Assembly (NCBI GenBank): GCA_020072965.1
Contig: JAIQFY010000008.1
Coordinates: forward strand, 1 to 64,000
DNA: 64,000 nucleotides
Reading direction: 5' to 3'
From: Terriglobia bacterium
Lineage (GTDB): Bacteria > Acidobacteriota > Terriglobia > JAIQFV01
The notes below the pieces were generated by a model that saw nothing but the letters and a program-made list of their open reading frames with translations, made no database searches and was not told the DNA's origin. This document shows, piece by piece, positions 1 to 64,000 of this stretch; the first letter of the stretch is position 1, and every line of letters starts with the position of its first letter. Position numbers and translations under genes: made by a program.

Positions 1-2
1 TT

Positions 3-2075
3 CATTCTGATGTACGACGACATGCGCAGCGCAGAATCGCCACGCCACGCGCTGATGGAATTCCTGGAAAGCACGTATGCCGCGGGCGCGAAACTCGCGA
101 ACTGGGACCGGCAGGCCTTCCATGGACGACGAATAATAGTTTCTGTGGGACTGCGTCGAACGGGCTGTTCCACACAAACGCCAACGATGGGTCGGGCGGC
201 AACAACACTCGTTTTGAGCGAGTTGCAACTCCCAACATCGTGATTCCTGCCAGTGCCGAGGACATCACGCTTGATTTTGATATCTGTTATGACACGGAAG
301 ATGATCCGAATTTCAATGTGCTGGCTTACGACGGGGCCACACTTCGTATCAGTGACTTCACCACGGGAAGATTCGCCCGCGCCAATTTGGTGGAGGCATT
401 TTCTGAGTCGATTGTCACCGGCAGCTTCTTCCATTTCCCCAAGCACACACCCAGGAGCAGCAACCCGAATTATTTCCAGGATATGTCGGTATGGGCCGGT
501 TCCTCCGGCGGCTTCCAACATGTCAGCATGAGGTTGCCAGGTATGGCCGGCAGCACCGTCCAACTCCGCCCGGACTACACCCAGGACAGCATCGGCACTT
601 GCGCCGATGTGCGGCCGGGGCACACCTGCGGAGTGATCATCGACAATATCGTGATGAAGAGCGTGGTGTCGGCAGCAGGCACTTGTTCAGCCATCACTCT
701 CAGTCCGGGGACTCTTCCGTCGGGAGTTCAAGGAGTGGTTTACCCTTCAACGAGCCTGACGGCAACCGGCGGTACAAATCCTAACACCTTCAGTGAACTT
801 GGTTCCCTGCCCACTGGGCTGACGCTTTCCTCGTCCGGCTTGCTTTCGGGCACGCCGACTGCAGAAGGCTCCTTTCCGATCACCATCACGTCAAGTGACG
901 TAAACGGTTGTACCGGGAGTCAATTGTACACGGTTGCCATATCGGCAACCGCCACGATGTCTAGTCCGGCGCCGGGAGCGACTTTGACTTCGTCGTCGGT
1001 GACCTTTACATGGAGTCCGGGCACGGGGGTTTCTCAGTACTATCTCCAAGTGGGAAAGACGCTGGGAGGCCAAGAAATCTTTAGTGCAGGCCTGGGGGCA
1101 AACCTGTCAACGTTGGTGTTAGATATCCCGAGCAACGGCAGCACGGTGTTCGTGCGGTTGTGGTCAAATATCGGAGGCCCTTGGTTCTTCAATGACTATA
1201 CCTACTTGGCCTGCAGCGGATGCACGCCTACCAAGGCAGCCCTGACTGCTCCTGTGCCGGGGTCGGCCTTGACCTCGTCATCGGTGATTTTTTCCTGGGG
1301 CACGAGCTCGGCGGGCCAGTACTATCTGCAGGTGGGCACGGCACCGGGAGGTCAGCAGATCTATAGTGCAGGGCAGGGGACAAACCTGGCGGCAACAGTA
1401 TTGGACATTCCGAACGACGGAAGCACGGTGTTTGTGCGGTTGTGGTCGAATGTCGGGGCTGCCTGGCTGTTCAACGACTATACTTATCTGGCTTGCAGCG
1501 GATGCACTCAAACTAGGGGGGTCATGACGGCCCCGGCTGCGGGATCGACCTTGACCGCCTCCTTGGTGACTTTTACATGGAGCACGAGCTTGGCGGGCCA
1601 ATACTATCTTCAGGTGGGCACGGCACCAGGAGGACAGCAGATCTACAGTGCGGGGCAGGGGACAAACCTGTCGGCGTCAGTATTGGACCTACCAAACAAC
1701 GGGAGCACCGTGTTTGTGCGGCTGTGGTCAAACATCGGTGGTGTCTGGTTATTCAACGACTATACTTACTCGTCTTGCACGGGTTGTGTGCCCACCAAGG
1801 CACCCATGGTGAGTCCACCTCCAGGGTCGACGTTAAGCTCAGGAACAGTCACCTTTTCATGGGGGACGAGCGTAGCCTCGCAGATCTATCTGCAAGTGGG
1901 CAAAACCCTTGGAGGACAGGAAATCTACAGTGCCGGGCAGGGGACGAATCTGTCGACAGTGGTGACGGGAGTTCCAAATGACGGAAGCATCGTTTTCGTC
2001 CGGCTGTGGTCGAACATAGGAGCAGCCTGGTTGTCTAACGATTACACCTACAAAGCGTGCTCTGGGTGTCAATAG
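3..2075 (+). CDS. Ig-like repeat surface/secreted protein, 5' truncated
   Basis: The frame is open from the left edge to the TAG at 2073, so the true start lies outside the window; 690 codons are visible. Protein-like sequence is clear from about 130 onward. Nucleotides about 690-945 encode an He_PIG/Ig-like module (motif LPTGLTLSSSGLLSGTP). From 957 to the stop come four tandem modules of about 94 residues, each with YYLQVG or IYLQVG, VFVRLWSN, NDYTY and a closing C-x2-C (for example CSGC). Such all-beta repeat proteins are normally exported and act in adhesion or at the surface; function here is inference. The next gene, cysteine synthase, has its own ribosome-binding site, so no operon link is implied. 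No C-terminal sorting signal is seen. The first about 40 codons look less protein-like and could contain a sequencing or frame problem. Confidence 0.8.
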   Translation, partial: HSDVRRHAQRRIATPRADGIPGKHVCRGRETRELGPAGLPWTTNNSFCGTASNGLFHTNANDGSGGNNTRFERVATPNIVIPASAEDITLDFDICYDTEDDPNFNVLAYDGATLRISDFTTGRFARANLVEAFSESIVTGSFFHFPKHTPRSSNPNYFQDMSVWAGSSGGFQHVSMRLPGMAGSTVQLRPDYTQDSIGTCADVRPGHTCGVIIDNIVMKSVVSAAGTCSAITLSPGTLPSGVQGVVYPSTSLTATGGTNPNTFSELGSLPTGLTLSSSGLLSGTPTAEGSFPITITSSDVNGCTGSQLYTVAISATATMSSPAPGATLTSSSVTFTWSPGTGVSQYYLQVGKTLGGQEIFSAGLGANLSTLVLDIPSNGSTVFVRLWSNIGGPWFFNDYTYLACSGCTPTKAALTAPVPGSALTSSSVIFSWGTSSAGQYYLQVGTAPGGQQIYSAGQGTNLAATVLDIPNDGSTVFVRLWSNVGAAWLFNDYTYLACSGCTQTRGVMTAPAAGSTLTASLVTFTWSTSLAGQYYLQVGTAPGGQQIYSAGQGTNLSASVLDLPNNGSTVFVRLWSNIGGVWLFNDYTYSSCTGCVPTKAPMVSPPPGSTLSSGTVTFSWGTSVASQIYLQVGKTLGGQEIYSAGQGTNLSTVVTGVPNDGSIVFVRLWSNIGAAWLSNDYTYKACSGCQ
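957..2072 (+). repeat. Four in-frame tandem repeats (~282 bp each)
   Basis: Units begin at 957, 1242, 1524 and 1806 (spacing 285, 282 and 282 bp; the last unit is about 267 bp). They encode the about 94-residue modules of the surface protein. Units 2 and 3 are the most alike at DNA level, sharing long identical runs around 1610-1680 and 1330-1380, which suggests recent duplication or gene conversion. Confidence 0.9.
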
Positions 2076-2161
2076 AAAATAGCGTGTTCAGTCTGCGCTC
2101 GCATCCGCTGGGTTTTTGGGTTTCAGTCTCTTCAGGTGAAGGTCTCCCATCATTGTGGCGG

Positions 2162-2199
2162 ATCTATTTGGATAGACGAAATGGACAAAACAGACCACT
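2162..2199. repeat. Degenerate short-unit repeat upstream of cysK
   Basis: The stretch contains loose repeats of the form ATAGACGAAATGGAC followed by AAAACAGACC. The same kind of unit reappears after the gene at 3191-3222 (opposite orientation) and 3379-3406. It is intergenic and non-coding; the relation to the downstream copies is by eye. Confidence 0.5.
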
Positions 2200-2259
2200 T
2201 GGACCGCAACGTTGCTTTGTGATATACCATCACTAGCAACGGCTTGAGGGAGGCTTGAT

Positions 2260-3180
2260 ATGTCTGCTGTTCTGGTGCCTTGTCCCACCCTGTTGTCCCG
2301 CATTGGAAACACCCCATTGTTCGAGTTGAAAAACGTTGCTTCCACGACCGGCGCCACTATATACGCCAAAGCAGAATACATGAATCCGAGCGGGAGTGTG
2401 AAGGACCGGATTGCGCGCTACATCATCGAGCGGGCCGAGGAGCGGGGCGAATTAAAGTCTGGCTCAACCATCCTTGAAGTCACTAGTGGAAACACCGGGA
2501 TCGCGCTCTCCATGGTCGGGGCGCAGAAGGGATACCGGGTTGTCATCATCATGCCAAAGACTGCGAGCATCGAGCGTCGAAAGATGATTGAGGCGTTCGG
2601 GGCTGAACTCGAGCTGATCGAAGATGTTTCTGACATTGAGCCTGCGGTGGTGGAGACCGAGGAGCGAGCGAGGAAAGATCCAGCAATCTTCCTGCCTCGT
2701 CAGTTTTCGAATCCCGACAACCCTGCGGCCCACACCGCCACCACCGGTCGTGAAATCCTCGACGAGTTGGGAGCGGATGTGGATGCCTTCGTCATGGGAG
2801 TAGGGACAGGTGGGACGCTGATGGGAGTCGGGGAGGCCCTGCGAAGAGCGAATCGCAGGGTGCAGCTCGTGGCGGTTGAACCCGCGGAATCAGCCGTGAT
2901 GTCGGGCGGGGCCCCCGGGAGTCACGGAATCCAAGGCATCGCCGATGGGTTTATCCCACCGATCGTCGAGCTGCAGAAGATCGATCGGATTGTGAAGGTC
3001 CCGACGCAAGAAGCGATCCGGATGGCCAAAAGGTTGGCACGGGAAGAAGCCCTGTTCGTCGGGATCAGTGCCGGGGCAAATGTCGTGGCCGCTCAAGTGG
3101 TCGCTCAAAACCTAGGCCCAGGCAAGAACGTAGTCACGATCCTTCCCGACCGGGGTGAGCGGTATCTTTCCGTGTGGTAA
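2260..3180 (+). CDS. cysK: Cysteine synthase (O-acetylserine sulfhydrylase)
   Basis: This PLP enzyme makes L-cysteine from O-acetylserine and sulfide in the cytoplasm. The 306-residue protein is full length for the family. Lys48 in SGSVKDR is the expected Schiff-base lysine, TSGNTG (75-80) is the substrate loop, GTGGT (182-186) is the phosphate-binding loop, and PDRGERYLS closes the protein. ATG 2260 is supported by a GAGGGAGG Shine-Dalgarno about 7 bases upstream. The gene stands alone between repeat-bearing gaps; no cysE, sulfate-assimilation gene or riboswitch was seen nearby. CysK versus CysM cannot be settled by eye. It could supply cysteine to the ISC system encoded at 19-25 kb, but that is only a pathway statement. 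Confidence 0.93.
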   Translation: MSAVLVPCPTLLSRIGNTPLFELKNVASTTGATIYAKAEYMNPSGSVKDRIARYIIERAEERGELKSGSTILEVTSGNTGIALSMVGAQKGYRVVIIMPKTASIERRKMIEAFGAELELIEDVSDIEPAVVETEERARKDPAIFLPRQFSNPDNPAAHTATTGREILDELGADVDAFVMGVGTGGTLMGVGEALRRANRRVQLVAVEPAESAVMSGGAPGSHGIQGIADGFIPPIVELQKIDRIVKVPTQEAIRMAKRLAREEALFVGISAGANVVAAQVVAQNLGPGKNVVTILPDRGERYLSVW

Positions 3181-3190
3181 GAGAAATGAT

Positions 3191-3406
3191 CAGTCTATTC
3201 GGTCTGTTTGGTCTATTCGGTCGAAAACAGTTGTCGGTTGACAGTTCTCAGTTGCCAGTGAGCTGAAGTCACGAATCGACTGAAGGCCGGTGGGATGGAT
3301 ATATTCAGGCGAAGATCTGCCCGGTTTTTGATGGATTTGGCCTGCGCTTCCGTCCGTCGCAATGTAGCGGATCCTCACGGATAGATCAAACAGATGAAAT
3401 AGACTG
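3191..3406. repeat. Imperfect inverted repeat of ~10-bp units (gap 3181-3511)
   Basis: The gap downstream of cysK holds no gene. Its left arm, 3191-3222, is built of units such as GTCTATTCGGTC and GTCTGTTTGG. The reverse complement of this pattern returns at 3379-3406. Between the arms, 3223-3255 carries CAGTTGTCGGTTGACAG-like units, the family that forms the inverted repeat at 39291-39380. No transposase or open frame lies inside. Confidence 0.55.
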
Positions 3407-3511
3407 TTGTTTGTGACCGAATCTGCCAAGAAACCGGCGGACGCGAGCGCAAACTGATCAGACCCTTTCTTCCCCCCAAAATAGTATAATATTGCCTTGA
3501 GTCTCATCGCT

Positions 3512-4627
3512 ATGACGACGTTACGAGACATTGTCAATCAAAACGTTCGCGAGGGCGAACTATATGAGAAGCTCGATGGGGGCTGGGTGCATTGTTATGC
3601 CTGCGGACATAGCTGTCGGGTCCCCGACGGGCAACCGGGGGTATGCAAGGTCCGGTTTAACCGGGGGGGGACTCTCTTCGTTCCCTGGGGGTACGTAGGC
3701 GGAGTTCAGTGTGACCCGATTGAAAAAAAACCCTTTTTCCATGCTTATCCCGGGGCTTTGGCTTACAGCTTTGGCATGCTGGGTTGTGATTTGCACTGCG
3801 CCTATTGCCAGAACTGGGTGACCTCCCAGGTCTTGCGCGATCCAACGGCTGTCTCGCCGCCGATGAAAGTCACGCCGCAGTCCCTGGTGAGCGATGCCCT
3901 GCGTCAAGGCGCCAAGGTAATCGTCAGCACGTACAACGAGCCGCTCATCACGAGCGAGTGGGCCGTGGCGGTTTTCAAGGAGGCAAAGGGCGCAGGGTTA
4001 ATGACCGGTTATGTTTCCAATGGAAATGGCACACCGGAGGTGCTCGAATACCTCCGGCCCTGGGTTGATTTTTACAAGGTTGATCTCAAGAGCTTTGATG
4101 ATCGGCACTATCGTCAACTTGGAGGACGTCTGCAGCCGATACTTGATTCTATCCGGCGGCTGTATCAGTTGGGATTTTGGCTGGAGGTCCTCACGCTCCT
4201 GATCCCGGGGTTCAATGATTCTGAGGACGAATTGAAACGGCTGACCGGGTTTCTTTGCGGCGTCTCACCGGATATCCCCTGGCATGTGACCGCATTTCAC
4301 AAAGATTATAAAATGACGGATCCTGAGAACACTACGCCGGAGGCTCTGCTGCGTGCTTGCCGGATTGGCGCGGAAGCGGGGTTGCGTTATATCTACGCCG
4401 GAAATCTCCCGGGACTGGTCGGTGGGTTGGAGAACACTGGTTGTCCCAATTGCGGTGTGCTCCTTATCGAGCGATTCGGTTACTTAATCATCGGTTATTC
4501 CCTCACGTCAAACGGATCGTGCCCATCTTGCGGAACACCAATTCCGGGAAGATGGGATTCTGAATTTCGCGGTCAAATCACTTCCCGTCCGTTTGTTCCC
4601 CGGATGCGTCAGCGAATTCGGTCATAA
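3512..4627 (+). CDS. amrS: AmrS-type radical SAM protein (AmmeMemoRadiSam system)
   Basis: This is a predicted radical SAM enzyme of the family found with MEMO1 and AMMECR1 homologues; its substrate is not established. The 371-residue protein has an N-terminal Cys cluster (28, 31, 35, 45), then the SAM-cluster motif C-x3-C-x2-C (Cys92, 96, 99, in GCDLHCAYCQNW), and a C-terminal zinc-ribbon-like pair of CxxC motifs (about 308-345). ATG 3512 fits the family N-terminus; an in-frame TTG at 3497 is the alternative. Neither has a good Shine-Dalgarno. A TATAAT at 3485-3490 would place the transcript start near 3497, so the leader would be very short. The MEMO1 and AMMECR1 partner genes are not adjacent. 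A small cupin gene follows at 4749. Confidence 0.88.
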   Translation: MTTLRDIVNQNVREGELYEKLDGGWVHCYACGHSCRVPDGQPGVCKVRFNRGGTLFVPWGYVGGVQCDPIEKKPFFHAYPGALAYSFGMLGCDLHCAYCQNWVTSQVLRDPTAVSPPMKVTPQSLVSDALRQGAKVIVSTYNEPLITSEWAVAVFKEAKGAGLMTGYVSNGNGTPEVLEYLRPWVDFYKVDLKSFDDRHYRQLGGRLQPILDSIRRLYQLGFWLEVLTLLIPGFNDSEDELKRLTGFLCGVSPDIPWHVTAFHKDYKMTDPENTTPEALLRACRIGAEAGLRYIYAGNLPGLVGGLENTGCPNCGVLLIERFGYLIIGYSLTSNGSCPSCGTPIPGRWDSEFRGQITSRPFVPRMRQRIRS

Positions 4628-4748
4628 GCGTTCAAGGTCCAGACATCCATCTCCGCAAGGCTCTCTAAGATTTACTTCCTTTCTTGTTCATCGAGAGGAG
4701 ATCAACAAACTGGCAACATTCGGCGAGTCCGACATGAGGAGGTCAATG

Positions 4749-5078
4749 ATGGATTATTTTCAAGACTACCGAGCCCACATTCGGTTTTCCCAGGAAAAAC
4801 CCTCTAAAACCACTCTTTTTCGAACCCCAGGGCTATTGCTTGGCATAAACTGTTTGGAGCCAGGTCAGTCGCAGCCGACACACCAACACGCGGAGCAGGA
4901 CAAGTTTTACTTCGTTGTGGAAGGTGAGGGTGAGTTTACCGTGGGAAAAGAGACTCAGAAGGCGAAAATGGGAACGACCGTGTGGGCGCCCGCTGGGGTT
5001 AGTCATGGAGTGAGCAACGCGGGTCCGGACCGACTGGTTCTATTAATGGGAATGGCTCCTGCACCGCCCATTTCGTAA
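4749..5078 (+). CDS. Small single-domain cupin protein
   Basis: The 109-residue protein is essentially one cupin_2 beta barrel. The first metal motif includes HQH (His45, His47) and the second PAGVSH has His86, so it probably binds a divalent metal; the enzymatic or sensory role is unknown. A longer open frame runs back to 4593, but a clean AGGAGG at 4737-4742 sits 6 bases before ATG 4749 and decides the start; ATG 4746 is also possible. It lies 121 bp downstream of amrS on the same strand and may be co-transcribed. Stop is at 5076-5078, followed by a large inverted repeat. Confidence 0.82.
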   Translation: MDYFQDYRAHIRFSQEKPSKTTLFRTPGLLLGINCLEPGQSQPTHQHAEQDKFYFVVEGEGEFTVGKETQKAKMGTTVWAPAGVSHGVSNAGPDRLVLLMGMAPAPPIS

Positions 5079-5165
5079 AAGAGATGATTCCGTTCTTAGA
5101 TTCTAAGATGACAAATCCGTGCAGAAATAGTTCAAATCTTGGAGACGACGCTGCTTTGGCGAGAG

Positions 5166-5360
5166 AAATCAGAAGTCGGAAGTCAGAAGTCGGATGTCGG
5201 ATTTCAAAAGTGGGGCGTCAGTAGTCAGAGCTCAGAAGAAGGACACATCCGATGTAGTAAAATCTCCAAACCAAGAGATAAAAGATTTGACTTCTCATAT
5301 CCGACTTCCAACTTCTGACTTCTGACTTCTGACTTCCGACCTCTGACATCTGACTTCAAG
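5166..5360. repeat. Large inverted repeat of degenerate CAGAAGT heptads
   Basis: This fills most of the gene-free gap 5079-5412. The left arm (about 5167-5238) is a tandem run of units like CAGAAGTCGGAAGT; the right arm (about 5290-5359) is the complementary run ACTTCTGACTTCTGACTT. The arms are separated by about 50 bp, so the transcript could fold into a long imperfect hairpin. It lies between a plus-strand cupin gene and the end of minus-strand glmS. It may stop transcription from both sides, but no canonical T-tract is present. No protein-coding content is seen. Confidence 0.75.
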
Positions 5361-5412
5361 ATCCAGAACAAAAATTCTCCGACTGAGCCATAGACCGGGT
5401 TTAATCCAAGTA

Positions 5413-7263
<1,851 letters not shown>

Positions 7264-7285
7264 GAGTTTTCCCCTCTCTTCACAC

Positions 7286-8686
7286 CTATGCTTTTGTGGG
7301 CTTCGATTTCTGTTCAGCGCGCTTTTGTTTCCAGTCCTGCTTGTTTTCCTGCCGGCCGCGTGCAATCGCCAGGGCATCGGGGGGAACATCGCGGGTGATC
7401 ACCGACCCAGCGGCCACATAGGCGCCTTTGTGGACGACAACCGGAGCGACCAGCTCCACCCCGCTGCCGATGAAGCAGTCATCCTCGATCTCGGTCACAT
7501 TCTTATTGACGCCATCATAGTTGCACGTGATGGTACCCGCTCCAATATTGGCATTTTGCCCCACCGTCGTATCACCGAGATAGGTGAGGTGAGAGGCCTT
7601 GGAGTTCTGGCCGAGCCTGGCTTTCTTAAGCTCAACAAAATTGCCGACGCGGGCATTCGATTCGACCTCCGCCTCCAACCGCAGATGGGCGAACGGGCCA
7701 ATGGAGGCTTTCTCGGCGACATGGCTTTCGTTGATGACGCTCAAGTCATTAACCACGACATCGTCTCCGAGGATTGAATGGGTGATGCGGCAATGTGAGC
7801 GAATGACGCAACGCCGGCCAATCGAGGAGGGTCCTTCGATGCGAACACCCGGAAAAAGAATTGTGTCCTGGCCGATCGTGACGTCCTCCTCCACCGAGGT
7901 CGTGGCGGGATCAAGAATCGTTACGCCATCCCGCATAAGCCGCTGGAGAGTCCGCAATCGAAGGACCCGGATGACCTCAGCGAGTTCGATTCGATCATTC
8001 ACCCCCAGAACCTCCATGGGGTCGGGAGTTCCAAAGACATTGACCTTCTTCCTGGCGGCGATCAGCAGTTCGATCAGGTCAGTCAGGTAATATTCCTGTT
8101 GAGAGTTTTGATTACTGAGCCTGGAAATGAACTTCTTAAGGAGATCCAGGGAAATCAGGTAGAGCCCTACATTGATTTCCTTGACACGCCGCTGAGCCGG
8201 GGTAGCGTCGCGGTCTTCGACGATGCGGGTGATCTTCCCGGAACGGTTCTTAAGTATTCGGCCGTAGCCGGAGGGGTCCTCCAAACAGGTTGAGACCACC
8301 GTCGCATCAGCTCGCTCGGAGTGGTGCGATTCCAGGATTTTCTTCAGCAGATTCAAGCCGATGAGCGGGATGTCCCCGTTGAGAATGAGAACCGTTCCCG
8401 ATGTTTGCGGGATCTGCTGCGTTGCGACTAGAATGCAATGACCGGTTCCGAGCTGAGGTTCCTGGGTAATGAACTCGACCGGGTGTTTTCGGAGGGCCGA
8501 TTGAACGTCTTCCGCGCAGTGTCCCACCATGACATAGATGGCCTGAGGGGAAAGCCCCTCCGTGGCTTCGATCACGCGCTCAATCATACTTTTCCCGTGC
8601 ACGGGTGTGGCCAGTTTGGAGCGCCGGGATTTGAAGCGCGTACTTTTGCCCGCAGCCATCACAACAGCGATCAGTGAGTTTGACAT
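7286..8686 (-). CDS. glmU: Bifunctional UDP-GlcNAc pyrophosphorylase / GlcN-1-P acetyltransferase
   Basis: GlmU acetylates glucosamine-1-phosphate and then uridylylates it, completing UDP-GlcNAc synthesis in the cytoplasm. The 466-residue protein has the N-terminal nucleotidyltransferase motif [14 protein letters not shown] (11-24), an ILNGDIPLI region, and a C-terminal left-handed beta-helix of hexapeptide repeats with the acetyltransferase segment around YDGVNKN. The C-terminal tail is lysine-rich. The family norm is about 455 residues, so it is full length. The start at 8686 lacks an obvious Shine-Dalgarno, but upstream sequence does not align with the family. It heads a glmU-glmS operon. 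The 219 bp between it and the TPR gene hold nothing recognised. Confidence 0.95.
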
Positions 8687-8905
8687 GGGCGTATGTTCGC
8701 AGAATTCCGGCTCCCCGCCAATCCCAAAGTATGGGGAAACGATTGCGTCCGCCGCGTCCGGACCTTAACGGGTTGGAGCCCAAACCCGCAAGCGCCCGGC
8801 GATCTTGCACCTGCGGGAGGGCCTCCAACATCACCACGTGTTTCTGCGTTGCAGGCCGTCCACCCAGGCGGACTGACCCGGCAATTTAATATGGGCAACA
8901 GCACT

Positions 8906-9586
8906 CTAAGTGTTGGCAGAGCTCCCATGGACGAGGGCTTGAAATTCAGTGGTTGGTGAGATGAGTTCAAAATCCGAATCGTTTATTGCGGCCGTGCGGT
9001 TTCTGGGATTTAGTTGGATGGCCCGCTGAAGGTACTTCAACGCTTGCTCCAGATGGCCTTGCAGAGACTCGAGAGCGGCGATTCCATAAAGAATGTGGTC
9101 CCCTTTGGGATCGAGGGCAAGGGCTTTTTCCAAGCTCGTTTGCGCCTCTCCGAATTCCCGCCGGTTCAAGTGAGCGATGGCGAGGTTATAGAGATCTTCA
9201 GACGTCTTGGCACCACCGGGACCCTTGGCAAGTCGTTGCTGACATATACTCAAGTGAACTCTCGCGCGTTCGACGATGTCGGGCTCTTTTGGGAATTGGT
9301 CGATCACCTTTTGAAAGGAGTCGCGGGCCTTGGCAAATTCGTGCGAGGCAAAGCTTCTCAAGGCGGCTTCGTAGAGTTTGACCGCTTGAGGATCCCGTTC
9401 CGGGGTCACTGTCCTTTTGATCAAGCGCTTTTCCGGGGGACGGGCCTTTGCGGCTTGTACACGTCCTTCCACCCGTCGGATCGGGACTTTTGACGAAGGC
9501 CGCCCCGAGGGTTTTTGACGTTGAACGGGTCGCGAATTTTTCGACGTTTTCTTCTTGACACTCCGTTGTGTTGTTACTTTTGCCAT
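8906..9586 (-). CDS. TPR-repeat protein with basic N-terminus
   Basis: The 226-residue protein starts with about 65 residues rich in Lys, Arg and Pro (SVKKKTSKN and similar) and then has three or four TPR-like helical hairpins: DSFQKVIDQFPKEP, LAIAHLNRREFGEAQTSLEKA and EQALKYLQRAIQLNP. No signal peptide is seen, so a cytoplasmic, possibly nucleic-acid-binding, scaffold role is plausible. Function is not known. The frame is open to 9703, but ATG 9586 has an AAGAGG 6 bases upstream and begins the natural basic segment. A good minus-strand promoter is at 9761-9789, giving a leader of about 170 nt. It may read through toward glmU 220 bp away. Confidence 0.75.
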   Translation of the reverse strand: MAKVTTQRSVKKKTSKNSRPVQRQKPSGRPSSKVPIRRVEGRVQAAKARPPEKRLIKRTVTPERDPQAVKLYEAALRSFASHEFAKARDSFQKVIDQFPKEPDIVERARVHLSICQQRLAKGPGGAKTSEDLYNLAIAHLNRREFGEAQTSLEKALALDPKGDHILYGIAALESLQGHLEQALKYLQRAIQLNPRNRTAAINDSDFELISPTTEFQALVHGSSANT

Positions 9587-9760
9587 TCTAAACCTCTTTT
9601 GAGTTGTATGGTCGTTGGCATTCCCGGGTGGCCCACTGAAGGCCTGAGAAGCAAGCCAATTCAATGACATAGGAGAGACCACGGTCGCCTCACCTGTGGT
9701 CAAAGACTATCTGAGGGAACCGACAGGTAGCTTTCTTAAGCTTCCAGCCGACGTTTCAAC

Positions 9761-9789
9761 TTATAACAAACCTTCTGAGCTAAAGTCAA
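9761..9789 (-). promoter_or_regulatory. Sigma-70-type promoter for the TPR gene
   Basis: On the minus strand the -35 is TTGACT (9789-9784), a 17-bp spacer follows, and the -10 is TTATAA (9766-9761). It lies about 170 nt upstream of the TPR start and back to back with the plus-strand promoter at 9814. The 327-bp gap 9587-9913 holds no gene. Confidence 0.55.
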
Positions 9790-9813
9790 GGTGACGGCTT
9801 CGGCCTCCAAACA

Positions 9814-9842
9814 TTGACAATTGTTCAGGGCTAGGATAACTT
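9814..9842 (+). promoter_or_regulatory. Candidate promoter for nuoI
   Basis: TTGACA at 9814-9819, a 17-bp spacer, and a weak -10 TAACTT at 9837-9842, about 70 nt upstream of the nuoI ATG. The -35 is perfect and the -10 weak. Confidence 0.4.
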
Positions 9843-9913
9843 AACGCTTTCTCATAGCTGAGGTCGTGGAATAGTAACAGAAGAATGCCATAGAAGGCAG
9901 GGTTACGAACAAG

Positions 9914-10402
9914 ATGAATCTACTTAGAGAGGTTGTGGACGCGTCAGTGGCCCTCGTCAAGGGGTACGGCATGACACTCAGGCACGTCTTCCGGCCCGCG
10001 ATCACAGAGAATTATCCCGACGTGTTGCCAAAATTTGAAGAGCGATATCGCGGAATCCATGAACTTCAGCGGGATGAGAATGGGCTGGAAAAGTGCGTGG
10101 CTTGTTTTTTGTGTTCTGCCGCCTGCCCCGCCAATGCCATTTACATTGAAGCCGCCGAGAATACGGAGAAGGAAAGATTTAGCCAGGCCGAGCGTTACGC
10201 CAAGGTTTACAACATCGATTACGGCCGATGTATTTTTTGCGGGTTTTGTGTGGAAGCTTGCCCCACGGACGCCATTACCCACGGCCACAAATTTGAATTT
10301 GCCATCTACGATACGAAGGACTTGATTTATACAAAAGACATGCTGCTTGTGCCGGATTCGCGAAAGGAGAAGGGAAGGAAGGCCTCTGATCAGGCCGCTT
10401 GA
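9914..10402 (+). CDS. nuoI: NADH-quinone oxidoreductase subunit I (orphan)
   Basis: NuoI is the two-cluster ferredoxin-like subunit that carries electrons inside respiratory complex I. Both CxxCxxCxxxCP motifs are complete (Cys61, 64, 67, 71 and 106, 109, 112, 116), so two [4Fe-4S] clusters should bind. The N-terminus (VDASVALVKGYGMTLRHVF) and the segment ITENYPDVLPKF match NuoI rather than a free ferredoxin. At 162 residues it is full length. No other nuo gene is in the window: a TPR gene lies divergently upstream and a terminator-like hairpin follows at 10487. It may be a detached or second copy that joins a complex encoded elsewhere. Confidence 0.88.
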   Translation: MNLLREVVDASVALVKGYGMTLRHVFRPAITENYPDVLPKFEERYRGIHELQRDENGLEKCVACFLCSAACPANAIYIEAAENTEKERFSQAERYAKVYNIDYGRCIFCGFCVEACPTDAITHGHKFEFAIYDTKDLIYTKDMLLVPDSRKEKGRKASDQAA

Positions 10403-10486
10403 GGGTGTGGCTTGAATTTCACCTTGACTGCTGAAGGAATGGGGTGACGTAAGAGAGGTTGGACATTTTCTTTTTGGAATGAGAGA

Positions 10487-10535
10487 GGCGCCGGAGTCCT
10501 TGACCGACCATGGATTCGGCGCCTTTCTTGGTTTT
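10487..10535 (+). terminator. Hairpin terminator after nuoI
   Basis: GGCGCC (10487-10492) plus GAGTCC pairs with GGATTC plus GGCGCC (10512-10523) around a 12-nt loop, with one bulged G and one G-U pair. It is followed by TTTCTTGGTTTT. Confidence 0.6.
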
Positions 10536-11239
10536 GAGGAGAGAAAACCAATTGAGAGAAGATGAATAAAGCAGGCTCTGAAGGTGGGGCCTCTATTTGT
10601 GACTCCGAGTTCAACATGAATTCCGAATTTGCAAATCCGCAGGCCTTGTCTAAAGGACTGAAGGAGAGATCGATAAACGCTTCCTGGATCTTAGCGGAAG
10701 GGGCCAAAATCGCGCGTCCATAGCTCGGGGGGGGGTGTTTCTAACCGATACGGACCAAGACGGGTAGTCATGGGACGGCGCGATCAAAGTGGGCGTGCAA
10801 GCCGTCTCTGGTCAGCTTGCAAAATCGAAAATTTCAAATTTCAGATCAAAGACTGCGTTGCGAGGGAGTGGAAGACGAGTGCTGAGAGGGGTCTTCAAAG
10901 AGACTCCAAGACCTGGAACTCGAGCCGGGGATGGCACCTTCAAGAAAAAGGGGAGGAGACCTTGACGCTTCATCCAAGTCCGACCACCCTCAGAGAAGTT
11001 TCCAAGCCATGGGTCGAGGGGTGTTAAGAGAAACGAGCCTCCAATTTCTGAATCTGAGGTCAACCGGTATCCCCGGGGATTGAAAGTGGTTTGGCACGCA
11101 CTCTCGCAAAGCACGGTTCTCTTCCCGATGGATGGAAACAGAAAAGAGTTTACATTTCTTTCCTCGCATGTCTTGAGAGAAGTTAGTGGTTTTTGACTCT
11201 GGCTTGGGGAAATAACCGGGGGGAAGATCTCGTTTTGAG

Positions 11240-11321
11240 GCGGCAGGCGGGGGTAGCACCGCCTGCCGCCATCCTTCCGCCTCGTGAGGAAGATTCAGAT
11301 AGAAGCTTACTCACAGGCAGA
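11240..11321. repeat. Hairpin repeat copy A
   Basis: The first of three about 80-bp diverged direct repeats. It opens with a perfect 10-bp stem, CGGCAGGCGG / CCGCCTGCCG (11241-11250 with 11259-11268), whose loop contains GGGTAGCA. A less conserved half follows and ends in CACAGGCAGA. The consensus word GGGGGTAGC is shared by all copies. Confidence 0.75.
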
Positions 11322-11480
11322 ACCGGGTCGAAAAATCCTTACAAGAGCTGCGTCGCTTTTGCAATTAACTTGAGACTGCCTGGTATCAATTCCGAATCCT
11401 GGCAGGAATGAAAAGTGATCAAACAGGTTCTTGGGGGCACCACTCTCGATGCTCGGCCCCGTCCTCCTACCAAGTCGATG

Positions 11481-11562
11481 GCGACAGGTGGGGGTAGCGC
11501 CACCTGCCGCCGTCCATACTGCCTCGCGAGAAAAACTCAGCCAGGAGCTCACTCACGGGCAG
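11481..11562. repeat. Hairpin repeat copy B
   Basis: The second copy, 241 bp after copy A. The stem is CAGGTGG / CCACCTG. Compared with copy A, both arms changed together (C-G to T-A), keeping the pairing. The second half reads ACTGCCTCGCGAGAAAAACT and ends CACGGGCAGA. Confidence 0.75.
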
Positions 11563-11714
11563 ATCCGTTTGGCGGATAAAGAGGCCAATCCACTCCCTCA
11601 CGCCAAAATCCTCCGCCCAAAACCTAACACCCTTTAACCGAGTAACGTGTTCGATCCGAACGCTTCACACCAAAATCTATCGCCACGACTCATTGCCTTG
11701 GGACTCGGAAAAAT

Positions 11715-11794
11715 GCGGCAGGCGGGGGTAGCGCCACCTGCCGCGTCCTTCTGCCTCGCGAGAAAAATTCAAGGAGGAAATAGCTCACGGGCAG
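11715..11794. repeat. Hairpin repeat copy C
   Basis: The third copy, 234 bp after copy B. The first stem is GCGGCAGG / CCTGCCGC. The second part contains TTCTGCC and, 33 bp on, GGCAGAA, a potential second stem. It ends GCTCACGGGCAGAA. Confidence 0.75.
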
Positions 11795-12227
11795 AAACTT
11801 GAGTTTTCCTTGATCTAGCCAATCCACTCAGGTTGACTGATCGCAACTATAAAGCCATTAATGTAATCCGTATTTTTGCAAGAAACTCATTTTCCGCTGC
11901 AACCGGATCTACCTTGCGCACTCGAATTGTCCCATCCTTCTAATTATCCAAAGGTCGATCAATATGCGTCAGTACCGCCAACCCTTCAATTCGTAGAGAA
12001 CCGTGGTGCCTCTTTATTGTCAAGGAACAATTTTGCCCTCTACATCTATACTCTTGCTCGAATGGAGGTCCATCCTCTACAACTGTTCCGTTTTGGTACA
12101 TGCAATGGCGTGACCAAACTTGAAGAATTTCTTAATTTGAAGAATTTACAGGAATAAGCTCAAGAGCGACAAATTTGAAAGGCGAAAGGAGCCTTCAAAC
12201 TGAAGCTGAATCAGGGAAAAAATTCCT

Positions 12228-12255
12228 TTTTGAAGTGCGACGAGAGGCGTATAAT
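12228..12255 (+). promoter_or_regulatory. Candidate promoter of the response regulator
   Basis: A consensus -10 TATAAT at 12250-12255 with a weak -35-like TTTTGA at 12228-12233 (16-bp spacer). It would start transcription about 5 nt before ATG 12267. No Shine-Dalgarno precedes that ATG, so the mRNA may be leaderless. Confidence 0.4.
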
Positions 12256-12266
12256 TCCGTTCAAAC

Positions 12267-13643
12267 ATGACAACAGACAAGCACATCCTTATCGTTGACG
12301 ATGACGCGGCGGCGCGCGAGATACTCTCCATCATAGTGCAGGAGTGGGGTTACAAACCCATTGAGGCAAAGGACGGTGAGGAGGCCCTTAAAAGGATGGA
12401 GAAGGACGCCGTCTCCGTGGTGGTGACGGATTTGATTATGCCCAAGCTGGGTGGGCTTGAACTCCTTCGGCGGTTAAAGCTTATCAATCCCAACACCAAG
12501 CTCATCCTGATCACAGCGGAGGGGACGATTGATCTGGGTGTGGAAGCCATGAAACTGGGGGCAGTTGACTTCCTTACAAAACCCATCGATTTCAAGAAGC
12601 TGAAAATCCTTCTCGATAATATTTACGAAGAGGAGGTCGAGATGGTGGAGCTTGACGATCTCGACAAGCTTCTGCATTCGGGAGGATCCTTTTACGGGTT
12701 GATCGGACGGAGCCCCGCGATCAAATCAATCGTTGGGTTAATTCATGATGTGGCCGCCAAGGATGCGGCTGTCTTGATTACAGGGGAGAGCGGTACGGGG
12801 AAGGAAGTCGTCGCAAATGCCATTCACCAGGCGAGCCCTCGCGCCATGGAGCCCTATATTGCCATCAACGCGTCCGCAATTCCTGAAACTCTTATTGAAA
12901 GTGAGATTTTCGGGCACGAACGGGGAGCCTTTACTGGGGCTACGGATCGACGGCCGGGATGTTTTGAGCTCGCTACGAAGGGGACGCTGTTCCTCGACGA
13001 GATCGCCGAGATGCCATTGAATCTCCAACCCAAGTTGCTCCGGGTGCTGGAAGAGGGGAGTGTCAGACGTTTGGGCGGTCGGGAATCCATACCCATTGAC
13101 GTGAGGATCATTGCCGCCACCAATCATCGACCTGAGGAAGCGATCCGGGACGGGACCCTCCGCAAAGACTTGTTTTACAGGCTAAGTACTGTCCAGGTGG
13201 AACTGCCCCCGTTGGCACAACGGAAGGAGGACATTCCGCTCCTGGTTCGTCATTTCATCGAAATGTATAACCTGAAACATCAAGTGAAGATCAAGTCGAT
13301 TTCCCGTCGAACCAAGCAGATTTTCATGAGCTATTCATGGCCGGGAAATGTGCGCGAATTGCGAAATGTCATTGAGCGTGCCGTCATTGTGGCCAAATCT
13401 GAATGGATCGAGCCTCAGGACTTGCCCCCGTATTTGACCCAGACCACTGCGGAGCAGGAACAGATGATAACGATCAAGCCGGGCACCCCCTTCTCCGAGG
13501 CTGAAAGGGAGATTATCCTGAGGACCCTTAAGGCAGTAGATAACAACAAGGCGGAGGCGGCACGAGTCCTGGGTGTGGATGTGAAGACGATCCGCAATAA
13601 GCTGAAGGCCTATGGAATCGCTGATCTTGAATCCGCAATGTAA
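12267..13643 (+). CDS. Sigma-54-dependent response regulator (NtrC family)
   Basis: A phosphorylation-controlled activator of sigma-54 RNA polymerase. The 458 residues comprise a receiver domain (about 5-120; acidic pocket Asp11-Asp12, phospho-acceptor Asp55 in VVVTD, Lys in LTKP), an AAA+ domain (about 145-375; Walker A GESGTGKE at 173-180, sigma-54 contact loop GAFTGA at 220-225) and a Fis-type helix-turn-helix (about 412-455, AEAARVLGVDVKTIRNKL). The GAFTGA loop is intact, so it should activate rather than merely bind DNA. Its likely partner is the histidine kinase 277 bp downstream. No sigma-54 promoter with correct -24/-12 spacing was found in this window, so targets are elsewhere or missed. 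Confidence 0.94.
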   Translation: MTTDKHILIVDDDAAAREILSIIVQEWGYKPIEAKDGEEALKRMEKDAVSVVVTDLIMPKLGGLELLRRLKLINPNTKLILITAEGTIDLGVEAMKLGAVDFLTKPIDFKKLKILLDNIYEEEVEMVELDDLDKLLHSGGSFYGLIGRSPAIKSIVGLIHDVAAKDAAVLITGESGTGKEVVANAIHQASPRAMEPYIAINASAIPETLIESEIFGHERGAFTGATDRRPGCFELATKGTLFLDEIAEMPLNLQPKLLRVLEEGSVRRLGGRESIPIDVRIIAATNHRPEEAIRDGTLRKDLFYRLSTVQVELPPLAQRKEDIPLLVRHFIEMYNLKHQVKIKSISRRTKQIFMSYSWPGNVRELRNVIERAVIVAKSEWIEPQDLPPYLTQTTAEQEQMITIKPGTPFSEAEREIILRTLKAVDNNKAEAARVLGVDVKTIRNKLKAYGIADLESAM

Positions 13644-13746
13644 CGGCCATTCTATCTCCATGGGGCACAGCGATCCTTCCTGTACTACTGCCGGGACCCG
13701 GATGCAAGGCGGATCGGAAGCAGTCCTGACGCGGGGCCGGTTAAGC

Positions 13747-13787
13747 AAAACCGGATTTTGACTTATCGTCAGAACCCGGTTTTTTGC
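13747..13787 (+). terminator. Strong hairpin terminator after the response regulator
   Basis: AAAACCGGATTTTGAC (13747-13762) pairs over 16 bp, including two G-U pairs, with GTCAGAACCCGGTTTT, followed by further Ts. It separates the regulator from the kinase, so the kinase may need its own promoter or rely on read-through. Confidence 0.75.
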
Positions 13788-13920
13788 TGACATCATTCAC
13801 AATGGAACCATCAAGGTATTGAGTGACGGGTTGCGCCCCTCAGGGCAAAGCGCTGCCCTCACCGAGGGTTGGTTTTAAATTCCTGTTGTTTTTCTCCGCC
13901 GGTTCCAAGCGATCAAGCCA

Positions 13921-15474
13921 ATGAAAATCCGGACGCAGATTACACTGGGGTATTTCAGCTTAGTAGTCCTGTTGGTCGCGGTGGCGATCTATTTCATGGT
14001 GGAAATCCGTTGGCTGAACCGGACGAACCGGGACTTGTCAAATATCGATATCCACGCACGCACGGAGGAACAGGAGCAAGGTCGACTCCTTGAAGACATT
14101 TTCATCTCGGATCAGAAGTTCCTGGTGACGCAGGATCCCGACTATTTAGAGCGCATGCTCAGTCTGGAGAAACAGTTCGATTCGAGTTTTGAAAAACTGA
14201 GCCGGCTCCTGGTCAGTCCGAAGGAACAGGCGAAGGCGCGGGAGATTGAAAAGACCTACTCCGAATATAAGGAGGTCTTCAATCGCCGCTTGGGATCGGA
14301 AGGGGCGGTAACCACGGAAGATCTGATCGCGCTCGATAATCGCAAGTTCGATCTGACCCAGAACTTAAAGCGCCAATACTCGGAACTGGAGCAATGCACC
14401 ATCGATGTGGTGCAAGGGCGCCTGTTATATTCGGAGGACGTACGCCGGCGGGCACGACAGATAGCCTGGGTAGCCGGATTGTTTTCGATTCTCCTGGCGG
14501 TGGGTCTCAGTCTGTTTCTGGCCCAGAAGATCTCCCGGCCTCTGCTGAAGCTGATCGCAGGAACGCGATTGATCGCGACCGGGAAATTCAGAACCTTGAT
14601 CCACCTCAACCGGCGTGATGAATTTGGGGAACTGGCACAGGCATTTAATGCCATGGCCAAGCAACTGGGTGAGCTCGATGAATTGAAGAGAGGTTTTGTA
14701 TCGCATGTCTCGCATGAGCTGAGGTCCCCGCTCGCTTCTATGCTGGCCACGAACGATTTGCTTTTAAGCGAGGCGATTGGGCCATTGAATGACAAGCAGA
14801 AACGCCTCCTGACGATCAGCCGGGAAAAATCAGATATGCTGTCCCGGAGAATCAACGACCTGCTGGATCTGTCGCGGATCGAGGCAGGGGCCATGGAATA
14901 TCAGATCGAGGGTTCCAACGTTTCGGACATCCTCAAGTCGGCGGTCGAGAGCGCTTCGCCATTGCTGCGGGAGAAGAACCTTCACATTGTGACGGAAGGG
15001 GACACGGAAAAATCCCGCGCCAACATTGACTCGCGTCGAATCGTCCAGGTCGTGGAGAATCTGTTGAGCAATGCCATCAAGTTCTCCCGCGAGAACACCA
15101 CGATCCGGGTGGGTTGCCACCGGGCGTCGGGGCAACAACTCGTCCCCGTTTTCAATACCTGGAATGGGAGCGATCCCTCGTCCTCTCCTTGCGATCCTCA
15201 CGGGGAATATATCGTGATCAGTGTTGAGGACAAGGGGATCGGAATTCCTCCCGGAGAAACCAGGAGAATCTTCGAGAGGTTTTATCAGGCCGGCCATGGA
15301 AATGAAGCTTCGAAGACAGGAACCGGTTTGGGCCTGGCCATCTGTCAGAGCATTATCGAGGCTCACAACGGCGTAATCTGGGTGGAGAGCGAATTGGGGC
15401 AGGGAAGTCGATTTCATTTTGCACTGCCAACTTCGCTGCCCCAGGGACTAAGGAAGTCAAGTCAGATTGTGTAA
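13921..15474 (+). CDS. Membrane sensor histidine kinase with HAMP domain
   Basis: A 517-residue inner-membrane kinase: TM1 (about 9-26), a roughly 150-residue largely helical periplasmic sensor, TM2 (about 181-201), HAMP (about 202-255), and a HisKA dimerisation domain with phospho-acceptor His265 in SHVSHELRSP. The HATPase domain shows an N-box (NLLSNAIKFS), G1 (DKGIGIPP), F-box (FERFYQ) and G2 (TGTGLGLAIC). It probably phosphorylates the NtrC-type regulator encoded just upstream. A predicted lipoprotein follows at 15688, the same three protein types as the enterobacterial QseE-QseG-QseF group though in different order. The signal sensed is unknown. ATG 13921 begins directly with a natural signal-anchor. 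Confidence 0.92.
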   Translation: MKIRTQITLGYFSLVVLLVAVAIYFMVEIRWLNRTNRDLSNIDIHARTEEQEQGRLLEDIFISDQKFLVTQDPDYLERMLSLEKQFDSSFEKLSRLLVSPKEQAKAREIEKTYSEYKEVFNRRLGSEGAVTTEDLIALDNRKFDLTQNLKRQYSELEQCTIDVVQGRLLYSEDVRRRARQIAWVAGLFSILLAVGLSLFLAQKISRPLLKLIAGTRLIATGKFRTLIHLNRRDEFGELAQAFNAMAKQLGELDELKRGFVSHVSHELRSPLASMLATNDLLLSEAIGPLNDKQKRLLTISREKSDMLSRRINDLLDLSRIEAGAMEYQIEGSNVSDILKSAVESASPLLREKNLHIVTEGDTEKSRANIDSRRIVQVVENLLSNAIKFSRENTTIRVGCHRASGQQLVPVFNTWNGSDPSSSPCDPHGEYIVISVEDKGIGIPPGETRRIFERFYQAGHGNEASKTGTGLGLAICQSIIEAHNGVIWVESELGQGSRFHFALPTSLPQGLRKSSQIV

Positions 15475-15687
15475 GACGGGTGTGAAAACCTTAGACATGT
15501 CCTCGAGTTTAACCTGAAATCCGAATGAGGAGATGCTGTAGTTTTTCGCCGATCGGGTCCTCCCGAGAATTTACAGGTGACCCGGTGAGAGTGGTATCTT
15601 ATTCAGGGCTTCAACTCGAGATCGGGGATTTGGCTTTTGTCTCGCGGTTGCAAGCACGACACACCCTGGAAGAGAAAAGGTGGCTGG

Positions 15688-16350
15688 ATGACTCCGAACA
15701 CCAGACGGGCATGGGCGATCCTGGTAGTGGTCTTAACCCTGATGACTTTGATAATCTCTTGTGCCAAGAAAACGAACGTGAAGACGCCAACCTATTCGAT
15801 TCGCCAGCATGAGCAAATAATTGCCAATGTGAATCGGCTGGCGACGCAAGACCACTTTGACGAAGCCATATCCTCCTGCAAGGAGTTCCTGCAACAGTAT
15901 CCCCAGAGCCCGGTGCTGGACCATGCCTTGTTTCAGTGCGGGCTCGTCTACGCTTCAGAGCAAAACCCACAGAAGAACTACGATCAGGCAGTGACCTTGC
16001 TGAACCGCATTCCGGCAGAGGTTCCCATGAGTGCCTACGCGACAAATGCCGGTGTCATCGCGCATCTGGTGAATATGCTCAGCCAGCTCCGGAATGCGAA
16101 CGCAAAGCAGACGGAGATGATCGAGGCTCTTCAAACAACTGAAGCGCAATTAAAAGAAACCCTCAGTCAGGTCCGGAGTTCCTATGACAAGCAGAAGGAG
16201 GCGGCAGGTGCGCTACAGAGCAGCGACACGCGTCAAAGGCAGACGATCAGGGAACTTCAGGCCACGCAAGCCCAACAGGCTCTGATCATCAAAGAGCTGC
16301 AGAGTGAGATTGAAAAACTGAAGCGGATTGATTTAAGGAAGCGGCCGTAA
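15688..16350 (+). CDS. Lipoprotein with TPR-like segment and coiled-coil tail
   Basis: The 220-residue protein has an N-terminal lipoprotein signal peptide with lipobox LIISC (Cys25). Residues 35-110 look like TPR-type helices (FDEAISSCKEFLQQYPQSP, YDQAVTLLNRIP), and 120-215 is a long Gln/Glu-rich coiled coil. It is expected to be anchored in the inner or outer membrane facing the periplasm. The frame is open from 15637, but ATG 15688 has AAGGTGG just upstream and starts the signal peptide. Lying 213 bp after the histidine kinase on the same strand, it may be an accessory sensor or regulator of that kinase; this rests on gene order only. Confidence 0.78.
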   Translation: MTPNTRRAWAILVVVLTLMTLIISCAKKTNVKTPTYSIRQHEQIIANVNRLATQDHFDEAISSCKEFLQQYPQSPVLDHALFQCGLVYASEQNPQKNYDQAVTLLNRIPAEVPMSAYATNAGVIAHLVNMLSQLRNANAKQTEMIEALQTTEAQLKETLSQVRSSYDKQKEAAGALQSSDTRQRQTIRELQATQAQQALIIKELQSEIEKLKRIDLRKRP

Positions 16351-16442
16351 GCTTGCCTGAGCGTTGTAATCTTTGTGAGTAGGGGGGATGTTCTGGAGAC
16401 CGAGCACCTGTGCAACCCGGCGATCACCAAATCTATGCCCGC

Positions 16443-16506
16443 CGGAGGGAGAGGTGAAAGGATGAAATATTCAGGAATAACAACCTTGTCACCGCTCCCT
16501 CCGTTT
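16443..16506. terminator. Inverted repeat between convergent genes
   Basis: Two 15-bp arms, CGGAGGGAGAGGTGA (16443-16457) and TCACCGCTCCCTCCG (16489-16503), pair with one mismatch around a 31-nt loop, with TTT on the plus side. It lies between the lipoprotein gene (plus) and the OmpA-like gene (minus) and may end both transcripts. Confidence 0.45.
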
Positions 16507-16523
16507 CCAACCACCTAGATGAA

Positions 16524-17240
16524 CTACTTCTTTGCGCTCATAATCTCCGGATTCTCGAGGAGATGTACTTCGACGCGGCGATTCTCTGCACGCCCCGCAC
16601 GCGACTTATTGTCGTCAATCGGTTTGCTCGCACCCAGTCCCACAATGAACAATCGATAGAGTGGGATATCGTATTTCTCCGCGAGATAGCGGACGACAGT
16701 CTCGGCACGCTTTTGACTCAGATCGTAGTTATAGTCCTTGTTCCCCACTGAGTCCGTGTAACCCTCGATCTGGACGATATAAGCGTTGCGGTCTTTTATC
16801 TTGGAGGCGAGCTCATCCAGGGACGCTGTCTCCTTTTCTTTCAGCTTATATTGATTGAAAGGGAAGTTGAGCGTGACGGTTTCCGTCTGCTTGTAGTTGT
16901 CGATATTCCCGAGCTTGCCCTCAACGCCCGTTAACTGGCCTTTCAGGTCGGTAGCCATCGACTGCGCGGTTTCAGCCTTCTTATCAGCAGTCATTGCCTT
17001 ATCATCGGCGGCGTCTGCCTTGCTGGTTGCCGTTTGGATCCCCTGTTGGGCCCGTGAATCGACATCCTTGATATCATTTGAATTCTTCCGGGCCAGCTCA
17101 CTCAGCTCGGTGACCTTACCCGTCAAGGGGTCAATCTGTTGTTTTACGTACTTCTTTGTGGCGCATCCGCTTGCGAGTAACAGCACTGTAGCAACCGCAC
17201 TCAGCAGCACAATTGTTTTCATCGTTTTAGTACCAATCAT
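16524..17240 (-). CDS. OmpA-family lipoprotein (Pal/OmpA-like)
   Basis: An outer-membrane peptidoglycan-binding lipoprotein of 238 residues. The signal peptide ends in lipobox LASGC (Cys26). Residues 35-100 form an Ala/Asp/Lys-rich heptad helix resembling an Lpp-type coiled coil (KADAADDKAMTADKKAETA). The OmpA_C domain (about 115-230) includes IEGYTDSVGNKDYNYDLSQKRA and GRAENRRVEV, with the diaminopimelate-binding Asp and Arg. Start 17240 is fixed by AAGGAGG 7 bases upstream. It anchors the outer membrane to the cell wall. Single-gene unit; the next gene on this strand is the glycine-zipper protein, but it lies upstream and is separated by 174 bp. Confidence 0.9.
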   Translation of the reverse strand: MIGTKTMKTIVLLSAVATVLLLASGCATKKYVKQQIDPLTGKVTELSELARKNSNDIKDVDSRAQQGIQTATSKADAADDKAMTADKKAETAQSMATDLKGQLTGVEGKLGNIDNYKQTETVTLNFPFNQYKLKEKETASLDELASKIKDRNAYIVQIEGYTDSVGNKDYNYDLSQKRAETVVRYLAEKYDIPLYRLFIVGLGASKPIDDNKSRAGRAENRRVEVHLLENPEIMSAKK

Positions 17241-17414
17241 GGTCGCTCCTCCTTAGTTTGCGTTCGTTAGTTTTGGTTCATTATTACCTAAAAAAACGGT
17301 ATAAAAGTTTTCAGCAGATCAGACAGGGCGCCCTCTCGATCGTTTGACCTCAATTCCATACCCTGGTGGGGTTCCGCTCCTTTCGCGCCCTGGCGCATCT
17401 TGCAGACCCGCCCA

Positions 17415-18080
17415 TCATGACACATTGACGTTCTTTGGCTCCTTCAGCTTGAAGTGTAGGAGGGTTTCCGAAGGGATCGTGACTTCATGTCCCCGGATCA
17501 GGGCTTTAGTGGCAAGTCCTGCGCCGAAGCCCACAGGGCCTCCAATCGCCAGACCCTTCCCTCCCGCTGCAATCGCGCCAATTCCGGCGCCGACTCCTGC
17601 ACCACCGCCCATGAGGGCCAAGTTGCGGTTACGGTTGGAGGTACCGAGCCGGCTTACGGAATTCGTGGCCACCTCCAGCTTCTTACCACTCCGCAATTGG
17701 ATCGATTGAAGTCTCAAGGATATATAGGAGCGACCCTTCAATCTTCCGGATTCCTTGACCGATGTGACTACTCCAAGGACCGTAGCATCCCGGGGCACGA
17801 TTTCCCTGCCATCAACTTGAATGGGTCGTTCAACAGAAGCGCTGAATTGGTCGCCGACCCTATTGCTTTTCGTGCTCAGCGTGTTGAGCAATCGAACTTC
17901 GATTTCTGTGCCTTCCGGAATGACAATCGACGAGGCCTCTTCATCAATGCGCTCCAGCCCCGTCTGTGCGGTTCGAGAGCTTGCTGCGGCGCTGTCGCCG
18001 TGCCACTTGGACGAAAGCAGGTATCCTGACCCGCCGACCAGAATTATTAAAGCAAGAAGGATGGATATTCGTTTTAGCAT
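17415..18080 (-). CDS. Membrane-anchored glycine-zipper envelope protein
   Basis: The 221-residue protein has an N-terminal transmembrane anchor (about 4-24), a short linker, and a beta-rich domain (about 50-140) starting IPEGTEIEVRLLNTLSTKSN with ATVLGVVTSVKESGR. A glycine-zipper segment (about 150-185, GGGAGVGAGIGAIAAGGKG) and VTIPSETLLHFKLKEP end it. I know similar proteins as recurrent acidobacterial hypotheticals; no function is established. It probably sits in the periplasm. The frame extends to 18098, but ATG 18080 has GAGG 6 bases upstream and starts the anchor. It is transcribed toward the OmpA gene and might share an envelope role. Confidence 0.7.
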   Translation of the reverse strand: MLKRISILLALIILVGGSGYLLSSKWHGDSAAASSRTAQTGLERIDEEASSIVIPEGTEIEVRLLNTLSTKSNRVGDQFSASVERPIQVDGREIVPRDATVLGVVTSVKESGRLKGRSYISLRLQSIQLRSGKKLEVATNSVSRLGTSNRNRNLALMGGGAGVGAGIGAIAAGGKGLAIGGPVGFGAGLATKALIRGHEVTIPSETLLHFKLKEPKNVNVS

Positions 18081-18226
18081 CCTGGACCTCACTTCCACTA
18101 CCTAGATGGATCGCTTTGTATTACAGCACCTCCGGGGCCAAACCACGGTCTCTTATAAGTTACTGAAAATACGTTTTTTATTTTGTAGGAGGATTGAGCG
18201 GTAGAAACTGGAGGGTGGTGTAGGGG

Positions 18227-18264
18227 AAAAATTCCCGTACCTGCAGCCCCGCAGGAGGGGAATT
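18227..18264 (-). terminator. Terminator after folE
   Basis: AATTCCC (18230-18236) pairs with GGGAATT (18258-18264), and inside it CCTGC pairs with GCAGG. On the minus strand the stem is followed by TTTTTCCCC. It lies 30 bp past the folE stop. Confidence 0.6.
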
Positions 18265-18294
18265 GCTCATTACCTGAGAAAGTGGGGGAAAAAC

Positions 18295-18906
18295 TTAAAT
18301 TCGTGTTGTTTTGGAGCTGCGCAAGAGCTCCAGGAACTCAAGCCGGGTTTGCCCGTCTTGACGAAATGCACCCAGCATAGAACTGGTCGTGGCGATGGAG
18401 TTTTGTTTTTCGACTCCCCGCATAATCATACAAAGGTGCTGGGCTTCGATCACGACACCCACCCCGACCGGACTAATCGCCTCGTTGATGGTCTCAGCAA
18501 TCTGGCAAGTCAGTCTTTCCTGAATCTGGAGTCGGCGGGCAAACATCTCGACCAGGCGGGCAATCTTGCTGAGGCCTATGACCTTTTCATTGGGGATATA
18601 GGCCACATGGCATTTGCCAAAGAAAGGAAGAAGGTGATGTTCACACATGCTGAAAAGGTCGATGTCACGCACGATCACCATTTCGTCGTATTGAACTGAA
18701 TAGAGGGCATTGTTCAAAACTTTCTGAGGATCGAGTTGATAGCCGCGGGTCAAATAGGCAAGCGCTTTGGCCAAACGCCGTGGAGTCTCGACGAGTCCTT
18801 CGCGGCCCGGGTCCTCCCCGATACGGACCAGGATCTCTCGAATCAGTTCGTCAAGGGATGCTTCCTGCAAGCCTTTTTCCGGATGAGTCAGTGTCGTTTT
18901 GGACAT
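18295..18906 (-). CDS. folE: GTP cyclohydrolase I
   Basis: FolE converts GTP to dihydroneopterin triphosphate, the entry to folate (and queuosine) synthesis. The 203-residue protein keeps the zinc ligands Cys88, His91 and Cys159 (MCEHHLLPF and AQHLCM), so it is the zinc-dependent type I enzyme. The motifs [19 protein letters not shown] and [14 protein letters not shown] are diagnostic. ATG 18906 has AAAGGG about 9 bases upstream. Hairpin terminators lie on both sides (18227 and 18994), so it is a single-gene unit separate from the ISC genes. No riboswitch was recognised in its short leader. Confidence 0.95.
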
Positions 18907-18993
18907 CAGGTTTTACCCTTTGGGATTATGGCACCCTGTGGAAGAGCTATTACGAAGCCGAGGTAAACAGTGCCATCGATGAATTTCGTACCC

Positions 18994-19020
18994 AAAAAAA
19001 GCCCGAGCTCTACCTCGGGC
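18994..19020 (-). terminator. Terminator of the iscS-iscU-nifU(C) operon
   Basis: GCCCGAG / CTCGGGC (19001-19020) reads on the minus strand as a perfect stem followed by seven Ts. It lies 30 bp after the NifU-like stop. Confidence 0.8.
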
Positions 19021-19050
19021 ATTTGCATTCGCCATCATTTGCGTCCCAAT

Positions 19051-19287
19051 TCATTCGAAAGGTGAAATCGCGATAAGGTGATCAAACTCCGGGATTTCTT
19101 CTCTGAGAGTCTCTTCGATGCCAAATTGCAGCGTCAACATCGAACTGGGACATCCGATGCAATGACCCACCAATCGGATAGTTGCGCAGTTGTCAGCGAC
19201 CTCCACGAGCTCCACGTTACCCCCATGCGACCGGATGGCAGGTCGAATCTTCTCAAGGACGGTTTCTATTTGCTCTCGCGTAACCAA
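19051..19287 (-). CDS. NifU C-terminal-domain Fe-S scaffold protein
   Basis: A stand-alone Nfu-type domain of about 78 residues. It has the diagnostic CIGCPSS (C-x2-C) that binds or transfers an Fe-S cluster between two monomers, preceded by REQIETVLEKIRPAIRSHGGNVELVEV. The open frame extends upstream to 19464, overlapping iscU, but that extension is not protein-like. The best start is TTG 19287, with AAAGGG about 8 bases upstream; a TTG at 19317 beside GGAGGAG is an alternative. It is the last gene of the merR-iscS-iscU unit, probably acting as a carrier between the IscU scaffold and apo-targets. Confidence 0.85.
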   Translation of the reverse strand: MVTREQIETVLEKIRPAIRSHGGNVELVEVADNCATIRLVGHCIGCPSSMLTLQFGIEETLREEIPEFDHLIAISPFE

Positions 19288-19355
19288 TTCCGGGTCCCTT
19301 TCAAGACCACCGATCAATCTCCTCCAGCCCAGGGAGTCCCAAAAAGGTGACCAGA

Positions 19356-19775
19356 CTAAGCCGTCGTCCGAACCGGAACGGCACTGGGGGGCGTCGCATT
19401 CCCGTGCTTTTTCCGGTAGTCCTCGATCGCTGCTTTGATCGCATCCTCCGCTAGAACCGAGCAATGGATTTTGACCGGGGGCAATTTGAGCTCATTCACA
19501 ATTTGTGTATTCTTGATCGCATAGGCCTCATCAATGGTCTTTCCCTTGACCATTTCAGTGGCGAGGCTGGAGCTGGCAATCGCGCTCCCGCACCCGAATG
19601 TCTTGAATTTGGCGTCTTCAATCACACCCTGATCGTTGATCTTGAGCTGCAGCTTCATTACATCCCCGCATGCGGGGGCCCCCACAATGCCGGTGCCAAC
19701 GCCGTCGGCATCTTTAGCGAAACTCCCGACGTTGCGCGGGTTATTGTAATGATCAATCACCTTTGGATCGTACAT
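19356..19775 (-). CDS. iscU: Iron-sulfur cluster scaffold IscU
   Basis: IscU is the scaffold on which IscS builds [2Fe-2S] and [4Fe-4S] clusters before the HscA/HscB chaperones release them. The three ligand cysteines are present (Cys36 in PACGD, Cys62 in FGCGSA, Cys105 in IHCS), with Asp38 and His104. The chaperone-binding motif LPPVK (98-102) that HscA recognises is intact, matching the hscA/hscB genes in the divergent operon. The 139-residue protein has a slightly long Thr/Pro-rich tail. ATG 19775 is preceded by AGAAGGAG. It lies 139 bp downstream of iscS in the same direction. Confidence 0.95.
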   Translation of the reverse strand: MYDPKVIDHYNNPRNVGSFAKDADGVGTGIVGAPACGDVMKLQLKINDQGVIEDAKFKTFGCGSAIASSSLATEMVKGKTIDEAYAIKNTQIVNELKLPPVKIHCSVLAEDAIKAAIEDYRKKHGNATPPSAVPVRTTA

Positions 19776-19914
19776 GGTTGCTCCTTCTCGCGATTATTAT
19801 TTTACCGGGATCCTTGGAATAATGCACCGGGTTTGTTTCCGGGGTCCCGGTACAGCCACTTCGACTTCCCTCCGTGTCGTTGACCCGACGTCTCCACCTT
19901 TCTCTTCAGCCGGT

Positions 19915-21135
19915 TTAACTAGCCGACCATTTGATGGAATTCAAGTCGATGCCCTCAAGCACCATTTCATAAAGGGGCGAGAGCTCGCGCAAACGAGTCA
20001 CGTGCTTAACGACCGCTTCAATCACAAAATCGACTTCCTCGGCGGTGTTGAAACGGCCGACGCAAAACCGAATGGATGTATGCGCCAACTCGGGACCCAC
20101 ACCGATCGCCGTTAAAACATAAGAGGGCTCGAGGCTGGCGGAAGTGCAAGCTGACCCGGACGAAACCGCCACATCCTTTAAACCCATCAAGAGGGACTCT
20201 CCCTCCACAAACTCGAAACTCAGATTCAGGCTCCCGGGGATGCGCTTCTCCGGGTGCCCGTTGAGATGGACATAGTCTAACTTCGCCATCAAACCTTCAC
20301 GCAATTTATCGCGCAGGTGGGTGAGGCGCTTCATCTCCTCCGGCAGTTCCCGGTGCGCCAGTTCGCATGCTTCGCCGAACCCCACGATCCCCGGTACATT
20401 AAGGGTGCCGGAACGTTTTCCTTTTTCGTGGCCGCCTCCATGAATGAGAGGGGTGAGTTTGAGAAAGGGCTTTTTCTTGCGAACGTAAAGCGCCCCCACT
20501 CCTTTAGGGCCATAGAGCTTGTGACCTGAAAGAGACATCAGATCGACCAGAGTCGATTGGAGATCGATAGGGATCTTGCCTGCCGCTTGAACCGCATCGC
20601 AATGGAACAAAATCCCCTTTTCCCGTGCGATCTCTCCTATCTGGGGGATCGGCTGGATAGTTCCAATTTCACTGTTGGCATACATGATCGAAATCAAAAT
20701 GGTCTTATCCGTGATAGCCGCCCGCACCGACTCGGGATCCACAACTCCATACTTGTCCACGTCGAGATAGGTCACCTCGAAGCCTTCCTTCTGCAAGTAT
20801 TTGCACGAATCGAGGATCGCCTTGTGTTCCGTTTTTTGGGTAATAATATGATTGCCTTTGGATTTGTAGCTCCACGCCACCCCCTTCAGGGCAAGGTTGT
20901 CAGATTCCGTGGCGCCACTCGTAAAGATGATTTCATCCGGGGAAGAGGCATTGATTAACTGAGCAATCTGCTCCCGGCCTTTCTCAACGGCTGCCTCAGC
21001 CACCCATCCGAAGGAGTGGGTCCGGCTGGCCGCGTTCCCAAAGCTTTCCGTCAGATACGGCATCATGGCGTTCAACACGCGCGGATCTAAAGGGGTCGTT
21101 GCGTTATTGTCCATGTAGATTGGTAGCTTCAGCAT
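19915..21135 (-). CDS. iscS: Cysteine desulfurase IscS
   Basis: A PLP enzyme that removes sulfur from cysteine and passes it to IscU (and to tRNA thiolation). The 406-residue protein has the PLP lysine Lys206 in [10 protein letters not shown] and the mobile-loop active cysteine Cys330 in [17 protein letters not shown], close to the E. coli IscS numbering, so it is the IscS rather than SufS type. The frame is open to 21168, but ATG 21135 has AGAGG 5 bases upstream and starts at the conserved YMDNNATTP end. It is 29 bp downstream of the MerR-type regulator, clearly one transcript. Confidence 0.95.
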
Positions 21136-21164
21136 AAATCCTCTCGTCCGATTGATGTGTTCCT

Positions 21165-21641
21165 TCAAGAAACCAATGCCTTAAACGTCGTGGGAATCTC
21201 GCCCTCGTAAAAGATGCATTCCTGACAGTACTTTTCAAGAGGCTCAAATCGGCAGGTAGGGCAGCCCTCTAAGACCTGTAAAGTACTATGAAGCTCTTCC
21301 CTCATTTTGTTAAGAAAGGCGATCTTGAAATTGAGGGCTTTCTCTTGTTCAGTCAGGATCGTTTTGATCTTGCCAACGGCGTCTTTCTTGTTCGCAGCCT
21401 TGTCCTTGGCACGAAATATTTCTTCGATCTCTGACAGTTTGAGACCATACTCTTTGAGGTTATTGATGGTGACGATCTTGTCGACGCACTCTAGAGCATA
21501 CAGCCGATTCCCCTTGATGCTATGCTCCGTCGGGGTTATGAGCCCTATTTCCTCATAAAATCGGAGTGTCCGTGGCGTTATCCCCGTCATTCTCGCCAGT
21601 TTACCAATCCTCATGAGATGATTGCTATGGGGTGTAGCCAT
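21165..21641 (-). CDS. MerR-family regulator with C-terminal Cys4 cluster
   Basis: The 158-residue regulator starts with a MerR winged-helix domain (10-80; [22 protein letters not shown]) followed by the long antiparallel dimerisation helix (about 88-122). The C-terminal effector region has Cys127, 130, 139 and 142, a C-x2-C-x8-C-x2-C pattern suited to zinc or an Fe-S cluster; another Cys is at 52. The frame extends to 21695, but ATG 21641 has AAGAGG 8 bases upstream. It is the first gene before iscS (29 bp), the slot where IscR sits in proteobacteria; no Rrf2/IscR-type gene is present. I infer it senses Fe-S or metal status and controls the ISC genes. The SoxR Cys spacing is different. Confidence 0.82.
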
Positions 21642-21664
21642 AAACTGAACCTCTTTTATAAACC

Positions 21665-21695
21665 TTACGGTAACGTAAAAAACTTTGGGTGTCAA
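21665..21695 (-). promoter_or_regulatory. Candidate MerR-type operator and -35 element
   Basis: TTACG-GTAA-CGTAA (21665-21678) is a perfect 5-bp inverted repeat, just downstream of a minus-strand TTGACA (21695-21690). MerR regulators bind such dyads between -35 and -10. The -10 is not convincing (TACCGT at 17 bp), as expected for an activator-dependent promoter. Confidence 0.4.
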
Positions 21696-21775
21696 GGGCT
21701 TTTTGTCCGCGAAGAATCCTCCAACATGGAGCTCCTATGCTTGCTATTTTCAAGGGTGGTCTTGAAGAGGGCATC

Positions 21776-21940
21776 TTATTTATAATTTATTGATAAATAA
21801 CAGTATTACACAATATATTGACTCTCCATATGAGCCTTGGTGTGAGGGGAATTTATTAAAAAGGAGAGACCGCTCTTGCCTGTAGTTCCATCTGCGGGAG
21901 CACTTTTTGGTTTGACAATATTTGACTTAAACGTTAATTT
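21776..21940 (+). promoter_or_regulatory. A/T-rich divergent regulatory region with promoters for iscA
   Basis: The 353-bp gap 21642-21994 between the two ISC operons has no gene. It contains an 8-bp perfect inverted repeat, TTATTTAT / ATAAATAA (21776-21783, 21793-21800). A candidate upstream promoter is TTGATA-18-TATATT (21790-21819). A better one is TTGACA (21912-21917) with a 17-bp spacer to TAATTT (21935-21940). The latter would give an about 50-nt leader to iscA. Base composition is markedly more A/T-rich than its surroundings. Confidence 0.45.
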
Positions 21941-21994
21941 ATAGGGTTGAAGGTCCTTTATAAGAAATAAGAATGAGGACGAGGTCATCTGGTC

Positions 21995-22315
21995 ATGATC
22001 ACGATCACCGAGGCGGCAGCTGAGAAGATTCTGCAAACGATTCAGAAAAAGGGACAGCCTGACGCTGGCCTTCGAGTCCGGGTGGTAGGCGGCGGTTGTT
22101 CGGGATTACAGTACAACCTCGATTTGGAGACCCAGCAGCGGAAGGGTGACAAGACTTTTGAATCGAATGGGGTCAGGGTGTATGTGGACTTGAAGAGCCT
22201 CCTTTATCTTAAAGGGACAGAGATTGACTTTGTGGACGCCCTTCAGGGCGGAGGATTCAAGTTCAGAAACCCTAATGCCCATGGAAGCTGCAGTTGTGGG
22301 GAGTCCTTTCACTGA
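21995..22315 (+). CDS. iscA: A-type iron-sulfur carrier IscA/ErpA
   Basis: The 106-residue HesB-fold carrier delivers Fe-S clusters to client proteins. The three invariant ligands are Cys35 (GGGCSGLQY), Cys99 and Cys101 (SCSCGESF), numbered exactly as in E. coli IscA. ErpA and IscA cannot be told apart by eye. It is the first gene of the rightward ISC transcript, 353 bp from the divergent merR-iscS transcript, followed by iscX, hscB and hscA. A clear Shine-Dalgarno is lacking; AGGACGAGG-like sequence about 12-20 bases upstream may serve. Confidence 0.93.
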   Translation: MITITEAAAEKILQTIQKKGQPDAGLRVRVVGGGCSGLQYNLDLETQQRKGDKTFESNGVRVYVDLKSLLYLKGTEIDFVDALQGGGFKFRNPNAHGSCSCGESFH

Positions 22316-22396
22316 CAGTATTCAGAATCTGGCACTCTCTCCAACTGAGGGCAATTTCCTGCAAGAATCGAATCTGAATCCGGGAGACGGTCTAGA

Positions 22397-22600
22397 ATGG
22401 AATGGGATGACGTAGAAGAAATCGCCGAACAGCTGAGTGTGCAACACCCGGAGATCCAGGATCCTTATTCAATCCGGTTTGTGGATTTGATGCAGTGGGT
22501 CGTAAACCTGGAAGGCTTTGAGGGCGAGAAGAATCCAAAGACCTCAATGGAGGGGAAATTGGAGAGCATTGTCCAGGCTTGGGCCGATTACATTCAGTGA
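22397..22600 (+). CDS. iscX: IscX-like regulator/adaptor of Fe-S assembly
   Basis: The 67-residue acidic protein matches the IscX (YfhJ) pattern: W-x-D near the start (MEWDDVEEIAEQL), IRFVDLMQWVVNLEGFE in the middle and VQAWADY at the end. In E. coli IscX binds IscS and iron and tunes cluster assembly. Here it sits between iscA and hscB, 81 and 74 bp away, in the ISC context that supports the assignment. It is easily missed because of its size. Confidence 0.85.
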   Translation: MEWDDVEEIAEQLSVQHPEIQDPYSIRFVDLMQWVVNLEGFEGEKNPKTSMEGKLESIVQAWADYIQ

Positions 22601-22674
22601 TTTGAGAGTGCGGAGCCATGAAGGACTAGAGTGCTTCCGCTGGCTTTAAAAAGAGAGAGCTGAGGAAAGGACTT

Positions 22675-23394
22675 ATGCGAGTCGTTTGTATAAGCTGTGA
22701 CTCCCGGGAGTCCGGACACTGGTGCAGCCAGTGCGGCGCCATTCTACCAACGCCGGAGAACGAAGATTATTTCTCGATTCTGGGACTCCCGCAGAAGATC
22801 AATTTGGATGACGCCATTTTGAAGGAGAGGTTTTTTGATTTGAATCGTGCTTTTCACCCGGATCGTGCGGCTAAGCTTTCGGATGAGCGCATGCGTGAAA
22901 TCGCGCTCCGCAAGTCGGTGTTGATTAACAACGGTTTCAATACGCTGCGCGACCGCACCCGGCGAATCCAGTATCTGGTTCGCCAGGAGCTTGGGGAACG
23001 GGAGGAAAAGTCCGGCCATGTTCCCGTGGAATTGTTTGAACTGGTGGAAGAAGTCAACGAACTGATGTCGGAGGTTCATCAAGCGAAGCAGGCCAAGGAG
23101 CGAGCAGGAAACGACCCAGTCCCTGGCAATGGGGACCATTTGATTGCTCTCATCTCGCGGCTACAAGAGCATCTTCAAGGTCTGACGACGCACCGGGGGG
23201 CCTTTGAGCAGGGTTTGCGTTCCAAGGAACAGGAATGGGATGCGCTCTGTGACAGTACGCACAATTTCGAGGTTCTGGATGTGCTGGCAAGAGCCAAGCG
23301 GCGCCAGATTGTCGCTGCGCTGGCAGTCAAGATGGATGAGATCTCTTATGTGGATTCTCTGATTCGTCGAATCAAGGACACCCTATACGAGTGA
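22675..23394 (+). CDS. hscB: HscB J-domain co-chaperone with N-terminal zinc finger
   Basis: HscB brings IscU to HscA and stimulates its ATPase. The 239-residue protein has a J-domain (about 30-105) with HPD at 61-63 (FHPDRAAKL) and a C-terminal helical IscU-binding domain. Unlike E. coli HscB it begins with CxxC-x8-CxxC (Cys5, 8, 17, 20), a zinc-finger-like extension also known in mitochondrial HSCB. The protein is longer than the about 170 residues of E. coli, with extra sequence around 135-155. ATG 22675 has GGAAAGGA just upstream. It ends 7 bp before hscA. Confidence 0.92.
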   Translation: MRVVCISCDSRESGHWCSQCGAILPTPENEDYFSILGLPQKINLDDAILKERFFDLNRAFHPDRAAKLSDERMREIALRKSVLINNGFNTLRDRTRRIQYLVRQELGEREEKSGHVPVELFELVEEVNELMSEVHQAKQAKERAGNDPVPGNGDHLIALISRLQEHLQGLTTHRGAFEQGLRSKEQEWDALCDSTHNFEVLDVLARAKRRQIVAALAVKMDEISYVDSLIRRIKDTLYE

Positions 23395-23401
23395 AGATTG
23401 C

Positions 23402-25261
23402 ATGATCAATAAAATCATCGGCATTGATCTCGGGACCACCAACTCGGTCGTGGCCGTCATGGAGGGTGGGAAAGTCACAGTGATCCCGGATGACGAACAG
23501 CAGAAGTTGTGTCCTTCGATCGTAGCCTTCGAGGAAGTAGGTACCCCGTTGGTCGGGGTTGCGGCCCGGAACCAGCTTGTTCTTAATCCCCGGAACACGA
23601 TTTATTCAATCAAGCGCTTCATGGGTCGGCGGCACAGTGAAGTAACGAAAGAGGAGAGTTCACTCTCTTACGAGCTCGTCGGAAAACCGGAAGAGATGGT
23701 ACGAGTCAAGTCGAGGGGGCGCGTACTCACCCCGCCGGAAATCTCGGCGATGATACTCCGGACGTTGAAGGATCGGGCGAGCCGGTACCTGGGGGCGGAA
23801 GTCGGTCAAGCCATCATCACGGTGCCGGCGTATTTCAATGATAGCCAGCGTCAGGCCACCAAGGATGCAGGAGGGCTGGCGGGCCTGGAAGTTGTGAGGA
23901 TCATCAACGAGCCGACTGCGGCGGCTCTCGCGTATGGCCTCGACAGGAAACATGTGTCAAAGATTGCCGTATTTGATCTGGGTGGAGGGACTTTCGATAT
24001 CTCCATCCTCGAACTCTCGGAGGGGATTTTCCACGTCCTTGCCACTAATGGAGATACTCACCTGGGAGGCGATGATCTCGACAAGCGTTTGGTGGAGTGG
24101 GTGTATTCGGAATTTGAGGGCGAGAATGGGTTTGCGCTCAGGAGGGCTCCGGAGGTGTTCGAGCGAGTTCGCCAGGAAGTCGAGAAAGCCAAGTGCGAGC
24201 TTTCATTTAACGAGGGGGTGGAACTGAGCCTCCCACTTTTGGATACCCGGGATGGCAAGGTTTCAAACTTCCATCGGACCCTGAGCCGGTCCAAACTTGA
24301 GACCCTCAGCCGCGATATCGTGGAGCGGACAATAAATCCGTGCCGGCGCGCCGTGGATGATGCCGGGCTGGCACCGAGTGAGATCGATGAAGTGATTCTG
24401 GTGGGGGGAAGCACTCGCATGCCCCTGGTCCGGGATCTGGTGAAGGTCGTTTTTGAGAAGGAACCCAACACCAGTGTAAATCCCGACGAGGTCGTGGCGA
24501 TCGGGGCGGCCATCCAGGGCGCCGTGCTATCCGGCGATGTTTCCGACGTCCTGTTGCTGGATGTCAATCCTCTTTCGCTGGGAATTGAGACCTATGGGGG
24601 GGCGATGAGCAAGTTGATTTTCCGGAACTCACCCATCCCGGCCACGGCGAAGGAAGTGTTTACGACGGCGGTGGACAACCAGACCGCCATTGACGTCCAT
24701 ATTCTTCAGGGCGAACGTGAGATGGCGGCCGATAATCGAACCCTGGCGCGCTTCGCCCTGAGCGGCATCAAGCCGCAGCCCGGCGGGGTCCCCCGCATCG
24801 AAGTCACGTTTGTGATCGATGTGAACGGAATTCTGAATGTCACCGCGAAAGATCAATTCACAGGGAAAGAGGAGCACATTGAAGTCAAGCCGACCTATGG
24901 ATTGACGGAAGAAGAAGTCTCCCGCCACGTCGATGAATCTGTGGAACACGCGTTTGAAGATATGGACCGCCGCATGTGGGTCGATCACAAGCAAGAGGCT
25001 GAACGGGTAGTCGCCGCAACGATCAAGACGATGTCTCAGCACGGTGAGAAGCTCGATGGCTCGATGCGGGAGAAGATCGTTGGGATCGTGGATCGGACCC
25101 AGAAGGCGCTTGCGGGCGGAGACTGGCACGAATTGAAGGCCGCCCTGGACGCGCTGAACGAGGCAACCCTCCCGCTCGCGGAATTGCTGGTGACGGAGGC
25201 GATTAAAGCGGAAGGGACTCTCCGCACGCCGGGAACCCATTCCCCTTCATCGCAGCACTAG
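23402..25261 (+). CDS. hscA: Hsp70-type Fe-S chaperone HscA
   Basis: HscA is the specialised Hsp70 that uses ATP to release clusters from IscU. The 619-residue protein has the Hsp70 nucleotide-binding domain (IIGIDLGTTNSVVAV at 5-19, VPAYFNDSQRQATKDAG, IFDLGGGTFD-like VFDLGGGTFDIS), the hydrophobic linker DVLLLDVNPLSLGIE and a substrate-binding domain with a short lid. Its length and the immediate hscB neighbour 7 bp upstream favour HscA over a general DnaK. The C-terminal EEVD-like tail of DnaK is absent. The next gene (DUF4149) starts 13 bp after the stop and could be co-transcribed. Confidence 0.92.
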   Translation: MINKIIGIDLGTTNSVVAVMEGGKVTVIPDDEQQKLCPSIVAFEEVGTPLVGVAARNQLVLNPRNTIYSIKRFMGRRHSEVTKEESSLSYELVGKPEEMVRVKSRGRVLTPPEISAMILRTLKDRASRYLGAEVGQAIITVPAYFNDSQRQATKDAGGLAGLEVVRIINEPTAAALAYGLDRKHVSKIAVFDLGGGTFDISILELSEGIFHVLATNGDTHLGGDDLDKRLVEWVYSEFEGENGFALRRAPEVFERVRQEVEKAKCELSFNEGVELSLPLLDTRDGKVSNFHRTLSRSKLETLSRDIVERTINPCRRAVDDAGLAPSEIDEVILVGGSTRMPLVRDLVKVVFEKEPNTSVNPDEVVAIGAAIQGAVLSGDVSDVLLLDVNPLSLGIETYGGAMSKLIFRNSPIPATAKEVFTTAVDNQTAIDVHILQGEREMAADNRTLARFALSGIKPQPGGVPRIEVTFVIDVNGILNVTAKDQFTGKEEHIEVKPTYGLTEEEVSRHVDESVEHAFEDMDRRMWVDHKQEAERVVAATIKTMSQHGEKLDGSMREKIVGIVDRTQKALAGGDWHELKAALDALNEATLPLAELLVTEAIKAEGTLRTPGTHSPSSQH

Positions 25262-25274
25262 TTCGAGATCCCTG

Positions 25275-25766
25275 ATGCACCCCATCCTACGATTCCTACA
25301 AGCGCTCTGTTTGGTCCTGTGGCTGGGCGGGATGATTTTTTTTGGATTTGTGGTCGCCCCCTCAGCCTTCGAGGTTTTGCCGACCCGCCAACTGGCAGGG
25401 ACGCTGGTGGGCACCACGCTCTATAAACTCAATTATATCTCCTGCATACTTCTCGCAGGTTTCATTCTTCTGACTCTGGTCGATCTCGCCCTTGAGAGCC
25501 GGCCCCGCAGCGTCCGCCGGCAGATCCTGGCCGCTGCTGCCGCCGTGGCCCTTGCGATGTCCCTTTACTCCTGGTATGGGATTGACCGGCGGATGCACGC
25601 CCTGCGGACGCGAATGGATCCCATCGAGACGCCTGCCGTTCAGGCCCCGATGCGGGCGGAGTTCGATCGCCTGCACCGCCGTTCGGTCACCTTCTTTGGA
25701 GTGAATGTGGGTCTGGGATTGCTAATGCTGGGATTGTGGATTCGCGAGACCGGACAATCGAAGTGA
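25275..25766 (+). CDS. DUF4149 membrane protein
   Basis: A 163-residue integral membrane protein with about four helices (roughly 8-28, 50-70, 84-104, 138-158). The N-terminal LCLVLWLGGMIFFGFVVAP is typical of the DUF4149 family, related to eukaryotic TMEM205. Its function is unknown. It lies 13 bp after hscA and probably sits on the ISC transcript, and is convergent with the DedA-like gene. No metal or catalytic motif is visible beyond a conserved RxD between helices. Confidence 0.75.
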   Translation: MHPILRFLQALCLVLWLGGMIFFGFVVAPSAFEVLPTRQLAGTLVGTTLYKLNYISCILLAGFILLTLVDLALESRPRSVRRQILAAAAAVALAMSLYSWYGIDRRMHALRTRMDPIETPAVQAPMRAEFDRLHRRSVTFFGVNVGLGLLMLGLWIRETGQSK

Positions 25767-25792
25767 TCAAGGAACAATCCCCGCGGGACCAT

Positions 25793-26404
25793 TTACTTCA
25801 AGCTTTCTTCATGTTTCTTTCGCAATAAGAAGTAGATCGCGAAGATTCCGAGGATGGTCAGGACCATCGACAAAGCCACCCAGGGATAATGTTCCCGCAT
25901 CCAGTGCACCCCTTGCTCTCCCAATTTCATGGCAAGATACCCTTCCAAATAGTACCGGAAGCTCCGGCCGAATAACACTGCCGTAATAAACTTCCACGGC
26001 TTGATCTCGAAAACGCCCGCTGAGAGGACGAAGATCTTGAAGGGAGTGGGGGGAGGAAGAATTGACGGGATCACTACCGCCAATACCCCGTAGCGATCAA
26101 ACCATCGCCGCACCCGGGCGACTTTAACGGGATCAAACTTCTTGTGGAGGAGGGCATGCCCACCGCGACGTCCGATCCAATACAATGCGGTACAGCCCAG
26201 AACCGATCCGATCACCGTCATTGTGGCCAGGTACAACATGCGCTCCGGGTCGTGGAAGGAGTTGGTCATAATGATGACGTCGTTCACTTCGGGGAACGAT
26301 AGAAACGAAGAATCGAAAAAGGCAATGATCAACAATCCCGGACCGCCAAAGGTCGCGGCGATAGATTTCAAAAATGCAGTGACCTTTCCCATTATTGAAT
26401 ACAT
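25793..26404 (-). CDS. DedA/VTT-family membrane protein (YqaA-like)
   Basis: The 203-residue protein has the VTT fold: re-entrant loop with FFDSSFLSFPEVND, GSVLGCTALYWIGRRGG, and RYGVLAVVIPSILPPPTPFKIF. TM helices lie near the N-terminus, at 60-80, 105-135 and 175-197. Family members flip lipids such as undecaprenyl phosphate or phosphatidylethanolamine, but the substrate here is unknown. It is convergent with the DUF4149 gene (26 bp apart) and divergent from ligA. ATG 26404 is used; an internal ATG at 26392 is equally possible. Confidence 0.82.
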   Translation of the reverse strand: MYSIMGKVTAFLKSIAATFGGPGLLIIAFFDSSFLSFPEVNDVIIMTNSFHDPERMLYLATMTVIGSVLGCTALYWIGRRGGHALLHKKFDPVKVARVRRWFDRYGVLAVVIPSILPPPTPFKIFVLSAGVFEIKPWKFITAVLFGRSFRYYLEGYLAMKLGEQGVHWMREHYPWVALSMVLTILGIFAIYFLLRKKHEESLK

Positions 26405-26649
26405 GCGATTGATATCTTCGATGGAACTTCAGCGAGGCGGCTTTGGGCCCGACAGGGAACCACGAGTGTGCCAACAGGCCGGACTCAAAAGACCGCTCAT
26501 CATAACGAAGCGGGAATTCCTTGTCAAAAAGTTGTTTGAAGCCAAAGTTCGTTTGCGTTTAAAGGGCGCAATACCCGGGGGGATCGCTCCCCCAGCTCCT
26601 CCGACGTCCTCTCTGTTTGCTTCTTGAGTCCGTCAGGGTCTTTCGCTAG

Positions 26650-28701
<2,052 letters not shown>

Positions 28702-28815
28702 GTTAAGGTGACAAGGGCGTTCGGGTCACGGAGGAGAGAGAATCTCATCTTAACACGTCCAAGCGATAGGTCTATCTGAGGAGTCCCGGCGGTCAAAGTC
28801 GGGGAAGATTCGACG

Positions 28816-30426
28816 ATGCGAACAGCCTTGATTCTCAGCGGTGGAGGGGCCAAGTCGGCGTATGAGGCAGGTGTCCTGAAAGCACTTGAAGATAATAGTG
28901 TCCGTGTGGACCTGGTCATCGGAACATCCGCTGGAGCATTGAATGCCGTTCTCTATGCCGTGGGCGAGACCGAACGGCTTTACAATGGGCAGGGAACGGG
29001 ACTCTGGCAACGCATCAGCAAGAAAGCCATCCTTCGCGATGGGCTTCTTTCCACTTTTTATTCTCGCGTTGTAAGCTGGAAGCTTGCCTGGTTGGCGATC
29101 GCGGTCTCAATCTTGAACCTGGTTTTCTTTGCCCTGGGTTTCTCACTGATATTTCTCACCGGGTACTATGTCAGCTTCAAGAATCAAGGGATTTCGAAGG
29201 CCACGGGAAGGTTGGGGAGTAACTTCCTGACGGGGATTTTCTACGGATTGGTATTGCTTGCAGTCGTGATGGTCCTCGAATACCTCTTTGTCGGCAGGGT
29301 GGTCCTCACGGTTTATCACTGGTTGAAGATTAAGTTGGGGATAGTCCCTGTCAATGACGAATCTCTCGACAATCTCCGAGTCCTAGCCCGACACATCCCG
29401 CGGTTTACAAAAAAGGTTCTGACTCGCTGGCTGAAGCTGCCCCTGGACGTACTGGACACCAACCGGCTCTTGGAGAGCATCCAGCAGGTGGATGCGCCCG
29501 CTTATTTTTCCTCGCGGCCCCTCGAGGAAATGTTATGCGGGGAGATCCAAACGGTCTTGTCCGACCATAACCTGACGGCCGCTCGGACGGACTCCGCGAG
29601 CATCGGGCTCACCTTCACTACGTGGCTGCATTCCAAAGTCGAAGGGGACGATCCCCGGTTTCGGGAATTGATGATCACCGCAACCGATTTGAATGCCAAA
29701 ACAGAGTGCCTCTTTCTCGCATTGCGTGATCAATACCGCGAACAACTCGTAACCCAGAGGTTGAAACGGTACGACCTCAATAAGAGCGATCTCTTTGTCC
29801 ATTCCGAGGGGATCGATCACTGCGGCCCGGATTACATCGACTTGTTGTACGAGGAGAATGGTTGTTTACTCCTGGACGCGTTGCTGGCATCGACTTCCAT
29901 CATTGGCGTGTTTCCAGCCCGAAAAATCAAGATGCCCGCCAAGGGATATTGGCGTTCCCTGGAACCCCCTCATACGTTTGTGGATGGTGGGTTTGGAAAC
30001 AACACCCCCATTCGTGATGCCATCGAAGCAGGGGCGACGCACCTCATCGTGGTACAGGTGGAACCGAAAAACGTGGCAGAGCCGCTCAACAACCCGGAGG
30101 AACTCAACGCTACCTTGCCTTGCCTGATGAGAACCGTGGAGACGGTCCTCGATACGACCGTGGATGATGATTACCGCTACTATGAACTCTGGAACAAGTA
30201 TGTGCCGAAGGACCAGCGCATCAAGATGTCCATCATCCAACCCCGGTCATCCTTGTGTATCGCGACCTTGGATTTCGATGGAGGGATTTCAGCCAATGGC
30301 AACAAGATTCCTCTCAGCGGCGCCTGTGCGCGCGGCTATTCGGATGCCCTCAAACAGTTCGTTTATACCGACTGGCCCCAGTGGAAGGAAGAACTTCAAA
30401 ACGAATCTTCCAAACGAGTCATCTGA
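28816..30426 (+). CDS. Patatin-like phospholipase with inserted membrane helices
   Basis: The 536-residue protein starts with the patatin oxyanion motif GGGAKSAYE and nucleophile Ser38 in GTSAG. The partner Asp is in VDGG near residue 391, so the Ser-Asp dyad is complete. Between them, residues about 85-175 contain two to four hydrophobic stretches (LAWLAIAVSILNLVFFALG, GIFYGLVLLAVVMVLEYLF). These would anchor the enzyme in the inner membrane and split the patatin core. It is likely an acylhydrolase acting on membrane lipids; substrate unknown. It ends about 50 bp before the RNase P RNA promoter. Confidence 0.83.
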   Translation: MRTALILSGGGAKSAYEAGVLKALEDNSVRVDLVIGTSAGALNAVLYAVGETERLYNGQGTGLWQRISKKAILRDGLLSTFYSRVVSWKLAWLAIAVSILNLVFFALGFSLIFLTGYYVSFKNQGISKATGRLGSNFLTGIFYGLVLLAVVMVLEYLFVGRVVLTVYHWLKIKLGIVPVNDESLDNLRVLARHIPRFTKKVLTRWLKLPLDVLDTNRLLESIQQVDAPAYFSSRPLEEMLCGEIQTVLSDHNLTAARTDSASIGLTFTTWLHSKVEGDDPRFRELMITATDLNAKTECLFLALRDQYREQLVTQRLKRYDLNKSDLFVHSEGIDHCGPDYIDLLYEENGCLLLDALLASTSIIGVFPARKIKMPAKGYWRSLEPPHTFVDGGFGNNTPIRDAIEAGATHLIVVQVEPKNVAEPLNNPEELNATLPCLMRTVETVLDTTVDDDYRYYELWNKYVPKDQRIKMSIIQPRSSLCIATLDFDGGISANGNKIPLSGACARGYSDALKQFVYTDWPQWKEELQNESSKRVI

Positions 30427-30476
30427 AACGCCCCGACTCTTCGCACGTGGATCCGTATGAGTTTCATGAATTCTGG

Positions 30477-30505
30477 TGGCAGTCTACGTCGAGTTCGCTT
30501 ATAAT
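30477..30505 (+). promoter_or_regulatory. Promoter of the RNase P RNA gene
   Basis: A consensus -10 TATAAT (30500-30505) with a 17-bp spacer to a weak -35 TGGCAG (30477-30482). The predicted start near 30512 coincides with the first base of the RNA's P1 helix. Confidence 0.6.
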
Positions 30506-30512
30506 TTGGTTT

Positions 30513-30983
30513 GGCAGGTCGAGACGATCGTCGCGATCCCGCAAAACGGGACCGGGGAGGAAAGTCCGAACTCCACAGGGCAATGTGCCACGTAACGCGT
30601 GGGCGCCTCTGGATTCACTGGTTTCTTTATGGGGATCCCAAAAGGAATTGGGGGAACCGGGGGTGACGGAAAGTGCCACAGAAAATATACCGCTCCCGAT
30701 TTTCGGAGTAAGGGTGAAAAGGTGCGGTAAGAGCGCACCGCTCCTCCGGTAACGGAGGAGGCAGGGCAAACCCCACATGGAGCAAGACCAAATAGGCCAC
30801 ACCCTCGGCTCAGGCCGAAAAGAATGGCCCGTTCAGATTTCCGCTGAGGCGGAAGGGTATGGCGGGTAGGTCGCTTGACCCCGTCAGTGATGGCGGGGCT
30901 AGAGGAATGATCGTCACTCTGAATGTATCCGGTGATTCTGTCCGGATGCGTCCAGAGAACAGAATTCGGCTTATCGGCCTGCC
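30513..30983 (+). ncRNA. rnpB: RNase P RNA (class A), M1-type ribozyme
   Basis: The catalytic RNA of RNase P, which trims tRNA 5' leaders. The 5' conserved core GAGGAAAGTCCGAACTCC is at about 30557-30574, then CACAGGGCA, CCACAGAAAATATACCG near 30676, GGTAAGAGCGCACCG near 30725, CAAACCCCA near 30768, and AGAGGAATGATCGTCA near 30900. The 3' end has ACAGAATTCGGCTTATCGGC. GGCAGGTC at 30513 pairs with GGCCTGCC at 30976-30983 to form P1. At about 471 nt it is longer than the E. coli RNA (377), mostly through an enlarged P12 region (about 30603-30670) and a P19-like hairpin (ATCCGG / CCGGAT). Ends are accurate to a few bases. Confidence 0.95.
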
Positions 30984-31075
30984 AATTTATTTTCCTCATC
31001 GGTCGTCCCAATCCGCGAGTTCATTGCAATCAACCCCCCGGAATCCAGAACATCCAGGAATGTCAAAGTTCTTCT

Positions 31076-31102
31076 TGATTTACTCATTCATGTCTGTATA
31101 AT
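31076..31102 (+). promoter_or_regulatory. Candidate promoter for the NlpC/P60 gene
   Basis: TATAAT at 31097-31102 with TTGATT at 31076-31081 (15-bp spacer, shorter than ideal). It would give an about 150-nt leader. The gap 30984-31261 has nothing else recognisable. Confidence 0.35.
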
Positions 31103-31261
31103 CTCCCTATCCACTGATCCGACGAACCAAGGTTTCTCCCCGGTTCGGCGAACTGTACGAAGGTTTTTGAGATCTATCCAAGTCGTTCTGAGTTGTCCAG
31201 GGCCGAGTCAAAAAGCAGTCCGAGCTGAGAAAAAATAAAAGCCAGCAGGTAATCATACCGG

Positions 31262-32167
31262 ATGAAAATACGTATTGCCCTTGCACTGTGCGTTTCCTGG
31301 TTTGCCCCCTTGCTTGCGGCTGGACAATCACCGGGTCCTGTCCTCGTTGCTGTCATCCAATCCAGATATGCCCAACTCGACGTCCCCAAAATCACGAATG
31401 CGGGAAAGGGCCCCACTTTAATCCATGTGGTTCAGGAGGGGGATACGCTCAGCCTTATTTCCCGGGCGAACAATATCAGTGTCCAAGCTCTGAAGCGTTT
31501 CAATCGCCTTCAAAGCAATCGCCTGAGAATTGGGCAGCGTCTCTGGATCGCTTCACCGGAAAACGCTGCGAATCGGAAAGAGGGGAAATCGCAAGGACTG
31601 CCGGGAGGGAAGAGAATCCGGGAGAAGCCCATGGAGGACGCGGCGACCGACGGGGAATTAGACGCGGACAATTCTCCGGAGATAGCTCTTCGTTCCTCCG
31701 AGGCTTTGGTCAATGATGCGACTTCGGGAAGCGAAAAAGAGACGGACCTTTCGGTTCCCAGCCAGTTGGTTCAAGCCGGTCTGGACTTCCTCGGGGTTCC
31801 GTACCGGTGGCGAGGCATGTCGGAGCAGCGCGGCGTTGATTGTTCCGGCCTCGTAAAAACCCTGTTTGATAGATTTCAAATTGAACTGCCTCATTCAGCG
31901 CGAGAACAATTCAAACTGGGTAATAGGGTGGCGCGGGCCGAGCTGGCTGTGGGTGATCTGGTGTTTTTCTCGACGCGCGGCAGGATACCCACTCATGTCG
32001 GCATCTATATTGGCGACAACCGGTTTATTCATGCAGCGCGTAAAGCAGGGCAGGTCATCATCAGTAATCTCAGCCAGAGTTGGTATCAAAGAAATTTTGT
32101 GGGCGCCCGGCGCATCTCCGACCTTTGGAGAGACACACAAAAGCCGCTTGAGGCAAAGGGAAACTGA
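31262..32167 (+). CDS. Secreted LysM-NlpC/P60 peptidoglycan endopeptidase
   Basis: A 301-residue exported cell-wall hydrolase. The signal peptide (1-about 21) ends LLAAGQ. A LysM domain (53-98: HVVQEGDTLSLISRANN) binds glycan, a charged linker follows (100-165), and the NlpC/P60 domain (167-285) has Cys194 (VDCSGL), His245 (PTHVGIYIG) and His257 (FIHAA) as the catalytic triad. It should cleave stem peptides such as D-Glu-DAP bonds, DL-endopeptidase type. A hairpin terminator follows at 32198. Confidence 0.93.
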   Translation: MKIRIALALCVSWFAPLLAAGQSPGPVLVAVIQSRYAQLDVPKITNAGKGPTLIHVVQEGDTLSLISRANNISVQALKRFNRLQSNRLRIGQRLWIASPENAANRKEGKSQGLPGGKRIREKPMEDAATDGELDADNSPEIALRSSEALVNDATSGSEKETDLSVPSQLVQAGLDFLGVPYRWRGMSEQRGVDCSGLVKTLFDRFQIELPHSAREQFKLGNRVARAELAVGDLVFFSTRGRIPTHVGIYIGDNRFIHAARKAGQVIISNLSQSWYQRNFVGARRISDLWRDTQKPLEAKGN

Positions 32168-32197
32168 TCGAGGGTTTTCTTCGAGGAATCACACAAA

Positions 32198-32224
32198 GCC
32201 GAGCTCCGGAGTTCGGTTTTTTTT
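32198..32224 (+). terminator. Terminator after the NlpC/P60 gene
   Basis: CCGAGCTCC / GGAGTTCGG (32199-32216), one G-U pair, is followed by eight Ts. Confidence 0.8.
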
Positions 32225-32320
32225 GTGGCGACGACAGTACTCTCTCGCGCGCGAACGTGAATACGAACTCGCCGGAGTATTCCTATTCCCCGGGGAGCTC
32301 ATTTCATCAATTACTCCCCG

Positions 32321-34330
32321 CTACATCTTCTCCGGTACTTCAATGCCCAGCAAAGAGAGCGAAGCTTCAAGGCTGCGCATCACAATATCGACGACCATTA
32401 AGAGAAATTCTTTGCGCTCGGGGTCAGGCTCGGGAAGGATACGGTGTTTGTGGTAGAAGTTGTTGAAATGTTGGGCCAGGGCGAAGGCGTACTTTGCCAC
32501 GACGGCAGGTTCACGGGAGGCCACGGCTTGAGTGGAGAGAACCCCCAGTTGCGACGCCAGCAAAATCAGGCCCCATACCTCGTTGTTTGCGGCTCCATCC
32601 AGAAATTTCCCCGAAGGGCAACGCCGCATCCGGGCACGGAGGCCCTCAAGGGAAAAAGCAGGTTTCTCTTCGGCATACTTTCGAAAAATGTTCTTGGAGC
32701 GGACCACCGCGTATTGAATGTAAGGGCCCGTTTCGCCCTCGAAGCTGAGTGCCTCGTCAAAATCAAAGGCAATGACGGAGTGCAGGGTATATTTTAAGAG
32801 GAAATACCTCAAACCCCCGACCGCAATCTGCCGCGCAATCCTCTCCTGCTCCTGGGCAGGCAGAGCCGAATGGCGCTTTTCCACTTCCAGGAGCGCCTTG
32901 GCAATCAACTGGTCAATTAACTGGTCGGCTTTGACTCCGAGCCCTTTCCGCCCGGAAACCTCGACATAAGGTCGCTTGCGGTCCTCCGCGGAAAGGTCAA
33001 TCCCTAAATCTGCACAGCATCGTGGCGACAATGCCACCATCTCGTAATCAAAGTGGATAGAATGATCGGCCGCGTCGTTAAAGCCCAGGGCGCGCAGACC
33101 CTGCACCACAATGTTCTGGAGGTATGCCTGGCGCACGTCGATGACGTTGTAGACCTCCCGGGCGCCCCCGAAGCGCGGGGAGGGTTCAGGATCCGTGCCC
33201 GGCTGAGACGACGACATCCAGAGGACATGGCCATCCTTATAAACATGAAATTTCCGGTAAAAAAAATTCTTTCCCAGCAATCCGAACTTCCAGAGCTGGT
33301 AGGCGATGTCCTTTCCCACATAGGTTACCGTTCCATTGGACCGGACGATGACCTTGTCCTCGTCATATGACTCCTCGGTAGTAGAGTCTTGTTTGTCTTT
33401 TTCGGTGGACTCGATCCCCTTCATCACCCAGCAGCCGCGGTTCTTTCCCTCGCTCTCGAGTACAATGGCGCCATTCTCCTTCAGAAGATTGAACGCCTTC
33501 TCCCAGAATTTCAAATGGAGGATGTCGCTCTCTCGCGGCATGAGGTCATACTGGATATTCAGGCGCAGCATGGTGGCGATATGGGCGCGAACAATCGCCG
33601 TCGCCACCAGATCGCCGAGTTCTGAAGTCGGATTTCCACCCCGTTCGATGTTGTGGAGGGTTTCGGCACGAAGTGAAAGTCGCGAGGGATCTTCCTCATA
33701 GAAGTGCGAGACCCGGGCGTACAGGTCCCAGCAGTAGAAGTCGAATTTCACTTGGGGATCGTCGATCAGCGAGGCGACCTGGTCTTTAGAGAGATTTACA
33801 ATATGCTCGAATCCGACGACGACATCCGCGACTTGAACGCCGGTGTTGTCGATGTAATTCTGAACCTCTACCGTCCGTCCCAAGAATCGAAGCAGCCGGA
33901 CGAAACTGTCACCGAGGGCGGCGTTCCGAAGGTGGCCAATATGGGCAGATTTGTTGGGATTAATATTGGTGTGTTCGACAATCACCTTGTCCGAAGGCCG
34001 GGGAGAGGTTTCGAGTTGATCGAGTCTCGCGTCGCTGAGAAGAGCAAAGAAATTGCTTCGTTGCAGGTACAGATTGATGTACCCGCCTCCAGCGACGACA
34101 ATTTTCTCAATGCCGTCGAGTGGGCCAATTGTTTCGGCAATATGCTGGGCGATGACTCGCGGGGGCTTTTTGAGGCGCTTTGCGAGATCAAACGCGACAG
34201 GCAGCGCGACCTCGCCAAACTCAACCTGCGGGGGAATTTCGAGTTTCAAATCGAGATGTTCGATTCCGAATTCCAATTTGAGAAATTCAGACACGCGCTC
34301 GCGAACCCTCTGCTGAATAGTGTGGTACAT
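32321..34330 (-). CDS. argS: Arginyl-tRNA synthetase
   Basis: Charges tRNA-Arg in the cytoplasm. The 669-residue class I enzyme has an N-terminal Add-1 domain and the HIGH motif as AHIGHLRNA after VEHTNINPNKS; the DALR anticodon-binding domain closes the protein, which ends EVPEKM. The frame extends to 34381, but ATG 34330 has GGGGAG 5 bases upstream. The enzyme is longer than E. coli ArgS (577), with extra sequence around the LESEGKNRGCWVMKG region and a charged insert (TEKDKQDSTTEESYDEDK). It is divergent from larC with a minus-strand promoter at 34353. Confidence 0.95.
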   Translation of the reverse strand: MYHTIQQRVRERVSEFLKLEFGIEHLDLKLEIPPQVEFGEVALPVAFDLAKRLKKPPRVIAQHIAETIGPLDGIEKIVVAGGGYINLYLQRSNFFALLSDARLDQLETSPRPSDKVIVEHTNINPNKSAHIGHLRNAALGDSFVRLLRFLGRTVEVQNYIDNTGVQVADVVVGFEHIVNLSKDQVASLIDDPQVKFDFYCWDLYARVSHFYEEDPSRLSLRAETLHNIERGGNPTSELGDLVATAIVRAHIATMLRLNIQYDLMPRESDILHLKFWEKAFNLLKENGAIVLESEGKNRGCWVMKGIESTEKDKQDSTTEESYDEDKVIVRSNGTVTYVGKDIAYQLWKFGLLGKNFFYRKFHVYKDGHVLWMSSSQPGTDPEPSPRFGGAREVYNVIDVRQAYLQNIVVQGLRALGFNDAADHSIHFDYEMVALSPRCCADLGIDLSAEDRKRPYVEVSGRKGLGVKADQLIDQLIAKALLEVEKRHSALPAQEQERIARQIAVGGLRYFLLKYTLHSVIAFDFDEALSFEGETGPYIQYAVVRSKNIFRKYAEEKPAFSLEGLRARMRRCPSGKFLDGAANNEVWGLILLASQLGVLSTQAVASREPAVVAKYAFALAQHFNNFYHKHRILPEPDPERKEFLLMVVDIVMRSLEASLSLLGIEVPEKM

Positions 34331-34352
34331 TGGCTCTCCCCAAAAGCGCCGA

Positions 34353-34381
34353 ATTATAGCCCACCCCCTCGACCCCCGCAA
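34353..34381 (-). promoter_or_regulatory. Promoter of argS
   Basis: On the minus strand TATAAT (34358-34353) lies 17 bp from TTGCGG (34381-34376). The -10 is perfect and the -35 partial. The leader to ATG 34330 would be about 15-20 nt. Confidence 0.5.
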
Positions 34382-34406
34382 TTCGATTCCAATCTGAGGC
34401 GGTTAA

Positions 34407-34435
34407 TTGACATTGCCTGATATTGCTTCTATCAT
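34407..34435 (+). promoter_or_regulatory. Promoter of larC-metG
   Basis: TTGACA (34407-34412), a 17-bp spacer and TATCAT (34430-34435). It lies about 100 nt before larC and back to back with the argS promoter. Confidence 0.6.
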
Positions 34436-34535
34436 TGCGGGTTTTAGATTGACCTCGTGGATACCTATAGTAGAGGCAGGGCGGCGAAGGGGATGAACGG
34501 GTGTCCTGCCAGTCACTGCTCAGTCGAGATTGAAT

Positions 34536-35828
34536 ATGACCGTTGCGTATTTCGATTGTTTTGCGGGAATTAGCGGCGATATGACAATTGGCGCCCTGCT
34601 GGGGGCAGGTGTGAGCTTTCCGGACCTCAGGGCAGAACTCTCCAAGTTGAAGCTGAAAGGCTATGGGCTGAAGCAATCCCGGGTTTTGCGAAATGGAATT
34701 TCGGCGTTCAGGTTTGATGTGCAGGTCACCGGGCCTGCACGCCCAGCCTCGGAAAGGAATCCGGTGACTCCCCGACGCGCTCACCTGAAGGGGCGGGGCC
34801 TGGAGGGTAGCCCCTGGCATGGGCATCTCACGGGAGAACACACGCACCGATCCCTCGACGAGATCCTGGAAATGATAGAGACATCAAAATTGAATTCCGG
34901 TGCGAAGATTCTTTCTCAAAAGATTTTCCGGCGGTTGGGTGAGGCTGAGGCGAAAGTGCACGATGTCCCCATCCAGCAGGTGCACTTTCACGAGGTGGGA
35001 GCCGTTGATTCAATTGTGGATATTGTAGGCAGCGCCGTTTGTCTTGATTGGTTGGGCTTCAAGAGGATCATCAGTTCCCCCATCAACGTGGGATCGGGAT
35101 TCATCGATTGCGAGCATGGAAAGTTGCCTGTGCCTGGGCCAGCGGCGGTTGAACTGCTCAAGGGTATTCCCATTTACTCGGCCGGGCCCGAGGTGGAACT
35201 GACCACCCCCACCGGTGCCGCGATCATTTCCACAGTGGCCTCTGAATACCGACGAATGAAAGACTTTCAATCAACCTCGGTGGGTTACGGCGCAGGCTCT
35301 CGGGAGGTTGAAGGCTTCCCGAACGTGTTACGTGTCTTTGTGGGTGAGGAAACAAGCGTTCCGGAGGGAGACGATGGGAGGGAATTGGAAATTGTACATG
35401 TCATCGAAGCGAACATTGACGATATGAACCCCCAGATTTATGGCTATTTTGTTGAAAAAGCGATGGCTGCCGGGGCACTTGATGTGTATATCACCGCGGT
35501 CCAGATGAAGAAGAACAGACCCGGTCAATGTCTTTCTGTGATTTGCGACCCCTCCAAACTGGATGCCCTCACCCGCCTCGTATTTGCGGAGACCACCACC
35601 ATTGGTCTGCGGATCCAAAAGGCCCACCGCCGCGTTCTGGATCGATCGCTAGTGACCCTCGAGACCCGATTTGGTCAGGTGAGGGTTAAAGTGGCGCGAC
35701 TCAATGGTTCTGTTCTCAATGCCATGCCTGAGTTCGCTGATTGTCAACGCCTGGCAGAAGAAAATGCGATCCCCCTGAAGGAGGTTCTCGCGGAAGCCAG
35801 CGCCAAGATCCGAACCCTGAAGTTATAA
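34536..35828 (+). CDS. larC: LarC, nickel-insertion protein for the nickel-pincer cofactor
   Basis: LarC inserts nickel into the pincer (NPN) cofactor used by lactate racemase and related LarA-type enzymes. The 430-residue protein starts with the family hallmark YFDCFAGISGDMTIGALL and has a His-rich segment (HGHLTGEHTHRSLDE, about 100-112) fitting metal binding. It also shows VHFHEVGAVDSIVDIVG and IEANIDDMNPQIYG. ATG 34536 matches the family; TTG 34530 is an alternative. No larA, larB or larE is nearby. It is 3 bp from metG, so nickel-cofactor maturation is transcribed with a tRNA synthetase. Confidence 0.88.
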   Translation: MTVAYFDCFAGISGDMTIGALLGAGVSFPDLRAELSKLKLKGYGLKQSRVLRNGISAFRFDVQVTGPARPASERNPVTPRRAHLKGRGLEGSPWHGHLTGEHTHRSLDEILEMIETSKLNSGAKILSQKIFRRLGEAEAKVHDVPIQQVHFHEVGAVDSIVDIVGSAVCLDWLGFKRIISSPINVGSGFIDCEHGKLPVPGPAAVELLKGIPIYSAGPEVELTTPTGAAIISTVASEYRRMKDFQSTSVGYGAGSREVEGFPNVLRVFVGEETSVPEGDDGRELEIVHVIEANIDDMNPQIYGYFVEKAMAAGALDVYITAVQMKKNRPGQCLSVICDPSKLDALTRLVFAETTTIGLRIQKAHRRVLDRSLVTLETRFGQVRVKVARLNGSVLNAMPEFADCQRLAEENAIPLKEVLAEASAKIRTLKL

Positions 35829-35831
35829 CTT

Positions 35832-37862
35832 ATGACTGAGACCAAAAGATCATTTTACGTGACAACCCCGATTTACTATGCGAATGCCAAGCCGCATCTG
35901 GGCCATCTGTACACCACGCTCGTCGCCGACACCCTGACCCGGTTCTGGCGGCAGCGGGGAATCGACTCCTTCTTCCTGACTGGGACTGACGAGCGGGGGG
36001 TCAATATTGAGCGCGCGGCTGCGGCGCGGGGAATTCCCGTCCAACAGCATGTCGACGAAATCGTGGGAGAATTTCAGGAGACTTTCCGTGTCTTCAATAT
36101 CGAATACAGTCGATGGATCCGCACGACCGATGCCTTCCATAAGGAGGGGGTGCAGAATCTGTGGAGACACCTGGACGAACGCGGTTTCATTTACCGGGGA
36201 GAATACAAAGGATGGTTCTGCGTCTACTGCAATGAATTCAAGGAAGTCGAGGAGAGGGCCGAGCAGCCCCTCTGTCCCACCCACGAACGGCCGCTTGAGA
36301 TCGTGGCGGAGGAAAGCTATTTCTTCAAACTCTCAGGGTTTGGGGATCGCCTTCTTAAGCTCTATGAATCACGCCCCGAATTTGTTCAACCCGAGTCGCG
36401 GCGCAATGAGGTGATCGCATTCGTCGCCGGAGGATTGAGGGACTTTTCCATCAGCCGTATTTCGGTGAAGTGGGGAATCGAAGTCCCCGGCGATCCTCGA
36501 CACACGATCTATGTCTGGTTCGATGCGCTTGCGAATTACATCACGGCACTGGGCTGGGGGAACCGATCATTTCAGGACTTTGACCGATTCTGGCCGGCCC
36601 TGCACCTGGTGGGCAAAGATATCCTCCGATTCCACGCCGTGTACTGGCCGGCCCTCCTCATGGCGGCAGGCATCGAAGTCCCGCGGACAGTTTTCGCTCA
36701 TGGGATGTGGCATTCGGGCGGAAGAAAGATGTCGAAGACCCTTGGCAATGTCATCGACCTTTACGCCCTTCGGAAGTACTTCACTCCTGATCAAGTGCGG
36801 TATTTTTGTCTGCGCGAGATGGTGTTTGGACGCGATGGCGACTTCACCTACGAAGCGCTGATCGATCGAGTGAATGCGGATTTGGCGGCGGGCCTGGGAA
36901 ATCTTTCGAGCCGGACACTCACCATGGTGCGGGCGTACTGCGGAAACAGGATCCCACTGTCGGCCTCGAATGCCGGGAATGAGTTCGGCTCAGAGGCAGG
37001 GGAAGTTCGTCAGGCGGTCGGGCAAGCGGTGGCCCAATTCGAGCGCGAGTTCGAGCGGTACAGTTTCAGCCTCGGTCTTGAAGCCGTGTGGGCTGCCATG
37101 TCGCGTGTTGACAAGTTCATCACAGATGCTCAACCGTGGGAATTGGCCAAGTCTCCTGAGAAGCACGAAACACTGAACCACGTTCTGTGCACGGCCCTCG
37201 AGGCGGTGCGGCATTTGGCTGTGATTCTGGCGCCTGTGCTGCCTGAAGGGAGTCAAGCCGTATGGCAACAGCTGGGTCAATCCGGCAAAGTGTGCGAATT
37301 TGGGCCTGCCCGGCTCCGCTGGGGCGGTCTCACCGCGGGGGGGGAAATTGGTGAGATCAAGGCCATTTTTCCAAGGATGGATAAGGGGAAAATCATGGAA
37401 GAAATCAAACTGGACGAACCGGCGGCTCGGAGCGCTGAAGGAAGGGCGGAGGGAAAAGGAAATCAAGCCCCGACGGCAGCCCTCTCAGTAGTGCCTCCGG
37501 AGGCCGTGGCGGAAAGTGAATCAGGCGGCGACGGGATCATCTCTATCGAGGAGTTTGCCCGGGTGGATATGCGGGTCGGAACCGTGCTGACGGCAGAACG
37601 CATTCCGAAGGCGGACAAGCTCTTGAAACTCACTGTCGATATAGGGGCTGAAGTCCGACAAGTCCTCGCCGGTATCGCGCTGTACTATGAACCGGAATCA
37701 CTGATAGGCCAGAAGGTGGTTGTGGTGACCAATCTGGCGCCCAGGAAAATGCGTGGTCTTGACTCCAATGGCATGATTGTGGCGGCCTCAGTAGGGCCGG
37801 AAGGGCGTCCGGTTATCGTTACATTCAAGGAGGACGTCCCCAATGGGGCGAGGTTGAAATAG
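35832..37862 (+). CDS. metG: Methionyl-tRNA synthetase
   Basis: Charges tRNA-Met for initiation and elongation. The 676-residue class I enzyme has HLGH (22-25, PHLGHLYTTL) and KMSKT (about 298-302). The connective-peptide region has a CVYC followed only by a lone Cys, so the zinc knuckle looks incomplete. A C-terminal EMAP/Trbp tRNA-binding domain (about 570-676, IEEFARVDMRVGTVL) makes dimers in this family. A low-complexity Ala/Glu linker lies at 525-560. ATG 35832 is 3 bp after the larC stop. The next gene, the TatD fusion, follows 36 bp later. Confidence 0.96.
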   Translation: MTETKRSFYVTTPIYYANAKPHLGHLYTTLVADTLTRFWRQRGIDSFFLTGTDERGVNIERAAAARGIPVQQHVDEIVGEFQETFRVFNIEYSRWIRTTDAFHKEGVQNLWRHLDERGFIYRGEYKGWFCVYCNEFKEVEERAEQPLCPTHERPLEIVAEESYFFKLSGFGDRLLKLYESRPEFVQPESRRNEVIAFVAGGLRDFSISRISVKWGIEVPGDPRHTIYVWFDALANYITALGWGNRSFQDFDRFWPALHLVGKDILRFHAVYWPALLMAAGIEVPRTVFAHGMWHSGGRKMSKTLGNVIDLYALRKYFTPDQVRYFCLREMVFGRDGDFTYEALIDRVNADLAAGLGNLSSRTLTMVRAYCGNRIPLSASNAGNEFGSEAGEVRQAVGQAVAQFEREFERYSFSLGLEAVWAAMSRVDKFITDAQPWELAKSPEKHETLNHVLCTALEAVRHLAVILAPVLPEGSQAVWQQLGQSGKVCEFGPARLRWGGLTAGGEIGEIKAIFPRMDKGKIMEEIKLDEPAARSAEGRAEGKGNQAPTAALSVVPPEAVAESESGGDGIISIEEFARVDMRVGTVLTAERIPKADKLLKLTVDIGAEVRQVLAGIALYYEPESLIGQKVVVVTNLAPRKMRGLDSNGMIVAASVGPEGRPVIVTFKEDVPNGARLK

Positions 37863-37898
37863 CAAACGGAACCCGAACCCCCCTCCTCGCTGACTACA

Positions 37899-39287
37899 AT
37901 GTATATTGATTCTCACGCCCATCTGGAATTTCCTCAGTACAATGGCAAGGCAGCCGAGGTACTGGCGCGCGCCCAAGCGGCGGGTGTCGAGCGCATCCTG
38001 GCAATCGGCAGCGGGTCGGGTCCTGGGACGCTGGATTGCGCCCTCAGATTTGCCGAACAATGCGACTGGATCTATGCCACGGTCGGCATTCATCCCCATG
38101 AATCCAAACTGGCTGTTGAAAATGACTTCGTGGAGATTCAGGAACTCGCCGCCCGTCCGAAAGTACTGGCCATCGGGGAGATTGGCCTCGACTTCTATTA
38201 TGATCACTCCCCCCGTGACATCCAGCGGGATGTCTTCATCCGGCAGATCCAAATTGCAAAAGACCTCGGCTTGCCCATCGTGGTTCATTCTCGGGATGCT
38301 GAGCAGGACACATTGGACATCCTTCGTCGCGAGTGGAGGAGCACCAGGCTGGGCGGGATCCTGCATTGCTTTACCGGCACTCTGGAGATGGCTCGCGAGG
38401 CGATCGAGATGGGTTTTCTGGTTTCCTTTTCCGGGATCATCACCTTCAAGAAGTCGCAGCCGATACGCGAAGTCGCCCGTGCCTTGCCAAATGAAAGGGT
38501 ATTGATTGAGACCGACAGTCCTTTTCTGGCTCCGGAACCTCACCGCGGCAAGACGAACGAACCTGCCTTTGTTGCGGAGACAGCCAGGGCCCTGGCTGAA
38601 GTAAAGGGATTGACGACGGAAGACATTGCACGCATCACCCGATTCAATTTTAATCGCTTCTTCAAATTGCCGGATCCCTCCATCGGCCGGCGCACAGTCA
38701 CTTACAAAATTCGACATTCGATCTATGTGAACCTGACCACACGTTGCACGGCCGACTGTGTCTTCTGCGCCCGGCTCTACGATCCGGTCGTATCGGGCTA
38801 TTACCTGGGTTTGAAAGAAAACGAGGAGCCTGGCGCGGACGAAATCATCGCCGAAATAGGCGACCCCCGGCAGTTCGAAGAGGTCGTCTTCTGTGGTTAT
38901 GGTGAACCGACCCTTCGACTCGATGTCATCAAGGAGGTTTCACGCGCCGTGAAGTCCAAAGGTGGTTTCACCCGCATCGACACCATCGGCCACGCCAATC
39001 TGATTCATAGGAAAAACATTGTGCCGGAACTGGTGGGTTTGATCGATCATGTTTCTATCAGTTTGAATGCCGCGGATGCGCAAAAGTATGAAAAGCTCTG
39101 TCGGACGGAATTTCCGGGAGAAGCATTTAACGGGATGTTGGAATTTGCCCGCGAATGCGTCAAATGGTTGCCCCGGGTCACCATGTCGGTGGTTCGGGTG
39201 CCCAATCTAGACATTGAAGCCTGCAAACGAATGGCGGACGAGGTGGGGGCCGTCCTTCGGATTCGAGAGTATGATCTGGTCGGGTGA
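37899..39287 (+). CDS. TatD-family metal hydrolase fused to a radical SAM domain
   Basis: The 462-residue protein has two parts. Residues 1-255 are a TatD hydrolase: HAH (6-8), GEIGLDFYY, VVHSRDA, HCFTG, ETDSPFL, all metal ligands present; TatD proteins are 3'-5' exonucleases or deacylases. Residues about 268-462 are a short radical SAM domain with C-x3-C-x2-C (Cys283, 287, 290 in TTRCTADCVFCARL) and the GYGEPTLR motif. The second half resembles the TatD-associated radical SAM family, usually a separate adjacent gene. The reading frame is continuous with no sign of a frameshift. Substrate unknown. It follows metG closely, the usual chromosomal partner of TatD. Confidence 0.88.
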   Translation: MYIDSHAHLEFPQYNGKAAEVLARAQAAGVERILAIGSGSGPGTLDCALRFAEQCDWIYATVGIHPHESKLAVENDFVEIQELAARPKVLAIGEIGLDFYYDHSPRDIQRDVFIRQIQIAKDLGLPIVVHSRDAEQDTLDILRREWRSTRLGGILHCFTGTLEMAREAIEMGFLVSFSGIITFKKSQPIREVARALPNERVLIETDSPFLAPEPHRGKTNEPAFVAETARALAEVKGLTTEDIARITRFNFNRFFKLPDPSIGRRTVTYKIRHSIYVNLTTRCTADCVFCARLYDPVVSGYYLGLKENEEPGADEIIAEIGDPRQFEEVVFCGYGEPTLRLDVIKEVSRAVKSKGGFTRIDTIGHANLIHRKNIVPELVGLIDHVSISLNAADAQKYEKLCRTEFPGEAFNGMLEFARECVKWLPRVTMSVVRVPNLDIEACKRMADEVGAVLRIREYDLVG

Positions 39288-39290
39288 GGA

Positions 39291-39380
39291 AAGTTGTCAG
39301 TTGTCGGTTCTCAGTTGTCAGTACAATGCAACCCGGTCTTATGCTCTCACTGACAACCGAGAACTGAGAACTGACAACTT
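39291..39380. repeat. 32-bp-armed inverted repeat downstream of the TatD fusion
   Basis: The left arm 39291-39322 and right arm 39349-39380 are inverted copies with three mismatches in 32. Each is made of GTTGTCAGT / GTTCTCAGT-type units. The same units occur singly near 3228-3255. It starts 4 bp after the stop codon and may act as a terminator-like hairpin. Confidence 0.8.
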
Positions 39381-39416
39381 CTCTTTCCCGGTTGTCTAAT
39401 CGCAGAGGGAAGGCAT

Positions 39417-39914
39417 ATGGCCGTAGAAAACAGTTTTGATATCGTCTCAAGAATTGACAAACAGGAAGTCTCCAACGCCATCCAGCAGGCCTTGAAGGAG
39501 ATTCATCAGCGCTTTGACTTCAAGGGAAGTAAGAGTTCGATTGACCTCCAGGAGGATAAGATCGTCCTGGTTTCCGATAATGATTTCAAGCTGAAGGCTG
39601 TGACTGATATCCTGGAACAGAAGCTGGTAAAGCGCGGTGTGCCGCTGAAGGGGTTGTCCTTTGGGAAGGTCGAACCCTCCGCTCAAGGGACGGTCCGCCA
39701 GGAGATTACCCTCCAACAGGGGATTTCTCCGGACAAAGCCCGCGAAATTATCAAGTCCATCAAAGAGACCAAATTAAAGGTACAGTCCTCAATTAACGGC
39801 GACTTTGTGCGTGTTTCCGGGAAGGATCGAGATACCCTGCAGAACGTGATTACCCATTTGCGCGCTCTCGATTTTGGCATTCACATGCAATTTGTAAATT
39901 ACCGCAGCCAGTAA
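39417..39914 (+). CDS. yajQ: YajQ-family nucleotide-binding protein
   Basis: The 165-residue DUF520/UPF0234 protein matches the family end to end: ENSFDIVSRIDKQEVSNAI, RFDFKGSKSSI, KVQSSINGDFVRVSGKDRDTLQ. Family members bind nucleotides and RNA, and one (Xanthomonas XC_3703) binds cyclic di-GMP; the role here is unknown. The ATG at 39417 is preceded by AGAGGGAAGG. It stands between an inverted repeat and the polyprenyl synthase gene. Confidence 0.93.
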   Translation: MAVENSFDIVSRIDKQEVSNAIQQALKEIHQRFDFKGSKSSIDLQEDKIVLVSDNDFKLKAVTDILEQKLVKRGVPLKGLSFGKVEPSAQGTVRQEITLQQGISPDKAREIIKSIKETKLKVQSSINGDFVRVSGKDRDTLQNVITHLRALDFGIHMQFVNYRSQ

Positions 39915-40010
39915 ATTGAGGATCCAAAAAGAGGCGGTCCGGGCGCTCCCGGCTGTAACGAGGAGAACTTGCAGGTTTAATTGGGATACGGGATCAAAGG
40001 AGTTCGAGCT

Positions 40011-40988
40011 GTGACCGTTCAGGAGATTTTCGATCTTGTTAAATCGGACTTGAAGGAAGTTGAAGCCGAATTTGGCCGGCAAGTCGTTTCGCCTGTCGAA
40101 ACGATTTCATCGATTGGGAGCTACCTCCAACAGAGCGGAGGCAAACGCCTGCGACCCGCGCTTCTACTCCTTTGCGCGCGGCTGTGCGGCTCGAACGGGA
40201 GTATGGCCTCTATTAAGTTGGGAACTGTAGTCGAATTCCTTCATACAGCCACGCTGGTGCACGACGACATCATCGATGATTCCAATCTGCGGCGCGGTCG
40301 CACCGCGGCGCACATGAAATGGGGGAACCAGACGTGTGTTCTGGCCGGGGACTGGATGTACATGCAGTCCTACGTCCTGGCGCTCTCAGAGCGAAATTTT
40401 CATGTCTTGGAGATCCTGACGGACGTGACCCAGAAAATGGTGGAGGGCGAGCTGATCCAACTCCAGTGGCTGGGCCGCAGCGATATCGACGAAGCCAGCT
40501 ATCTCGACATCGCCTCCCGGAAAACGGCACTTCTGTTTGCAGCTTGTGGCAGACTGGGAGCTGTTCTGGGAGGACGTTCGCCGGCGGAGGAAGTCCGGAT
40601 CGGGGAGTACGGCCGGAACCTCGGCATGGCTTTCCAACTGGCCGATGATCTCCTCGACTTCACTTCCAATGAGAAGACTCTGGGAAAACCGGTGCTGAGC
40701 GATCTGAAAGAAGGCAAGGTGACGTTGCCTCTGATATATGCGCTGCGCCGCTGCCAGCCGGAAGAGGTCGCCTCGGTGAAGCGGGTTTTGGAGGACTCCG
40801 GGTTCGATTCCGTGGGGCGCCGTGAGATTATTGAACTGGTGGAAAAATACGACACGCTCGCCGAGGCGCATGAGAAGGCCAAAGGATACGCCCGTTGTGC
40901 TCGCGAAGAACTTTCCATTTTCCCTCCATCGCAATACCGGCAGGCGTTGCTGGATATTACCGATTTTGTCATCGATCGCAATCGATAA
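40011..40988 (+). CDS. Polyprenyl diphosphate synthase (octaprenyl type)
   Basis: A trans-isoprenyl synthase that builds the quinone side chain. The 325-residue protein has both aspartate-rich motifs, DDIID (85-89) and DDLLD (212-216), and SGGKRLRPALL. The frame extends to a TTG at 39981, but GTG 40011 has AAAGGAG 8 bases upstream and fits the family start. Chain length cannot be read with certainty by eye; length and sequence resemble IspB/HepT. It heads a run of lipid and isoprenoid genes (CYTH, uppS, cdsA, dxr, rseP), though 99 bp separates it from the next gene. Confidence 0.9.
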   Translation: MTVQEIFDLVKSDLKEVEAEFGRQVVSPVETISSIGSYLQQSGGKRLRPALLLLCARLCGSNGSMASIKLGTVVEFLHTATLVHDDIIDDSNLRRGRTAAHMKWGNQTCVLAGDWMYMQSYVLALSERNFHVLEILTDVTQKMVEGELIQLQWLGRSDIDEASYLDIASRKTALLFAACGRLGAVLGGRSPAEEVRIGEYGRNLGMAFQLADDLLDFTSNEKTLGKPVLSDLKEGKVTLPLIYALRRCQPEEVASVKRVLEDSGFDSVGRREIIELVEKYDTLAEAHEKAKGYARCAREELSIFPPSQYRQALLDITDFVIDRNR

Positions 40989-41087
40989 CAGGGGTCCAAG
41001 GGGGTCCGGCCATTACTGACCTGTCGAACCGGGCGGTGTGAAGCGGTCGCTGGGGTCCGGCTGGGTCAATTCCACGCGGCAGAGAAG

Positions 41088-41672
41088 ATGAAGGAAATCG
41101 AGATCAAATTGAGGATCAGCGATGTCGTCGAGGCCCGGCGCCATCTCCTGGAAGCCGGGTTCGAACCTGAGGGGGAACGAGTTTTTGAAGATAATTGGCT
41201 GTACGATTTTCCCTCCCAGACCTTGCGTCAGTCGAGTTCCATGCTCCGGTTGAGAATATCCGGCGATCGCTCCCTCGTCACTTTTAAGGATCCTCCTGAA
41301 AGAAATCTCCGTTACAAGATGCGCGACGAGATCCAAACCGAGGTGGCGGACGCAGGGGCGATGCGGGATATTTTTCGTAAACTGGGACTGAATGAAACGT
41401 TTCGCTATCAGAAGTATCGGACCGCTTTTCGGGCGAGGGGCGATTCCCGGGGGCATGTGTTGCTGGATGAAACGCCGATCGGCGCATTTCTGGAGCTGGA
41501 GGGTGCTCCTGACTGGATTGATCAAGTGGCGGCACGGCTTGGTTTTTCACCGGGCGACTATATTGTGAAAAGCTATGTGAGCCTGTTCCGAGAGAGTCGT
41601 CCGGAGCAAGGGTTCGAGGGGTCCGCCATGCTGTTTGGTACGGCTCAGGCGGAACAGAACCCGAAAGGTTAA
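41088..41672 (+). CDS. CYTH-domain protein (class IV adenylate cyclase-like)
   Basis: The 194-residue protein is a triphosphate-tunnel enzyme: EIEIKLRI (3-10) is the EXEXK signature, and basic pairs and acidic strands follow (MLRLRISGDRSLVTFK, RYQKYRTAFR, LDETPIGAFLELEG). Members hydrolyse inorganic triphosphate or thiamine triphosphate, or make cAMP; the activity here cannot be told. The VFEDNWLYDFPSQTLRQ segment is typical of the CyaB-like branch. It ends 7 bp before uppS and is in the same operon. Confidence 0.85.
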   Translation: MKEIEIKLRISDVVEARRHLLEAGFEPEGERVFEDNWLYDFPSQTLRQSSSMLRLRISGDRSLVTFKDPPERNLRYKMRDEIQTEVADAGAMRDIFRKLGLNETFRYQKYRTAFRARGDSRGHVLLDETPIGAFLELEGAPDWIDQVAARLGFSPGDYIVKSYVSLFRESRPEQGFEGSAMLFGTAQAEQNPKG

Positions 41673-41679
41673 GCAGAGT

Positions 41680-42462
41680 ATGAAACTCAAGGCTGAGCAG
41701 CCCGACCCGTTCCTCCTGGATGCGCGGAGCAAGCGGATGGTCGAGGAGCTCGATCCGAACCGGATGCCCCGCCACATCGCCGTCATCATGGATGGCAATG
41801 GCCGCTGGGCACAACGACGCCACCTGCCGCGGGTCGCCGGACACCGTGCCGGCATCGAGGCCGTTCGGGACACAGTCGAAATGTCGCGGTGGCTGAATAT
41901 TGAGGCGTTGACCCTTTATGCATTTTCCAAGGAAAACTGGAAGCGGCCCAAGTCGGAGGTCAGCGTTTTGATGCGATTGCTGCGCGAGTATCTGCACAAG
42001 GAACTGGCCCGTTTGAATCGGAACAACATCCGCTTTCAGGTTCTCGGCCGGATGGACGATCTTCCGGCGCTGGTTCAGAAGGACCTGGTGTACGGCCGGG
42101 AGGAAACCCGGAACAACACCGGAATGATTTTCAACGTCGCCCTGAATTATGGGGGGCGGGCCGAACTAGTTGATGCATTCAAGCGTTTGGCCGTCCGGAT
42201 GAGGACGAACGGATTGGATCTCGATCAGCTGAATGAGTCTGACATTGAGGGGGAACTTTACACGGCGGGCCTGCCGGATCCCGATCTGCTGATCCGGACG
42301 AGTGGGGAGATGCGGGTATCCAACTTTCTGCTCTGGCAGATCGCGTATGCGGAAATCTGGGTGACGCCGGTTCTCTGGCCTGATTTTCGCCGGCAGCATC
42401 TCCTGGAAGGGATCATTGAATTTCAGAAGCGCGAGCGGCGCTATGGTGGCCTCCAGGCATGA
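41680..42462 (+). CDS. uppS: Undecaprenyl diphosphate synthase
   Basis: This cis-prenyltransferase makes the C55 lipid carrier for peptidoglycan and O-antigen. The 260-residue protein has the catalytic Asp38 in IAVIMDGNGRWA, AFSKENWKRP and the C-terminal PDLLIRTSGEMRVSNFLLWQ. ATG 41680 starts 7 bp after the CYTH stop; the open frame runs back to 41635 but overlaps that gene without protein resemblance. Its stop overlaps the cdsA start by 4 bp (ATGA), showing translational coupling. Confidence 0.95.
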   Translation: MKLKAEQPDPFLLDARSKRMVEELDPNRMPRHIAVIMDGNGRWAQRRHLPRVAGHRAGIEAVRDTVEMSRWLNIEALTLYAFSKENWKRPKSEVSVLMRLLREYLHKELARLNRNNIRFQVLGRMDDLPALVQKDLVYGREETRNNTGMIFNVALNYGGRAELVDAFKRLAVRMRTNGLDLDQLNESDIEGELYTAGLPDPDLLIRTSGEMRVSNFLLWQIAYAEIWVTPVLWPDFRRQHLLEGIIEFQKRERRYGGLQA

Positions 42463-43307
42463 CGCGAGTGTTGAGCGGCATTGTGCTGGTTCTGATCGCG
42501 GTCGCGGTGGTGGGCTGGGCCCCGCGCTGGGTGATCTTTCTGGTGCTGGTGGTGCTCAGCAATCTGGCGTTGCACGAGTTCTACCAGCTCTCTGAGAAAT
42601 GCGGACTGATGCCTTTCCGGTCGGCAGGTCACCTCTACGCGCTGTGGCTGCTTGCCGAGCAGTGGGTCTTTCCCCAGCATGTGAGCATGGGCGCGCTGAC
42701 AGGGTTCGTCCTGCTGGTCCTCGCTCTCAGTCTGACGGATGCGGGCAGCTTTCCCCGCGCGATCGGGTCCTCGGGGGCAACGATTTTAGGGACACTTTAC
42801 ACGGGGGGCTTTCTCAGTCTGCTCCTCGCATGGCCGGACTCCTCGTCCAGCTCAGGTACTATTCATTCGCCCTTTGACAGCCGTGCATCGATTTTTTTTC
42901 TGCTGGCGGTCGTTTGGGCGTCTGATATCGGGGCTTATTATGTCGGTCGAGGAATCGGAAAGCGCAAACTGGCCCCACGGATCAGCCCCGGAAAGACAAT
43001 TGAAGGTTTGGTGGGAGGGCTGATCGCGAGTGTGCTGGTCTCTCTGGTATTTCACCGGTATTGGCTGCGGGGCTACAGCCTGGGTGCCGTGGTCGCCCTT
43101 GCGATTATCCTGGATCTTGCCGGGGTCCTCGGCGATCTGGCCGAGTCGGCCATGAAACGGGGGGCGGGTGTGAAGGATTCATCTTCGATTGTCCCGGGCC
43201 ATGGGGGTGTCCTGGATCGAATCGACAGTTTGTTGTTCGCCATTCCGGTGATGTATTATTATCCGTCCTTGCTGGCATTCTTGAAGAGTATTATCAAGAT
43301 CGCTTGA
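42459..43307 (+). CDS. cdsA: Phosphatidate cytidylyltransferase
   Basis: Makes CDP-diacylglycerol, precursor of all phospholipids, in the inner membrane. The 282-residue protein has about eight hydrophobic helices and the CDS signature near the C-terminus (SAMKRGAGVKDSSSIVPGHG, then GGVLDRIDSLL). WASDIGAYYVGRGIGKRKLA is also typical. It overlaps uppS by 4 bp, and dxr follows 34 bp later. Confidence 0.94.
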   Translation: MTRVLSGIVLVLIAVAVVGWAPRWVIFLVLVVLSNLALHEFYQLSEKCGLMPFRSAGHLYALWLLAEQWVFPQHVSMGALTGFVLLVLALSLTDAGSFPRAIGSSGATILGTLYTGGFLSLLLAWPDSSSSSGTIHSPFDSRASIFFLLAVVWASDIGAYYVGRGIGKRKLAPRISPGKTIEGLVGGLIASVLVSLVFHRYWLRGYSLGAVVALAIILDLAGVLGDLAESAMKRGAGVKDSSSIVPGHGGVLDRIDSLLFAIPVMYYYPSLLAFLKSIIKIA

Positions 43308-43341
43308 GGTGGTCCTATCAGGGCAGAATCTTGAAAACCGA

Positions 43342-44499
43342 ATGAAGAACATTTCTATACTCGGCTCCACGGGCTCAATCGGGGTGAACACCCTCCGCGT
43401 TGTCGAAAAATTCCCCGAGAAAATCCGCGTGGTTTCATTGGCGGCTGGGGGCAATTCCGGCCTCCTTTCCCAGCAAATTCGAAAGTTCCACCCGCAGATT
43501 GTGTCCGTGGCTGATGGCGAGACCGCCGACGCCTTGGCTCGGTGTCTGCGAGGATTGCCTGCCCGGCGCCGGCCCCAGATTGAGGTCGGGGAGAAGGGCA
43601 TGACGCGGGTGGCCACCCACCCTTCGGTTGAGCTCGTGGTGGGCGCGACTGTGGGAGTGGTGGGGCTGGTTCCAATCTTTGAGGCGGTCAGGCACGGGAA
43701 GTCCGTGGCCCTGGCGAACAAGGAGATTCTCGTGGTGGCGGGGGAACTCATCACACGGGAGATGGGCCGGCAGGGGAAACCCTTGCTCCCGATCGACAGC
43801 GAACACTGCGCCATTCATCAATGCCTGCGCTCGGGCCAGCACCACGAAGTCCGGCGATTGATTCTGACGGCATCCGGGGGACCGTTTCGCAACGCCTCGA
43901 TGCGCGCTATGCGCCATGCCACCGTGCGGGAAGCCCTGGCCCATCCGACCTGGAGGATGGGGAACCGCATCACTATTGACAGCGCCACGCTCATGAACAA
44001 GGGATTCGAGGTGATCGAGGCCCGCTGGTTGTTCGGGTTGAAGGCGAGCCAGATCGATGTGCTCATTCATCCCCAGTCGACCATTCATTCCATGGTCGAG
44101 TTTGTCGATGGATCGATCATGGCCCAGCTGAGTGCCACCGATATGCGTCAGCCGATCCAGTATGCGTTGACTTATCCGCACCGGCTCAATTCCAACGTCC
44201 AGTATTTTGATTTTGGTAAGGCGATGAAATTGGATTTTGAAACGCCCGATCTTGGCAGGTTCCGTTGTCTCGCCCTGGCATACCAAGCACTCCAGTCCGG
44301 TCCCTCTGCGCTGTGCGCCTTGAATGCGGCGGACGAAGTGGCGGTCCAGGCATTCCTCAACGAAGAAATCCCCATCACCCGGATTCCCGTGGTTATTGAA
44401 AAGACCCTCGAACGGCTGCCTTCCATCAAGATTCAATCGATTGATCACTGTCTGGAAACCGACAGGGAGGCCCGGCGGGTGGCGCTCGCTATGATATAA
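43342..44499 (+). CDS. dxr: 1-deoxy-D-xylulose-5-phosphate reductoisomerase
   Basis: The second step of the MEP isoprenoid pathway (DXP to MEP, NADPH-dependent). The 385-residue protein begins with the NADPH motif ISILGSTGSIG (4-14) and contains LANKEILVVAGELI, PIDSEHCAIHQCL and LILTASGGPFR, the substrate loop. ATG 43342 fits the family; the frame extends to 43309 without support. The MEP pathway supplies the precursors used by the upstream polyprenyl synthase and UppS. Confidence 0.96.
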   Translation: MKNISILGSTGSIGVNTLRVVEKFPEKIRVVSLAAGGNSGLLSQQIRKFHPQIVSVADGETADALARCLRGLPARRRPQIEVGEKGMTRVATHPSVELVVGATVGVVGLVPIFEAVRHGKSVALANKEILVVAGELITREMGRQGKPLLPIDSEHCAIHQCLRSGQHHEVRRLILTASGGPFRNASMRAMRHATVREALAHPTWRMGNRITIDSATLMNKGFEVIEARWLFGLKASQIDVLIHPQSTIHSMVEFVDGSIMAQLSATDMRQPIQYALTYPHRLNSNVQYFDFGKAMKLDFETPDLGRFRCLALAYQALQSGPSALCALNAADEVAVQAFLNEEIPITRIPVVIEKTLERLPSIKIQSIDHCLETDREARRVALAMI

Positions 44500-44541
44500 T
44501 GCATTTTCCGCAGCGTCTCATTTCCCATCAAGGAGAGTTGT

Positions 44542-45924
44542 TTGTATAACGCGTTGGTCTATATCCTGTCGTTCGTCTTCGTCCTGGGGGTGCTCATCTT
44601 CGTACATGAGCTGGGTCATTTCCTGGCCGCCAAGTACTTTAAGGTGCGGGTCCTGACCTTTTCACTCGGCTTTGGGAAACGTCTTGTTGGGTTCCAACGG
44701 GGGGGCACTGATTATCGAATCAGCGTTCTGCCCGTCGGCGGGTACGTCCGGATGGCTGGCGAATATCCCACCGATGAATCCGTCGGGGCCCCCGATGAAT
44801 TTTTGAACAAGCCGCGATGGCAGCGACTGATTGTGGGGGTGGCGGGCGCCGCCATGAATCTCATCACGGCGGTTTTCATTCTTTCGGCCGTTTTCAGGTT
44901 CAATTACATGGAGCCCGTGTACCTGAGGCAGCCGCTCGTCGTAGGAACGGTGACGGCGAATTCGGCTGCTTCTGAGGCCGGACTTGAAGCGGGCGACCGG
45001 ATTACTGAATTGAACGCCAAGGGGAATCCCAATTGGCATGACCTCGAGATGTTGTCTATTACCAATCTGGGTGCACCCGTTGCGGTCACCGTAGAGCGGA
45101 ACGGCAGACAATTCGGTTTGACAGTAACTCCACGGCTGGTGACGCTACCTGAGACAGGAGAGCGGATCAGCGATTTTGGAATTCAACCCACCCTTGCCGT
45201 GCAGGTGCGCAACCTGGTTCCGGGATTTCCTGCCGCGAATGCGGGCGTTCAGGACGGGGACCTGATCTTGAAGATCGGCGACCACCCCATCACCAAGACC
45301 GATGATTTTTCCTACCTCAACGACACCATTCATAAGAGCGTCGGGAAGCCGCTCCTCTTTGTCTTGAAAAGGGGGAACGATATCTTCACGATGGAGATTA
45401 CCCCGGTATTGGATCCGGCCCTTGGCTATGGTCGCATTGGATTCAGACCCGACATCCCCACGGAGAAAATGAATCTTGGCGTGCTCGGCTCCGTCCGAAG
45501 GTCAGTGGGGGAGAACGTTAGGATCGCCGGATTGACCTTCAAGGTGTTGGGGCAACTTGTCACTGGCAAGACTTCGCCCAAAACACTAGTCGGACCGATC
45601 GGTATCTTCAAAGTGACCGGCGAGGCGGCGAAAACAAGTGCCAGCGATCTGTTCCATTGGATGTCTTTTATTAGCCTTCAGTTGGGAATATTCAATTTGC
45701 TTCCCATCCCCGTTCTCGACGGCGGGATGATTTTCGTGCTCTTGATCGAGAGCGCCATTCGTCGCGATTTGAGCCGTATCGCCAAGGAACGACTCATTCA
45801 AGTGGGCTTTGTCTTTTTGATGCTTCTGATGGTCTACGTCATCTACAACGATGCCATGCGGTACACTCCCTGGGTGAAGAGCTCCGGGAGCACAACACCT
45901 CAAACTGCTGCTCCCGCAAAATAG
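44542..45924 (+). CDS. rseP: RseP/RasP site-2 zinc protease
   Basis: An intramembrane metalloprotease that cleaves anti-sigma factors and leftover signal peptides. The 460-residue protein has HELGH (22-26) in the first membrane helix, two PDZ domains (about 130-205 and 215-300) and a C-terminal membrane segment with LLPIPVLDGG, the third zinc ligand. It starts at TTG 44542, with AAGGAG 6 bases before and the family N-terminus directly after. It closes the uppS-cdsA-dxr-rseP operon, as in many bacteria. Confidence 0.94.
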   Translation: MYNALVYILSFVFVLGVLIFVHELGHFLAAKYFKVRVLTFSLGFGKRLVGFQRGGTDYRISVLPVGGYVRMAGEYPTDESVGAPDEFLNKPRWQRLIVGVAGAAMNLITAVFILSAVFRFNYMEPVYLRQPLVVGTVTANSAASEAGLEAGDRITELNAKGNPNWHDLEMLSITNLGAPVAVTVERNGRQFGLTVTPRLVTLPETGERISDFGIQPTLAVQVRNLVPGFPAANAGVQDGDLILKIGDHPITKTDDFSYLNDTIHKSVGKPLLFVLKRGNDIFTMEITPVLDPALGYGRIGFRPDIPTEKMNLGVLGSVRRSVGENVRIAGLTFKVLGQLVTGKTSPKTLVGPIGIFKVTGEAAKTSASDLFHWMSFISLQLGIFNLLPIPVLDGGMIFVLLIESAIRRDLSRIAKERLIQVGFVFLMLLMVYVIYNDAMRYTPWVKSSGSTTPQTAAPAK

Positions 45925-46240
45925 GGAACTGCGTTCCGCCGTTCAATCTGAAAGCGCGGTCCCGGCAGGCAGGCCTTCATAGCCTATTCAAGCTCTATCT
46001 TCGATTCTGCTCTCTTTCCCCCATACCTCATTGTGGAGGAGCGAAGGGTCTTTCGTTCCCTCCGGGATCCAGCGATGTCCAACCTCCTGACAGCCTGATC
46101 TCTTCCTCCCGTCTGAAGGAGGCACAAATGGAGTCATTTAAGAGCCGGCCACAGGCCGGATTCGGAACTGCAGGATTTGTCCCGGGATCCTTCTGACGCC
46201 CCGTTTGGCCGAGAGGGCCCCTGGAATTTTCAAGAAGAGC
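45925..46240. other. Gene-free gap upstream of the Fur-box locus
   Basis: No protein-like open frame, RNA gene or terminator with a T-tract was recognised in this 316-bp stretch. CGGGATCC-like words recur, but no clear element forms. Confidence 0.5.
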
Positions 46241-46241
46241 C

Positions 46242-46270
46242 TTGACATCGAAAATGCCTCGGTGTAATTT
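46242..46270 (+). promoter_or_regulatory. Promoter of the iron/flavin locus
   Basis: TTGACA (46242-46247), a 17-bp spacer and TAATTT (46265-46270). The expected start point (about 46277) falls inside the Fur box that begins 2 bp downstream. Confidence 0.65.
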
Positions 46271-46271
46271 T

Positions 46272-46300
46272 ATATTGAAAATGATATTCATTTTCAATAT
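46272..46300. promoter_or_regulatory. Fur box: perfect 29-bp palindrome
   Basis: ATATTGAAAATGA, TAT, TCATTTTCAATAT: two 13-bp arms with no mismatch. It contains two overlapping 7-1-7 Fur sites (TGAAAAT-G-ATATTCA and TGATATT-C-ATTTTCA). Lying immediately downstream of the -10, it would block transcription when Fur is iron-loaded. A fur-family gene ends the same locus at 50575. Confidence 0.8.
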
Positions 46301-46329
46301 TGCTTGTGCGCCCTAAGAGGTGAATACCA

Positions 46330-46827
46330 GTGAGCTCTTTAACGCGGCATGACAAAGGCCCCTGGATGCCCCGGGTTCATCTCTGGCTGGGGGTTTCCGT
46401 CGGCCTGTATTTCTTGGGTCTCGCTCTGACCGGGATTGTACTGAATCATCGGACCGACTGGGGGTTGGAGGAGAAAACGGTCAGCCATCGTTTTCTGCCC
46501 TCGCAATATCGCCCCATGGACGAAGGGGAAAGAACGCGGCTGGATATAGTGATTGCCGATCTGCACTCCGGGCTGCTGTTCGGAAAGTACGGTCCTGCGG
46601 TGAATGATGTCATCGCCTTGATACTGGTGACCTCAACGTTGACGGGATTTGCGTTGGCGTGGAAACGAGCCAGGAAACGGGACATGTTCTCCTTGGCCTC
46701 TCGGGAGAGGCATGAATCCTCATTCTGTCGAACGTCTGAGGGGACCCCGGACCCCAAACAACTCAGAGTGAACACCTTCAATGGAACCTGGCCAAAAGTA
46801 TCCCTGCCAGATTCGGAAGAAGAGTGA
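46330..46827 (+). CDS. Minimal PepSY-associated transmembrane protein
   Basis: The 165-residue membrane protein has two helices: 15-39 (VHLWLGVSVGLYFLGLALTG) and about 88-111 (AVNDVIALILVTSTLTGFAL). Between them is a short loop with DLHSG. His18, His40 and His79 sit at the helix ends, a layout that could ligate heme as proposed for larger PepSY-TM reductases. The PepSY loop domains are missing. It starts at GTG 46330, with AAGAGG 9 bases upstream and 30 nt past the Fur box. The polar tail from about 115 is unrelated to anything I recognise. It probably moves electrons across the inner membrane; this is inference from locus context. Confidence 0.68.
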   Translation: MSSLTRHDKGPWMPRVHLWLGVSVGLYFLGLALTGIVLNHRTDWGLEEKTVSHRFLPSQYRPMDEGERTRLDIVIADLHSGLLFGKYGPAVNDVIALILVTSTLTGFALAWKRARKRDMFSLASRERHESSFCRTSEGTPDPKQLRVNTFNGTWPKVSLPDSEEE

Positions 46828-46904
46828 AGGGCTGTCCGGGCCGTTGGCAAATGATGACTCTCCTTCTCATATCCGCCACGCAATGACCCTCTGGAGGCTC
46901 TTAT

Positions 46905-48581
46905 ATGAGGTTTCAGCGTTCTTGGAAATGCTTATTCTGCCTGTTGATCCTGTCTTTGAGCAGTGAAGTTGCCTGGGGGCAAAGTGCCTCCAGCACATCG
47001 GAGGCGGCGAAACCCGGAAGTGCAATCCCACAGAAGTCCGACCGCGACCAGTTTTTATCGAAAATCTCGGACCTGCAAGCACAAATCGATGCCCTCCGGA
47101 AGCAAATCGCGCTGGGTGCGCAGGCTGGGGCCGGAACCCCTGTCACGGCGGTCGTTCCCGTTGAACAGGCCAAGGGGCCCCTCACCGCCAACGACGGTTT
47201 GGGAGTAAATTCGGAAACCTCATCCGGGAGCAATCCCCCGGGACCAGTCAACGTGCTCGGTGATCATGTAAGAGTTGGTGGTTATGGCTCAGTCCGGTTT
47301 GAAGCGAACAACGTGGCGGCTGGACACTTTGTGCCGGGCGGGTCAGCCAACGCCTTTACGTTTCGCCGTTTCGTGTTGACTACAGAGGCTCGGTTCAGCG
47401 ATCGCCTTCGAATCTATACGGAGACGGAGTTTGAGAGGCTGTTGGAACTGGAAGTCGAACGAAAGGTCGTGAGTAGTGCGGGCGGCCTTCAATTCGAACA
47501 AGGCCTGGAAGGAACCAATGGAGGAGCCATTGAACTTGAACAGGCCTGGGGCCAGTTCGATTTTTCGAAAAACCACGGATTCCGGTTCGGCGTCGTCTTA
47601 ACCCCGGTGGGGCGTTACAACATCAATCATGACGACGATTATTGGGATCTCCCTCGACGTACGCTGACCGACCGCGATGGTCCTGTCCTGCCGGTGAAAA
47701 CGGCATGGAGGGAATTGGGGGCGGGCCTGGTTGGTCATGGCAACGTGGGGGGGCGCGGCCGAATCGATTATCAAGTCTATGTGTTGGGCGGTGCCACTCT
47801 GGATTTTGCGCTGAATCAGATCAACCAGACGGGTGGTTCGCAACCGGGCCGTGTGGTGTCGGAAGCGGAGGTGGGGTTGACCTCCGGTGCTTTTGACGGG
47901 ACGAAGTCCGCTCAGGCCGTGAGTTATCGCCTGGCTTACAGCCCGCGCCTGGGAAGCGAGATCGCCCTTTCGGGTTATCATGGAAAATATACGCCAGGTT
48001 TTCTTCCGGTCTCTGAAGCGGTCCAAGTGATCGGACTGGATGGGAATTTCAAACACAAGGCGTTTGCACTGGAAGGGGAGGTGATTGTTTCTGATTTTGG
48101 AAATGTCCGCAATGTGCTGGCTGCCTTTGCGGAGCGTACCTTCACCTCTTCTTTAGAGAATTCGGGGAATGGTGGCTTGCGATCGGAGATGGAATTCAGC
48201 CTGGAGGGACTGGCGCGGAGACGGTACGGCTTTTGGACCGATGTCAAGTATCACTGGCGGCCGAATTTTTTGAAGAAGACTCTCCTGGGTCGAGGGTTTG
48301 AGGATCCCGTCTTGATCCCGATTGTTCGATATGAGCTCGTCTGGCTCAAAGACCTCGTCACCGGCCTGGCGTTCGACCGGGGGATTCTCACAGAACTCAC
48401 TCAGGAGAACCGGAGTCAGGATCGGCTGACGGTCGGAATCAGTTACCGCCCCGTGGCGTCCTTCGCGTTCCAGCTCGCGTTTGAACACAATCAGCGCCGA
48501 TCGGGATCAATGTTGATTTATCCGGAGGTTCCACAAAAATCGACGAATGGTTTTCTTGTGGGAATGAGTTTCGGCTTTTAG
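46905..48581 (+). CDS. Outer-membrane porin with N-terminal coiled coil
   Basis: The 558-residue protein has a signal peptide (1-about 25, ending AWGQ), a coiled coil (47-70, DLQAQIDALRKQIAL) that usually trimerises porins at the cell wall, a Pro/Gly linker, and a beta barrel from about 120 to the final aromatic FLVGMSFGF. Alternating-residue strands and a terminal Phe support an outer-membrane barrel. It resembles phosphate-selective (OprO/P-like) porins, but substrate cannot be inferred. ATG 46905 has GGAGG 6 bases upstream. It follows the PepSY gene by 77 bp and shares the Fur-box promoter by position. Confidence 0.82.
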   Translation: MRFQRSWKCLFCLLILSLSSEVAWGQSASSTSEAAKPGSAIPQKSDRDQFLSKISDLQAQIDALRKQIALGAQAGAGTPVTAVVPVEQAKGPLTANDGLGVNSETSSGSNPPGPVNVLGDHVRVGGYGSVRFEANNVAAGHFVPGGSANAFTFRRFVLTTEARFSDRLRIYTETEFERLLELEVERKVVSSAGGLQFEQGLEGTNGGAIELEQAWGQFDFSKNHGFRFGVVLTPVGRYNINHDDDYWDLPRRTLTDRDGPVLPVKTAWRELGAGLVGHGNVGGRGRIDYQVYVLGGATLDFALNQINQTGGSQPGRVVSEAEVGLTSGAFDGTKSAQAVSYRLAYSPRLGSEIALSGYHGKYTPGFLPVSEAVQVIGLDGNFKHKAFALEGEVIVSDFGNVRNVLAAFAERTFTSSLENSGNGGLRSEMEFSLEGLARRRYGFWTDVKYHWRPNFLKKTLLGRGFEDPVLIPIVRYELVWLKDLVTGLAFDRGILTELTQENRSQDRLTVGISYRPVASFAFQLAFEHNQRRSGSMLIYPEVPQKSTNGFLVGMSFGF

Positions 48582-48804
48582 AGGAAAACGGGCCTGCGTG
48601 TGAACCTGCGGGGAGACCGTGCCCATTGTGGTTGAGGGAATCTCTGGACGGGAAATAATTTGAGCCGTGAATTGATTTGAGTTATCGGCTTTGCACCTCC
48701 CGCCTCGTCGGAGGGTAGCCTCGAGCTTGCCGTTGCAACCCTTTTTCTGTTCTTATCATGCGGTTGCGGGGACCCACCGCCATTTAATGCCCGGAAGGAC
48801 CTGA

Positions 48805-49359
48805 ATGATGAAGACGCACGCATTGTGTCTCGCAGTCACTTTATTGCTCGTGACCGCGCCGCTGCTGGTCGCCGAGAAATACCTGACCGAAGCTCAAGCT
48901 TTGAAGATAGCCTTCCCCCAGTCCCAGAGCGTCAATGCAGAGACACGACTGATCTCCGATGATGATCGGCAGGAGATCAAAAAGCGATACGGGATTGAGA
49001 TTATGGGTACATCAGTCAGAATATTCTCCGGAAGAAGTAATTCCAAGGTCGATGGTTATGCCGTAATCGATAGCGAGGTCGGAAAGAGCGAGCCGATCAC
49101 GTTTATTGTGGCCATCGACCCGTTGGGAAAAGTCCAGACCGTCGCCATCATGGAGTTCCGGGAGACCCGGGGATGGGAAGTGAAGGAGCCGCGTTTTCTG
49201 CGCCAGTTCCATGGGAAGAGATCCACCGATCATCTCCGGGTCAACGATGATGTGGTTAACTTGAGTGGTGCAACTCTTTCGTCATATGCCGTGACCAAGG
49301 GCGTAAAGAAAGCGGTGGTACTGGTCGATTATTACTTTCTTCGATCGGGCGGAAGGTAG
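48805..49359 (+). CDS. Secreted FMN-binding-domain protein (flavinylation target)
   Basis: The 184-residue protein has a signal peptide (1-about 23, LLLVTAPLLVA) and an FMN_bind domain (about 70-175), the fold of RnfG/NqrC. SGAT (154-157) in VVNLSGATLSS is the place where ApbE attaches FMN through a phosphoester to the Thr; the usual Asp before it is Asn or Val here. Gene apbE begins 60 bp downstream, a strong contextual match. No other Rnf or Nqr genes are present. ATG 48805 has GGAAGG 6 bases upstream. It presumably shuttles electrons in the periplasm between the PepSY protein and an acceptor. Confidence 0.82.
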   Translation: MMKTHALCLAVTLLLVTAPLLVAEKYLTEAQALKIAFPQSQSVNAETRLISDDDRQEIKKRYGIEIMGTSVRIFSGRSNSKVDGYAVIDSEVGKSEPITFIVAIDPLGKVQTVAIMEFRETRGWEVKEPRFLRQFHGKRSTDHLRVNDDVVNLSGATLSSYAVTKGVKKAVVLVDYYFLRSGGR

Positions 49360-49419
49360 GGATATCCCCTGAGCGCGACATGTCAATACACCCCTAAGGC
49401 CCATCCTGCGGCTGTAAGA

Positions 49420-50511
49420 TTGTCTGGTTTCAGGAGGACCTGGATTCCCGCAGGTATCGCTGTGGTCGCGGTGATGGCCACGATGGGGTTCAGTGCGTCC
49501 CATTCACATTCAATCTTTCACAGGCAGATGCGTTACGTGATGGGGACCCTGTGCGAAATTTTGATTTATGATGAGGACCCGATGAGGGCGGAGCAGGCAA
49601 CCAATCAGGCGTTCGAAGAGATGCAAAGGGTGGATCGGCTCTTGAGCAATTACGATCCAAACAGTGAGTTGAGCCGGATGAATCGGATGGCTGCCTCGGG
49701 CCCCTTTGAAGCGTCTGTCAGGTTGCTTGGGTTCATGACACAGTGTCAGGAGTTTTACAGGCTTACCGAAGGGGCCTTTGACCCCACGGTAGGCCCCCTG
49801 GTTCGCGCCTGGGGGTTTCTTGGACTTCAACCTCGCATCCCCACGATGAATGAAATCGAAGCCGCCCGCGCCAAAGTCGGAATGGAAAAGATCGAGGTCG
49901 ATGCGGCTCATGCCACCATCCGCTTCCCGGTCGAGGGAATGGAGATCGATCCCGGAGGTATCGGCAAGGGCTATGCAGTGGATCGGGCAGTCGGAGCGCT
50001 GAGGCGGTCTGGCATTACCTCCGCCCTTGTTAACGCGGGTGGCAGTTCCTTCTATGGGATGGGGTGCCCCCCCGGGCAGCAGTTTTGGTGGATCGGAGTC
50101 AAGGATCCGTCTGTTCCTGACCGTGCCGTTGCCTTCGTTGCACTCCATGACAATTCGCTCTCCACCTCGGGAAGCCTCGAACAATATGTGCGCGTGGGAG
50201 GTCAGACCCTCGGACACATTTTTGATCCACGATCGGGGTCGCCTGTGGAGGGAGTCCTTGAGGTGAGCGTCGTCGCCCCCACAGCGACCGAATCAGATGC
50301 ACTAACGAAGGCAGCTTTTGTTTTGTCGCCCCCCGTCGCCTTCGAGATATTTCATAAACGGGGCGGGATCCACGCTCTGCGATTCGAGCGTATGGGGTCC
50401 GACGGGTGGCGCCTCCGGATGACTCCCTGGTCACATTCGGTGTTTAGCTTTGGGCGCAGGGTTCCCAGGACCCGTACGGCCGGACTTGTTGATTTGAATG
50501 GAGAGAACTGA
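49420..50511 (+). CDS. apbE: ApbE, FAD:protein FMN transferase
   Basis: Transfers FMN from FAD to a Thr/Ser of FMN_bind-domain proteins outside the cytoplasm. The 363-residue protein has a signal or anchor segment (about 9-28), then the ApbE fold with MRYVMGTLCEILIY, FDPTVGPLVRAWGF, the Mg/FAD motif DPGGIGKGYAVDRAVGAL, and LGHIFDPRSG. The start is TTG 49420; an AGGAGG a few codons inside suggests that a slightly later non-ATG start may be used instead. Its likely substrate is the FMN-binding protein encoded just upstream. Confidence 0.9.
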   Translation: MSGFRRTWIPAGIAVVAVMATMGFSASHSHSIFHRQMRYVMGTLCEILIYDEDPMRAEQATNQAFEEMQRVDRLLSNYDPNSELSRMNRMAASGPFEASVRLLGFMTQCQEFYRLTEGAFDPTVGPLVRAWGFLGLQPRIPTMNEIEAARAKVGMEKIEVDAAHATIRFPVEGMEIDPGGIGKGYAVDRAVGALRRSGITSALVNAGGSSFYGMGCPPGQQFWWIGVKDPSVPDRAVAFVALHDNSLSTSGSLEQYVRVGGQTLGHIFDPRSGSPVEGVLEVSVVAPTATESDALTKAAFVLSPPVAFEIFHKRGGIHALRFERMGSDGWRLRMTPWSHSVFSFGRRVPRTRTAGLVDLNGEN

Positions 50512-50574
50512 TAGATTACGGTTCACAGACTCATCAGGTCCCAACAAAATAAGGATAGACCTTGAGGTGACCCT

Positions 50575-51075
50575 ATGAACCCGGCCCGAGTGTTGGATAT
50601 ATCGGAAGTAAGCAAGGCCCAAGGGACCATCCCTGTCACTGAGGAGAAGCACGTCTTCGAAGAGCACCTCAAGGCGGTTGGCTTAAAGCATTCGCACCAA
50701 CGGGACGTCATCCTGGATGAGTTTCTGAAGCATCGAACACATTTGAGCGTGGACGATCTCTATCAAATGGCGCGTCAGAGGGATCAAAGGATCGGATTCA
50801 GCACAGTATTCCGGACCATGAAACTTCTTAAAGATTGTGGCGTCGCACGTGAAGTGGTTCTGGCTGACGGAATTTCACGCTTTGAGCGCAACTACAAATA
50901 TCCCCATCACGATCACCTCATCTGCACTTCTTGCAACAAGACCGTGGAGTTTTTTGTCTCTGAAATCGAAGACCTGCAGGAGCAGGTGGCGAAGAAATAT
51001 CATTTCAAGATGAAGCACCATGTCATGGTGCTATACGGTCTCTGTCGCGATTGCCAGCGCGCTCTCAAGACGTGA
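50575..51075 (+). CDS. Fur-family iron-responsive repressor
   Basis: The 166-residue regulator has a winged helix (about 30-105, LSVDDLYQMARQRDQRIGFSTVFRTMKLLKD) and a dimerisation domain with HHDH (111-114). Two CxxC zinc pairs (Cys117/120 in CTSC, Cys157/160 in CRDC) are present. The HHDHLICTSC motif and the perfect Fur box at 46272 favour Fur over Zur or PerR. A roughly 25-residue N-terminal extension precedes the domain. ATG 50575 has GAGGTG 5 bases upstream. It lies 63 bp after apbE and probably controls the locus it ends. Confidence 0.88.
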   Translation: MNPARVLDISEVSKAQGTIPVTEEKHVFEEHLKAVGLKHSHQRDVILDEFLKHRTHLSVDDLYQMARQRDQRIGFSTVFRTMKLLKDCGVAREVVLADGISRFERNYKYPHHDHLICTSCNKTVEFFVSEIEDLQEQVAKKYHFKMKHHVMVLYGLCRDCQRALKT

Positions 51076-51482
51076 ACCCGCCGTCATCCTGCCGTTTTTC
51101 CCCCTGATTCTTCCCCAGGTCCAGTCCGATTCGAAAGGCCGGGCCGCTGCGCCTTCTGAAAAGGTATTTGCCGTCATGGCCTGACTCCTTCGCAGGATCG
51201 ATCGCTCGACCGGAACACCGGAATGGACCGCATTCTAAGAAGCGGGCCAGTAGCAGGATTTCATTATCCACCCAGGAGATCAGCGATGCGGAAGCGGGTG
51301 CAGGAATCCCGGCATGAGATCGACCCCGGTTGGACGGAAACCTCAGGGTGGAGGCGCTCCAAGCACCGCGGACACACTCTTCCTTCCCGAGTGGGTGGAG
51401 GCGCCTTTGAGGCTGGAAATCAGGCGAGGCACGTGAATAGAATTGGCCTGGGGAGACCATGGAAAATCGCTCGGGAATCTGC
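51076..51482. other. Gene-free gap after fur
   Basis: No coding sequence, RNA or repeat was recognised in this about 400-bp stretch. An 87-codon open frame at 51223-51486 has no Shine-Dalgarno and no family resemblance and is not accepted. Confidence 0.5.
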
Positions 51483-51509
51483 TTGACTAAACCGAACCCC
51501 TCGTATAAT
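51483..51509 (+). promoter_or_regulatory. Candidate sigma-70 promoter of glnA
   Basis: TTGACT (51483-51488), a 15-bp spacer (short) and consensus TATAAT (51504-51509), giving an about 65-nt leader. No -24/-12 (sigma-54) promoter of the enteric glnA type was found. Confidence 0.45.
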
Positions 51510-51579
51510 TTTTCAGGACGAAAGCCAATCCAAATCCACAGCCCAGAAAGCGCAACCCTATTACCTGAAGGAGGGAAGA

Positions 51580-52989
51580 ATGCAACCCAAAGAAGTATTG
51601 GAGTATGCCAAAGAGAATAACGTGAAGATTCTCGATCTTCGCTTCACAGATCTTCCGGGATTATGGCACCACGTATCATTCCCGCTTCACGAGCTGACGG
51701 AGGAAAGTTTCGAAGACGGATTTGGAATCGATGGTTCTTCGATCAGGGGTTGGGCCTCCATCCATGAAAGTGACATGCTGCTGATCCCCGATGCCAGCTT
51801 TCCCTGGATCGATCCGTTTCACGAGATTCCAACCTTGTGCATGATCGGGGACGTGATCGACCCCATCACGCGGGAGCATTATCCTCGCGATCCCCGTTAT
51901 GTGGCCCGGAAAGCCGAAGCCTATCTCGCCTACACCGGGATTGCTGACACCGCCTACTTTGGGGCGGAGGCAGAATTTTTCATTTTCGATAACATACGCT
52001 TCGACCAGAAGGAGCATTGCGGTTATTACTTCATCGATGCGGAGGAAGGGCGATGGAACTCGGGACGTAAAGAGGAGAACCTCGGTTATCGGCCGCGGTA
52101 CAAAGAGGGTTATTTTCCAGTTCCCCCCACCGACCATTATCAGGATCTGCGGTCGGAGATGGTCAGAGTCATGGAACAGTGCGGCATGACGATCGAGTGT
52201 CATCACCACGAAGTGGCGACCGCAGGTCAGACCGAGATCGACCAGCGATTCAACACCATAGTCAAGTCTGCCGACAACATGATGCTGTACAAGTACATCA
52301 CTCGAAACGTCGCCAATCGGCATGGCAAGACAGTGACCTTCATGCCCAAGCCTCTGTTCCAGGACAACGGTTCGGGCATGCACTCCCACCAGAGTCTGTG
52401 GTCCAAGGGCAAGCCGCTTTTCGCAGGCGACCAGTACGCCGGATTGAGCCAGATGGCGCTTTGGTACATCGGGGGCCTGCTGAAACATGCGCCTGCGATC
52501 GCAGGGCTGATTGCCCCCACCACCAATTCCTATAAACGGTTGGTCCCCGGATTTGAGGCCCCCGTGAATTTGGCTTATTCCCGGCGGAATCGCAGCGCTG
52601 CCGTCCGCATTCCGATGTATTCAGCCTCCCCCAAGGCGAAGCGCCTGGAATTTCGCCCGCCTGACCCTTCGTGTAACCCCTATCTGGCCTTCGCGGCCAT
52701 GCTCATGGCAGGCATCGACGGAATCGAAAACAAGATGGATCCGGGTGAGCCCCTCGACAAAGATATCTACGATCTCAGCCCGGAGGAGATGAAGGACGTC
52801 CCCACGTTGCCCGGCTCGCTGGAGGAGGCTTTGAACAACTTGAAAAAGGATCACGCGTTCCTGATGAAAGGCGATGTCTTCTCGCAGGATCTACTGGACA
52901 CATGGATCAACTACAAAATAAAGAATGAGGTCCAGGCCGTGAATTTGCGTCCTCACCCCTATGAATTCGCGCTCTATTACGACATCTAG
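51580..52989 (+). CDS. glnA: Glutamine synthetase, type I (adenylylated form)
   Basis: Assimilates ammonium into glutamine. The 469-residue protein is the size of the beta subclass. [22 protein letters not shown]-like [13 protein letters not shown], the [13 protein letters not shown] metal motif, [10 protein letters not shown] and [18 protein letters not shown] are all present. Tyr397 in IYDLSPEE is the adenylylation site, matching E. coli numbering. ATG 51580 has GAAGGAGG just upstream. The gene for the adenylyltransferase (glnE) follows after a terminator, so enzyme and modifier are neighbours. Confidence 0.97.
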
Positions 52990-53041
52990 GGTACGGTACC
53001 GGGCTGGCGCCACCGGGAATCCTGTTTGTGCTAAGATGTGT

Positions 53042-53084
53042 GGGACTGCCACCTGCTGATCGCAGGAGTAGTCCCCTTTTTTTT
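53042..53084 (+). terminator. Strong terminator after glnA
   Basis: GGGACT (53042-53047) pairs with AGTCCC (53070-53075), and inside it CCTGC pairs with GCAGG. Eight Ts follow. It lies about 50 bp after the glnA stop and just before glnE. Confidence 0.85.
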
Positions 53085-53095
53085 GCCTTCATTGC

Positions 53096-56000
53096 ATGCC
53101 CATTCGATATCCATCCATTTCATTCCACGATCGGGAGCGGGCACGGCTGAACTGGAGTCACATTGAACGGTCGGCGCCCCGTGAGATTCTGAGTCCGCTT
53201 GTTTCCCTGCTCAAGGGCTCTGCCGATCCCGATACCGCCCTCAATTTTTTTGAACGGTTCATTTCCAACACGCCTGAAAAGATTGTCAATTACCTCGCCA
53301 GATTTCCGGCGGCCCTCAATGTGCTCATTCCGCTGTTTTCTCAAAGTCATTTTCTCTCCGAAACGCTGCTCATGTATCCGGAGTACGTGGAGTGGCTCCA
53401 CCGGGACAAGCGCATTGAATTCGTAAAATCGAAAGAGGACTTGCTGGAGGAGTTGTCCCGCTTTGAATCCACTCTGGGTGGTGTGGAGTTGGCTGAACGG
53501 CTGGCGCGTTTCAAGCGAAAGGAGTACCTCCGGATTGCCCTCCGAGATGTCACAAAGATAGCTACCCTGGCGGAGACGACATGGGAGCTGTCGACGTTGG
53601 CGGACGTGGTGCTCGAGAAGGCGCTTCGAGGGTGCGACCAATCCCTGCGAAACCGATATGGCGCTCCCCGTTTTCTCGACGAGGCAGGCAGAATCGCTCC
53701 CTCGGAGTTCGTTGTTCTGGCCCTGGGCAAGCTGGGAGGCAACGAGCTCAACTACAGTTCGGACATTGATTTGATGTACCTGTATTCCCACGACGGAGAG
53801 ACGGAGGGAATTGAAGGGCGCGCCGAAACAAGAATTTCGAATCAGGAATACTTCATCAAACTCAGCAGCGCGATCAACGAAGCGGTGAGTCGAGTCACTC
53901 CAGCGGGATGGGCCTTCCGGGTGGACCTGCGCCTGCGCCCCCAGGGGAGAGAGGGCTTTCTGACGCGTTCGGCGAAAAGCGCCATCGAATATTATGATCG
54001 GCACGCTCAACCGTGGGAGCTTCAGGCGTTGCTGAAGGCCCGGCCCGTGGCGGGATGCCTGGCGGTTGGAAAGCAGCTGCTGAACAACCTGCAGGTGCGC
54101 ATCTATCCCCCGGAAGCGAAGGAGTGCATTATTGAGAGTATCGAGCAGATGCGGATCAAGTTGGACGATAAACTGCAACAATCCGAGGTTCCGGGCTTTA
54201 ATGTAAAACTGGCGCGAGGAACCATCCGCGACATCGAATTCATTACACAGTGCCTGCAGCGCATCCATGGAGCCCACGACGCTTGGGTCCGGGAGGGCAA
54301 CACGGTTCTGGCATTGCGTCGTCTCCATGACAATAACTATCTGCCTCGGTCGGAGTTTTTCGCCTTAGCCAGCGCTTATGAATTCTTTAGGATCATTGAA
54401 CATCGTTTGCAATTGGATCGGGGACAGCAAACCCATACGCTTTCCAATCAGCTGTCAGACCATCAGGTTCTGGCCTTGCGGATGGGCTTCGAGGACACCC
54501 GCGAAACGCCGGCCAGGGAGGCCTTGCTCCACGCCATCGAGTATCACCGCGGAAACGTTCTTCGAATCTCCGGGCAAATCATGAACGAGGGGCGGGTCCA
54601 GGTCATCGCTCGACCCGGGGAGGGTCAAGCCTTGGAAGAGATGGGTCGGGGGCCTGGCTCACAGGAATCTCATGAGATGACGGCAGGGTTGGCCAGACTC
54701 GAAAGAATCCATCCGGCGTTCGCGTCCGCACTTAGGGAGATTGATTTCGAGGGGGCCGCCAGACCTGGTTTCCATTCATTCCTTGAGGCCCTCATCTCAC
54801 AGGCACATTTGCTAAGGGATTTTCAGCTGGACGCACCTTCGTGCCAGCGGCTGGAGGCCCTGTTTGGATCCGGGACGACTCTCTCTGAGGCGATGGTGCG
54901 CAACCCCGGTTGGGCGCTCTCACTGCTGGAGAAGTCCACGTCGGCCAGTCGCCCGGCTATTTCCAGGGGCCAGCGGAACAAGAGTCGCCTTGAGGGAGCT
55001 CCCCGAATAGGAAGCGGGAAAAGGAAATCAAATCAGGCTTCGTCCGCCGCTACAGGGGGATTGAGCTCCTTTCGATATGAGATTCGCCGCCAGATATTCG
55101 ATACTCTCGCAGAAGATGTGCTGCGTCAGCCTCCTGTGGGGAGGTCTCTTCAACGGCTGACTGAGACTGCAGAGAAAGCCGTGGCAGGCGCCCTGACCCT
55201 TGCGATCGGTCAGCTCAGTGCGAGGTCTCCGGTGGCAACGCGAAAAATCCTTAAGAACCCTGATTTTCATTTTGGCATCTTTGGGTTGGGGCGTCTCGCT
55301 TCGAATGAGCTCGATGTCGGCTCCGACCTCGACTTGTTTTTCGCGTGCGATTACGCCAGCTTCAAATCGCGGGAATCTGTCCGCGAGGTGGCGTTCCGGC
55401 TGGCAGAAACCGTGGTCTCCATACTGACGAGTTACACCCGCGAGGGTCCGCTTTACCGCATCGACCTCCGTTTGAGGCCCAGTGGCAAGGAGGGGGAACT
55501 GGTTCAGGATGCTACATACTTGATTGAGTACTTCCGGGGAATTGCGAAAAGCTGGGAGCACGCGGCATATTTGAAACTGCGCCCCCTGGCGGGTGATTTG
55601 TCCTGGGCGAAGACGGTCTCAAGGAAACTTACGAACGCGAGCTTCTCCGGGGTGAGGCCACAAGTGCTCCGAGAAGATTTGCTGGACATTCGTACGCGTC
55701 TGGAGGAGGCGGCCCATTCTCTCGAGGGGTCCTTTGATCTCAAACAAGGGCGCGGCGGGGTGTACGATATCGAATTCGCTCTAGCCTACAGCCATTTTAA
55801 GAACGGCATGCGCTATCGCGCCGGGTCAACGCTCCGTGAGGCCGTGGGAACGGCGCGACACCGCGGAATTCTCTCCGACTCCACCGCAGCGGTCTTTGAG
55901 GAGGCGATTCTACTTTATCGTGTGCTTGACCATTCCATCCGTTTGATCCAGGGGAAGTCCTCTCCCACTGTGGATCAAAAGATCATCCAGGAAATCCCCT

Positions 56001-56158
56001 TGCACCTGCAAGGTCGAATCATGTCGACGTTAACTTCCTCTTCGAGTGTGAGCAGATTTGTCAGCGGTAATCCGGCGGACGAAGTGATGGCGGCATGCAA
56101 TCGGACCGCGATCCTGGTTCGGCGCGGAATGGAGCAAACCTTTGAGGGGACTCCATAG
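53096..56158 (+). CDS. glnE: Glutamine synthetase adenylyltransferase/deadenylase
   Basis: GlnE adenylylates and deadenylylates glutamine synthetase at Tyr397 in response to nitrogen status. The 1020-residue protein has two nucleotidyltransferase halves: GGNELNYSSDIDLMYLYS (about residue 212) and ASNELDVGSDLDLFFACD (about 735), each with the D-x-D pair. RGTIRDIEFITQCLQ and GRGGVYDIEFA mark the two central domains. ATG 53096 lies only 12 bp after the T-tract of the glnA terminator, with no clear Shine-Dalgarno. An 80-residue polar insert around 500-545 looks like a linker. Length is slightly above E. coli (946). Confidence 0.94.
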   Translation: MPIRYPSISFHDRERARLNWSHIERSAPREILSPLVSLLKGSADPDTALNFFERFISNTPEKIVNYLARFPAALNVLIPLFSQSHFLSETLLMYPEYVEWLHRDKRIEFVKSKEDLLEELSRFESTLGGVELAERLARFKRKEYLRIALRDVTKIATLAETTWELSTLADVVLEKALRGCDQSLRNRYGAPRFLDEAGRIAPSEFVVLALGKLGGNELNYSSDIDLMYLYSHDGETEGIEGRAETRISNQEYFIKLSSAINEAVSRVTPAGWAFRVDLRLRPQGREGFLTRSAKSAIEYYDRHAQPWELQALLKARPVAGCLAVGKQLLNNLQVRIYPPEAKECIIESIEQMRIKLDDKLQQSEVPGFNVKLARGTIRDIEFITQCLQRIHGAHDAWVREGNTVLALRRLHDNNYLPRSEFFALASAYEFFRIIEHRLQLDRGQQTHTLSNQLSDHQVLALRMGFEDTRETPAREALLHAIEYHRGNVLRISGQIMNEGRVQVIARPGEGQALEEMGRGPGSQESHEMTAGLARLERIHPAFASALREIDFEGAARPGFHSFLEALISQAHLLRDFQLDAPSCQRLEALFGSGTTLSEAMVRNPGWALSLLEKSTSASRPAISRGQRNKSRLEGAPRIGSGKRKSNQASSAATGGLSSFRYEIRRQIFDTLAEDVLRQPPVGRSLQRLTETAEKAVAGALTLAIGQLSARSPVATRKILKNPDFHFGIFGLGRLASNELDVGSDLDLFFACDYASFKSRESVREVAFRLAETVVSILTSYTREGPLYRIDLRLRPSGKEGELVQDATYLIEYFRGIAKSWEHAAYLKLRPLAGDLSWAKTVSRKLTNASFSGVRPQVLREDLLDIRTRLEEAAHSLEGSFDLKQGRGGVYDIEFALAYSHFKNGMRYRAGSTLREAVGTARHRGILSDSTAAVFEEAILLYRVLDHSIRLIQGKSSPTVDQKIIQEIPLHLQGRIMSTLTSSSSVSRFVSGNPADEVMAACNRTAILVRRGMEQTFEGTP

Positions 56159-56340
56159 AAGTTCCCTGGCGACGGTTTCTGTCCGCACGGTTTGCCCGCC
56201 TGTGATAGACTCCCTTCAGGGTTTATTCGGCAGACCTGCAGTCCCCGGGTCCATCGAGCAAGAATTCTTTCCGGGACGGAGCTCGTGTTAAATCTCAACC
56301 CGCCAGAGTCCCCGGTGGAGGGCGGCCACACTGACCCTTT

Positions 56341-57582
56341 ATGACCCGATTGACGCAGGCTGTCCGCCTTTTTACGTTCCTCAGTATTGTTAGTATCGTG
56401 ATCTCCATTGCAGCTTCCGAGACCTTTCTTGCCCTGGCGTTTCTTTCCTGGTTACCCGTTGGAATCAAGGAAGGCTGGGAGAAGAAGAGAATCCCTGTCG
56501 AATGGCCTCCCTTTTTCAGGGCGTTTCAGCTTTTCGTCGTGGCCACCATTCTCTCGGTCCTTTTTTCTGTCGACCCGTATCACGGGATGGCGGCGATCCG
56601 CAAACTGCCTCTCTTTTTCCTTTGCTTCCTTGTCATCCGGTTCTTGGACCTCGTGTGGATCAAGCGCACCTATTACAGTTTGTTCAGCTTGGGCAGCCTG
56701 GCCGGTCTCTATGCGATGGCGCAGTTTGGAGAGAAGTGGTGGCATTTTCAACACACTCACCGGGCCGCCGATGATCCCACTCTCATCTTTCGCATTCATG
56801 CCTTCATGGGGCATTGGATGACCTTCAGCGGGGAGCAGGTATTGATCCTGGCGACCCTTCTGGGGTGCCTCGTGATCCTTCCGATTAAGAGGACCTGGGG
56901 GTGGGTTGGCGCTGCCGTCTTGATTTCCGCCTCAGTGGCGTTAAGCTTCACACGAAGCGCCTGGCTTGCAACGACGGCGGTTTTTGCCGTGGCTCTTTTC
57001 ATAGCCCGAAAGCGTATCGTCCTGGTTTTTCCCCTCGCTTTTCTCGTGCTGGTCGCGATATTTCCACGAGCCTTTCACGATCGGTTGGATTCATTTGTGA
57101 ACACCGGATTCTCTTCTAATGCCGGACGAATCGAAATGGCTCAGGCGGGCTGGAAACTGTTCCTCGACCATCCTTGGTTTGGAGTGGGGCCCCTGCGAAT
57201 CAAGGAGGAATTTGACTCCATCCTGAAGGATCAAGGAATACGCAATCCCCCATTTTATACCGGCCATCTGCATAACAATTTCATTCAGCTTGGGGCGGAA
57301 CGGGGGATATTCGCCCTCGCCGCTTTTGTCTGGCTGATCGTTGAATTGTTCGTCAGATTCTGGCGCGGGAGCCTCAAAGATACACTGCCTGTCGAAGTGC
57401 GGGCGGCCTATCTCGCCGGGTTACTGTCGACAGTCGCCCTGGTGGTGGCAGGGCTTTTTGAATTCAATATGGGTGATTCGGAAGTCCTGATTCTCTTCCT
57501 CTTCCTGATTAGTGCCCCTTACGCCGCCAGTCCATCCACCTTCGATTCTTCAGCAGGTTCTAGCCCGAACGTGGCTCCGTAG
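56341..57582 (+). CDS. O-antigen ligase/polymerase-like membrane protein
   Basis: The 413-residue inner-membrane protein has about eleven hydrophobic helices and the Wzy_C/O-antigen ligase loop: an outer loop ending DHPWFGVGPLRIKEEFDSIL, then GHLHNNFIQLGAERGIFALAAF, with the conserved His after the glycine-rich turn. Such enzymes join O-polysaccharide to lipid A core (WaaL) or polymerise it. Which, and what sugar, is not visible. No glycosyltransferase cluster is nearby, but uppS at 41.7 kb supplies the carrier lipid. ATG 56341 has no strong Shine-Dalgarno. Confidence 0.82.
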   Translation: MTRLTQAVRLFTFLSIVSIVISIAASETFLALAFLSWLPVGIKEGWEKKRIPVEWPPFFRAFQLFVVATILSVLFSVDPYHGMAAIRKLPLFFLCFLVIRFLDLVWIKRTYYSLFSLGSLAGLYAMAQFGEKWWHFQHTHRAADDPTLIFRIHAFMGHWMTFSGEQVLILATLLGCLVILPIKRTWGWVGAAVLISASVALSFTRSAWLATTAVFAVALFIARKRIVLVFPLAFLVLVAIFPRAFHDRLDSFVNTGFSSNAGRIEMAQAGWKLFLDHPWFGVGPLRIKEEFDSILKDQGIRNPPFYTGHLHNNFIQLGAERGIFALAAFVWLIVELFVRFWRGSLKDTLPVEVRAAYLAGLLSTVALVVAGLFEFNMGDSEVLILFLFLISAPYAASPSTFDSSAGSSPNVAP

Positions 57583-57785
57583 AGATTGTCCCAGTCCTGC
57601 CATTTGGAATTGTTGAATCGACCCCCGTCAGGAATCCTCATTCGGTTTGAATCCCTGGCCGCACCTGATCTGCCGGCGCGGTCGTGTGAGCAGTCAAATG
57701 AAAGGCATCCACATTGGCGGAATCGAACCCGGGATGCCGGACTCTCTTGAAGAAGGGGAGGTGTTCGGGAGTCGCGAGGTTGAAA

Positions 57786-58751
57786 CTAGGTTCTTCTGGG
57801 TGAGACTGTTGCGCCGGTAAATCTCTTCAGCCGAGTAAAGAATTTCCTGGCGGCCCGAACATCCCGGCCAATCTGATTCTTCAGCTCGATCGGGCTGGAG
57901 AATTTCTTCTCGTCGCGCAAACGATGAAAAAAAGATATCGAGATTTGGCTGGGGGCCTCGATCTCAGCGAGATCGATTAAATGTGATTCGATGGAAAGAG
58001 TTGACTCGTCGAAGGTGGGCCGGGTTCCCACATTGGTCACTGAGGGATATGTTGCGTCTTGAAATGAAGTCTGCGTGATGTAGACCCCTGTTTTCGGGAT
58101 CAGCTCGTTTTGGGGGGCAAGGTTCAGGGTTGGGACAGTCACTTTCTGGCCCCGTCCGGCGCCATGAATGACGCCACCCTCCAGGGTAAAGTATCTTCCC
58201 AGAAGACGATTGGCCTCGGCCACATTCCCCTCGCGGACATAGCCCCGGATCAAACTGCTGCTGACGCGCGTCTGGCGCCAGGTGTATTGGGGGATGCCCT
58301 CCACTTCAAGATTGAACTCTTTTCCTAGAAATTGAAGCGTCTCAAGATTCCCACGTTGCTGGTATCCAAACACAAAATCGGAACCTACAAAAACTTTGCG
58401 GGCGGCCACACAGTGAACCAGTATCCTTTCCACAAAGTGGCGGGGGCTCCATCGGGATACTTCTTCGTCAAACGGAATGATCAGGACATAGTCGATGTCG
58501 TGTTGGGACAGGGCTGCCAGCTTCTGTGAAGTGGTCATAATCAGAGGCGGCGCGGTGTCGGGCAACACAATCTGGAGTGGATGGGGACTAAAGCTAATGA
58601 CGACGGAACAACCCCTTGCAGCAAGTGCTTCTTTGGTGACCCGTTTGAGAATCATCTGATGGCCGAGATGCACGCCATCGAAGTTGCCGATCGTAACGAA
58701 CGGCGAGGGGAGACCGGAGGGGAAGGATTCCAGGCGCGAAAATTGTTTCAT
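57786..58751 (-). CDS. ribF: Bifunctional riboflavin kinase/FAD synthetase
   Basis: Makes FMN and FAD from riboflavin. The 321-residue protein has an N-terminal FAD-synthetase domain (VTIGNFDGVHLGHQMIL, FVGSDFVFGYQQRGN, SSSLIRGYVREGNV) and a C-terminal riboflavin kinase domain (HGAGRGQKVTVPTLNL, VTNVGTRPTF, ISISFFHRLRDEKKF). Full length. The start at 58751 overlaps the stop of the PhnP-like gene by 4 bp. Its product feeds flavin enzymes, including the ApbE pathway at 49.4 kb, but no FMN riboswitch precedes it. Confidence 0.95.
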   Translation of the reverse strand: MKQFSRLESFPSGLPSPFVTIGNFDGVHLGHQMILKRVTKEALAARGCSVVISFSPHPLQIVLPDTAPPLIMTTSQKLAALSQHDIDYVLIIPFDEEVSRWSPRHFVERILVHCVAARKVFVGSDFVFGYQQRGNLETLQFLGKEFNLEVEGIPQYTWRQTRVSSSLIRGYVREGNVAEANRLLGRYFTLEGGVIHGAGRGQKVTVPTLNLAPQNELIPKTGVYITQTSFQDATYPSVTNVGTRPTFDESTLSIESHLIDLAEIEAPSQISISFFHRLRDEKKFSSPIELKNQIGRDVRAARKFFTRLKRFTGATVSPRRT

Positions 58752-59512
58752 GAGTCGAGTGAGACCCTGAGACCGTCGTAAGCCAAGCGAACCTGCTGTG
58801 GAAGATGAGCCTCAGTGGTTTGATGGTCCAGATCATGGCACATGTGAGTAAAGTAGGCCTTCTTTGGCTTCAGGACTTCCACGACCGCGAGGGAATTCTC
58901 GAGGTTGGAGTGGGTCGGGTGCGGCTTCCGCCTAAGCGCATCCAATACGAGCACCTCTAAACCCTGCAACAAGGAAAGGGAAGTGTCCGGGATGGTTTTG
59001 AAGTCTGTGATATAAGCGAAACCGTCGATTCGATAACCTACAATTTCGTTGGGGCCATGCATCACGGGAATGGGCGTAACCGGCACTCCAAAGACCTCAA
59101 ACGGGCCGCTTATCTGGACCTCTTCCACATGCGGAACCAGGCTCACCGCGGAAGTTGATTCGAAGATGTATGGAAAAGCGCGGCGGATGTGGGAGAGGGT
59201 TTCGACACGGCCGTAAATGGGAACGGCGCCCTGCTGCCAGAAATTGTAGGGCCGGATATCGTCAAGGCCGAGGATGTGGTCGGCATGGGAGTGGGTGTAG
59301 AGAATGGCATCCACACGGGAAATTCTCTCCCGCAACGCCTGAGCGCGAAAATCAGTGGAAGTATCGATGAGGATGTTTCGGGCGTCGAAGGAGACCAGAA
59401 CCGAGGCTCGGGTGCGTGTGTTCCGTTGGTCCGTCGACTGGCAGACCCCACAGTCGCATCCCACTACAGGAATCCCGGCCGATGTCCCAGTACCTAAGAA
59501 TGTAATAATCAT
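58748..59512 (-). CDS. PhnP-like metallo-beta-lactamase-fold phosphodiesterase
   Basis: The 254-residue MBL-fold hydrolase has HSHADH (74-79) for the two-metal site, then MHG, DF and HMCHD ligands. The N-terminal GCDCGVC (Cys19, 21, 24) is the extra structural zinc site known in PhnP. Substrates in this family are cyclic phosphodiesters; here unknown, and no phn genes are near. Its start overlaps the DUF1844 stop by 4 bp, and its stop overlaps the ribF start by 4 bp, so the three form one tightly coupled minus-strand operon. Confidence 0.85.
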   Translation of the reverse strand: MIITFLGTGTSAGIPVVGCDCGVCQSTDQRNTRTRASVLVSFDARNILIDTSTDFRAQALRERISRVDAILYTHSHADHILGLDDIRPYNFWQQGAVPIYGRVETLSHIRRAFPYIFESTSAVSLVPHVEEVQISGPFEVFGVPVTPIPVMHGPNEIVGYRIDGFAYITDFKTIPDTSLSLLQGLEVLVLDALRRKPHPTHSNLENSLAVVEVLKPKKAYFTHMCHDLDHQTTEAHLPQQVRLAYDGLRVSLDS

Positions 59513-59943
59513 CGTGGTTCTTGAATCGACTGGTTCACCTCAAGGAATGTCATGCGCAGCTCATAGAGGATGTTGTCGAGGAGCTTTGATTCCGATTCGT
59601 CGAGGTTCCCTTTGGTCTTCTGCTGGAGAATTTCAAGGATATCGATGGTCTGCCTGGCAGCGGGCAGGTTTGGCTCCGGCTGGTTTGTGGCGGGATCTGG
59701 CACCAGCCCCAGTTGAACCATGGCTGTCGAGCTTAGCGACAACACCAGGGTCTCAAAGGTCATCTGAAAAGCTTCAGGAGGGGTTGGTTCCGTGGGTGGC
59801 GTTCGTGGCGCCGCGGGAGCCTTGGCCTGTGGGGTTGCTGCCTCCCCGATTGTTTCACTGGATTCCTCTCTGGGTTCGCCATCAGAAGTGAACTTTCGCT
59901 TGTCGCTGACCTTGAAGGACCCATCTTGTTCTGAATTGCGCAT
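59509..59943 (-). CDS. DUF1844 protein
   Basis: The 144-residue protein has a disordered, Pro/Ala/Thr/Glu-rich N-terminal half (1-62) and a helical DUF1844 domain (about 65-140: FETLVLSLSSTAMVQLGLVPDP, ARQTIDILEILQQKTKGNLDE, LLDNILYELRMTFLEV). Its function is unknown; it occurs mainly in Acidobacteriota, deltaproteobacterial groups and Planctomycetes, so it is a mild lineage marker. It is first in the DUF1844-MBL-ribF operon. The gap 59944-60163 contains nothing recognised. Confidence 0.85.
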   Translation of the reverse strand: MRNSEQDGSFKVSDKRKFTSDGEPREESSETIGEAATPQAKAPAAPRTPPTEPTPPEAFQMTFETLVLSLSSTAMVQLGLVPDPATNQPEPNLPAARQTIDILEILQQKTKGNLDESESKLLDNILYELRMTFLEVNQSIQEPR

Positions 59944-60163
59944 AACGATCTCCTCGCATTGGGAAAGGGATCACACTCTCTGTGGCGGGCAAACGGGGGG
60001 TTTCCCCCCAACCTCATTTGAGATGAACCCGAATTGAGTTTTTATCATTGGCAAAAAATGTCTTCTTGTCAACACGTTCGTCGTTCTTCATGCCAAACCC
60101 ATCATGTGCCACCAGACGAACTTCACCGGCAATTGAAATGCTGCCCGTGAGTGGAGGCGAGCT

Positions 60164-60826
60164 TTATTGCGAAAGAAACATTTGGCCGAATCGCTGGGGC
60201 ACATGAAAGTCGGGCTTCGGCGTCATCGTCGGGTTCCAGGCGAGGTAAAGGCAGGACCTCAACTCCACCCGGTAGGCATTGAGAGCGACGCAGGTCCCCG
60301 CGGCCACTCCTTTCATCTCCAGGGATCCGAGCGGAACACGGAACTCGGCCTGCCACTGCCTCCGGACCATGTTTACGGTGCTCCGGGATTCCATCCCTGC
60401 CGCCCAGTTGAAATTCTTCAAATTCCGGTCCCAGTCCAAGTCGATTTCAATCCATTGTGCTGACGGACTCAGTTCAAACTCCTTATAGCGGTTCGGGCGC
60501 TTGAGATCCGGTGCTATGAAGATCTCGACTACGTCCTCCTTGTCCCATAAACTGGGAGTTCGTGTTTGAACCAGGGGGCGATCCACCATGGTGAGGTTCT
60601 GGAATCGGGAGTGAAAACCGAAATACAAGAAATCTTCAGTCCACCGTGCCGCGAACGAGGTTTCCCATTGCGGATCAACCGCCTCGCCGTTCCACTGGGT
60701 GGAGATTGCTTGCCATTGGGCCGCCTCCCAGAACTCCGTTCCCAAATCCGCAGTGAGGGGTGGCCCTTCCTCTGCCCATCGGCATTCATAAACTCGAGAG
60801 GGGATTCGAGAAGGAGTGTTCATCAT
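60164..60826 (-). CDS. CBM9-like (carbohydrate-binding) single-domain protein
   Basis: The 220-residue protein is a single beta-sandwich similar to family 9 carbohydrate-binding modules: WEAAQWQAIS, FAARWTEDFLYFGFHS, WDKEDVVEIFIAPDLKRPNRYKEFELSPSAQW, and WQAEFRVPLGSL. No signal peptide or catalytic domain is visible. Start 60826 (or 60823, adjacent Met codons) is chosen because the longer open frame to 60934 adds no family-like sequence; no Shine-Dalgarno supports any start. Ligand unknown. It lies upstream of, and on the same strand as, the DUF1844 operon. Confidence 0.7.
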   Translation of the reverse strand: MMNTPSRIPSRVYECRWAEEGPPLTADLGTEFWEAAQWQAISTQWNGEAVDPQWETSFAARWTEDFLYFGFHSRFQNLTMVDRPLVQTRTPSLWDKEDVVEIFIAPDLKRPNRYKEFELSPSAQWIEIDLDWDRNLKNFNWAAGMESRSTVNMVRRQWQAEFRVPLGSLEMKGVAAGTCVALNAYRVELRSCLYLAWNPTMTPKPDFHVPQRFGQMFLSQ

Positions 60827-60968
60827 GGAGGGCAAGATCTCAAAAATAGCGCGTGACGATACAACGAGTTCCCAGGTTAATGGGGATGGATTATAAAGGA
60901 GGACTCGGGCTGTTGCGAGGATTTTCCTTAACAATTAGGCCGGAATGTGGGAACCTGTTTTGAGGCAC

Positions 60969-61044
60969 TGGTGGGCGCTATAGGACTCGAACCTATGACC
61001 TCTCCCGTGTGAAGGGAACGCTCTACCAACTGAGCTAAGCGCCC
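60969..61044 (-). tRNA. tRNA-Val (anticodon CAC)
   Basis: On the minus strand the acceptor GGGCGCT pairs with AGCGCCC, the D-arm reads TAGCTCAGTTGGTAGAGC, the anticodon loop is TTCACAC with anticodon CAC (codon GUG), the T-arm contains GGTTCGAGTCC, and CCA is encoded. All four arms pair. Confidence 0.96.
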
Positions 61045-61147
61045 GAAGGCGGCGATTAAGCTAACAAACTTTCTGATGAGCGTCAACGAGTAAAAGCGAA
61101 GCCAACCCTCCTGTGCCGGGATTGGCGGGGTCATCCGGAGCCACACC

Positions 61148-62113
61148 TTGCGCCCTAACGTTGATAGAGACATCGATACCCGGGAGAGGATCCAAGCGCT
61201 CCAACACTCCATTGCCACTGTCATTCGGGGAAAGGACGAAGCGATTCGCTTTTCCGTGGTGGCCTTGTTGGCCGGGGGACATCTCTTGTTGGAAGACGTT
61301 CCGGGTGTGGGAAAGACGACCCTCGCCCACGCAATGGCGCGCTCATTCGACTGCAGTTTTCAGAGAATCCAGTTCACGAGCGACCTGCTCCCGTCCGACA
61401 TCATCGGAATTTCCATATACAATCAGGCCACCCGGAACTTCGAATTTAAGGCGGGCCCCCTCTTTGCCAATGTAGTCTTGGCGGATGAAATCAACCGCAC
61501 CACCCCCAAAACGCAGAGTTCGCTGCTTGAGGCGATGAATGAAGGCCAGGTCACGGCCGATAATCACACATATCCTCTCCCCCGGCCGTTCATGGTCATG
61601 GCCACCCAAAACCCGGTGGAACATCATGGCACTTACCCGCTCCCGGAGTCGCAGCTCGATCGGTTCTTGATGCGAATCACAATGGGTTATCCCAGGGCCA
61701 GCAGTGAAAAGGAAATCCTCCTCAGCCAATCTCGCAATCACCCCTTGGACGACTTGAAGCCTGTATTGAACGCTGAAGATGTGTTGGCCATTCAGGAGCA
61801 GGTGCGTCGTGTGACGGTGGACGAAGTGCTCGTGGATTATGTCCTGCGGATCGTGCAAAGTACACGCTCCCATGAACACCTCTCGCTGGGCGTGAGCCCG
61901 CGGGGTTCGTTGTCCCTCTACCGGGCGGCCCAGGCGCTGGCCCTGGTTGAAGGACGGGGGTATGTCCTGCCCGATGATATCAAACGACTCGCCAAGCCCG
62001 TGTTCGCGCATCGTATGACGGTAAACTCAAAGTTTTCTTCCACGCTGAAGAAAATTGAACAGGCCGAGCTGATTCTCGACGAGATCATCGAATCATTGGA
62101 AGTCCCGCTCTAA
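61148..62113 (+). CDS. MoxR-family AAA+ ATPase
   Basis: The 321-residue ATPase has Walker A GVGKTT (53-58), Walker B VVLADEINR (about 112-120), a sensor 1 ATQNPVEHHGTYPLPESQLDRF and the C-terminal lid. MoxR proteins work as chaperones that mature metal or enzyme complexes and nearly always pair with a DUF58 protein, encoded here 11 bp downstream. The start is TTG 61148 with GGAG 7 bases upstream; it is not certain. Nearby targets such as von Willebrand or transglutaminase genes are not seen before the window ends. Confidence 0.93.
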   Translation: MRPNVDRDIDTRERIQALQHSIATVIRGKDEAIRFSVVALLAGGHLLLEDVPGVGKTTLAHAMARSFDCSFQRIQFTSDLLPSDIIGISIYNQATRNFEFKAGPLFANVVLADEINRTTPKTQSSLLEAMNEGQVTADNHTYPLPRPFMVMATQNPVEHHGTYPLPESQLDRFLMRITMGYPRASSEKEILLSQSRNHPLDDLKPVLNAEDVLAIQEQVRRVTVDEVLVDYVLRIVQSTRSHEHLSLGVSPRGSLSLYRAAQALALVEGRGYVLPDDIKRLAKPVFAHRMTVNSKFSSTLKKIEQAELILDEIIESLEVPL

Positions 62114-62124
62114 GGCGCCCCCTC

Positions 62125-63450
62125 ATGGCATTTAAGAAACCTCATCTTCAGGCGTGGGGTTATTTCCTCATGGCCCTGATGGCCTTGCTGGTCGCCCTGC
62201 TCGCAGCGTTGGCATCCCGGGCGGCCGCCTTAGAGAATCAACTGATCACCGCCGCCGTGCTGGCGCTCATCGCCCTGGGCCTGGTAGGGCTCATTTCGGT
62301 CACGGTGGTTCCGTTTCTGGCACGGCGCGTGCGCAGAGAGTGGAGGGGGGCGAGAATCTCTTTCAAGGTCAACCGCGAAGGGTTGATCTACTTTGGGGTG
62401 ACGGTGCTGATTGGTCTTTCCGCCGTCAACACCGGAAATAATCTGCTCTTTATCGTTTTATCCACGATGCTGGCCTCCATTGTTGTCTCCGGGGTGGCAT
62501 CGCGCATTACCCTCACGGGACTCCAACTGTCCATTGATTTTCCAGAGCGGATATTCGCCCGGCAGGGATCGCTGGCAACGATTAGACTGGCCAACCGGAA
62601 GCGATGGCTTCCCTCGTTTTCGATCTGCGTGGAGCCAGCCCTTCAGAAGGGCCCTTGCATTGCTTTTGGTCGGATCTACTTCCCGTTCCTTCCCGCATCC
62701 TCCACCCAGAGGCGGAGGTTGGAATTGGTCTTCGAACGCCGCGGCAAATACTCTCAGGCGAGCATTCGAGTCTCCACGCGATTTCCATTTGGCTTCATTA
62801 CGAAATGGGTCGAGCGGCCTCACCCCCGGGAACTGGTTGTGTTTCCATCGATAGAACCGGTCGACAGTTTCTTTGAGATCCTACCCTTGATCAGCGGGGA
62901 ATTTGAGAGCTATCTAAAGGGCCGGGGAATGGATTTGTATGCGCTTCGCGACTACGCGGTCACCGATTCAGCCCGAACGATTCACTGGAAAGCCTCGGCC
63001 CGGGCCGAATCGCTCAAGGTCAAGGAATTTGCCCGTGAGGATGAGCGCCGCCTCGTTCTGATTTTTGATGCCAGAACGGATGGTCTCCCAATGCCCGATC
63101 TGTCGCGGTTTGAGAGAGCGGTCTCCCTCTGTGCCTGTCTCGCCGATCATTTCTTCAACGAAGGTGCGGATCTGAGCTATCTCCGGGAAGATGGAACTCT
63201 GCTGGAGGGGACCACGGAAGAGACGCTTGACGAAATCTTCACAGAGCTGGCGTTGGTGGAGATGAGCCCGGGTCCCAGCCGGCTGATTGACCAGGTTGAA
63301 TCACTTCCGCCGGGCGAAAAGGATTCATTCAAAATTGTATTCACGCTGCGGGAACGCGGAACGCTGCCCACACGATTGTGGGAATCATCGCATGTTCTCT
63401 TCATCCGGGAAGGCCCTTCCTCCCCGGGCAACCCGGCCCCAATCTCATGA
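62125..63450 (+). CDS. DUF58 membrane protein (MoxR partner)
   Basis: The 441-residue protein has N-terminal helices (about 13-35, 40-68, 89-115), then a cytoplasmic part with a VWA-like DUF58 domain: YLKGRGMDLYALRDYAVTDSARTIHWKASARAESLKVKEF, and LVLIFDARTDG. It pairs with the MoxR ATPase 11 bp upstream. The pair is widespread and its client is unknown in this setting. ATG 62125. Confidence 0.9.
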   Translation: MAFKKPHLQAWGYFLMALMALLVALLAALASRAAALENQLITAAVLALIALGLVGLISVTVVPFLARRVRREWRGARISFKVNREGLIYFGVTVLIGLSAVNTGNNLLFIVLSTMLASIVVSGVASRITLTGLQLSIDFPERIFARQGSLATIRLANRKRWLPSFSICVEPALQKGPCIAFGRIYFPFLPASSTQRRRLELVFERRGKYSQASIRVSTRFPFGFITKWVERPHPRELVVFPSIEPVDSFFEILPLISGEFESYLKGRGMDLYALRDYAVTDSARTIHWKASARAESLKVKEFAREDERRLVLIFDARTDGLPMPDLSRFERAVSLCACLADHFFNEGADLSYLREDGTLLEGTTEETLDEIFTELALVEMSPGPSRLIDQVESLPPGEKDSFKIVFTLRERGTLPTRLWESSHVLFIREGPSSPGNPAPIS

Positions 63451-63522
63451 AATCAAAGTGGCAGGCCTTCCCGAAAGGGAATTCTGACTCGGCTCCGACA
63501 AGTACTTGTGGAGGACACAGTC

Positions 63523-63726
63523 ATGCGTCGATTGATTCTAGGCGCAGCTCTCTTGATGCTTTTTCCAGTGCTCGCGTTGGCCAAGGACGCTCCCTAGGCC
63601 GAGGTATTCGGCGGTTATTCTTATTATCATGCCGCCAGCGGGGTCCACTTGAATGGTTGGAACGCCTCCATCGCGGGAAATCTGAATGACTGGTTGGGGA
63701 TCGTCGGTGATTTCAGCGGTCACTAG
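63523..63726 (+). pseudogene. Decayed outer-membrane beta-barrel gene
   Basis: ATG 63523 has a good Shine-Dalgarno (GGAGG 8 bases upstream) and encodes a normal signal peptide (MRRLILGAALLMLFPVLALA), then TAG at 63595. The same frame continues past the stop with AEVFGGYSYYHAASG and NGWNASIAGNLNDWLGIVGD, the opening strands typical of a small outer-membrane beta-barrel family, until a second TAG at 63724. No further barrel strands follow. Two in-frame stops and loss of the C-terminus make it a pseudogene; sequencing error or stop read-through cannot be excluded for the first. Confidence 0.75.
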
Positions 63727-63784
63727 AAGGCTGCCATCAGACGGACTTGTTTTCCGATTCTGAGGATGCCCGAGCGATGGGGAA

Positions 63785-63823
63785 GGGCCGGCGGGCGATA
63801 TACTCTTGTGAATCGCCGGCCCT
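63785..63823. terminator. GC-rich hairpin after the pseudogene
   Basis: GGGCCGGCG plus GCGAT pairs with ATCGCCGGCCC, with a short bulge. No T-tract follows on the plus strand. Confidence 0.4.
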
Positions 63824-63864
63824 TAAGCCCGGTTTGTCAACTCGCGAGTTGAAGATGGACGAAT

Positions 63865-63888
63865 AAAAGGGTGCCTGCGGGCACCCTT
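63865..63888 (-). terminator. Hairpin terminator facing left
   Basis: AAGGGTGCC / GGCACCCTT is a perfect 9-bp stem. On the minus strand it is followed by TTTTATTC, so it probably ends a minus-strand gene that lies to the right of the window. Confidence 0.55.
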
Positions 63889-64000
63889 CGTGACGTCGGA
63901 AGCGCTGAGTACGGAATCGGGGCAGGCCGCCGGGGAATCATGAGGAGTCAAATGATGGACTTGGTGGCCCCTGCTCTCCTCGGAAGGGTTTGGATCCGAT

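Follow-up and report, generated by a model that had tools for sequence, protein, structure and literature searches.

A Fur-boxed locus for a porin, an FMN-binding protein, ApbE and a two-helix PepSY protein as a candidate iron-uptake module in Terriglobia

Genes of the locus

Five open reading frames (ORFs) in one direction were found by ORF reading and Pfam between rseP on the 5' side and glnA on the 3' side, in the window, which is the whole stretch of 64,000 nucleotides analysed here (Table 1). All five lay at the positions and on the strand given in the original prediction. Rnf, Nqr and TonB genes had also been said to be missing, which is right for the locus, but the TonB part did not hold genome-wide, where 24 matches to TonB-receptor barrels were revealed. 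The gap between the porin and FMN_bind genes (48582-48804) is 223 bp long, versus 67 bp in the same-genus genome G001; a second promoter may lie there, and the genes are thus not certain to share one transcript.

Table 1. Features of the locus and of related loci (numbers with L denote loci outside the window)
Feature	Position	Strand	Remarks
Candidate promoter	46242..46276	+	consensus match only
Fur operator ATATTGAAAATGATATTCATTTTCAATAT	46272..46300	+	13-bp arms; pattern search, conserved in G001
PepSY_TM protein	46330..46827	+	165 aa, GTG start; Pfam E 9e-10
Outer-membrane porin (predicted)	46905..48581	+	558 aa; signal peptide (signal helix in the model), coiled coil, barrel of about 18 strands
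FMN_bind protein, secreted	48805..49359	+	Pfam E 1e-10; flavinylation motif S154-G-A-T157
ApbE FAD:protein FMN transferase	49420..50511	+	Pfam E 2e-75
FUR, Fur sensu stricto	50575..51075	+	Pfam E 3e-33
Four-helix family members	L048:8007-8546, L050:3-536, L053:9633-10151, L055:5056-5571, L060:4810-5409		motif E-(T/I)-(T/S)-HFHxFxM...AH...WL
ApbE with N-terminal multi-helix His-bearing membrane domain	L027:7469-8938		Fur-box-like site upstream of porin
FMN_bind and ApbE as one continuous frame	L023:1883-3346; L043:1474-3228

The FMN_bind protein matched PF04205 with 42.4 bits (cut-off 22), and its Thr157 is the T of the SGAT motif, which was invariant in 13 of 13 relatives. ApbE scored 253.9 bits against PF02424 (cut-off 25.6). 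Both the secreted SGAT protein and the flavin transferase had been predicted, and the two family matches agree with this. The only ApbE and the only FMN_bind of the genome are located in this locus, so ApbE has no Nqr or Rnf flavoprotein outside the locus as a substrate. RnfG was the nearest solved relative of FMN_bind (E 7e-10), but no other Rnf or Nqr subunit existed in the locus. A role in Rnf or Nqr was rejected, with 50.1 vs 205 bits for RnfG, 44.6 vs 102 for NqrC and no second FMN_bind in the genome. In two other loci FMN_bind and ApbE form one frame, in which a flavin acceptor would be fused to its own transferase. When contigs were scanned with the FMN_bind protein alone, no match was obtained.

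No Pfam or NCBIfam match was obtained for the porin product, and the porin profile had no meaningful solved relative by sequence. The structural model was paired by Foldseek with OmpC/OmpK36 and OprP/OprO at a sequence identity of 9-13%; because of this barrel and these matches the predicted identity as an outer-membrane porin is sound at the level of the modelled fold. Porin_O_P (PF07396) weakly matched three of 13 family members (best E 1e-5) and not the window protein. The family shares a conserved loop, NxxHDDDYWDLPRRTL. A TonB-dependent receptor was also considered for the barrel and discarded, with no plug or TBDR match in Pfam and a porin-type fold.

The PepSY_TM protein matched PF03929 with 39.2 bits (cut-off 28.8) and PF16357 with 33 (cut-off 27), and it was the only PepSY_TM match in the genome. 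It had been described as a two-helix protein with three histidines at helix ends, and the Pfam match, the positions of His17, His40 and His79 and their conservation in relatives all agree with that, with His17 missing in the reading of L025. Basic residues precede helix 1 and follow helix 2, therefore an N-in/C-in topology is suggested, with His40 and His79 on the periplasmic face and His17 on the cytosolic face. The periplasmic PepSY domain is essentially absent, a loop of about 45 aa standing in its place, and with this near-loss the flavoprotein would be the part that reduces the substrate. The predicted structure was poor (pLDDT 59), which counts against the iron-uptake reading proposed below, and the PepSY profile had no meaningful solved relative by sequence.

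FoxB, HiuB and VciB, in which periplasmic iron reduction feeds Feo, likewise possess the PepSY_TM region and histidines at both membrane faces, but their helices number at least four and they enclose a large periplasmic cavity (PMC13038864), whereas the window protein has two helices and almost no periplasmic domain. FoxB carries four helices, four His and two bis-His haems, while only three conserved His exist here, and this difference also weighs against iron uptake. The window protein therefore falls outside the FoxB type, though it could work in a FoxB-like way as a dimer. Since a two-helix protein is half of the FoxB-type four helices, a dimer rebuilding the four-helix bundle is probably the natural guess by analogy.

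Fur, its operator and the iron regulon

The best PDB matches of the FUR product were ferric uptake regulation proteins (E 1e-25), ahead of PerR, which assigns it by sequence to Fur rather than to PerR or Zur. In the sister genus (G002) the order was dxr, rseP, fur and glnA, with one unrelated ORF on the opposite strand between fur and glnA; the module genes were absent, and the Fur was 78% identical to that of the window. Because fur occupies this place even where the module is missing, the window Fur is the general housekeeping Fur. The locus had been credited with its own Fur, and this did not survive the comparison; a dedicated module regulator was dropped on the same gene order. Thus fur predates the module, whose four remaining genes either arrived next to it or were lost from that place. 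Another Fur-family gene, the second in the genome, adjoins a rubrerythrin-like gene and is probably PerR. In a gp2 Acidobacteria MAG (L044:2474-9000) the module together with Fur also follows rseP, and that Fur belongs to another clade.

The operator had been called a perfect palindrome of 29 bp. Its arms are indeed fully complementary, but the 3-nt centre is asymmetric, so that 26 of 29 positions are symmetric; matches expected by chance came to 0.00 in shuffling, and the operator is retained in G001 (locus L021, around 6344-6372). The promoter was less good than claimed: the -35 element TTGACA (46242-46247) fits the consensus in full, but the -10 element TAATTT, separated from it by 17 bp, matches at three of six positions. 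A promoter scanner preferred TCGAAA-17-TATATT (9/12), which overlaps the Fur box.

Only two zero-mismatch GAWAATGANNWTCATTWTC sites were present in the whole 5.9-Mb genome, the module operator and one before feoB, and a palindrome with two mismatches was located between the divergent VIT1 and FTR1 genes. For the reversed control pattern the counts were 6 and 9, compared with 67 and 70 for the true pattern. A DtxR-FeoA-like gene adjoins feoB, which has the Fur box on its 5' side; in its product a FeoA domain is joined to a metal-binding domain of DtxR type (L035:5564-6214), and the feoB box is the second-best of the genome. At two other Fur-box-like sites (C86 and C43) no iron gene was evident alongside. 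From these sites the module appears to belong to an iron regulon that is small and coherent, and we strongly infer that it is controlled by iron, since the same box occurs at feoB and VIT1/FTR1.

Enrichment of the classical Fur box (19 positions) was measured against dinucleotide shuffles in 400 bp upstream of 22 loci. Eleven of them had a match of at least 14/19, with a combined Fisher p of 7e-14, which is optimistic in that the loci share ancestry and single p-values were floored by 300 shuffles. Iron repression, as first predicted, is therefore supported on the side of sequence by the boxes of feoB and VIT1/FTR1 and by this enrichment across phyla. The 400-bp scan revealed no recognisable Fur box upstream in L024, L044 and L047-L049, which is held against the iron-uptake reading; box-less loci, such as L024 and L044, often adjoin a Fur gene from a different clade.

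Relatives in other phyla and exchange of partners

Contigs from about 85,000 species were searched with the porin profile only. Eighteen clear relatives were obtained from Acidobacteria, Blastocatellia, Deltaproteobacteria/Binatota, Dadabacteria, Methylomirabilota and Tectomicrobia, and in 15 of them FMN_bind adjoined the porin, ApbE usually being there as well; these loci span at least five phyla. L055 was counted among the 15 by ORF reading and Pfam; the other three were L050 and L052, which are cut by contig ends, and L054, without FMN_bind. One relative, titled as a Klebsiella pneumoniae MAG (L060), was nearly identical in gene content to a Deltaproteobacteria MAG (L058), so its label looks wrong.

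Gene order in relatives had been proposed as a check. G001, from the sample of the same class, was syntenic including the operator and Fur, but in other phyla the genes were rearranged and parts were swapped. The module is also patchy, since at E 1e-20 the porin was present in 3 of 297 genomes sampled from the phylum, a further count against iron uptake. Distances of porin, FMN_bind and ApbE correlated at 0.58-0.89, species relatedness not being controlled, which is consistent with co-inheritance; a functional link among the three is supported by their conservation across several phyla.

The membrane partner varied. The two-helix PepSY protein was present in the window, G001, L023, L025, L044 and L047, while an unannotated four-helix protein of about 175 aa occupied its slot in L048, L049, L050, L053, L055, L057, L058 and L060. 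In this family H75-x-H77 and H90 are invariant, no Pfam or NCBIfam model names it, and its profile (class B) had no meaningful solved relative by sequence; it is a candidate for a new haem-binding membrane donor. A third His-bearing membrane type was found in L026, and in L027 it is fused to ApbE, which puts donor and flavin transferase in one chain; our reading suggests that it is DUF4405-like, with no Pfam hit. In L025 a TonB-dependent receptor with a carboxypeptidase-regulatory domain (7726-10353) replaces the porin before FMN_bind-ApbE-PepSY, so the outer-membrane slot would be an import slot. What stays constant is an outer-membrane entry, a flavoprotein, its transferase and a His-bearing membrane donor, which is what one would expect of a reductase in the periplasm that is supplied from outside.

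The porin might instead serve as a conduit or exit through which electrons leave the cell, in flavin-based extracellular or respiratory transfer to ferric oxides or other acceptors. A porin beside a flavoprotein recalls the porin-cytochrome conduits, and ApbE systems elsewhere serve extracellular electron transfer; but repression by Fur when iron is plentiful suits assimilation, L025 has a TonB receptor instead of the porin, and the clusters showed neither a terminal oxidoreductase nor a multihaem protein. We regard this route as improbable.

Iron genes also occurred within related clusters, namely FTR1 in L047 and L056, a FeoA-like gene in L047, and Fur in L043, L044, L046, L056 and L057. These bear on whether the module could reduce or import another metal, e.g. 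copper, or a ferric chelate for a non-nutritional purpose, with Fur acting in general iron sparing. CrpH, a PepSY_TM protein of Bordetella, serves copper and haem-copper oxidase function (PMC13038864), and the metal of PepSY_TM proteins is not assignable from sequence. The Fur boxes, the FTR1, Fur and FeoA-like neighbours in several phyla and the box common to feoB and FTR1 argue the other way, and they leave another metal a small chance. A swap that spares iron would be similarly unlikely. Under iron starvation a relay through flavin would then take over from haem or iron-sulphur carriers in some other reduction in the periplasm, for instance when oxidised proteins are repaired, and the porin would be a general nutrient channel. 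A flavodoxin-like iron-sparing idea was put forward for flavinylation (PMC8238504), but the membrane partner here itself looks haem-based, and the FTR1 linkage and the TonB-receptor swap favour iron uptake.

Proposed iron uptake and its meaning

We consider it likely that the module is an iron-repressed reductive iron-uptake system. Under iron starvation Fur would leave the operator and the four proteins would be made. Ferric iron or small chelates of it would enter the periplasm through the porin, and FMN would be covalently attached to Thr157 of the FMN_bind protein by ApbE. The PepSY_TM protein, probably as a dimer, would draw electrons from the inner membrane and deliver them, by way of bis-His haem, to the flavin. 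There, still in the periplasm, Fe(III) would be reduced to Fe(II), which would then be handed over for import to FeoB and/or the FTR1 permease, whose genes have the same Fur box. The identities of the genes, the operator, the co-conservation and the swapping of partners come from computation, while ferric reduction would follow, by analogy, the interpretation given in the literature to PepSY/ApbE clusters under Fur repression (PMC8238504). Some of the 24 TonB-receptor-like barrels of the genome may import iron, and this too is counted against the proposal.

PepSY-like flavinylation clusters are reported to be repressed by Fur in Shewanella and Caulobacter, and iron reduction and assimilation were proposed for them (Méheust et al. 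2021, PMC8238504); the same paper also covers iron reduction by VciB. The Caulobacter genes CCNA_03155-03159 have a fitness role under EDTA (PMC12004947). The window locus resembles these clusters in joining PepSY_TM (PF03929/PF16357) with ApbE and a secreted protein that is predicted to be flavinylated. Their usual partners DUF2271 and DUF4198, frequent but not obligatory, had no Pfam match among the five window proteins; FMN_bind stands in their place, together with a dedicated porin and a two-helix PepSY protein. In relatives other His membrane proteins replace PepSY, and porins are unmentioned in PMC8238504. In P19/FTR1 clusters FMN_bind was linked to the FTR1 permease and iron assimilation (PMC8238504), whereas here P19 is absent and FTR1 lies elsewhere in the genome under the same box, being adjacent only in L047 and L056.

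No paper joining ApbE, a porin, FMN-binding, iron and PepSY was found in a partial coverage of the literature. The gene set had been called less familiar. Its new elements are the porin family dedicated to it, the two-helix protein that has lost nearly all of PepSY and the membrane partners that can stand in for one another, but Fur-repressed PepSY/ApbE clusters with a proposed role in iron reduction are already known.

The wider proposal is a previously undescribed, TonB-independent reductive uptake in at least five mostly uncultured phyla, composed of a dedicated porin family, a flavinylated reductase and interchangeable minimal haem proteins including the four-helix HxH...H family, and we give it about an even chance. 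If the proposal is true, ApbE flavinylation would be central to assimilatory ferric reduction, and uncultured bacteria of soil and groundwater would gain a recognisable iron route that bypasses the siderophore receptor, with the porin family, the two-helix PepSY protein and the unannotated His membrane family as new parts that can be tested.
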